A stretch of DNA of 33,393 nucleotides. Source: Burkholderiales bacterium (lineage in GTDB: Bacteria; Pseudomonadota; Gammaproteobacteria; Burkholderiales; Burkholderiaceae_C). Both the position numbers and the translations under genes were made by a program. The notes under the pieces are model-generated. The model did no database searches, was not told the DNA's origin, and saw only the letters and a program-made list of their open reading frames with translations. Below are positions 1-33,393 of this stretch, piece after piece. Position 1 is the first letter of the stretch, and every line of letters begins with the position of its first letter. The DNA is taken from positions 1-33,393 of the forward strand of contig JAEKKH010000161.1 of NCBI GenBank assembly GCA_019510465.1, in the 5' to 3' direction.

Positions 1-26
1 AAAAAAAGGCGGCCTGCGGCCGCCTT
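1..26 (-). terminator. Rho-independent terminator of the GST gene
   Basis: On the minus strand a perfect 7-bp GC stem (GGCGGCC / GGCCGCC, positions 24-18 and 14-8) with a 3-base loop is followed by seven T (positions 7-1). It lies about 20 bases past the stop of the minus-strand GST gene. Two flanking A/T pairs extend the stem. Confidence 0.85.
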
Positions 27-45
27 GGTCGTGCGCGCGCGAGGC

Positions 46-663
46 TCAGGCCGCCGGCGGCGCCGTGTCGATGAAGCTCTGGCGCGCGGCCAGCTTGTCG
101 GCCAGGCGGGCGATGTTGGGGTAGTCCTGGCGCCACGGGTTCTCGGGGAACCGGAAGTCCAGGTAGGCGAGCGCGCAGCCGACGGCGATGTCGGCCAGCG
201 AGAAATGCGTGCCGACGCAGTACGCCTTGTCGCCCAGGCCCTGGCTCACGGATTTCAGCGCGGCCGTGATGCGCACCTGCTGGCGGTCGATCCAGGCCTG
301 GCAGCGCTGGGCCTCGGTGCGATGCGCCCAGACCGCCTCCATGCGCGCGGCCACGGACGCATCGAGGATGCCGTCGGCCAGCGCTTCCCAGGTGCGCACT
401 TCGACCCGCTCGCGGCCGGAGGCCGGGATCAGCTTGCCCACGGGCGACAGCGTGTCGACGTATTCGACGATGACGCGCGAGTCGAACACGGCCTCCGCGC
501 CCTCCATCACCAGCACGGGCACCTTGCCCAGCGGATTGGAGGCCAGGATGGCGTCGCTGCCCCAGACGTCCTCGAGCACGAAGTTGTAGTCGAGCTTCTT
601 CTCCGCCAGCACGATGCGCACCTTGCGAACGTAGGGGCTGGTGAGAGATCCGATGAGTTTCAT
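46..663 (-). CDS. Glutathione S-transferase family protein
   Basis: The protein has 205 residues, the usual length of a cytosolic GST. The N-terminal thioredoxin-like half (about 1-78) begins MKLIGSLTSPYVRKVRI, with the Ser-Pro-Tyr-x-Arg-Lys active-site region of bacterial GSTs. It contains the cis-proline segment GKVPVLV and the glutathione-contacting DSRVIVEYVD. The rest (about 85-205) is the all-helical C-terminal domain, with a typical FSLADIAVG segment. Proteins of this kind conjugate glutathione to electrophiles or use it as a cofactor, in the cytoplasm. The substrate cannot be read from sequence. The ATG at 663 is chosen because the thioredoxin fold starts there. There is no clear Shine-Dalgarno, but a TATAGAAT -10-like element lies about 28 bases upstream. 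The gene is monocistronic and closed by the terminator at 1-26. Confidence 0.9.
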   Translation of the reverse strand: MKLIGSLTSPYVRKVRIVLAEKKLDYNFVLEDVWGSDAILASNPLGKVPVLVMEGAEAVFDSRVIVEYVDTLSPVGKLIPASGRERVEVRTWEALADGILDASVAARMEAVWAHRTEAQRCQAWIDRQQVRITAALKSVSQGLGDKAYCVGTHFSLADIAVGCALAYLDFRFPENPWRQDYPNIARLADKLAARQSFIDTAPPAA

Positions 664-690
664 GTGGGCAACGAGTCAGGACTGGGTTTC

Positions 691-698
691 ATTCTATA
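691..698 (-). promoter_or_regulatory. Candidate -10 element for the GST gene
   Basis: The minus strand reads TATAGAAT here, about 28 bases before the GST ATG. That is a good position for a sigma-70 -10 box with a short leader. No convincing -35 hexamer is seen at 16-18 bases upstream, so the call rests on the -10 alone. The rest of the gap between GST and the Hsp70 gene (699-912) shows nothing recognisable. Confidence 0.35.
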
Positions 699-912
699 GA
701 AGCACCCCGTGAAAAACGGCACGCCGAAGGCCCACTTCCGGGGGTTTTGCGTTGGCCGCGGGGTCGGCGGGGGCGCACCAACACCGTGCCGCTGCCGTGG
801 CCATGCGGCCCCGCCGCGACGATGATGCAGCACATGGCAGGCCAGCGTGCGGCCAAGAATTGGGGGGCGCCTGTCTGCCGGGCGCAACACGACAGTGGGC
901 GGAACGGCCTGC

Positions 913-2238
913 CTAGGCGCCGAAATGCCGGCTCGCCTCCAGCCCGAGGCCGGTGGCGACGCTGGCGAAGCGGTCGCCGTGCACCGCCTGCGCGCCCGGG
1001 AAAGCGGCGGCCAGGCGCTCGGCCAGCAGGCGCAGGCCGGTCGAGCCGCCGGTGAAGTAGAGCGCGTCGATGGCGCCCGGCGGCACGCCGGCCAGGCGCG
1101 CGGTGTCGAGCGCGGCCTGCACGATGCGGTCGAGGTCGCCCTCGATCGCGGCGATGGCCTGGCCTTCGCTCACGTCGACGACCAGCTCGCGCTCGATCTC
1201 GAACAGGTCGACCTCGTGCGTGCCGCCTTGCGACACGGCGATCTTGGCATCCTCGGCCAGGCCGGCCAGCGCGTGGCCGAGCCGGTCGCGCAGCGTCGTC
1301 ATGAGCCGCGCGTGGTGGCGCGGGTTGGCGTAGTCGTCGCGCATCGCGGCGACCTCCATCACGCGCTGCGGGCGGTAGCAGGTGTTGATCAGGTGCCAGG
1401 TGGCGAGGTCGAAGTAGATGCGGCTGGGCACCTCCAGCGGCGCGCGCTCGCCGCGCTTGGGGCCGTAGGCGCCGTAGCCGAGCGCGGGCAGGATGCGGTC
1501 GAGCTCGAGGCGGCGGTCGAAGTCGGTGCCGGCGATGTGCACGCCGTGGCTGGCGAGGATGTCGTCGCGGCGGTCGGGCCGGCCGCGGCGCGCGGGGCCG
1601 ACGCGCACCACGGAGAAGTCGGACGTGCCACCGCCGATGTCGGCCACGATGACCGTCTGCTCGCGCGTGACCTGTTCCTCGTAGTGGAACGCCGCCGCGA
1701 TCGGCTCGTACTGGAAGCGCACCTCCGTGAAGCCGACCGTGCGCGCGGCGGCCTCCAGCGCGGCCTGGGCGGCGGCGTCGCGCGCCGGGTCGTCGTCGAC
1801 GAAGAACACCGGGCGGCCCAGGACGACGCGCTCGATCTCGCGCCCGGCGTGCACGCTCGCGGCGCGCCGCAGGTGCAGCAGGTAGCTGGCGATGACGTCG
1901 CCGAAGGCGACCGAACGACCGGCGCCGATGTCGGTGTGCTGTTCCATCAGCGCCGATCCGAGCACGCTCTTCATCGAGCGCATCAGGCGGCCGTCGGTGC
2001 CGTCGACGTAGGCGGCGATCGCCGCGCGGCCGTAGAGCTTGGGCAGCGCATGCAGGTCCTTGCCCTCGGCGATGTAGAACACCGCGGTGGGCATCGTGCG
2101 CCCGCGTTCGCCGTGCTGCGGCTCCAGCGGCACGAGCTCCATGCCGGCGGCCACGGGCACGGCCACGGCCGAGTTGGAGGTGCCGAAGTCGATGGCGCAG
2201 TAGTCGCGCGCGTCGGCGGAGAGGGAGGCGGCCGGCAT
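913..2238 (-). CDS. yegD: Hsp70-family chaperone-like ATPase (YegD type)
   Basis: The 441-residue protein is an actin-fold ATPase of the Hsp70 superfamily. The first phosphate loop is AIDFGTSNSAVAV (about 15-27), EPIAAAFHYE (about 178-187) matches the Hsp70 EPxAAA segment, and the second phosphate loop is ADIGGGTSDFSVV (about 199-211). Near the C terminus LYFTGGSTGL matches the adenosine motif. The length matches E. coli YegD (about 450). As in that family there is no separate substrate-binding domain and no DnaK-like linker, so the client and role are unknown. The start is the ATG at 2238, just before the phosphate-binding strand. The open frame runs much further upstream, but only as antisense of purB. 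A good sigma-70-like promoter lies at 2273-2301. The gene is divergent from purB and appears monocistronic. Confidence 0.88.
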   Translation of the reverse strand: MPAASLSADARDYCAIDFGTSNSAVAVPVAAGMELVPLEPQHGERGRTMPTAVFYIAEGKDLHALPKLYGRAAIAAYVDGTDGRLMRSMKSVLGSALMEQHTDIGAGRSVAFGDVIASYLLHLRRAASVHAGREIERVVLGRPVFFVDDDPARDAAAQAALEAAARTVGFTEVRFQYEPIAAAFHYEEQVTREQTVIVADIGGGTSDFSVVRVGPARRGRPDRRDDILASHGVHIAGTDFDRRLELDRILPALGYGAYGPKRGERAPLEVPSRIYFDLATWHLINTCYRPQRVMEVAAMRDDYANPRHHARLMTTLRDRLGHALAGLAEDAKIAVSQGGTHEVDLFEIERELVVDVSEGQAIAAIEGDLDRIVQAALDTARLAGVPPGAIDALYFTGGSTGLRLLAERLAAAFPGAQAVHGDRFASVATGLGLEASRHFGA

Positions 2239-2272
2239 CGGGAAGAGGGTCGGGGAAGCGAAAAGGGGCGTG

Positions 2273-2301
2273 ATTGTGCGAGGCGCGCCGGGGCTCGTCA
2301 A
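2273..2301 (-). promoter_or_regulatory. Sigma-70-type promoter of the YegD-like gene
   Basis: On the minus strand TTGACG (2301-2296) is followed by a 17-base spacer and CACAAT (2278-2273). This matches five of six -35 bases and four of six -10 bases at ideal spacing. The predicted start is near 2266, giving a leader of about 28 bases to the ATG at 2238. Confidence 0.6.
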
Positions 2302-2393
2302 TGCCGGGCGCGGAACGCCTGGACCGCCCGGTCGGCCCGGGGAAATGGGGGCCGGACTCCGGGTTGCCCCTAGCCCGGGAGCGCCCTGGCCCG

Positions 2394-2399
2394 TAAAAT
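2394..2399 (+). promoter_or_regulatory. Candidate -10 element for purB
   Basis: TAAAAT (5 of 6 against TATAAT) stands out in a very GC-rich region about 85 bases before the purB ATG. A weak -35 candidate, TAGCCC at 2371-2376, sits 17 bases upstream. The assignment is tentative. Confidence 0.35.
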
Positions 2400-2484
2400 C
2401 AACAGGTTTTGCGATCCGGTGGGTGCCTCCACGCCCGTCGCTCGCCCCATCCTCCGACGCGACGCCGTCCACGCGAGCCCTTCC

Positions 2485-3858
2485 ATGCCCCATTCCGCCC
2501 TCACCGCCCTGTCGCCGCTCGACGGCCGATACGCCCCCAAGCTGGCCGCGCTGCGCCCGCTGCTGTCCGAGTACGGCCTGATGCATCGCCGCGTGCAGGT
2601 CGAGGTGGAATGGCTCATCGCGCTGTCGGAAGCCGGCTTCGCCGAGTTCCCGGTGCTGCCGGAATCGGCCAAGGGACTGCTGCGCTCGCTGGTGGTGCGC
2701 TTCTCCGAGGCCGACGCCCAGGCGATCAAGGACATCGAGAAGGAGACGAACCACGACGTCAAGGCCGTCGAGTACTGGCTGCGCCAGCGTATCGGCCACG
2801 TGCCCGAGCTGGCCGACAAGCTGGAGTTCATCCACTTCGCGTGCACCAGCGAGGACATCAACAACACCAGCCACGCCCTGATGCTGAAATCCGCGCGCGA
2901 GCAGGTGGTGCTGCCGGCGGTCGACGGCATCCTCGCGCGCATGCAGGCCATGGCGCAGCGCTTCGCCGCGGTGCCGATGCTCGCGCGCACGCACGGCCAG
3001 ACGGCCAGCCCCACCACCGTGGGCAAGGAAGTGGCCAACGTGCTCGCGCGCCTGACGCACGCCCGCGCGCGCATCGCCGACGTGGTGCTGCTGGCCAAGA
3101 TGAACGGCGCCGTGGGCAACTACAACGCGCATGTGTCGGCCTATCCGTCCACCGACTGGGAAGAGTTCGCGCGCAAGGTCGTCGAGGAGCGCCTGGGCCT
3201 GAAGCAGAACGCGTACACGATCCAGATCGAGCCGCACGACTACATGGCCGAGCTGTTCGACGCCGTCGTGCGCCTGAACACGATCCTCGTCGACTGGTCG
3301 CGCGACGTCTGGGGCTACGTCAGCCTCGGCTACTTCAAGCAGAAGACGCGGCCGGGCGAGGTCGGCTCGTCGACGATGCCGCACAAGGTCAACCCGATCG
3401 ACTTCGAGAACGCCGAAGGCAATCTCGGCATGGCCAACGCGTTGCTGACGCACATGTCGCAGAAGCTGCCCATCAGCCGCTGGCAGCGCGACCTCACCGA
3501 TTCGACGGTGCTGCGCAACATGGGCGTGGCCATCGGCTACTCGGTGCTGGCCTACGACAGCCTCACGCGCGGCCTCGACAAGCTCGAGCTGAACGAGGCG
3601 CGCCTGGCCGAGGACCTCGACGGCGCCTGGGAAGTGCTCGCCGAGCCCATCCAGACGGTGATGCGCCGCCACGGCCTGCCCGACCCGTACGACCAGCTCA
3701 AGAAGTTCACGCGCGGCCAGCCGATGACGCGCGAGCTGATCCAGGGCTTCGTCGCGGCGCTGGAGCTGCCGCAGGAAGACAAGGCCCGGCTGCTCGCGAT
3801 GACGCCGGGCAGCTACACCGGCATCGGCGCCCAGCTCGCGGCCAAGATCAAGTTGTGA
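2485..3858 (+). CDS. purB: Adenylosuccinate lyase
   Basis: This 457-residue enzyme of the fumarase/aspartase superfamily acts twice in purine synthesis: it splits SAICAR to AICAR and adenylosuccinate to AMP, each time releasing fumarate. E. coli PurB has 456 residues and aligns from the start ([16 protein letters not shown]). The superfamily signature [20 protein letters not shown] is present at about residues 292-311. [12 protein letters not shown] and [16 protein letters not shown] carry the expected substrate-binding and histidine regions. A GTG 66 bases upstream is in frame, but the homologous N terminus begins at the ATG at 2485. No strong Shine-Dalgarno is seen. The gene is followed by a strong terminator, so it is probably transcribed separately from pyrF. 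Confidence 0.97.
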
Positions 3859-3860
3859 AG

Positions 3861-3884
3861 ACGCGGCCTCCGGGCCGCGTTTTT
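3861..3884 (+). terminator. Rho-independent terminator after purB
   Basis: A perfect 8-bp stem (ACGCGGCC 3861-3868, GGCCGCGT 3873-3880) with a TCCG tetraloop is followed by a run of T to 3884. It begins two bases after the purB stop codon. Confidence 0.88.
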
Positions 3885-3920
3885 CCATCCGCCCCACAAC
3901 ATCAACGAAGGACACCGACG

Positions 3921-4745
3921 ATGCGATTCACCGACACCCTGCAAGCCGCCTCGCTGCGCAACGACTCCGCGCTGTGCGTGGGGCTCGATCCCGAGCCGGC
4001 GAAGTTCCCCGGCGCGTGGAAGGGCGACGCCGGCAAGGTGTTCGATTTCTGCGCGCGCATCGTCGACGCCACCCGGGACGTGGTCTGCGCCTACAAGCCG
4101 CAGATCGCCTACTTCGCCGCGCAGCGCGCGGAAGACCAGCTCGAGGAGCTGATGGCCTACATCCGCCGCGTCGCGCCCGGCGTGCCGGTCATCCTCGACG
4201 CCAAGCGCGGCGACATCGGCGCCACCGCGGAGCAATACGCCCGCGAGGCCTTCGTGCGCTACCAGGCCGACGCCGTGACGCTGTCCCCGTTCATGGGCTT
4301 CGATTCGATCGAGCCGTACATGAAGCACGACGGCAAGGGCCTGATCCTGCTGTGCCGCACCTCCAACCCGGGCGGCTCCGACCTGCAGGCGCAGGTACTG
4401 GCCAGCGGCGACAAGCTGTTCGAGCACATCGCGCGGCTGGCCGCCGGTCCGTGGAACCGGAACGGCCAGCTGGCGCTGGTGGTGGGCGCCACGTTCCCGG
4501 CCGAGCTGGCACGGGTGCGCGAGCTGGCCCCGACGCTGCCGCTGCTGATCCCGGGCATCGGCGCGCAGGGCGGCGACATCGACGCCACGGTCAAGGCCGG
4601 CTGGCGCGCCGACGGCCCCATCATCGTCAGCTCCTCGCGCGCGATCCTGTACGCGGGCAACGGCGACGACTTCGCCACGGCCGCGCGCCAGGCGGCGCTG
4701 GCCACCCGCTCGGCGCTGAACGCGGCCATCGCGGCGGCGCAGTAG
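3921..4745 (+). CDS. pyrF: Orotidine 5'-phosphate decarboxylase, type 2
   Basis: The 274-residue enzyme decarboxylates OMP to UMP, the last step of de novo pyrimidine synthesis. The catalytic lysine motif DAKRGDIG lies at about 93-100, the substrate-binding GLDP at 21-24, and a further conserved lysine in AYKPQ at about 57-61. The C-terminal PGIGAQGGD contains the phosphate-binding region. The length and the DAKRGDIG form are those of the longer 'type 2' subfamily found in many proteobacteria and actinobacteria, not of the E. coli 245-residue form. The ATG at 3921 has a good GAAGGA Shine-Dalgarno (3907-3912) 8 bases upstream. It follows the purB terminator and is followed by the repeat cluster at 4749-4917. 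Confidence 0.96.
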
Positions 4746-4748
4746 GGC

Positions 4749-4917
4749 GGGGTCAGCCGGAGCCCAAGCGCCCGATCCGGGGTCAGGTCTTGAACGTTGC
4801 GGGGTCAGGTCTTGAACGTTGCGCGACGATGCCTTGGTTGAACGTCGTCATCGAGCCGCGCAACGTTCAAGACCTGACCCCCTTTGCGGAGCCGCGCAAC
4901 GTTCAAGACCTGACCCC
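4749..4917. repeat. Cluster of short direct and inverted repeats (REP-like)
   Basis: Four exact copies of a 22-bp unit that begins GGGGTCAGGTC and ends TTGAACGTTGC are present. Two are direct and abutting on plus (4779-4800, 4801-4822). Two are inverted (4860-4881, 4896-4917), 36 bases apart and both preceded by GAGCCGC. The inner pair forms perfect 25-bp arms (4801-4825 and 4857-4881) around a 31-base centre. Partial copies occur at 4749-4756 (GGGGTCAG) and 4838-4847 (TTGAACGTCG). The right end runs into a short T tract, so a transcript from pyrF could terminate here. I recall similar motifs next to transposase genes in proteobacteria, but no transposase is present. Of the 342-base gap between pyrF and the kinase, 4918-5087 shows only a small palindrome at 5008-5023 (ACTCGA-GAAT-TCGAGT). 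Confidence 0.9.
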
Positions 4918-5087
4918 TTTTCGTGGGCCGTTGCGTGCGAGAACGGCCGTTCCCGGCCAGCCGCTGAACGGGTGTTCTGTGGTCATGTCGAGCCCGGATA
5001 CGGTGCAACTCGAGAATTCGAGTCAAACTAGGGCCTTGGGGGGCGAGCCGAGCACGGGTCGCCAAGGGCCAATAAGAAGAGCACCCG

Positions 5088-8000
5088 ATGGCTGATGCAC
5101 CGCCGAACAAGGAGGCCAGGCACCGCCTGCGCCAGTTGCTGACGCGCCACCTGCTGGCCGCGACGGCGGCGGTCGCGCTCGCGTCCGCGCTGATGTTCCT
5201 CGGCTTCGGCCATCCCCTGGACTGGGTGGCGCGGCTGGCGCTGACCACCGCCTTCCTGGCGCTCTGCGGCGTCGCCTTCGGATTGCGGCGCGATGCCGGC
5301 ACCAGCGTCCAGGCGCGCGCGCTGCCGTTCGTCATCGGCGCGGCGATCGGGCTGTCGGGCGTGGCGGCGGCGGCGGCCGGCGAAGGGCTGATGTCCCCGG
5401 CGCTGGCCATCGTCGGCGTGCTGCTGTGCCTGTTCACCGTCGTCGCCGGGCTGCGCTCGGGCGTGCTCGCCGCCGCGATCGGGGCCGGCATGCTGGTGCT
5501 CCTGGCCGGCGCGATGGCCTTCGACTGGCTCGCGCCGGCCGGCCTCTCCCTGGCCGGCTCGCCGTTGCATCTCGTGCGGCCGCTGCTGACGCATGCGCTG
5601 GTGCTGGGCATCGCCCTGGCCGGCGGCGAACTGCTGGGGCGTACGCTGGACCGCACGCTGCGCAGCGCCGACGAGCGCGAGCGCCGCTTCCTGGGCCTGC
5701 TGGCCGTGGCCGCCGACGCCTACTGGGAGATGGACGGCAACGGCCGCCTCATCCGCTTCAGCGCGAAGGAGGAGCTGCGCAACTTCGTCGGCCTGCGCCG
5801 GCACGGCGTGGACGCCGGCATGGGCAAGCTGCTGTGGGAGACGCGCGGCGTGATGTTCGAGGCGCAGGTGCTGGACGCGTTCCGCTCGGAGCTCGCGGCG
5901 CGCCTGCCGATGCGTGACGTGCCGCTGCGCTGGGCCGACACGGCCGGTCGTGTCCGCCACTTCACGCTCAGCGCCGAACCGCGCACCAGCGAAGCCGGCA
6001 AGTTCGCGGGCTACTGGGGCGTGCTGCGCGACATCACGCAGGACGTGAAGGCGCGCCTGGCGCTCTGGTCGACGGAGACGCGCTACCAGGACCTGTTTCG
6101 CCGCATCCCCACGGCGCTGGTGCTGCATCGCGAGGGGCGGCTGCTCGATGCGAACCCCGCCGGCGTCACGCTGTTCGGCTTCGCCGACCTGCGCGCACTG
6201 CTGGGGCAGGACCTGGTGCCCTTCTTCGAGGCAGGCCCGTCGCGCGAGCGCGCGGCCGAGCACATGCAGCGCCTGGAGGGGCTGGCCGCCGGCGAGGGCC
6301 TGCCCGAGGCCGAGTTCACGCTGATGCCCGGCACCGACCGGCGCCTGACGGTGCGCGTCAGCAGCGTGCGCGTGGACGTCGACGGCGAGGCCGCGACGCT
6401 GTCCATCATCACCGACGACACCGAGCGCCGCGCCGCGGAAGATCTCGTGCGCCGCAGCGAGACGCTGCTGTCGCACCTCGTGTCCACCAGCCCCGACTGG
6501 ATCACGCTGACCGAATTCGCGAGCGGCCGCTACGCGATGGTCAACCCGACCTTCCTCGCGACGACGGGCTACCGCGCCGAGGAAGTCGTCGGCCGCACGC
6601 CCAGCGAGCTCGGGCTGTGGGCCGACGCCACGCAGCGCGACCGCATCCACCGCATGCTCGACCAGCACGAGAGCGTGCAGAACTTCCCCGCCACGATGAC
6701 CACGCGCGACCGGCGGCGCGTGTCGATGCTGGTGTCGGCCGCGCGCTTCACGATCGACGGCGTCGACTACCAGATGACCAGCGCGCGCGACGTCACGGCC
6801 AGCGAGCAGGCGCGGCGCGAGCGCGAGGCCATCCTGGAGAACGCGCTGGTGGGCATCTCCTTCACGCGCGACGGCCGCATCGCGATGACCAACGCGCGTT
6901 TCGACGAGATGTTCGGCTGGCCGCGCGGCGCGCTGCAGGACCAGCAGCAGAGCGTGCTGTGGCCGTCGGATGCGTCGCACGACGCGATGAACCAGGACGT
7001 CGGCCCGGCGCTGTCGCGCGGCGAGCAGGTGGACATCGAGATGCCGATGAAGCGCCGCGACGGCACGACCTTCACGGGCCGCCTGCTGGCCAAGGCGCTG
7101 GATCCGGCCCAGCCGGCCAGCGGCACGATCTGGCTGGCCGAGGACGTCACCGAGCGGCGCGGCGTCGAGAAGGCGCTGGCCCGCGCGCGCGACGAGGCCG
7201 AGGCCGCCAACCGCGCCAAGAGTGCCTTCCTCGCCAACACCAGCCACGAGATCCGCACGCCGCTCAACGCGCTCGTCGGCCTGGCGCAGCTCGCGCGCAC
7301 GCCCGAGGTCGACGACCGCCGGCGGCTGCAGTACATCGAGCAGATCTGCGAATCGGCCGATACCCTGTCGGGCATCCTGTCGGACATCCTCGACCTGTCC
7401 AAGATCGAGGCCGGCAAGCTCATCGTCGACCGCGTGGCGTTCGACCTGCGCGGCCTCATCGCCACGCTCAGGCAGGCCTACGGTGCGCTGGCCGACACCA
7501 AGGGCCTGAGGCTGCACGTCAACGTCGACGACGCCGTGCCGCAGCATGTGCTAGGCGATCCGATGCGGCTGCGGCAGGTGCTCACCAACTACCTCACCAA
7601 CGCGCTGAAGTTCACCACCGCCGGCAGCATCCTGCTCAACGTGCGGTGCGGCCCGGGCTACCAGCTGCGCTTCGAGGTGGTCGACACCGGCGCGGGCATG
7701 GACGCCCCGGCGCTGGCGCGCCTGTTCAAGCCGTTCAGCCAGGTCGACAACTCGCTCACGCGCAAGGTCGGCGGCACCGGCCTGGGCCTGTCGATCTGCA
7801 GCCAGCTCGCGCGGTTGATGGACGGCACGGTGGGCGTCAGCAGCGAGCCGGACAAGGGCAGCGTGTTCTGGGTCGACCTGCCGCTGCCACCCGTCACCGC
7901 GCGGCAGGTCGAGGACCGCGAGAGCACCTCGGGCCTGGACGCGCTGCAAGGCACGCGCGTGCTGATGGTGGAGGACAACCCGGTCAACATGATGATCGCC

Positions 8001-8351
8001 GTGGCGCTGTTGGAGCGCTGGGGCGCGATCGTCGACCAGGCCAGCGACGGCCCCGGCGCGCTGCAGGCGGTCGACCACGCGGCCCAGTCCGGCAATCCGT
8101 TCGACATCGTGCTGATGGACGTGCAGATGCCCGGCATGAGCGGCCACGAGGTCACGCGCCGCCTGCGCCAGCGCCACGATCGCAACGCGCTGCCCATCGT
8201 GGCGCTGACGGCCGCGGCGCTCGTCTCCGAACGCGAGGACGCGATGGCCGCCGGCATGAACGACTTCCTCACCAAGCCCATCGATGCCGACCGCCTGCGC
8301 CAGACGCTGTGCAACGTGCTGGTGGAAGCCGAGGCGAACACGGCGCGTTGA
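5088..8351 (+). CDS. Hybrid sensor histidine kinase with four PAS domains
   Basis: The 1087-residue membrane protein has an N-terminal block of hydrophobic helices (about 15-195, five or six spans). Four PAS-like domains follow (about 203-322, 330-445, 456-575, 577-695), the first starting VAADAYWEMDGNGR. The HisKA domain carries SHEIRTPLNALVG with His720. The HATPase domain has the N box LTNYLTNALKFT, G1 DTGAGMD and G2 GGTGLGLSI. A C-terminal receiver domain (about 957-1080) has the acidic pocket VEDN, phospho-acceptor Asp1011 in LMDVQMPG and the conserved Lys in LTKPID. It should autophosphorylate and pass phosphate to its own receiver, and then to an unseen Hpt or regulator. No heme or flavin PAS signature is clear, so the signal is unknown. 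No output gene is adjacent. An AAGAAGA precedes the ATG by 7-8 bases. Confidence 0.95.
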   Translation: MADAPPNKEARHRLRQLLTRHLLAATAAVALASALMFLGFGHPLDWVARLALTTAFLALCGVAFGLRRDAGTSVQARALPFVIGAAIGLSGVAAAAAGEGLMSPALAIVGVLLCLFTVVAGLRSGVLAAAIGAGMLVLLAGAMAFDWLAPAGLSLAGSPLHLVRPLLTHALVLGIALAGGELLGRTLDRTLRSADERERRFLGLLAVAADAYWEMDGNGRLIRFSAKEELRNFVGLRRHGVDAGMGKLLWETRGVMFEAQVLDAFRSELAARLPMRDVPLRWADTAGRVRHFTLSAEPRTSEAGKFAGYWGVLRDITQDVKARLALWSTETRYQDLFRRIPTALVLHREGRLLDANPAGVTLFGFADLRALLGQDLVPFFEAGPSRERAAEHMQRLEGLAAGEGLPEAEFTLMPGTDRRLTVRVSSVRVDVDGEAATLSIITDDTERRAAEDLVRRSETLLSHLVSTSPDWITLTEFASGRYAMVNPTFLATTGYRAEEVVGRTPSELGLWADATQRDRIHRMLDQHESVQNFPATMTTRDRRRVSMLVSAARFTIDGVDYQMTSARDVTASEQARREREAILENALVGISFTRDGRIAMTNARFDEMFGWPRGALQDQQQSVLWPSDASHDAMNQDVGPALSRGEQVDIEMPMKRRDGTTFTGRLLAKALDPAQPASGTIWLAEDVTERRGVEKALARARDEAEAANRAKSAFLANTSHEIRTPLNALVGLAQLARTPEVDDRRRLQYIEQICESADTLSGILSDILDLSKIEAGKLIVDRVAFDLRGLIATLRQAYGALADTKGLRLHVNVDDAVPQHVLGDPMRLRQVLTNYLTNALKFTTAGSILLNVRCGPGYQLRFEVVDTGAGMDAPALARLFKPFSQVDNSLTRKVGGTGLGLSICSQLARLMDGTVGVSSEPDKGSVFWVDLPLPPVTARQVEDRESTSGLDALQGTRVLMVEDNPVNMMIAVALLERWGAIVDQASDGPGALQAVDHAAQSGNPFDIVLMDVQMPGMSGHEVTRRLRQRHDRNALPIVALTAAALVSEREDAMAAGMNDFLTKPIDADRLRQTLCNVLVEAEANTAR

Positions 8352-8402
8352 GTCTTCGCCGGCTCCCGTGCGCGCGCCGAAGTCCCGCTGCCGCACGGCC
8401 CG

Positions 8403-8408
8403 TAAACT
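8403..8408 (+). promoter_or_regulatory. Candidate -10 element close to the start codon of the oxidoreductase
   Basis: TAAACT ends 7 bases before the ATG at 8416. If it is used, the mRNA would start at or next to the initiation codon. No -35 hexamer is obvious. The same arrangement recurs before four other genes in the window. Confidence 0.35.
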
Positions 8409-8415
8409 CCGGCGC

Positions 8416-9459
8416 ATGCAAGCACTGTCCACCTCCGCGCGTCCGCTCATCGGCTGGGGCCTGATCGGCGCCGGCGGCATCTCCGACCAGCTCGCGCGCG
8501 CGCTCGCGCACGTGCCCGAGGCCCGGCTGGTGGCCGTGGGATCGCGCGACGCGGCCAAGGCACGGGCCTTCATCGACCTGCCGCGAGGCACCGAGGCGCC
8601 CGCAGGCCCGGTGAAGGCGCACGGCAGCTACCGCGCGCTGGTCGAGGATCCCGAGGTCGACGTCGTCTACATCGGGACGCCGCATCCCGACCACGTCGAT
8701 TCGATGCGGCTCGCGCTGGAGGCCGGCAAGGCGGTGCTGTGCGAGAAGCCGTTCACGTTGAACCGGCGCGAGGCCGAGGCGGCGGTCGCGCTCGCGCGCA
8801 GGCGCGACGTCTTCCTGATGGAGGCGATGTGGATGCGCTACGTGCCCGCGATGGTCGAACTCCGGCGCCTCGTGGCCGAGGGCGCGATCGGCGAGCCGGT
8901 GGCGGTGTCGGCCGACTTCGGCTTCTCCGCCGCCGGCCTCGCGCCGAGTCATCGCGCACTCGCGCCCGCGCTCGGCGGCGGCGGGCTGCTGGACATCGGC
9001 ATCTACCCGCTGAACTTCGCCGCCTTCGTGCTGGGCGAGATCACCGGCGCGCAGGCCGACGCCGTGCTCGGCCCGACGGGCGTCGACGTGCACACCGTGT
9101 TCAACCTGCGCCACGCCGGCAACCGGCTGAGCCAGGGCATGTGCTCGCTGCGCGCGACCACCGGCTGCCATGCGACGGTGCTGGGCACCAACGGCCGCAT
9201 CGATGTCTCGCCGCCGTTCTACGCCGCACAGCAGCTCAAGCTCGCGCGCGGCACGGGGCCGTGGGAGGAGACGCCGGTCGAGGTGATCGATCGCCCCTGG
9301 CGCGGCTCGCGCTACGTCGCGCAGGTGGAGGAGGTGCACCGCTGCCTGCGCGCGGGCCGGGTCGAGAGCGCGGTGATGCCGCTCGACGAGACCCTGGCGC
9401 TGATGGGCTGGATGGACACGATGCGCGCCCAGGTCGGGCTGCGCTATCCCGGCGAGTAG
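8416..9459 (+). CDS. Gfo/Idh/MocA family NAD(P)-dependent oxidoreductase
   Basis: The 347-residue protein has an N-terminal Rossmann fold with GLIGAGGIS (about 15-23). YIGTPHPDHVDSMRLALEAGKAVLCEKPFTLN contains the family's characteristic CEKP motif, whose lysine is catalytic. The C-terminal alpha/beta domain includes GGGGLLDIGIYPLN, which supplies the conserved Asp and Tyr of the active site (DIGIYP). The closest named relatives by pattern are trans-1,2-dihydrobenzenediol dehydrogenase-like and glucose-fructose-oxidoreductase-like enzymes; the actual sugar or diol substrate is not deducible. The ATG at 8416 begins just before the Rossmann strand. There is no Shine-Dalgarno and a -10-like TAAACT lies 7 bases upstream. 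It is 64 bases after the kinase stop and convergent with the next gene. Confidence 0.9.
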   Translation: MQALSTSARPLIGWGLIGAGGISDQLARALAHVPEARLVAVGSRDAAKARAFIDLPRGTEAPAGPVKAHGSYRALVEDPEVDVVYIGTPHPDHVDSMRLALEAGKAVLCEKPFTLNRREAEAAVALARRRDVFLMEAMWMRYVPAMVELRRLVAEGAIGEPVAVSADFGFSAAGLAPSHRALAPALGGGGLLDIGIYPLNFAAFVLGEITGAQADAVLGPTGVDVHTVFNLRHAGNRLSQGMCSLRATTGCHATVLGTNGRIDVSPPFYAAQQLKLARGTGPWEETPVEVIDRPWRGSRYVAQVEEVHRCLRAGRVESAVMPLDETLALMGWMDTMRAQVGLRYPGE

Positions 9460-9498
9460 GGGCCGCCGCCACGACGCGCCGACCGGCCGCGATTCTCG

Positions 9499-9524
9499 CT
9501 GGCGCCGTCCAGGGCCTCGCCAGC
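9499..9524. terminator. Possible bidirectional stem-loop between convergent genes
   Basis: GCTGGCG (9499-9505) and CGCCAGC (9518-9524) form a perfect 7-bp stem with a 12-base loop in the gap between two convergent genes. There is no T tract on either side, so it may only assist termination or protect the 3' end. Confidence 0.3.
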
Positions 9525-9528
9525 CGCG

Positions 9529-9912
9529 TCATACGGACTGCGCCGGCGCGTTGCCGTCGATCGGCAGCTCGCGCATCATGTCCTTCATGTGCAGCATCGA
9601 ACCCAGTGCCGTGAACATGAGCACCAGGACGATGACGGCGGTGATCAGGTACTGCAGCAGCACCATGCCCAGGCCGCGGAGGTACGTGGTGTCCAGGATC
9701 CACATGAAGCCCAGCGGCGCCACGAAGAACGCGAGCAGGCCGCCGCCGTGGAACAGGCGCAAGGCGATGCCCACGATCAGCGACGACACGAACAGGGCCA
9801 GCAGGCACATCCAGAACCCCGTGCGCTTCGCGCCGACGATGCGCGCGCCGATCATCACCGGTACGACGGTCAGCAGCAGGACGACGAGGGCGACGAGGAT
9901 GAACGTCAGCAT
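9529..9912 (-). CDS. Small integral membrane protein, four predicted helices
   Basis: I do not recognise this 127-residue protein. It is strongly hydrophobic, with four likely membrane spans: about 2-26 (starting LTFILVALVVLLLTVVPVM), 31-51, 57-79 and 82-104. The short basic loop GAKRTG follows the first span, and the C-terminal tail (MKDMMRELPIDGNAPAQSV) is polar. There are no cofactor or transport motifs. The ATG at 9912 is preferred over one 51 bases upstream because a strong purine-rich AGGAAGGAAA lies about 8 bases before it and it starts directly in the first helix. It is read in the same direction as the M14 peptidase upstream, 91 bases away, and may be co-transcribed. Its function is unknown. 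Confidence 0.75.
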   Translation of the reverse strand: MLTFILVALVVLLLTVVPVMIGARIVGAKRTGFWMCLLALFVSSLIVGIALRLFHGGGLLAFFVAPLGFMWILDTTYLRGLGMVLLQYLITAVIVLVLMFTALGSMLHMKDMMRELPIDGNAPAQSV

Positions 9913-10003
9913 GGCGGGGTTTCCTTCCTGGACGGCGTGAGGGATGGATGCGACCGACACCATTCTCGCCGCGCGGCGGCTTTGGCCAGGGGCATCGCCT
10001 CGT

Positions 10004-11716
10004 TCACCCCAGCGTGATGCGCGCGCTCACCGCGCCGGCACGGTCGGCGCGGGCGTCGACCGTGACGACGGCGCCCCGGGGGCCGCGCACGACCCATTCC
10101 TGCAGCGTGCGGTCGGCGGTGACGTCGCGGTCCGGCAGGAAGGCCTGCAGCGAGCTGCGCGGGGCGTGACCCTCGAGGTGCTCGCCGATCTCGCGTTGCC
10201 TGCCGGCGACCAGCGACGCCCCGGCCGGCAGCGCGATCTCGAACACCGTGCCGCGCACCACCTGGCGTTCCTTCGCGCGGTGCGTGACGTACGCGGGCAG
10301 GTAGCCGGCGTTGCCGACCGCGAGCCGCACGCGCCAGGTGTCGCCGCTGCCGTCGTGGCCCAGCGGCGCGCACGTGGCCTGCAGGATCTCGAGCCTGGGC
10401 AGCGACAGCGCCAGCTGCGTCAGCCACGCCGGGAAGCGGGCCGCCTCGCGCTCGCGCAAGGCCGGCGGCGGATTGCGCCAGAAGTTCATGCGATCCCAGC
10501 CACCGATCTCCACGTCGCCCAGCTGCGGGTGCCTGAATGGCTTCCAGTCGACGTAGGCCTGGCCGCCGCACTGCTCGTCGCTCCACTTCAGCAGCTTCAG
10601 GTCGTCCTCGGGCGGATGGTCGCGGTACCAGTGGATCCAGTCGTACTTGTCGATGCCCGCCTCCTTGTTCGGCGCCCAGATCTCGACCGTCCAGCACAGC
10701 GCGCCCTGGTGCTCGTAGAGCCAGTCCTGCGTTCCGGTGATCACTTCCTTGGGGTGGTACTTGAAGTCATGGAAGCCGCTGATGGCCGGATAGCCGGTGA
10801 GGTTCGCGCCGATGTCGGACAGCCGCTGGATCATCCACAGGTCCTCCGGCGTCATGTCGTCGTCGGAAGTGGTGCCCATCGGGCGCAGGATCACGCCGCT
10901 GTGCGTGTGGAAGCTGACGGCCGCGCCGATGTTCGGGTGGGTGACGCAGAAGTCCACCATCGCGCGCACCTCGGGCTCGCTGGTGGGGTACGGGCCGGCG
11001 CCCAGCTGCTCGAACTCCTGGCGCCAGTGGGACGGGAAGTTGCGGTTGAGGTCCAGGCCCTCGCGATCGCGGTTGACCGTCACGCGCACGCCGTCCCAGG
11101 CCTTGATCGTGCCTTCGGGCATGAGGCGGAAGTACTCGCCGCCGATCTCGCCCGGTTCGCGCGCCACCATCAGGCGCGGTTCGGCGGGATGCTTCTTGTA
11201 GGTGCCGTGCGGGTCGCGGATGCGCATGTAGAGCACGCGGCCGTCGCCGTCGACGTCCTCCATCGTCATGCCGTCGGGCGCGTCCTCCTCGAACGGATAG
11301 CTGCGCGTGGACGAGCGGATGAAGCGCGGCACGTCGGCCAGCGCCAGCTCGGCGCCGTCGGGGTTCAGGCGCGGCACGAGGTAGATGGCGCGGGTGTCGA
11401 GCAAGTGCGCCAGGCGCGTGTCGTGCGCCTCGTTGGCGAGCACGTGGTGCAGGTAGTACAGCACCGCGGTGCAGGCGGTGAGCTCGGCGGCGTGGATGTT
11501 GCCGTCGATCCAGAAGGCGGGCTTGGCGCTGTCCGGCCCGGTGGCCTTGCGCGTGAGCACCAGGGCCCAGATGTCGCGCCCTTCGTGGCTGCGGCCGATC
11601 GAGCGCAGCTCGACGAGGTCCGGCCGCGCCGCGGCGTAGGCCTGCAGCAGGGTGGTCAGTTCGGCGTGGCGGGGAAAGCGGCTGAAGTCGGGCGTCGGCA
11701 GGGCGGCGGAGGTCAT
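10004..11716 (-). CDS. M14-family zinc carboxypeptidase-like protein
   Basis: The 570-residue protein carries the metallo-carboxypeptidase core in its N-terminal two thirds. The zinc ligands are His75 and Glu78 in GNIHAAE and a later His in SFHTHSG (about 269-274). The substrate-binding LDLNRNFP is at about 221-228, followed by PYPTSEPEV with the typical SEPE. The general-base glutamate is in WTVEIW (about Glu345). The C-terminal part (about 430-570) looks beta-rich and may be an accessory domain. No signal peptide is visible at the ATG at 11716, so the enzyme is probably cytoplasmic or exported in some other way. Family members remove C-terminal residues or trim peptidoglycan peptides; the substrate here is unknown. 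The start is the only ATG near the N-terminal homology. Forty-four bases separate it from the stop of the upstream membrane gene. Confidence 0.9.
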   Translation of the reverse strand: MTSAALPTPDFSRFPRHAELTTLLQAYAAARPDLVELRSIGRSHEGRDIWALVLTRKATGPDSAKPAFWIDGNIHAAELTACTAVLYYLHHVLANEAHDTRLAHLLDTRAIYLVPRLNPDGAELALADVPRFIRSSTRSYPFEEDAPDGMTMEDVDGDGRVLYMRIRDPHGTYKKHPAEPRLMVAREPGEIGGEYFRLMPEGTIKAWDGVRVTVNRDREGLDLNRNFPSHWRQEFEQLGAGPYPTSEPEVRAMVDFCVTHPNIGAAVSFHTHSGVILRPMGTTSDDDMTPEDLWMIQRLSDIGANLTGYPAISGFHDFKYHPKEVITGTQDWLYEHQGALCWTVEIWAPNKEAGIDKYDWIHWYRDHPPEDDLKLLKWSDEQCGGQAYVDWKPFRHPQLGDVEIGGWDRMNFWRNPPPALREREAARFPAWLTQLALSLPRLEILQATCAPLGHDGSGDTWRVRLAVGNAGYLPAYVTHRAKERQVVRGTVFEIALPAGASLVAGRQREIGEHLEGHAPRSSLQAFLPDRDVTADRTLQEWVVRGPRGAVVTVDARADRAGAVSARITLG

Positions 11717-11760
11717 GGCGGGCGGGTCGATGGCGATGCCCGATTCTGGCCCCGGCGGGC

Positions 11761-12255
11761 TCAGCGACGTAGCCGGGCAATCCAGTGCCAGAGCAGCCCG
11801 ATCGCCAGCAGCAGTCCGAGCCCCCAGTGCGTGACCGACAGCATTGCGTGCGCTTGCTCGGGCGCGTACTGCAGGCCGATGGCCGAGCCGAGCAGCACGG
11901 CCAGCACGATCACCAGCAGCACGCCGCTGGCGGTGCGGGCGCGGCCGGGGCGCACGCCCTCGATGCGCCGCCGATGCAGCCGGCGGCGCCGCACCGCGCG
12001 CCACGCCGGCCGCACGTGCACCTGCCAGACGCTGCCGCCCACCAGCGTGACGCACCACGCGATCGCGCCGTGCGCGCGCAGCAGCCAGGCCACCAGCGGA
12101 TGCGGCTGCGGACCGAACGGCGTCTGCTGCAACCAGACGTCGTGACCCAGCAGCCAGGCCACGCCCGTGGCCAGCAGCAGCAGGCAGCCCCAGACCAGCA
12201 CGTGCCGCGCGCGCCGGCCCTGGCCGTGGGCGATGAGAGGGGCGTGCGTGTCCAT
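11761..12255 (-). CDS. Four-helix membrane protein, probable b-type cytochrome-like partner of the flavin module
   Basis: The 164-residue protein has four predicted membrane spans (about 18-36, 54-76, 110-128 and 138-160). Histidines lie at the ends of or within the spans: His62, His80, His136, His143 and His157 (in HWGLG and LLWHW). That pattern suits heme ligation as in cytochrome b561, ferric-reductase-like or DUF4405-type proteins. A basic stretch (about 85-107) separates the helix pairs and is probably cytoplasmic. Its ATG overlaps the apbE stop by one base (TGATG on minus), so the two are likely coupled in translation. With an FMN-binding exported protein and ApbE in the same operon, the inferred role is carrying electrons between the membrane and the flavoprotein. 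The heme assignment is inference; no homologue was checked. Confidence 0.75.
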   Translation of the reverse strand: MDTHAPLIAHGQGRRARHVLVWGCLLLLATGVAWLLGHDVWLQQTPFGPQPHPLVAWLLRAHGAIAWCVTLVGGSVWQVHVRPAWRAVRRRRLHRRRIEGVRPGRARTASGVLLVIVLAVLLGSAIGLQYAPEQAHAMLSVTHWGLGLLLAIGLLWHWIARLRR

Positions 12256-13073
12256 CAGCTCTGCCAGACGCTGCCGTCCGCGCGCACGACGAGCGCGCGC
12301 GCGCGGGCCTTGCGCAGCAGTTGCCCGGCGAGCTCGCCTTGCTGCCATACGATCTTGGTGAGCGCGTCGGCCGCGCAGGCGGTGGGCGCGAGCACCGTCA
12401 CCGAACGCGGCGCGGGGCCGCCGGCGGGGTCGGCGTCGCGGCGCGCGACGGCGCCGCTGGCGCTCGTCGCGCAGGCCGAGTCCTTGAGCGCGGCCACCGG
12501 CCACAGCTGCGCGGCGTCGAACGGCGAGCGCACGTGCACCGTCTGCTCCAGCGTGCCGAACACGCGCAGGTCGCCGCCCGCGTTGACCGCGCCGGTGCGC
12601 ACGCCGGCGCGCCGCAGCCTGGCCACCGCGAGGTCGACCGCGTAGCCCTTGGCGATGCCCCCGAAGTCCAGCCAGACCGGCGCATGCACGTGCACGCAAT
12701 GGCCCGCGAGCTCCAGCGCATCCTCGAATGGCAGCGCGCCGGGCGGCGTGCCGTCCGCGGGTGCGGGCAGCCAGCCTTGTTCGACCGCCCGAGGGGCGCA
12801 GCCCGCGTCGAACGCGCCGCCGCTCGCGCGCGCCCAGCGTTGCGCGCTGCGCAGCACGGCCGCGGTGTGCGGATGGACGACGAGGCGCTCGCCGGCGCGG
12901 GCGCGCGCGATGCGGCGCAGGTCGCTGCCGGCCTCGTGGAAGCTCATGAGCGCATGCACCTGCGCGACGGCTTCGAACGCGGCGTCGGCGGCGACATCGA
13001 ACGCGGTGGCGCTGGCGCCTTGGGCGCTCACCTCCACCAGCGTGCCCAGCAGCGGGCGCGCCCGTTGTCGCAT
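12255..13073 (-). CDS. apbE: FAD:protein FMN transferase (ApbE family)
   Basis: ApbE attaches FMN from FAD to a Ser or Thr of target proteins by a phosphoester bond, using Mg2+. This 272-residue copy has the family landmarks: ASGGAFDAG (about 83-91), DFGGIAKGYAVD (136-147), VNAGGDLRVFG (163-173) and a C-terminal ADALTKIVW in place of the usual TADALST region. The likely target is the FMN-binding protein encoded immediately upstream (stop 22 bases before this ATG). The stop overlaps the next gene by one base. Most proteobacterial ApbEs are about 330-350 residues with a lipoprotein signal. This one starts almost directly in the catalytic domain and no signal peptide is visible, even in the in-frame sequence upstream. 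A GTG directly before the ATG is an alternative start. Confidence 0.92.
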   Translation of the reverse strand: MRQRARPLLGTLVEVSAQGASATAFDVAADAAFEAVAQVHALMSFHEAGSDLRRIARARAGERLVVHPHTAAVLRSAQRWARASGGAFDAGCAPRAVEQGWLPAPADGTPPGALPFEDALELAGHCVHVHAPVWLDFGGIAKGYAVDLAVARLRRAGVRTGAVNAGGDLRVFGTLEQTVHVRSPFDAAQLWPVAALKDSACATSASGAVARRDADPAGGPAPRSVTVLAPTACAADALTKIVWQQGELAGQLLRKARARALVVRADGSVWQS

Positions 13074-13095
13074 CACGGCGCGGCCGCCTTCATCG

Positions 13096-13662
13096 TCAGG
13101 CCGCCTTCGCCGCGAGCGGGTGCTTCGCGGCCCAGGCGACGATGCGGTGCACGCCATCGGTCACGTGCGTGCAGCTGAGCGTGGCACCGCTGATGTTGGC
13201 GATGTCGGCGCCCACATGGAGGGCATCGGCCGCCGTCTTGCCGACGAACTGGGCGCGCCACGACGGCATGCGCACCTCGCCGCCATGGCCCTCGCGGTAG
13301 GTGAGGATCTCGACGGCCAGCACCTTGCCCGATGAGTCCAGCGCGACGGCGTAGTCGATCTGCTCGAACTTGCCGACCACCGAGTCCACGACCACCCGGC
13401 CCAGCACCGCGTCGCCCTGGCGCGCCTCGATCGTGCGCAGCGGCCCGTGCGGCGCGGCGCCGGGCGCGGCCAGTGCGGCGGCGTCGGCGGGCGCCAGCGC
13501 CACCAGCACCTCGCCGAACGCCGTCGCCGTCTTGAACGCGCGGTGCGCCACGTCGTCGGCGGTGGCGTAGGTGGCCGCGCAGACGCTGGCCGGCACGGCG
13601 GCCGCCGCCAGCAGGGCGGCGCCGGAAAGCGAGGGGGAGGTGAGCCAGCGGTGCGAGGTCAT
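13096..13662 (-). CDS. Exported FMN-binding domain protein (ApbE substrate)
   Basis: The 188-residue protein begins with a signal peptide (about 1-29, hydrophobic core LSGAALLAAAAVPASV, cleavage near VCAA). An FMN-binding domain of the NqrC/RnfG type follows. The flavinylation motif is SGATLS at 158-163; by analogy with NqrC, FMN would be linked to the threonine of SGAT (Thr161). GHGGEVRMPSW (about 126-135) also fits the family. The protein should sit in the periplasm with covalently bound FMN. It is the first gene of a three-gene unit with apbE and a membrane protein, an arrangement seen in extracytosolic flavin-transfer systems. There is no clear Shine-Dalgarno. A dyad of Fur-like half-sites lies at 13689-13711 upstream. 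Confidence 0.9.
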   Translation of the reverse strand: MTSHRWLTSPSLSGAALLAAAAVPASVCAATYATADDVAHRAFKTATAFGEVLVALAPADAAALAAPGAAPHGPLRTIEARQGDAVLGRVVVDSVVGKFEQIDYAVALDSSGKVLAVEILTYREGHGGEVRMPSWRAQFVGKTAADALHVGADIANISGATLSCTHVTDGVHRIVAWAAKHPLAAKAA

Positions 13663-13688
13663 GGGAATCGGACGATGCGCGGACCCGA

Positions 13689-13711
13689 ATGATAGTGCGG
13701 ACCGTTCTCAT
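13689..13711 (-). promoter_or_regulatory. Imperfect dyad upstream of the flavin module
   Basis: On the minus strand ATGAGAAC and ACTATCAT face each other across 7 bases. The left half resembles a beta-proteobacterial Fur half-site (ATGAGAAT), but the spacing is not that of a classical 19-bp box. TATCAT may also act as a -10 element. Both readings are speculative. Confidence 0.2.
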
Positions 13712-13729
13712 CCAGCCGTCGCCCGGCGT

Positions 13730-14161
13730 TCAGCGGCCGCCGCTCGCCAGGTGCTCGCGCCGCAGCGCCTGCTGCAATGCCGCGATCGCCGCCTCGTCAC
13801 CATCGAGGAACACGCGCGCCTCGGGGCGGCGCGTCGCCGGGAAATGCACCTGCGCCCACCGGCTCAGCGAGGCGATCACCGGCAGCAGCGCGATGCCCGG
13901 CTCGGTGAGGCTGTAGATCGCCTTCTGCGCATGGGCGGGGTCGCCGGCGCGCGTGACCAGGCCGCGTTCGACGAGCATCGCCAGCCGGTCGGCCAGCACG
14001 TTGCTCGAGATGCCTTCCTCGGACTGGAGGAACTCGCGGAAGTGGCGCTTGCCCGCGAACATCATGTCGCGGATCACCAGCAAGGTCCAGCGGTCGCCGA
14101 CGATCTCGAGGCCGGTGCTGATCGGGCAGGTGGAGCGTGTGTCCTGGCGCATGGCTGGCAT
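13730..14161 (-). CDS. HxlR-family winged-helix transcriptional regulator
   Basis: The 143-residue protein has the HxlR (DUF24) fold. It starts with CPISTGLEIVGDRWTLLVIRDM, where Cys12 and the GDRWTLLV helix are family hallmarks. The recognition region FREFLQSEEGISSNVLADRLAMLVERGLV follows, then the wing and AIYSLTEPGIALLPVI. HxlR regulators bind inverted repeats as dimers and often sense electrophiles or redox through the N-terminal cysteine. It is divergent from a GFA-type gene across 78 bases containing two inverted repeats and a promoter, so that gene is its probable target. The ATG at 14161 is listed; an ATG nine bases downstream is equally possible. The 13663-13729 gap separates it from the flavin operon read in the same direction. 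Confidence 0.92.
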   Translation of the reverse strand: MPAMRQDTRSTCPISTGLEIVGDRWTLLVIRDMMFAGKRHFREFLQSEEGISSNVLADRLAMLVERGLVTRAGDPAHAQKAIYSLTEPGIALLPVIASLSRWAQVHFPATRRPEARVFLDGDEAAIAALQQALRREHLASGGR

Positions 14162-14171
14162 TCTAGAACCA

Positions 14172-14184
14172 CTTGCATTTCAAG
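14172..14184. promoter_or_regulatory. Inverted repeat CTTG-N5-CAAG, candidate HxlR operator
   Basis: CTTG (14172-14175) and CAAG (14181-14184) flank five bases and cover the -35 hexamer of the plus-strand promoter. A dimeric regulator bound here would block that promoter. The repeat is short and could be chance. Confidence 0.35.
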
Positions 14185-14201
14185 ATCGGTCTGCGTACGA
14201 T
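14173..14201 (+). promoter_or_regulatory. Sigma-70-type promoter of the GFA-like gene
   Basis: TTGCAT (14173-14178), a 17-base spacer and TACGAT (14196-14201) form a good promoter. The predicted start is near 14208, giving a leader of about 32 bases to the ATG at 14240. Confidence 0.65.
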
Positions 14202-14227
14202 GACTGCTATCGAAACAAAAGCAGTCA
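14201..14227. promoter_or_regulatory. Perfect 8-bp inverted repeat, candidate operator or leader hairpin
   Basis: TGACTGCT (14201-14208) and AGCAGTCA (14220-14227) are exact inverted copies separated by 11 A-rich bases. The left arm covers the end of the -10 box and the predicted start site; the right arm ends where the AAGGAG Shine-Dalgarno begins. It can be a regulator site or an RNA hairpin next to the ribosome site. Confidence 0.5.
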
Positions 14228-14239
14228 AGGAGACCGACC

Positions 14240-14662
14240 ATGAGCTATCAGCGCTACCACGGCAGTTGCCACTGCCAGGCCGTGAAGTACGAAGCCTCGA
14301 TCGACCTTGCCGACGGCAGCAACCGCTGCAACTGCTCGCTGTGCAGCAAGGTGCGGGCATGGTTCACGTTCGTGCCCGGCGAGCGTTTCCGCATCACCGA
14401 GGGCGAGGACGCGCTGTCGCACTACCGCTGGACACCCGCCAGCAAGGGCGAGCCCTTCCTCGACTACGCGTTCTGCTCGCGCTGCGGCATCCGCCTCTAC
14501 GGCAGCGGCGACGCGCCGCAGATGGGCGGGCGCTTCTACGCGGTCAACGTGCCGACGCTGGGCGACGTCGACCGCGAGGCGCTCGTGGCCGCGCCGCTGC
14601 GCTTCATCGATGGCGCGCACGACCGCTTCGACCGCGCGCCGGAGGACACGCGGCTGATGTGA
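14240..14662 (+). CDS. GFA/CENP-V family zinc protein
   Basis: This 140-residue protein belongs to the family named after glutathione-dependent formaldehyde-activating enzyme (Gfa). The cysteines expected to bind two zinc ions are Cys10 and Cys12 (SCHC), Cys30, Cys32 and Cys35 (CNCSLC), and Cys79 and Cys82 (FCSRCG). The family adds glutathione to formaldehyde or related small aldehydes, or has unknown substrates; most small bacterial members are not biochemically characterised. A clear AAGGAG (14227-14232) lies 7 bases before the ATG, and a promoter with two dyads precedes it. Control by the divergent HxlR regulator is the natural prediction. It ends 4 bases from the convergent DUF3455-like gene, with no room for a terminator. 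Confidence 0.92.
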   Translation: MSYQRYHGSCHCQAVKYEASIDLADGSNRCNCSLCSKVRAWFTFVPGERFRITEGEDALSHYRWTPASKGEPFLDYAFCSRCGIRLYGSGDAPQMGGRFYAVNVPTLGDVDREALVAAPLRFIDGAHDRFDRAPEDTRLM

Positions 14663-14666
14663 GCCC

Positions 14667-15224
14667 TCAGGCGGCCGGCTTCGCGCGCCAGAAGACGTAG
14701 GTGGCGGTGTAGCCGACGCGCTCGACCTGGTGCGCGTTCGCCGGGCCGCAGGGCGTCGCGGGCGCCACGCCACCTTCGGTGTCCAGCCGCTGCACGCTCG
14801 AGGTGGCGGCCAGCACGCCGGCGCCCTCGTGCGACTTGATCGTGAGCAGCAGCCACGGGATCGAGCCGTGCTCGGGCGACGGGGCGCTGGCCGCGACCTT
14901 GCCGACGACCGTGGCGCCGTCGTTGGAGGCCCACGACGGCCCGCCGAAGTGGCGGCCCAAGACCTCGCCGTTGGCGCCGGTCAGCGTCGCCTCGGGGCCC
15001 TTGAACTGCCAGGCCCAGGCGGCGGGCGCGTCGGCCGGCGCCGTGCATTCGTAGACTTGCACGCCGCTGGCATGCGCCTCGAGGAACGGCTCCTGGCCGG
15101 CCGCGGGTTGCAGCGCCGAGGGCACGTCGGCGGGCACGGCGATGGCGGGCGACCCGGCCGGACGGGTCGCGCAGCCCGCGACGAGGGCGGCGGCGGCGAA
15201 CAGGGCGAGGCTGCGGATCGTCAT
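14667..15224 (-). CDS. DUF3455-like lipoprotein
   Basis: The 185-residue protein starts with a lipoprotein signal ([18 protein letters not shown], lipobox cysteine 18) and is probably anchored in the outer membrane. The mature part contains [28 protein letters not shown] and [28 protein letters not shown]. This is the pattern I know from DUF3455 proteins, which have no established function and are often found near sigma factors or oxidative-stress genes. Its ATG overlaps the sodC stop by four bases (ATGA), so it is translationally coupled to sodC. It ends the inferred TPR-sodC-DUF3455 operon under the ECF-type promoter at 16353-16380. It is convergent with the GFA gene. Confidence 0.8.
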
Positions 15225-15757
15225 TGCGCCGGTCCCTCGATCACGCCGCAGGCTACCCGTGCGCCGCCGCCGCCGAGCGCCGCGGGATGGTCGCTGTGGT
15301 TGTCGCCGCCGGCGTGCAGCATCAGCGCATGGTGGGCGACGTCGGAGAGCTTCAGGCGCGGCGCGAGCACCGGGTTGCCGGCGCTGCCGTCGGCCGCCAC
15401 GAACAGCGGCGGCAGGTCGCCGAGGTGGCCGTCGCCCCACGGCTCGCCGTGGTGCTTGCTGCCCAGGGGATCGAGGTGGCCGCCCGCGGCGCCGGCGGGC
15501 GTGGTGACGCCGTCCTTCGTCGAAGGCGCGCAGGACCCGTTCTCGTGCACGTGGAAGCCGTGCAGGCCCGGCGGCAGGCCATTGAGCGACGGGTACAGGG
15601 CGAGGCCGTAGCGCGTCTCGACGAGACGCACCGTGCCCACGACGGGGCCGGCGCCGTCGGCCTGCGCCAGGTTGAGCGTGACGGTGGCTTCGGCGGCGTG
15701 CGACAGGGCGGGAGCGGCGACGGCGGCCGCCAGCGCGATGACAAAGCGGATGTTCAT
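15221..15757 (-). CDS. sodC: Periplasmic Cu/Zn superoxide dismutase
   Basis: The 178-residue enzyme converts superoxide to oxygen and hydrogen peroxide in the periplasm. It has a signal peptide (about 1-22, ending SHAA). Copper and zinc ligands are visible: His69 and His71 in [10 protein letters not shown], His94 in GGHLDP, His103 region in [16 protein letters not shown] with His111 and Asp114, and the last copper histidine in [14 protein letters not shown] (His148 or His154). Cys76 and Cys170 can form the conserved disulfide. An AGGA lies about 8 bases before the ATG at 15757. It is 46 bases downstream of the TPR gene and overlaps the DUF3455 gene. The context suggests control by the neighbouring ECF sigma factor. 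Confidence 0.95.
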
Positions 15758-15803
15758 GAGGGGTTCCTGTGGTTGGTGATGCGAGACGGTGCGCGCGGCG
15801 CGC

Positions 15804-16304
15804 TCACCAGCCGGGCGATACGTACTTGTTGCCGTGCGCCTGGTAATCGGCGATCGCCGCCCTGAGCTGCGTGGCCTGCTCGCATGGCCCGCCGCAGACG
15901 GCCTGCAACGTCGCCAGCCGGGCCTGGGCCCTGGGCAGGTCGCCCTTCATCAGGGACAGCTCGCCGGAATACTCCAGCGTGTTGCGGTGGTGCGGATCGA
16001 TGCGCAACGCCGCGTCGTAGTACTTCTCGGAGCCCGCGAGGTCGGGGCTCCTGCCCTTGCGCAGCGTGAAGCCCATCAGGTTGTTCCAGTCGGCGCTGCC
16101 GGTGTCGTCGACGCGGCGCAGTTCGTCGAGCGCGCCGCTCCAGTTGCGGGCGGCGATCAGCGTGCGGGCCTGGACGAGCCGGTCGGCGGACGCCCGCGCC
16201 GGCGGGGCTTCGGCGGGACTGTCGGACGCCTGCGCGAGCGCGGCGCCGAGCGCCAGGAGGGCGGCCGTGGCGGCCAGGGTGAGAGTGCGATGGATGGCTT
16301 GCAT
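15804..16304 (-). CDS. Exported TPR-repeat protein of the ECF locus
   Basis: The 166-residue protein has a signal peptide (about 1-26, core [19 protein letters not shown]). Two or three helix-turn-helix repeats of TPR type follow, for example [19 protein letters not shown] and [20 protein letters not shown] (about 69-105). Two cysteines (VCGGPC, about 137-142) near the C terminus could form a disulfide. The family's function is not known to me. ATG 16304 is chosen over an ATG 12 bases upstream because GGAG stands 7-8 bases before it. A promoter with the TGATCC-N18-TAAG pattern precedes it at 16353-16380. It is the first gene of an inferred operon with sodC and the DUF3455-like lipoprotein. 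Confidence 0.82.
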
Positions 16305-16352
16305 GAGGGTCTCCATTTGACGTTCGACGGGAAGTCCGAGGAATCCCACGCA

Positions 16353-16380
16353 CTTACGCAGCCGGCCGGCCGACGGATCA
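16353..16380 (-). promoter_or_regulatory. Candidate ECF-sigma promoter of the TPR-sodC-DUF3455 operon
   Basis: The minus strand reads TGATCC (16380-16375), 18 bases, then TAAGTGCGTG with TAAG at 16356-16353. The same TAAGTGC element, with TCC at the same spacing, lies upstream of the ECF sigma gene (17841-17868). TGATCC-N18-TAAG also resembles promoters described for RpoE-ChrR-type ECF factors. The ATG at 16304 is about 50 bases downstream. Confidence 0.6.
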
Positions 16381-16408
16381 CGGTGGGCGAAAAAAAGTTT
16401 CGAACCTG

Positions 16409-17155
16409 TCACCAGACTTTCGCGCAGGCTCCCTCCGCAATGAACGGACGCGTCGGCGAGCCCGGGGCGGCGCCGTCGGCCTCGTTGCTCAGTCCCAGGT
16501 GCGTCATCTTGCCCAGTAGCGCTTCGGCCGGAGCGGGCAGCGCGATGGTCGAAGTCTGGCCGGCGGTGGTCCAGCCGCCGACGCGCCGCGGCGCGGGGTC
16601 GGCGTCGCTCCAGGCCCACACGGTCAGGGCGTGGCCGGGCTCGATCGCGACGGGCCGCAGCAGCCGCACCGTGAGCACGGTGCCGCGGCGGCGCGCGGTG
16701 GTGGCCAGCAGCGCGCGGCCTTGCGGATCCTGCAGCACGCCGACGTAGCTGGCGGGCGCGGCGCCCGAGGCCGCTTCCAGGTCGAAGGCCTGCGGCCGCA
16801 GCACCATCACCGACCAGGACAGCAACGCGCCCGCCACGAGCCCCACCGGCCAGCGCAGCCAGCCCGCGACCCCGCCAGCGGGTGCGCGCCGCCCCCGCGC
16901 GTCACCCGAGGGCGCGCGCACGTGCTCGAACAGGCGCTGCTGCACCCCGTCCCACACGCGCGCCCGCGGCTCCGGCGCGGGCGGCGCGCCCTGCTCCAGC
17001 GTCTGCAGCACGTCCTGCCAGTCGGCCACGGCCTTGGCGGCGACGGCCGAGCCGGCCACGACGCGCGTGAAGCGGCGTGCCGCGCCCGGCGACAACGTGC
17101 CCGACGCGTGGGCGCGGGCGAGGGCATCGAGGAGCTCGGGCCGGAGATAGTTCAT
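16409..17155 (-). CDS. RskA-type anti-sigma factor
   Basis: The 248-residue protein is a single-pass membrane regulator. A cytoplasmic N-terminal region (about 1-100) would bind the sigma factor; the membrane span is about 103-119 (WPVGLVAGALLSWSVMV). The periplasmic C-terminal domain (about 125-248) resembles the RskA (anti-sigma K) domain, with YVGVLQDPQGRALL, GHALTVWAWSD and ALLGKMTHLGLSNE. No HxxxCxxC zinc motif is present. Its ATG overlaps the sigma-factor stop by four bases (ATGA), the usual layout for a sigma/anti-sigma pair made in fixed ratio. The signal that releases the sigma factor is unknown; the neighbouring sodC suggests oxidative or envelope stress. A T run follows the stop but without a convincing stem. 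Confidence 0.9.
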   Translation of the reverse strand: MNYLRPELLDALARAHASGTLSPGAARRFTRVVAGSAVAAKAVADWQDVLQTLEQGAPPAPEPRARVWDGVQQRLFEHVRAPSGDARGRRAPAGGVAGWLRWPVGLVAGALLSWSVMVLRPQAFDLEAASGAAPASYVGVLQDPQGRALLATTARRRGTVLTVRLLRPVAIEPGHALTVWAWSDADPAPRRVGGWTTAGQTSTIALPAPAEALLGKMTHLGLSNEADGAAPGSPTRPFIAEGACAKVW

Positions 17156-17748
17156 GAGGCGGCCATCCCGCGGCGCTGCAGGCACGTCCTCAGGTAGTCG
17201 AGGCCGCGGCGCACCCAGGCCTTGGCGGTGCCCAGCGGCGCCTCGAGCGCCTGCGCGACCTCCACGTGCGTCAGCCCCTGGTAGTAGACGAGGGCCAGGG
17301 CCTGGCGCTGCGCCGGCGTCAGCTGTCCCATGCACTCCTGCACCCCGATGCGCTGGATGGCCGTGTCCAGCCACTGCTCGGGCCCGGCGCCGGGCGCGGC
17401 CATCGCGGCCATGCGTTCCGAATCGTCCTCGCCGCGCACGCTGACCCGCCCGGCCGAGCGCGAGCGGCGCAGGTCGATGGCGCGATGGCGCACGATGTTG
17501 ATCAACCACGTCATCGGCAACCCCAGGCGCGCGTCATACAGGCCGGCCGAATGCCAGACCTTGACGAACGCGTCCTGCAGCGCCTCCTCGGCCAGGTCGC
17601 GATGCTGCAGGACGCGCCATGCGATGGACATGAGGGTGCCGGACGTCGCGCGATACAGCTGCTCGAAAGCCTGCCGGTCGCCCAGGGCGACGCGCGACAG
17701 CCAGCGCGCCAGGTCGTCGTTGTCGGGTGGGTCGTTGCGGGTGGCCAT
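17152..17748 (-). CDS. ECF-family RNA polymerase sigma factor
   Basis: The 198-residue protein has sigma region 2 at about 22-98 (DRQAFEQLYRATSGTLMSIAWRVL, then LAEEALQDAFVKVWHSA and the -10-contacting MTWLINIVRHRAIDLRR). Sigma region 4 lies at about 130-192 (LTPAQRQALALVYYQGLTHVEVAQAL, APLGTAKAWVRRGL). With an overlapping RskA-type anti-sigma gene it resembles SigK-like ECF factors. It should direct RNA polymerase to stress promoters once released from the membrane-bound partner. A promoter-like sequence with the same TCC-N18-TAAGTGC arrangement as the TPR-sodC promoter lies 93-120 bases upstream, suggesting autoregulation. No Shine-Dalgarno is obvious before the ATG at 17748. Confidence 0.95.
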   Translation of the reverse strand: MATRNDPPDNDDLARWLSRVALGDRQAFEQLYRATSGTLMSIAWRVLQHRDLAEEALQDAFVKVWHSAGLYDARLGLPMTWLINIVRHRAIDLRRSRSAGRVSVRGEDDSERMAAMAAPGAGPEQWLDTAIQRIGVQECMGQLTPAQRQALALVYYQGLTHVEVAQALEAPLGTAKAWVRRGLDYLRTCLQRRGMAAS

Positions 17749-17840
17749 GGTGCAGGCGTGATCCGGCGGCGCCGTCGGACGAGCGGCGGCGCGATCTTAT
17801 GTCCGTTGGGCGAGACCTGCCCGCGCCAGGGACGCATGCA

Positions 17841-17868
17841 CTTACGGTGCGGCCGTCCGAACGGACGC
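17841..17868 (-). promoter_or_regulatory. Candidate autoregulated promoter of the ECF sigma gene
   Basis: The minus strand reads GCGTCC (17868-17863), 18 bases, then TAAGTGCATG with TAAG at 17844-17841. Compared with the site at 16353-16380, the TCC, the spacer length and TAAGTGC-x-TG are shared, but the left hexamer lacks the TGA. The leader to the ATG would be about 85 bases. The rest of the 17749-17992 gap shows no gene. Confidence 0.5.
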
Positions 17869-17992
17869 AGCGCCCGCGCCATTTTCATTGCGACGCGCCC
17901 TCGGCCGTCCGCGGACGTGGGCCGGGGAGCCGCGTGACGGTCACGCCCTCAGCGCGTTGCCCCGGACGACGAGTCAGCCGGCGAGCAGCGGC

Positions 17993-18772
17993 CTATCGCG
18001 CCAGGGCGGCGCATTGCCGGGTGGCGACGGCGCCGCCGGTGAAGGTCATCAGCTGGCCGGGCGCCATCGGCCGCCAGGTCTCGTTGCGGGTCAGCGGCTC
18101 GGTGGCGACGATGGCCACGCGGTCGCCCGGACCGGTGTGGGGCGCGAAGTCCACCATCAGGTCCTTGTCGGCCAGGAGGGGCGCGCCGAACGGGTGCTCG
18201 CGCACGACGTAGTGCAGCTGCGTCGAGCAGTGCGCCCACAGCGCCTGGCCGTTGGACAGCAGCATGTTGAAGCTGCCGTGGCGGTGCAGCTGCGGCAATA
18301 GCTCGGACAGCGTGATCGAGAGCTCGTCGATCGCCGGCACGCCCGCGTGCGCCTTGGACAGCTCCTGCATCAGCCAGCAGAACGCGTGCTCGCTGTCGGT
18401 CTCGCCCACCGGCCGGAAGGTGCCGTGCAGGCGCGGCCGGAAGTCCTTCAGGTCGCCGTTGTGCGCGAACACCCAGTAGCGGCCCCACAGCTCGCGCATG
18501 AACGGGTGCGTGTTCTCCAGCGCGATGCGGCCCTGCGTCGCCTTGCGGATGTGGGCGATGACGTTGTCGCTTCGGATCGGGTAGCCCTTGACCAGCTCGG
18601 CCACCGGCGAACTGCGGGCGCTGTGCTGGTCGACGAACAGCCGCAGTCCGCGGTCCTCGAAGAAGGCGATGCCGAAGCCGTCCTTGTGCTCGTCCGCCCG
18701 CGTGGCCAGCCCGGTGAAGCTGAACATCGCGTCGGTCGGCGTGTTGGCGTTCATGCCGAGCAGTTGACACAT
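17993..18772 (-). CDS. Class II glutamine amidotransferase (YafJ-like)
   Basis: The 259-residue protein is an N-terminal-nucleophile glutaminase. After removal of Met1 the nucleophile is Cys2 in MCQLLGMNANTP. DGFGIAFFED (about 31-40), NVIAHIRKATQG (about 69-80), THPF and FAHNGDL (about 101-107) match the glutamine-binding and oxyanion features of the GATase II domain. GETDSEHAFCWLM also fits the YafJ/EgtC-like group. E. coli YafJ is about 255 residues; its physiological acceptor is not known. No synthetase domain is fused. The start must be the ATG at 18772 because Cys2 has to follow it. A -10-like TATGCT ends 7 bases upstream. It lies 71 bases downstream of the flavoprotein gene in the same direction. 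Confidence 0.93.
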   Translation of the reverse strand: MCQLLGMNANTPTDAMFSFTGLATRADEHKDGFGIAFFEDRGLRLFVDQHSARSSPVAELVKGYPIRSDNVIAHIRKATQGRIALENTHPFMRELWGRYWVFAHNGDLKDFRPRLHGTFRPVGETDSEHAFCWLMQELSKAHAGVPAIDELSITLSELLPQLHRHGSFNMLLSNGQALWAHCSTQLHYVVREHPFGAPLLADKDLMVDFAPHTGPGDRVAIVATEPLTRNETWRPMAPGQLMTFTGGAVATRQCAALAR

Positions 18773-18779
18773 GGGGCCA

Positions 18780-18785
18780 AGCATA
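18780..18785 (-). promoter_or_regulatory. Candidate -10 element adjacent to the amidotransferase start
   Basis: TATGCT on the minus strand ends 7 bases before the ATG at 18772, and no Shine-Dalgarno is present. There is no clear -35 hexamer. Confidence 0.3.
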
Positions 18786-18843
18786 CGCGCCGCGTCATGC
18801 GATTGGCGCGGGTCGTTCCTCGCTGCGTGCCGGCGGGCCGGCG

Positions 18844-20097
18844 TCAGCCGCCGGGAAAGAGCACGCGCAGGATGCCGCGCGCGCTCACCAGGTTGCCCGG
18901 GTTGCTGGTCTCCTCCAGCACGCCGGCCATGCGGCGCAGCAGGCGCTCGCTCTTCTGCGCGCGCCAGATCAGCAGGTCCGCGAGCCAGGGGTGGGCGTTG
19001 ACGCGGTTGGCGCGCTCGTACAGGTCGAAGCGCGGCTGCAGCGCGGCGAGCGCGGCCTCGTAGCGCGTCCGCGCCTCGGCGAACGTGCCGGCCGGCACGC
19101 CGGAGGCCGCGAAGCCGGGCCAGTCGACCAGCGACTCCGCGGCCAGCAGGCCCGTCTCGTAGGCCTTGCCGATGCCCTCGCCGGTGAACGAGTACGTGCT
19201 GCCGGCCGCCTCGCCGGTGACCAGCAGGCCCGGCTTGCTCAGGCGCGCGCCGGCCAGCGAGCAGCGCAAGGGCGCGCCTTTCAGGTCGCCCTCCAGGGTG
19301 CCGGTGCGCATCAGCTCGCGCGCCGGCTCGTAGTGGTCGCAGAAGGCCTTGAAGACGTCGCGCAGGTTGACGTCCTTCATCCTGGCCGGCTCGCCGTCGC
19401 GCGACGGGTGGCTGTGCGCGATGCCAACGCCGATGTTGAACCGCCCCCCCGGGGCCGGAAAGATCCACCCGTAGCCGGGGCTGAGGCGCTTGTGCCAGAC
19501 GACCTCGAGCGCCTTGATGCGACCCGCCATCGCGTCGCTCTTCACGTAGCCGCGCAGCGCGATGCCGCTCGGCGTGCGGCGCTTGCACATGTCGGCGGCC
19601 TGCAGCGCCTGTGGCACGGCGCCGGTGGCCAGCACCACCCACCGGGCGCGCAGCTCGCGCAGCGTCTCGCCCTGCCTGAGGCGCGCGCCGACGACGGTGT
19701 CGCCCTCGCTGACCGTGCCCTCGAAGCGCCACGGCGTGCGCAGCCGCGCGCCGGCGCGCACGGCGGCGCGGCAGACGATGTCGTCGAGGACGCGGCGCGG
19801 CAGCACGGCCACGCGGCCGGGGACGTCGATGCGCCCGCCCCGCGGGCCGATGCACGCCACGTGCTGAGAGGCCTGCGCCGCCGCCATCACCTCGTCGTAC
19901 ACGCCCAGCCGCTGCAGCGCGTGGTGGGCGTCGGGGATCAGGCCGTCGCCGCAGACCTTGTCGCGGGGGAAGTCGTGCTGGTCGACGAGCACGACATCGG
20001 CACCGGCGCGCGCCAGCCAGAGGGCGCAAGCGGCCCCCGCCGGGCCGGCGCCGACGACGAGGACGTCGCAGGAAGAGGGGAGATCGGCGTTGGACAT
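18844..20097 (-). CDS. Geranylgeranyl-reductase-family FAD oxidoreductase
   Basis: The 417-residue flavoprotein begins with a dinucleotide-binding fold, CDVLVVGAGPAGAACALWLARAG (GxGxxG at about 16-21), followed by an acidic strand end (VVLVDQ) and FPRDKVCGDGLIPDA. PRDKxCGDG is typical of geranylgeranyl reductase and related FAD monooxygenase-like enzymes. The third FAD motif is LLVTGEAAGSTYSFTGEGIGKAYETG (about 300-325). These enzymes reduce isoprenoid double bonds or hydroxylate or halogenate aromatics, and the substrate here is unknown. No photosynthesis or carotenoid gene is nearby to support a role in bacteriochlorophyll synthesis. A GATAAT element ends 9 bases upstream of the ATG. The gene is 62 bases past the second diguanylate cyclase. 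Confidence 0.9.
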   Translation of the reverse strand: MSNADLPSSCDVLVVGAGPAGAACALWLARAGADVVLVDQHDFPRDKVCGDGLIPDAHHALQRLGVYDEVMAAAQASQHVACIGPRGGRIDVPGRVAVLPRRVLDDIVCRAAVRAGARLRTPWRFEGTVSEGDTVVGARLRQGETLRELRARWVVLATGAVPQALQAADMCKRRTPSGIALRGYVKSDAMAGRIKALEVVWHKRLSPGYGWIFPAPGGRFNIGVGIAHSHPSRDGEPARMKDVNLRDVFKAFCDHYEPARELMRTGTLEGDLKGAPLRCSLAGARLSKPGLLVTGEAAGSTYSFTGEGIGKAYETGLLAAESLVDWPGFAASGVPAGTFAEARTRYEAALAALQPRFDLYERANRVNAHPWLADLLIWRAQKSERLLRRMAGVLEETSNPGNLVSARGILRVLFPGG

Positions 20098-20106
20098 AGG
20101 CTGCGG

Positions 20107-20112
20107 ATTATC
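20107..20112 (-). promoter_or_regulatory. Candidate -10 element adjacent to the flavoprotein start
   Basis: GATAAT (5 of 6 against TATAAT) on the minus strand ends 9 bases before the ATG at 20097. No -35 is evident. It suggests a promoter inside the operon with a leader of a few bases. Confidence 0.35.
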
Positions 20113-20159
20113 CCTGCCGGGCGCCAGGATCCGTGGGCCCGATCGTGCCGCCCCCGGGT

Positions 20160-22187
20160 TCAGGCCGCGGCGGCCTCCGGGCTCACGCGCAGCGTGACGC
20201 GGCCATCGTCGCGCGCCTGGGCGATGTCGGCCTCGACTTCGCGCAGCGCCTCGCTGGAGGCCGCGGTCGTGCGCACGATGCCCACGGCGCAGTTGCGGCC
20301 GTGGTTCTTGGCCGTGTAGAGCGACAGGTCGGCCAGGTTGACCGCCTGCTCCCACGTGACGGGCACGTGGCTGGCAGGCAGCGGGAAGGCGGCGTAGCCG
20401 ATCGACACCGTGGTCTCGATGGACGTGCCGTTGTCCAGGACCACCGGCGCCTGGTTCATCGCGACGCGCACGCGTTCGGCCAGCTGGTCGAGCTCCGCGC
20501 CCTCGACGTTCGGCGCGAACACGAGGAACTCCTCGCCGCCCCAGCGGGCCACCAGGTCGTCGGCGCGCATCGCGGCGCCCAGGCGGCGTGCCACTTCCAC
20601 CAGCACGCGGTCGCCCGCGGCGTGGCCGTGGTGGTCGTTGACGCGCTTGAAGTGGTCGACGTCCACCATCAGCAGCGCGCCGCGGAACGCGCGCTCGCCG
20701 CCGCGCACCCGCATTACCTCGCGGAACTGGCGCCGGTTGGCCAGCCCGGTGAGGGCGTCGCGCTCGCTGTGCGCACGCAGCAGGGCCTCGTGCTCGACCA
20801 GCGTACGGTTCAGCTCGCGCATGCGCAGGTACATCATCAGCGCGAGCACGGCCAGCAGCACCAGCGCGGCGCCGGCGAACATCCAGAGGCGCCGCGCGAG
20901 GCCCTGGTTGTCGAGCTCGGCCTGCTTGAGCTGGTTGTCGCGGCCCAGCAGCTCGATGCGGCGCTTCTGCGACTCCTGGTCGTAGCGCGCGCGCAGCTCG
21001 GCCTCGGCCGCGGACTTGTTGGCCGCGCGGATCTCCCGGGTCAGCGCCTCCTCGAGATGGAACAGCTCGAGCGCCCCCGCCGTGTCGCCGGCCTTGCCGA
21101 GCGCGTCGCCGAATTCGTGCAGGGCTTCCTGGCGCTGGCCGGGGCCGGTGTCCTTCTGCCACAGCTCCAGCACGTGGGTCATCTCGGCCTTGCCTTCGGG
21201 CACGCGGCCGAGTGCCAGCTTGGCCAGCGCGCGGTTGTGCAGCAGCAGGCGCTCGGTGCGCGAGTCGTGATGCAGCTTGGCCACCGGCAGCGCGAGATCG
21301 ATGGCCGCCAGGGCGTCGCCGGGGCGGCCCTGGTGGATGTAGGCGTCGGCCAGGTTGGCGCGCAGCAGCATGGCCGGTCGCTTCAGGCCGGCGGCGTTGG
21401 CCACGGACAGCGCGGCCTCGTAGTCGCGCTGCACGGCCTCGGGCTGCTGGCGCCTGAAATGCAGCAGGCCGCCCAGCACCGCGACGCGCAGCTGCACCCA
21501 GGCGGCGCCGTCGCCGCGTGCGACGCGCTGCGCCTGCGCGATGAGGCGGTTGGCCGCGGCGGGATCGGCGTTGGCCTCCGCCTGCAACGCGGCGACCCCG
21601 AGGGAGATCGCCTCGCGCGGACGGTCGCCGTTGCGGCGCGCGACGTCCAGCATGGTCTGCGCATAGCCGTTCGCGATGACGGCGTTGCCCTGGTCGGCGG
21701 CGCCGCGCTGGGCCATGTCGAGGGCGCGCCACCAGTCGCGGTAGTTGCAGGCGATGTCGTGGCGCGGGCCGGGCGCGCACGACTCGCTGTAGATCGCCAG
21801 CGCCGCACGCGCCTGCTGGTACGACGAAGCCATGTGGCCGCCGTTCACGTCGATCTCGGCGCGCACCAGGTGGGCGTCCGCGTCGGCCAGCGGCTGGGTG
21901 CGCCCGAACTCGGTCAGCGCGGCGACCTGGGCCAGCGCCTCGGCCATGCGGCCGTTGCGGGCCTGCACGATGCCCACGCCGGTGAGCGCCGCGCGCCGCA
22001 GCAGCGGCGTGACGGCGAGATCCTTGTTCGACAGCTCGCCGATGGCGCGGATCGCGCTGTCGGGCGTCTCGTCGCCCTGGCGCACCAGGTCGTCGATCAG
22101 CTCGATGTCGCCCTGGGCGGCGCGCACGGCCCCGCAGGCGAGGGCGAGGCCGGCGAACAGGCCGAGGAGCAGGCGGCGCGCGCGCAT
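20160..22187 (-). CDS. Diguanylate cyclase with periplasmic TPR-like sensor (second of a tandem pair)
   Basis: The 675-residue protein starts with a signal sequence (about 1-24, LLLGLFAGLALACGAVRA). A long helical, TPR-like region with AL/AEA repeats (about 25-395) should lie in the periplasm, ending in a charged coiled coil. A membrane span follows at about 425-445 (LWMFAGAALVLLAVLALMMYL). The C-terminal GGDEF domain has the intact signature RWGGEEF (GGEEF at 550-554). Five residues upstream lies RADD, an inhibitory I-site for c-di-GMP feedback. It should make c-di-GMP from two GTP at the inner membrane. Its ATG overlaps the stop of the upstream cyclase by one base (TGATG). The ligand of the sensor region is unknown. 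Confidence 0.93.
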   Translation of the reverse strand: MRARRLLLGLFAGLALACGAVRAAQGDIELIDDLVRQGDETPDSAIRAIGELSNKDLAVTPLLRRAALTGVGIVQARNGRMAEALAQVAALTEFGRTQPLADADAHLVRAEIDVNGGHMASSYQQARAALAIYSESCAPGPRHDIACNYRDWWRALDMAQRGAADQGNAVIANGYAQTMLDVARRNGDRPREAISLGVAALQAEANADPAAANRLIAQAQRVARGDGAAWVQLRVAVLGGLLHFRRQQPEAVQRDYEAALSVANAAGLKRPAMLLRANLADAYIHQGRPGDALAAIDLALPVAKLHHDSRTERLLLHNRALAKLALGRVPEGKAEMTHVLELWQKDTGPGQRQEALHEFGDALGKAGDTAGALELFHLEEALTREIRAANKSAAEAELRARYDQESQKRRIELLGRDNQLKQAELDNQGLARRLWMFAGAALVLLAVLALMMYLRMRELNRTLVEHEALLRAHSERDALTGLANRRQFREVMRVRGGERAFRGALLMVDVDHFKRVNDHHGHAAGDRVLVEVARRLGAAMRADDLVARWGGEEFLVFAPNVEGAELDQLAERVRVAMNQAPVVLDNGTSIETTVSIGYAAFPLPASHVPVTWEQAVNLADLSLYTAKNHGRNCAVGIVRTTAASSEALREVEADIAQARDDGRVTLRVSPEAAAA

Positions 22188-24385
22188 CAGGCCACCTCCG
22201 CGCCGTGCGCCGGCGTGCGCGGCTGCTCGGGCGCGCGCGCCGGAGCGGCGGTGCCCTGACGGGGACCGGGGCCCTGCTGGAAATGCAACTCGGCGCGGCC
22301 GTCGCCGGCGGCCTTCTCGAGGTGCTCGATGAGCTCCTCCACCTGCGCGAGGCCCTCGGCGTCGACGCTGCGCACGCTGCACGCACCGTTGCGGCCGTGC
22401 GCCTTGGCCAGGTACATGGCGGCGTCGACCAGCGAGATCGCGCGCTCCCAGTTCAGCGGCAGCTCGCCCTGTGCCGGCGCGCGTCGCAGGGGGAACGGGG
22501 CGAAGCCGATCGACGCGGATACCGGCACCGGGTCGCCGTCGTGCATCACCGGCGCCTCGGCCAGCGCGCACAGCAGGCGCTGCGCGAGCGCGTCGGCCTC
22601 GCCCTGCGGCAGCGGGCGCACCAGGACCAGGAATTCCTCGCCGCCCCAGCGCACGATGAGGTCGTCGTCGCGCAGCACCTGGCGCAGGCGCCGCGCGATC
22701 TCCACCAGCACCGTGTCGCCGCCGGCATGGCCGCAGCGGTCGTTGATCTGCTTGAAATGGTCGACGTCCAGCAGGTACAGCGTGCCTTCCAGGCCGCCGG
22801 CGTGCTTGTCGGCCATCACGGCCTGCAGGTGGTGGCGGTTGGACAGGCCGGTGAGCGGATCGATCTCGGCCTGCAGGCGCAGCTGCTCGTTGCTGACCGA
22901 CAGCAGCTGGTTGCGCACGCGCAGCCGGCGCGCCAGCACGGCCACCACCGCCAGCAGCAACACGCTGACGACCCCGCCGGCCGTCCATTGCTTGACCTGC
23001 AGCTCGTGGTGGCGGATCTCCTCGTCCTTGAGCCGGCCTTCGCGGCCCAGCATGTCGAGCTCGTGCTGCCGGTTCTCGTTGGCAAAGCTCTCCTGAAGCT
23101 CGATCAGCGCGCGCTGGCGATCCTGCTGGTTGAGCTCCTCGGAGAGCTGGCGGTACTGGTGGTACGCCGCCAGCGCGTCGTCGAGGTAGCCGGCGCGCTC
23201 GAGGTAGTCCCCGAGTTCGTGCTGCGCCTCGGAGATGTCGACCGCGGTGCCGGAGCGCTCGTCGATGCTGTTGGACTGGCGCACGAGCGGCAGGCCTTCG
23301 TCCTTGTGATGCATGCCGATCAGCGCCAGGCCCTTGTTGGCCACGGCCACGCTCTGCGCGGGCAGGTCGTTGGCGGCCACGGCCAGCGGCAGCGCCTTGT
23401 CGGCCAGGTCGTAGGCCGTCTGGAAGTCGCCGTGCTGCAGGTAGTAGTCGGCGATGTTGCCCATGCCGATCAGGATCTGGTGCTTGCTGCCGCCCAGGCG
23501 CGCGTGCTCGAGCGCGGCGCGCCAGTCGGCCAGCACCGTGCCGGAATCGCGGCCGCGGCTGAACTCGATCGCGCGCATCGTGTAGGCCGACGAGATGCCG
23601 AACTCGTCGGCCGACTCGGTGGCCAGGCGCATCTGCTCGTGGTTGATCTCGGCGGCCTTGTCGGTCTGGCCGGCGTCGAACAGCACGCTGGCGACCAGCG
23701 CGCGCAGGTCGATGCGGCGCCACATCGGGCCCGTCTCGTCGGCCAGCTTGAGCGCCTGGTTGTAGCGCGCCATCGCCTCGTCGTAGTGGCCGCCGCGGTT
23801 CTTCACGAAGGCCGAGTTCATCAGCAGGCGCAGCCGCAGCCAGTCGGGCAGGGCGGCCGGCAGCAGCACCTGCGCCTCGATGATCTGGCGCTCGGCCTTG
23901 CTGACCTCGCCGTGCGTCTGCATCCACTGGCCGCGCAGCAGCATCGCGCAGGGGCGTGCCAGCGGCAGGCGGTCGGACAGCGCCTCGATGCGCAGGGCCA
24001 CCTGCTCGACCTCGTCGCCCTTGTTCTGGCCGACGTATCCGGAGCCCAGTTCCATCAGGGCCTCGAGGTGGCGCGGGCTGTCGACCGCCAGCGTGTCGAC
24101 GTAGCGAAGCAGACCGACCGTGGCCAGTTCCGGCTGGGCACGCCCGACGAACTGCAGCCGTTCGAACTCGTCGACCGGCTTGAACGACGCGGCCACCGGC
24201 AGCGCCGTGGGCGGCTCGCCGGGCATCGATTCGGACGGGACGATGGCGCGCGCGCCGCCGGCCAGCAGTTGCAACCCCACCAGGACTGCGGCCATGGCGA
24301 TGCCCGGCGCGCGGCGGATCGCGACGTGGGGGGCCGATGGCGGACGGCGGCCGTGGCCGCAGCGCCGGAGGTTGATCTGGGGCAT
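22187..24385 (-). CDS. Diguanylate cyclase with periplasmic TPR-like sensor (first of a tandem pair)
   Basis: The 732-residue protein has the same architecture as its downstream neighbour. There is a membrane-targeting segment (AMAAVLVGLQLLAGGARA, about 30-47) and a TPR-like region (about 60-430). A coiled coil rich in Glu, Gln and Arg (NQQDRQRALIELQESFANE) is followed by a membrane span (about 462-485, GGVVSVLLLAVVAVLARRL). The GGDEF domain has intact GGEEF at 581-585 and RDDD as I-site five residues before. The C-terminal tail is Pro/Ala-rich. With the ATG at 24385 there is a 30-residue basic N extension before the hydrophobic segment. The in-frame ATG at 24295 would give a conventional signal peptide and is a serious alternative. 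No Shine-Dalgarno marks either. Confidence 0.92.
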   Translation of the reverse strand: MPQINLRRCGHGRRPPSAPHVAIRRAPGIAMAAVLVGLQLLAGGARAIVPSESMPGEPPTALPVAASFKPVDEFERLQFVGRAQPELATVGLLRYVDTLAVDSPRHLEALMELGSGYVGQNKGDEVEQVALRIEALSDRLPLARPCAMLLRGQWMQTHGEVSKAERQIIEAQVLLPAALPDWLRLRLLMNSAFVKNRGGHYDEAMARYNQALKLADETGPMWRRIDLRALVASVLFDAGQTDKAAEINHEQMRLATESADEFGISSAYTMRAIEFSRGRDSGTVLADWRAALEHARLGGSKHQILIGMGNIADYYLQHGDFQTAYDLADKALPLAVAANDLPAQSVAVANKGLALIGMHHKDEGLPLVRQSNSIDERSGTAVDISEAQHELGDYLERAGYLDDALAAYHQYRQLSEELNQQDRQRALIELQESFANENRQHELDMLGREGRLKDEEIRHHELQVKQWTAGGVVSVLLLAVVAVLARRLRVRNQLLSVSNEQLRLQAEIDPLTGLSNRHHLQAVMADKHAGGLEGTLYLLDVDHFKQINDRCGHAGGDTVLVEIARRLRQVLRDDDLIVRWGGEEFLVLVRPLPQGEADALAQRLLCALAEAPVMHDGDPVPVSASIGFAPFPLRRAPAQGELPLNWERAISLVDAAMYLAKAHGRNGACSVRSVDAEGLAQVEELIEHLEKAAGDGRAELHFQQGPGPRQGTAAPARAPEQPRTPAHGAEVA

Positions 24386-24392
24386 CGGAATC

Positions 24393-24398
24393 GTTATC
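24393..24398 (-). promoter_or_regulatory. Candidate -10 element before the tandem cyclase operon
   Basis: GATAAC on the minus strand ends 7 bases before the ATG at 24385. TTCATT, 16 bases upstream, is a weak -35 candidate. If used, the mRNA would start at the ATG or lead into the ATG at 24295. The rest of the gap to 24500 shows nothing. Confidence 0.35.
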
Positions 24399-24500
24399 GG
24401 TGAATTCTGGGCGCAATGAAGCAGCGCCGACCGGCGCCGAAGCGGCGGTTTCCCCAAACAATTCGCGTTGCGGGCTGCCCCGTGCGCCCGGGGCGTTGCG

Positions 24501-25802
24501 CTAGCGCGACCCGGCCGTGACGGATCGCTCGTCCAGCACGCGTTCGACCTCGGCGCCGAGATCACGCGTCGCGTCGGCAGCGGCCAGCGCCGCGGCGCGG
24601 GCGCAGCCGGCGCGCACTTCGGCGCTGTCCAGCAGCCGGCGCAGCGTACGGGCCAGCGCGCGCGGGCGGGCGCCCGCCGTCCCGCCGGATTCACGCGCCC
24701 CGGCGCGCAGCGCCGTCACGCGGGCTGCGTTGTCGAACTGGTCGTAGGCGAGCGGCACGATCACCTGCGGCACCCCGGCCCGCAGCGCCTCGGCGGTCGT
24801 GCCGATGCCGCCGTGGTGCACGAGCGCCGCTGCGCGCGGCAGCAGGGCGGCCAGCGGCACGTAAGGCAGCCACAGGACGTCCGCGGGCAGCGGCGCGGGC
24901 ACCTGCTCGCGGTGCGGCGTGAGGACGACGGCGCGCCGGCCCAGCCGCCGCGCGCCGTCCAGCGCGCGCTCCAGCCACTGGCGCGCCTGCCGGTTGCCGC
25001 TGCCCGGCGTGAGGATGACGGGCGTCTCGCCGGCCCGCAGGAATTGCTCAAGTGCCTCGGGGAGCGCGGCCCCGGCCTGCGGGTCGTACAGCGGGAACGC
25101 GCCCTCGGCGAGCGGCCGCGGCCAATCCGGCGGCGTCGGCGCGAACCAGGTCGGGAACAGCGTCAGGTTGGCGTCGGCTATCGATTGCAGGCGATCGATG
25201 AAGTGGCTGACGGGCGGCAGGCCGTAGCGGGCGTGGGCGGCGTTGATGTCGGGCACGGCCACCGGGTCGATCAGCCTGGCGTCCACGCGCCGCCAAAGCC
25301 AGTGGCGCCATGCGGGCGGCACCCGGCGCGGCATCGGCAGCGGGCCGAAGGTCATCGGGTCGTGCACGGTGCGCAGGTTGGCCGGCGCCAGCCACGCAGC
25401 GACGATGCGCAGGTCGGGACGGCGCGTGCGCGCCAGCGCGGCGCCCAGCAGCGCCAGCGGGTGCGCCAGCATCGCGAGCGGCTCGTCATGCGGCAGCGAC
25501 GCGACGAACGCGGGCAGCGCGTCCTCGTTGCCGCGCATGCCCTGCCACAGCACGCGAAAGCCCTTGCGCGGGTGCCAGACGTCGGGGTGCTCCAGCGCCG
25601 CGCGGTACTGCTCCTCGGTGCCGAGCCCGTGGAACGGCACGCCGGCGCGCCGGACGGCGGCCTCGTGCACGAGGGGCGCCAGTAGCGTGACACGGCGCCC
25701 GCGGGCGATCAGCTCGCGCGCGATGCGCAGCAACGGATAGAGGTCGCCGGCGGTGCCGACGGCGACGACGAGGACATGCGGGCGGGCCGGTTCAGGGTTC
25801 AA
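24501..25802 (-). CDS. UGT-type (GT1) glycosyltransferase starting at TTG
   Basis: The 433-residue protein has the two-domain GT-B layout. The N-terminal acceptor domain starts HVLVVAVGTAGDLYPLLRIARELIARGR. The C-terminal donor domain has VILTPGSGNRQ (about 262-272), VLWLPYVPLAALLPRAAALVHHGGIGTTAEALRAGVPQVIVPLAYDQFDNA (about 308-360). HHGGIGTTAEAL and PLxxDQxDNA are the nucleotide-sugar signature of sterol glucosyltransferase, RhlB and macrolide glycosyltransferases. The acceptor (lipid, sterol-like or natural product) is unknown. The start is inferred as TTG at 25802: it overlaps the lepB stop by four bases (TTGA), and no ATG or GTG lies near the beginning of the conserved fold. The tight link to lepB is unusual. 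Confidence 0.88.
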   Translation of the reverse strand: MNPEPARPHVLVVAVGTAGDLYPLLRIARELIARGRRVTLLAPLVHEAAVRRAGVPFHGLGTEEQYRAALEHPDVWHPRKGFRVLWQGMRGNEDALPAFVASLPHDEPLAMLAHPLALLGAALARTRRPDLRIVAAWLAPANLRTVHDPMTFGPLPMPRRVPPAWRHWLWRRVDARLIDPVAVPDINAAHARYGLPPVSHFIDRLQSIADANLTLFPTWFAPTPPDWPRPLAEGAFPLYDPQAGAALPEALEQFLRAGETPVILTPGSGNRQARQWLERALDGARRLGRRAVVLTPHREQVPAPLPADVLWLPYVPLAALLPRAAALVHHGGIGTTAEALRAGVPQVIVPLAYDQFDNAARVTALRAGARESGGTAGARPRALARTLRRLLDSAEVRAGCARAAALAAADATRDLGAEVERVLDERSVTAGSR

Positions 25803-26467
25803 TCGAGCGACTTGCCGACGCGGTCGAGCCGCGGATGCCAGTGGTCGAGGATGTCGGCCGACACCACGATGTGGTTGGCCTTGCCGATCAGCAGCGCGCG
25901 CGGCACGACGCCGATGTAGCGCGAGTCCTCGCTATTGTCGCGATTGTCGCCCAGCATGAAGTAGTGGCCGGGCGGCACCACCAGCGGCGCCATGTCGCGG
26001 CGCGCGTGCACCGCGGGCAGGAACTGCACCGAGCGCTCGCTGCCGGCCAGGTGCTCGGTGGCGTGCACGGACGCCAGCGTGCGCCCGGGGGCCACCGCAT
26101 CCGGTGCCTGCGACAAGTCGTCATAACGCGCGGCCACGCCGTTGATGGTGAGGGTGTCGCCGCGCATCTCGACGCGGTCGCCCGGCACGCCGACGATGCG
26201 CTTGATCAGCCGCGTGCCGTCGCGCGGCGACGAGAAGGTGACGATGTCGCCGCGCTGCGGGTCGGACAGCGGCGCGATCACGATGTCGGTCAGCGGCAGC
26301 TTGATGTTGTAGGCGAGCCGGTTGACGAACACGACGTCGCCCTCGAGCAGCGTCGGCCGCATCGAGCCCGACGGGATCGGGTTCCAGTCGGCGATGGCCG
26401 TGCGGAACACCCCGAAGCACAGCAGGAACACCACGAATCCCTTGTTGTGGGCCAGCCAGCGCTTCAT
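25799..26467 (-). CDS. lepB: Signal peptidase I
   Basis: The 222-residue serine protease cleaves signal peptides from exported proteins at the inner membrane. One membrane span is seen (about 9-26, KGFVVFLLCFGVFRTAI). The catalytic serine is Ser35 in PSGSMRPTL and the general-base lysine is Lys89 in RLIKRIVGVPGD. The further boxes GDVVFVNRLAYN, RGDIVTF and the GDNRDNSEDSRYIGVV box are intact. E. coli LepB has 324 residues and two spans, so this is a short form and may be a second, specialised signal peptidase. GGAG lies about 8 bases before the ATG at 26467. The stop overlaps the TTG start of the glycosyltransferase. The 5' region shares a 203-base gap with the divergent CAP gene. Confidence 0.93.
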   Translation of the reverse strand: MKRWLAHNKGFVVFLLCFGVFRTAIADWNPIPSGSMRPTLLEGDVVFVNRLAYNIKLPLTDIVIAPLSDPQRGDIVTFSSPRDGTRLIKRIVGVPGDRVEMRGDTLTINGVAARYDDLSQAPDAVAPGRTLASVHATEHLAGSERSVQFLPAVHARRDMAPLVVPPGHYFMLGDNRDNSEDSRYIGVVPRALLIGKANHIVVSADILDHWHPRLDRVGKSLD

Positions 26468-26601
26468 CGTCGTCTCCGTTGCGGTCGAGGTGGACGATGG
26501 ATCTCGACCGTGACGAACAGTTCCGTGCGTCGCCCGGGAAGCGAAATGGAAACCGCCGGTAAATCCGGCCCTGGGCACGCCCTGCGGCAGCCGAAAATGC
26601 C

Positions 26602-26643
26602 GGCGGGGCGGGGCCGTGCGCGCATGCGCGGGCCCCGCCCGCC
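26602..26643 (+). promoter_or_regulatory. Long GC-rich hairpin in the leader of the CAP-domain gene
   Basis: GGCGGGGCGGGGCC (26602-26615) pairs with GGCCCCGCCCGCC (26631-26643), leaving one bulged G. The 15-base GTGC/GCGC-rich loop can itself pair further. The hairpin lies 27 bases before the ATG at 26671 and is followed by TGTTTGC, not a real T tract. It could be a leader structure, an attenuator or a protein-binding site. Confidence 0.45.
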
Positions 26644-26670
26644 TGTTTGCAGCCCGCCGTTCCGCTCCCG

Positions 26671-27735
26671 ATGCAGTCCCTCAAAGCCCTTTTCGCCCTG
26701 GCCGCCGCCTCGGCCCTCGTCGCCTGTGGCGGCGGTGGCGATTCGCCGTCGCCCGTGCCCGCGCCCACGCCCATCCCGGCGCCCGCGCCGACCCCCTCGC
26801 CCGCGCCAGCGCCGGGCGTGGGCAGCAACGGGACGCTGCAGACCACCGTCCCCGCCGCGGTCTATGCTGACAATCGCCACCTGAACGCGTTCGACCAGTT
26901 CAACGCCATGCGCCTGGGCGCCGGTGCCGGGCTGCTGGCACAGTCGTCGCAGCTGGACGTCTCCGCGCAGGACCACGCCGACTACCTCACCACCAACGGC
27001 TTCAACACCACCGCCTCGGCGCACGACGAGTCTTCCAGCTATCCGGGCTTCACGGGCGCCACGCCGTTCGTGCGCATGACCAATGCCGGCTACAGCTGGG
27101 GCTACGCCACCGAGGTGATCGGCGACATCGGCTCGTCGTCGTCCACCAACGACTGCGTCGGCGACCTGCTCGACACCGTCTACCACGCCGTCTCGATGCT
27201 CAGCCGCGCCACCGACGTCGGCTTCGGCTTCGGCACGGGCAGCGCCGCCGGCATGTGCACGATCGACATGGCCTCGCCGCTGAACGGCGGCGATGCTAGG
27301 CAGATCCCGCCGTCGGGCGCCATCGTCGCCTACCCGTTCGACGGTTCGACGGTGGCGCACGGCAGCTTCCACGTGTCCAACGAGACCCCGCGCGTGGACA
27401 AGGCGCTGCTGCCCAACGACACGGCCGGCACGCCTGTCATCCTCGGTTTCCGCAACCAGGACGTCGTCGCGGGCGGCAAGGTCACCCTCACGCAGCTGTC
27501 GCTGGCGACGTCGTCGGGCGCGGCGGTGCCGGCGGTCCTCCTCGGTGGCGCGAACGTGGCCGGCCCCAACGTCAATGCCGACGCCTCGCTCGGCACCCAC
27601 TTCCCCGACTTCGCCGCCCTGGTTCCGACCAGCCCGCTGCCCGCGGGCAGCTACACCGTCACGCTGCACGCCTCGATCAGCGGCGGCCGCGCGCTCGCGC
27701 TGAGCAGCTGGACGTTCAGCGTCGCGGCGCCCTGA
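26671..27735 (+). CDS. CAP/SCP-domain lipoprotein
   Basis: The 354-residue protein starts with a lipoprotein signal (lipobox LVAC, Cys19). A Pro/Ala/Thr-rich linker follows (about 26-48, repeats of PAP and PTP), typical for holding a domain away from the membrane. Residues about 70-200 fit a CAP (CRISP/PR-1) domain: FDQFNAMRLGAGAGLLAQSSQL, QDHADYL, SAHDE, ATEVIGDI and YHAVSMLSRATDVGFGFG occupy the places of the family's conserved His/Glu cavity and the GH-rich helix. The C-terminal half (about 215-354) is beta-rich and looks Ig-like, ending SYTVTLHASISGG. The role is unknown; bacterial CAP proteins are poorly understood. It is convergent with the ABC ATPase gene, with only three bases between their stops. 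Confidence 0.82.
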   Translation: MQSLKALFALAAASALVACGGGGDSPSPVPAPTPIPAPAPTPSPAPAPGVGSNGTLQTTVPAAVYADNRHLNAFDQFNAMRLGAGAGLLAQSSQLDVSAQDHADYLTTNGFNTTASAHDESSSYPGFTGATPFVRMTNAGYSWGYATEVIGDIGSSSSTNDCVGDLLDTVYHAVSMLSRATDVGFGFGTGSAAGMCTIDMASPLNGGDARQIPPSGAIVAYPFDGSTVAHGSFHVSNETPRVDKALLPNDTAGTPVILGFRNQDVVAGGKVTLTQLSLATSSGAAVPAVLLGGANVAGPNVNADASLGTHFPDFAALVPTSPLPAGSYTVTLHASISGGRALALSSWTFSVAAP

Positions 27736-27738
27736 CGC

Positions 27739-29508
<1,770 letters not shown>

Positions 29509-29641
29509 GCGAAGCGACCCCGCATAGCGAGCGCCCGCTCGGGAGAGTGGACGCGGCGGAGCCCTTGCGCCGCCCGGCCGCGCCGCAACGGCATCGGGCC
29601 TGCGAGCCGGATGCGTCCCGGCGAGCGGAGCGCGCGGGCCG

Positions 29642-30727
29642 TCATCGCTGGCCGCGGATCCGGGGATCGAGCGCGTCGCGCCACGAATCGGCCATCAGCG
29701 AGAACGCGGTCACGAACACCGCCATCGCGAGGGTGGCCGCCGCCAGCTGCCACCAGTGCCCGAGGATCAGCTCGCTCTGCGACTCCGCCAGCATCGTGCC
29801 CCAGCTGACCTGGTCGGTGGCCACGCCGAGCCCGAGGTAGGACAGGATGACCTCGGCCTTGATGAAGCCCACCACCATCAGCGACATGCGCACGAGGATC
29901 ACGTGGCTCACGTTGGGCAGGATGTGGCGGAACATGCGCGCGCCGGGGCCGGCGCCGATGGCCTCGGCGGCGCGCACGTACTCGCGCCGCGCGTGCTTGA
30001 TGAACTCGGCGCGCACCTGGCGGTACTGGCCCGTCCAGCCGGTCAGGCCCATGATCAGCACCAGCGTGGAGATGCCGCGCCCGAACACCGCCGCGAACGC
30101 GAAGAACAGCAGGATCTCCGGCACCGCGGTCAGCACGTTGTAGATCCATTCGACGAGGTCCCCGATGCGCCCGCCGAAGAAGCCGGCGACCGCGCCCAGC
30201 GATGCGCCGATCAGCGTGGCGACGATCGCGGCGAGCACGCCCACCGACACCGAGATCTGCGTGCCCTTGAGCGCCTTGGCGAGCACGTCGCGCCCGAGCC
30301 GGTCGGCGCCGAAGGGCAGCGTCGCCGCCACGGGCCGCACCTGCGCGTGCTCGCGCGCGGCGAGGGCGTCCCATTCCTCGTAGCGCGGCGCGAGCGGGTC
30401 GACGTCGGCGATGTCGACGCTGGCGCGTGCCGACGCCGCGGCGGCCGACGCGGCGATCGTCGCCGCGCGCGCGGCCGGGCCCGCGAACGACGGCGGCGCG
30501 TCGGGCTCGCCCACCTCGTCCTGCCAGCCGCGCGCCACGAGCCCGCTGGCGGTGCAGGCGATCAGGACGGCGTACGCCAGCACGATCGCCAGCGACACCA
30601 TGCCCACGCCGTCGCGCCGGAAGCGGCGCCACGCCGAGCGCCACACGCCGTCCGCGCGCCGCGCCGGCGCGGGCTCGGGCAGCGTCGAGATGAGCGACGT
30701 CGAGGCGAAGTCGGGCATGTCCCCCAT
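29642..30727 (-). CDS. Peptide-type ABC transporter permease (DppC/YejE-like)
   Basis: The 361-residue inner-membrane protein has one N-terminal span (about 41-63). A large loop (about 64-155) follows, Ala-rich in its middle (AARAATIAASAAAASARAS) and ending in FGADRLGRDVLAKALKG, the usual DppC entry motif FGTDxxGRD. Five spans then form the BPD transporter domain, with the EAA-loop sequence EYVRAAEAIGAGPGARMFRHILPN that contacts the ATPase. The ATG at 30727 is preceded by GAGGACG and begins 10 bases after the stop of the first permease, so the two are co-transcribed. An ATG nine bases downstream is an alternative. The transported solute, probably an oligopeptide or similar compound, is unknown. 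Confidence 0.93.
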   Translation of the reverse strand: MGDMPDFASTSLISTLPEPAPARRADGVWRSAWRRFRRDGVGMVSLAIVLAYAVLIACTASGLVARGWQDEVGEPDAPPSFAGPAARAATIAASAAAASARASVDIADVDPLAPRYEEWDALAAREHAQVRPVAATLPFGADRLGRDVLAKALKGTQISVSVGVLAAIVATLIGASLGAVAGFFGGRIGDLVEWIYNVLTAVPEILLFFAFAAVFGRGISTLVLIMGLTGWTGQYRQVRAEFIKHARREYVRAAEAIGAGPGARMFRHILPNVSHVILVRMSLMVVGFIKAEVILSYLGLGVATDQVSWGTMLAESQSELILGHWWQLAAATLAMAVFVTAFSLMADSWRDALDPRIRGQR

Positions 30728-30737
30728 CGCGTCGTCC

Positions 30738-31676
30738 TCAGCGCAGCACCACGCGCGGGTCGACCGCGCGGTACGACAGGTCGACGGCGAGGTTGGCCAG
30801 CATCGTCAGCATCGCCACGTAGATGGTCACCGCCTGGATGACGGGGTAGTCGCTGCGATTGACGGCCAGCAGCACCTCGCGGCCGATGCCCGGGATCGAG
30901 AAGTACACCTCGATCAGGAACGAGCCGAGCAGGACGCCCGGCAGGGCGACGCCGACGTTGGTCAGGATGGGGATCAGCGCGTTGCGCAGCACGTGGCGAT
31001 ACAGCACGGCGGGCTCGGTCAGTCCCTTGGCGCGCGCGGTGCGCACGTAGTCGTGCCCCAGCTCGTCGAGGAAGAAGCTGCGGTACAGGCGCGTCTGAGG
31101 CGACAGGCCCACCAGCACCGCCAGCAGCACCGGCAGCGGCGCGTAGACCAGCAGGTTCGTCCAGCCACTGTCGCTCCAGCCCTGCACCGGGAACCAGCCC
31201 AGCTGGAAGCCGAACACGTACTGGCCGACGATCACGTACACGAGGAACGAGACCGACAGCGCCACCGTCGTGCCCACCATGACGGCGCGGTCGGTGAGCG
31301 AGCCCCGCACGTAGGCCACGCCCAGCGCGATGGGAATGGCGATCAGCGTGTCCAGGACCAGGATCGGGATCGTGACCGTCAGCGTGGCCGGCAGCCGCGT
31401 GGCCATCAGGTGGGCGATGGTCTCGTTGGTGGCCCAGCTGCGGCCCCAGTCGAACGTGACGATGCCCTTGATGAACAGCCCCAGCTGCACCCACCACGGC
31501 TCGTTGAGACCGAGCTGCTGGCGGATCTCCGCGATCTCGCGCGGCGTCGCGTTCAGGCTCGCCAGCGTCTGCGCCGGATCGACGCCGAACTTCCGGAACA
31601 GGAAGAACACGAGCAGCACCACGCCCAGCAGCGTGGGGACCATTTGCCAGAGACGACGAAGCAGGTAGGCGAGCAT
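30738..31676 (-). CDS. Peptide-type ABC transporter permease (DppB/YejB-like)
   Basis: The 312-residue protein starts directly with the first span (MLAYLLRRLWQMVPTLLGVVLLVFFLF, about 1-27). A periplasmic region then contains LGLNEPWWVQLGLFIKG and FDWGRSW, both typical of DppB proteins. Five further spans carry the BPD transporter domain, with the EAA loop HDYVRTARAKGLTEPAVLYRHVLRNALIP near 208-236. It forms the channel together with the second permease. It is the first gene of the minus-strand transporter operon. A TAAACT hexamer ends 9 bases before the ATG at 31676, with no Shine-Dalgarno. The substrate-binding protein gene is divergent from it, across 89 bases. Confidence 0.94.
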   Translation of the reverse strand: MLAYLLRRLWQMVPTLLGVVLLVFFLFRKFGVDPAQTLASLNATPREIAEIRQQLGLNEPWWVQLGLFIKGIVTFDWGRSWATNETIAHLMATRLPATLTVTIPILVLDTLIAIPIALGVAYVRGSLTDRAVMVGTTVALSVSFLVYVIVGQYVFGFQLGWFPVQGWSDSGWTNLLVYAPLPVLLAVLVGLSPQTRLYRSFFLDELGHDYVRTARAKGLTEPAVLYRHVLRNALIPILTNVGVALPGVLLGSFLIEVYFSIPGIGREVLLAVNRSDYPVIQAVTIYVAMLTMLANLAVDLSYRAVDPRVVLR

Positions 31677-31685
31677 CGAGCCGCG

Positions 31686-31691
31686 AGTTTA
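31686..31691 (-). promoter_or_regulatory. Candidate -10 element before the permease operon
   Basis: TAAACT on the minus strand ends 9 bases before the ATG at 31676, the same hexamer as before the oxidoreductase at 8416. On the plus strand TAGACT (31699-31704) could serve the divergent binding-protein gene. Neither has a clear -35. Confidence 0.35.
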
Positions 31692-31765
31692 GGGGTTGTA
31701 GACTCCACGGCGCTCGGGAATCGCCCTGCGGCGCCCGCTGTCGTCAACTTCCCACACAGGCTCCG

Positions 31766-33393
31766 GTGTCGCTCGTGCATCCGTCGATCCGTCGTTGCTG
31801 GCCGTTCGCGCTGCTCACCGCCTGGGCCGTGGCGGGCGCGCAGGCGCTGCCCGCGGCGCCGCCCAAGGTGCTGCGCTACGCGATGGAGGTGGCCGAGACC
31901 GGATTCGATCCCGCGCAGGTGCCCGACGCCTACTCGCGCGAGATCATCGACAACATCATCGAGGCGCCGCTGCGCTACGACCTGCTCGCGCGTCCGCTGA
32001 AGCTGCGCGTGGCCACCGCCGCGGCGCTGCCGGAGATGTCGCCCGGCTTCCGCGAGCTCACGCTGCGGGTCCGCCCCGGCATCTTCTTCGCCGACGACCC
32101 GGCCTTCCGCGGACGTGCCCGCGAGCTGACGGCCGACGACTACGCCTACACGCTCAAGCGCCACTTCGACCCGGCGCTGCACAGCGTGGCCTACGCCGAC
32201 CTGCTCGGCGACGACATCCTGGGCTTGCAGGCGCTGCGCGAGCGTGCGCAGAACCGCGGCCAGCCGTTCGACTACGGCGCGCCGGTCGAGGGCCTGCGCG
32301 TGCTCGATCGCTACACGCTGCGCATCCGCTTCGGCCATCCCAACCCGCGCTTTCCGCTCAAGCTCGCCGAGACGGTCTATGCCGGCGCGATCGCGCGCGA
32401 GGTGGCCGAGACCTACGGCGACGCGATCATGGAGCACCCCGTGGGCACGGGGCCGTACCGGCTGGTGCAGTGGCGGCGCTCGTCGTTCATCGCGCTGGAG
32501 CGCAACCCGCGCTTCCGCGACGAGTTCTACGACGAGCAGCCGGCCGCCGGCGACGCCGACGGCCAGGCGATCGCCGCCAAGCTGCATGGCCGGCGCGAGC
32601 CGATGATCGACCGCGTGGAGGTGTCCATCATCGAGGAGCCGCAGCCGTCGTGGCTCGCCTACCTCGGCGGCGCGTTCGACTTCACGCGCGTGCCCTACGA
32701 GTTCGCCGCCACTGCCGCGCCCGACGGCCGCCTCGCGCCCAACCTCGCGCGCCGCGGCATGCACCTGCACCAGGTCGCGCAGCCCGACGTGCTGTACACC
32801 TACTTCAACATGGACGACCCCGTCGTCGGCGGCTACACGCCCGAGCGCGTGGCGCTGCGGCGCGCCATCGCCCTCGGCTACGACAACGCCGAGGAGATCC
32901 GCCTGCTGCGCAAGCCGCTCGCGATCCCCGCGCAGGGCCTGCTCGCGCCGCTGGTCGCCGGCTACGACCCGGCGTACCGCAGCGGCATGAACGACTACGA
33001 CCCGGTGCGGGCGCGCGCGCTGCTCGATCTGTACGGCTACGTCGACGCCAACGGCGACGGCTGGCGCGAGCGCCCCGGCGGCGGCGCGCTGGTGCTTCAC
33101 ATGGCCACCCAGCCCGATTCCAACGCACGCCGGCTCAACGAGCTGTGGCAGAAGAAGATGGAGGCGATCGGCATCCGCCTCGTGTTCGACCGCCGCCCGT
33201 GGCCCGAGCAGATGAAGCAGGCGCGCGCCGGCAAGCTGCAGATGTGGACGCTGGGCGCGTCGTCCGACGAGCCCGACCCCGAGGACCTGCTGATGCTGGG
33301 CTACGGCCCCGGCAAGGGCGAGGGCAACTGGTCGCGCTTCGACCTGCCGGACTACAACGCCGCCTGGCGCCGCGTGAAGGACCTGCCCGACGG
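31766..33393 (+). CDS. Extracellular solute-binding protein, family 5 (partial at right end)
   Basis: The frame is open from the GTG at 31766 to the window edge (at least 542 residues), and the stop lies outside. A signal peptide is seen (about 4-28, CWPFALLTAWAVAGAQALPA). The mature part has VLRYAMEVAETGFDPAQVPDAYSREIIDNIIEAPLRYD and LTLRVRPGIFFADDPAF. GTGPYRLVQWRRSSFIALERNP and VALRRAIALGYD are the characteristic segments of SBP family 5 peptide-binding proteins. It should capture substrate in the periplasm for the permeases encoded divergently. The GTG at 31766 has an AGG about 7 bases upstream; another in-frame GTG at 31775 is possible. The ATG-less start and the open end make this gene easy to miss. 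Confidence 0.88.
   Translation, partial: MSLVHPSIRRCWPFALLTAWAVAGAQALPAAPPKVLRYAMEVAETGFDPAQVPDAYSREIIDNIIEAPLRYDLLARPLKLRVATAAALPEMSPGFRELTLRVRPGIFFADDPAFRGRARELTADDYAYTLKRHFDPALHSVAYADLLGDDILGLQALRERAQNRGQPFDYGAPVEGLRVLDRYTLRIRFGHPNPRFPLKLAETVYAGAIAREVAETYGDAIMEHPVGTGPYRLVQWRRSSFIALERNPRFRDEFYDEQPAAGDADGQAIAAKLHGRREPMIDRVEVSIIEEPQPSWLAYLGGAFDFTRVPYEFAATAAPDGRLAPNLARRGMHLHQVAQPDVLYTYFNMDDPVVGGYTPERVALRRAIALGYDNAEEIRLLRKPLAIPAQGLLAPLVAGYDPAYRSGMNDYDPVRARALLDLYGYVDANGDGWRERPGGGALVLHMATQPDSNARRLNELWQKKMEAIGIRLVFDRRPWPEQMKQARAGKLQMWTLGASSDEPDPEDLLMLGYGPGKGEGNWSRFDLPDYNAAWRRVKDLPD

Follow-up and report, generated by a model that had tools for sequence, protein, structure and literature searches.

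The 33,393-nucleotide stretch of a Burkholderiales genome analysed here (contig JAEKKH010000161.1; hereafter, the window) probably encodes an ECF sigma switch of the SigK/RskA type, in which the sigma factor would raise transcription of the sigma and anti-sigma genes and of TPR-sodC-DUF3455 genes, and whose regulon is most likely directed against oxidative damage to the periplasm and the membrane. All elements lie on the minus strand, in the order sigma site, ECF sigma, anti-sigma, second site, TPR, sodC and DUF3455 (Table 1), and the products of the locus look exported. The targets of the regulon are well supported by the sites and gene sets described below; its role against oxidative damage we infer from the partner genes.

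Table 1. Coordinates of the promoters and genes of the locus within the window.
Feature	Position	Strand	Basis
Predicted ECF promoter of sigma gene	17838..17868	-	GCGTCC-N16-CGTAAGTGC; motif scans of window and assembly
ECF sigma factor, 198 aa, SigK-like, cysteines 139 and 189	17152..17748	-	Pfam sigma r2/r4, PDB match, tree
RskA-like membrane anti-sigma factor, 248 aa	16409..17155	-	Family RskA_C, alignment, predicted model
Predicted ECF promoter of TPR-sodC-DUF3455 genes	16350..16380	-	TGATCC-N16-CGTAAGTGC; motif scans; GCGTCC-N16/17-CGTANGT at the TPR gene in 17/17 loci of relatives
Exported TPR-type protein, 166 aa, core target	15804..16304	-	Alignment of 17 sequences; TPR label from orthologue L038
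Periplasmic Cu,Zn superoxide dismutase SodC, 178 aa	15221..15757	-	PF00080; NF007628
DUF3455 protein, 185 aa	14667..15224	-	PF11937; predicted model

The original prediction had proposed an ECF regulon whose members are the sigma factor's own promoter and that of the TPR-sodC-DUF3455 genes, both laid out as TCC-N18-TAAGTGC-x-TG, and this proposal is supported by the sites, their rarity and their conservation. The two sites are exact matches on the minus strand, at 16350-16377 and 17838-17865 (3 bases from the ends first given); both extend as TAAGTGC-x-TG, and both stand 5' of predicted genes, one encoding the sigma factor and the other the TPR protein. The expectation for TCC-N18-TAAGTGC in the window is 0.01 by chance (mean of 100 shuffles, none of which held two), and TAAGTGC alone occurs only twice in the whole window, at these same sites. 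Across the source assembly, a 5.28 Mb draft in 516 contigs (89% complete; the window is contig C337), the full-genome scan returned the two window sites and nothing else, and the reversed-pattern control returned none. In promoter terms both read xxxTCC-N16-CGTAAGTGC, with a left box of TGATCC on the sodC (TPR) side and GCGTCC on the sigma side. The relaxed pattern GCRTCCN{16,17}CGTANGW matched three times in this genome, with only the sigma promoter outside coding sequence, and no strict form of the motif was found outside coding sequence beyond the two promoters; a two-mismatch scan proved too unspecific to use (147 matches vs 272 for the reversed control). TGATCC-N16/17-CGTA occurs five times in the assembly vs twice for its reversed control. 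One of the five, TGATCC-N17-CGTAGGC at G000:C461:13341-13367 (L399), lies 63 bases before a second exported TPR-repeat protein and may mark a third target, but is a candidate only, being one of five matches where two are expected from the control; the match on C481 coincides with the start of a Ser/Thr kinase frame, and those that remain besides the TPR site are unclear or probably coding. The YceI genes of this genome, and its second DUF3455 gene, had no good site upstream.

Conservation of the motif at orthologous loci had been named in advance as a test of the proposal, and at the TPR promoter the motif is conserved throughout: GCGTCC-N16/17-CGTANGT lies 5' of the TPR gene in 17/17 fetched loci that have one. 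These loci derive from a scan of genome contigs with the sigma factor, in which 119 loci were confirmed and 80 kept, and the 26 best, L033-L058, were examined closely (apart from L051, labelled Vitreoscilla, each bears a Burkholderiales name). Matches to sigma, anti-sigma and exported TPR protein occur together in 17 of these 26; two further loci hold a sigma of the same clade and no TPR match (L046 and L049), and in another two the contig ends too early for the TPR gene to be judged (L034 and L056). In L039 an opposite-strand gene stands between the anti-sigma gene and the stretch before TPR. The 17 orthologous TPR promoters carry GCGTCC and do not keep TGATCC, which is local to the window. 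Autoregulation, also part of the original prediction, is predicted for the window, where an exact site precedes the sigma gene, but is not supported as a general property: a strong site before the sigma gene is present in only 4/21 clade loci (L038, L039, L042 and L056; scores 19.9-21.1), with scores of at most 9.2 in the other 17, so autoregulation seems to come and go. The genes that follow TPR likewise vary, and include those for a PhoD-like phosphatase, a solute-binding protein, an ABC transporter, an outer-membrane efflux protein, a P450 and CobW. No sodC match was found in the 26 loci; among all loci examined, sodC adjoins TPR only in the window's genus (TPR-sodC-DUF3455 in G002, TPR-sodC in G003), and some sodC match is present in 30/60 relatives searched. 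sodC is a local addition to the regulon by this genus, a point that the original prediction missed, together with the unlinked b561-YceI, YceI and DUF3455 genes in the regulon of relatives. The sodC loci of other genera (L006-L032) were not counted as members, their best motif score being 13.2 vs 24.3 for the consensus. Separately, in Ancylobacter and related Alphaproteobacteria (L078, L083, L084, L099, L104 and L107), a related promoter type, GC(A/G)TCC-N16-CGTA(A/T)GAG, stands about 70-85 bases before the estimated start of a SigK-like sigma gene.

The independent part of the motif evidence is provided by sites that are unlinked to the sigma locus. GCGTCC-N16/17-CGTANGT is present in 65/200 family genomes, from which 105 distinct sites were fetched and read, and a site was taken as promoter-placed when less than half of it lay inside a called gene and it stood at most 250 bases before a gene on the same strand. 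(A looser scan of the 200 genomes, GTCCN{15,17}CGTANGT, was too unspecific.) Promoter-placed sites make up 15/35 in nine genomes of the sigma clade vs 1/70 in the other 191 (Fisher 7e-8), and still 7/27 vs 1/70 (4.5e-4) when the eight promoter sites at the sigma locus are removed; as some of the TPR promoters from which the motif was derived belong to these same species, and the counts in these related genomes are uncorrected for kinship, neither Fisher value is an independent test. The nine clade genomes had been picked by strength of match before the tree was made. Two genomes with matches about as strong, G104 and G208, were counted with the 191; both lack a GCGTCC site and fall in the other clade of the tree. 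Ten more with a weaker match only (39-48% identity; G008, G014, G074, G089, G105, G112, G161, G190, G200 and G213) are outside the tree and were also counted there. Five sites (L242, L250, L272, L274 and L276) were misfiled as coding through called frame starts, and the statistics use the uncorrected counts. Four of the seven unlinked promoter-placed sites precede DUF3455 (L243 and L247), a cytochrome b561-YceI pair (L244) or a YceI-YceI pair (L254), and start correction adds a b561-YceI pair (L242) and a YceI gene (L250). The other three, which count against the proposed regulon, precede a gene for a fatty acid desaturase (L330), a frame of 490 residues with no Pfam match (L255), and a called frame of doubtful start that matches a GntR/FCD regulator (L245). 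G093 has a weaker site, GCGTCC-N16-CGTAGAT (L310), upstream of a b561 gene that itself precedes YceI genes. Altogether, a site precedes a YceI gene or operon in 5/7 clade genomes with YceI matches, neither G146 nor the window's genome having one; the remaining two of the nine clade genomes lack any YceI match. The single promoter-placed site among the other 191 genomes (L382) heads a gene of the beta-lactamase fold.

The b561-YceI pairs correspond to lcoA-bcnA of Burkholderia cenocepacia, where paraquat induces both genes and membrane lipid peroxidation increases when they are lost (PMC9113575, partial text). In three relatives the motif precedes operons of this kind (two full sites and one weaker); that source names no sigma factor, using the word only twice and for a supplier, and the YceI genes of the window's genome are without a good site. 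DUF3455 is tied to both sigma clades, although not everywhere. Among 24 DUF3455 genes, the GCGTCC form was found within 250 bases upstream in two and GCATCC-N16-CGTA(A/T)G(A/G) in four (L230, L282, L284 and L291), with neither form in the remaining 18, including the window's own, which lies inside an operon; eight of the 24 come after a sigma/anti-sigma pair from the second clade, and a GCATCC-N16-CGTAAGG or CGTAAGA site is present at three of them (L230, L282 and L284). It could be argued that these genes serve a general envelope-stress or metal response, not an oxidative one, and that sodC is a passenger. The conserved target is TPR, and the genes behind it vary between loci as outlined above. 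Set against this are the b561-YceI, YceI and DUF3455 genes, and the fatty acid desaturase gene, among the unlinked targets in relatives, and we regard the broader response as somewhat unlikely.

Assignment of the promoters to the window's sigma factor draws on the tree. In a tree of 70 sigmas, all 20 that are linked to TPR, including the window's, fall in one 23-row clade (95/94). The genome holds a second SigK-like sigma (G000:C197:1639-2250, L240), 47% identical and with its own anti-sigma gene adjacent, which groups outside this clade with DUF3455-adjacent loci and has GAATCC-N16-CGTAG upstream. This paralogue could conceivably be the main user of one or both promoters, given its adjacent anti-sigma gene and its upstream GAATCC-N16-CGTAG, the GCATCC-type sites at three of the eight DUF3455 genes of its clade, and the fact that three sister genomes (G001, G002 and G003) have no TPR-clade sigma, their four matches all falling in the paralogue's group. 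Conservation of the TPR promoter, however, tracks the clade of the window's sigma, and G003, which has the paralogue only, keeps a TPR-sodC pair elsewhere without the motif upstream, a natural control of one instance only (in G002 the contig starts 38 bases before the TPR frame, leaving the promoter unreadable). A main role for the paralogue is improbable; it may share promoters with the window's sigma. In the second clade, L218 and L220 (from G208 and G104) show a parallel design, with two GCATCC-N16-CGTAAGA sites per locus, one before the sigma gene and one before the DUF3455 gene that follows the anti-sigma gene.

By sequence, the window's sigma is closest to SigK among solved sigma factors. 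Its nearest PDB sequence is SigK of M. tuberculosis (4nqw; E 1.6e-25), the next solved relative being Rhodobacter SigE (E 5.1e-12), and the only cysteines that it has, 139 and 189, line up with a pair of SigK cysteines whose spacing of 50 residues equals that of C133 and C183. The pair is kept in 79/81 aligned sigmas, and the two without it, L059 and L060, lie apart from the others in the tree. A C133/C183 pair is reported for 94% of ECF18, 56% of ECF19 and fewer than 2% of other groups; when oxidized it stabilizes SigK-RskA, and its reduction frees SigK (PMC7509140, partial text), from which it follows that simple activation by oxidation need not be expected here. The likeness to the SigK-RskA systems of M. 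tuberculosis and Yersinia enterocolitica (ECF18/ECF19) thus spans sigma sequence, cysteine pair and a neighbouring partner of the RskA_C family, and the difference lies in the targets: MPT70 and MPT83 for M. tuberculosis SigK (PMC7509140, partial text), as against TPR, DUF3455 and SodC here, and b561-YceI in relatives. RpoT of Pseudomonas putida is, by description, another Gram-negative ECF18 factor with its anti-sigma in the operon, but controls few units, including the TtgGHI solvent pump (PMC3597554, partial text).

The original prediction had compared the TGATCC box of the TPR site to the promoters of RpoE-ChrR-type factors (ECF11; Rhodobacter, Shewanella and Pseudomonas). The shared core, TCC-N16-CGTA, stands, as does the theme of oxidative stress, and RpoE-ChrR of Shewanella also has a periplasmic target (PMC4336711, partial text); the closer match to SigK and the absence of TGATCC from the 17 TPR promoters speak against a likeness beyond that core. 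The core is common to ECF11 and SigK-like factors and cannot by itself separate them. The ECF11 consensus, TGATCC-N16-CGTA (PMC5507510 and PMC4336711, partial texts), fits the TPR site, and neither the sigma site nor the TPR promoters of the 17 relatives, whose minus-35 is GCGTCC. Further, ChrR is a cupin anti-sigma, whereas no cupin was found in the window's anti-sigma or in 19 members of its family, which has RskA_C instead, and membership of the RpoE-ChrR group was accordingly rejected. The one Cupin_7 gene found in the assembly encodes a 169-residue cupin with no anti-sigma domain in Pfam; it sits at a contig end with its upstream neighbour cut off, and ChrR is likely absent from the genome, as far as this 89% complete draft represents it. 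That the TGATCC-N16-CGTA promoter is read by an RpoE-ChrR factor from another part of the genome, its likeness to the local promoter being no more than a resemblance, is highly improbable, for despite its fit to the ECF11 consensus and the excess of TGATCC-N16/17-CGTA over the reversed control, the one Cupin_7 gene found lacks an anti-sigma domain in Pfam, the relatives' TPR promoter reads GCGTCC, and both window sites have CGTAAGTGC in common. ECF26 of Sinorhizobium meliloti shares an ECF factor with membrane anti-sigma and a cytochrome b-like target, but its consensus is GGAATA/GT (PMC6180224, partial text), and this class was rejected because the window sites read TGATCC and GCGTCC where it has a GGAATA minus-35.

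The anti-sigma had been described as RskA-like, and its family bears this out, with RskA_C in 17/19 aligned members. The window's own copy has no Pfam match (none to RskA_C at 0.1) and an NCBIfam anti-sigma match below cut-off (37.8 bits vs 100), and aligns with family members at 36-43% identity. Its predicted model comprises four helices, one membrane helix and a beta domain, an arrangement in which the helices would be cytoplasmic and the beta domain periplasmic. Residues 134-248 (window 16412-16756), the predicted periplasmic domain, are modelled with a Cu,Zn superoxide dismutase fold: the best VIA-align match has a Z of 10.5 with rmsd 2.8 over 108 residues, and the 50 matches listed are all superoxide dismutases or close kin, such as the SOD1 copper chaperone, a SOD-like Bacillus protein and a respiratory supercomplex with a SOD subunit; Foldseek returned nothing for the model at E 0.001 (best E 1.4e-3). 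The histidines of the anti-sigma alignment all stay below 80% conservation, which makes a metal site unexpected, and a single cysteine (C244) is invariant. Fold likeness alone shows no function.

With respect to the exported products, SodC scores 186.5 bits against NF007628 (NCBIfam cut-off 165). The window's TPR protein has no Pfam match and takes its label from orthologues, for example L038 (TPR_19, E 1.8e-6); its cysteines 137 and 141 are invariant in 17/17 aligned sequences, which suggests a disulfide or metal site. The DUF3455 protein has an N-terminus that is lipobox-like as judged by eye, and its predicted model is a beta-barrel (pLDDT 89.5), for which Foldseek gave no match at E 0.001 and which VIA-align places near beta-barrel Diels-Alderases and dirigent proteins (Z up to 9.4), a hint of fold only. 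Just past the operon (window 13730-14662), a gene for an HxlR-type regulator adjoins a divergent GFA-domain (glutathione-dependent formaldehyde-activating-like) gene.

For the SigK/RskA-type switch, we propose, by analogy with SigK-RskA, that the membrane anti-sigma keeps the sigma factor bound and lets it go once an envelope signal reaches the anti-sigma's periplasmic domain, and that the freed sigma would start transcription at (GCG/TGA)TCC-N16/17-CGTANGT. In the window's organism this would raise expression of the sigma and anti-sigma genes and of the TPR-sodC-DUF3455 genes, and thus of an exported superoxide dismutase, a TPR protein and a putative beta-barrel lipoprotein, with SodC expected to remove periplasmic superoxide; in relatives, the same site precedes TPR and unlinked cytochrome b561-YceI, YceI and DUF3455 genes. 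Given these gene sets, the regulon most likely serves to prevent or repair oxidative damage to the periplasm and the membrane, and the cysteine pair of the sigma probably adds redox control as in SigK. A bolder and unlikely version posits a dedicated periplasmic defence against superoxide and lipid peroxyls, made up of SodC, b561-YceI, DUF3455 barrels and the cysteine-paired TPR protein, and controlled by a SigK-like factor that has the conserved redox cysteine pair and is restrained by an anti-sigma whose periplasmic sensor has the SOD fold but lacks the metal ligands; if true, the sensor would be a superoxide dismutase-like domain turned signal receiver.

The switch is thus of a known kind, and its target set apparently undescribed: titles and abstract openings in the open literature contained no description of such a regulon, which is weak evidence of novelty as most subscription journals were outside the scope of the search. 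These findings give a testable regulon to an ECF clade for which no description was found, and would tie DUF3455 and a conserved exported TPR protein, both of unknown role, to periplasmic oxidative defence. They also suggest a regulator for lcoA-bcnA in some genera.
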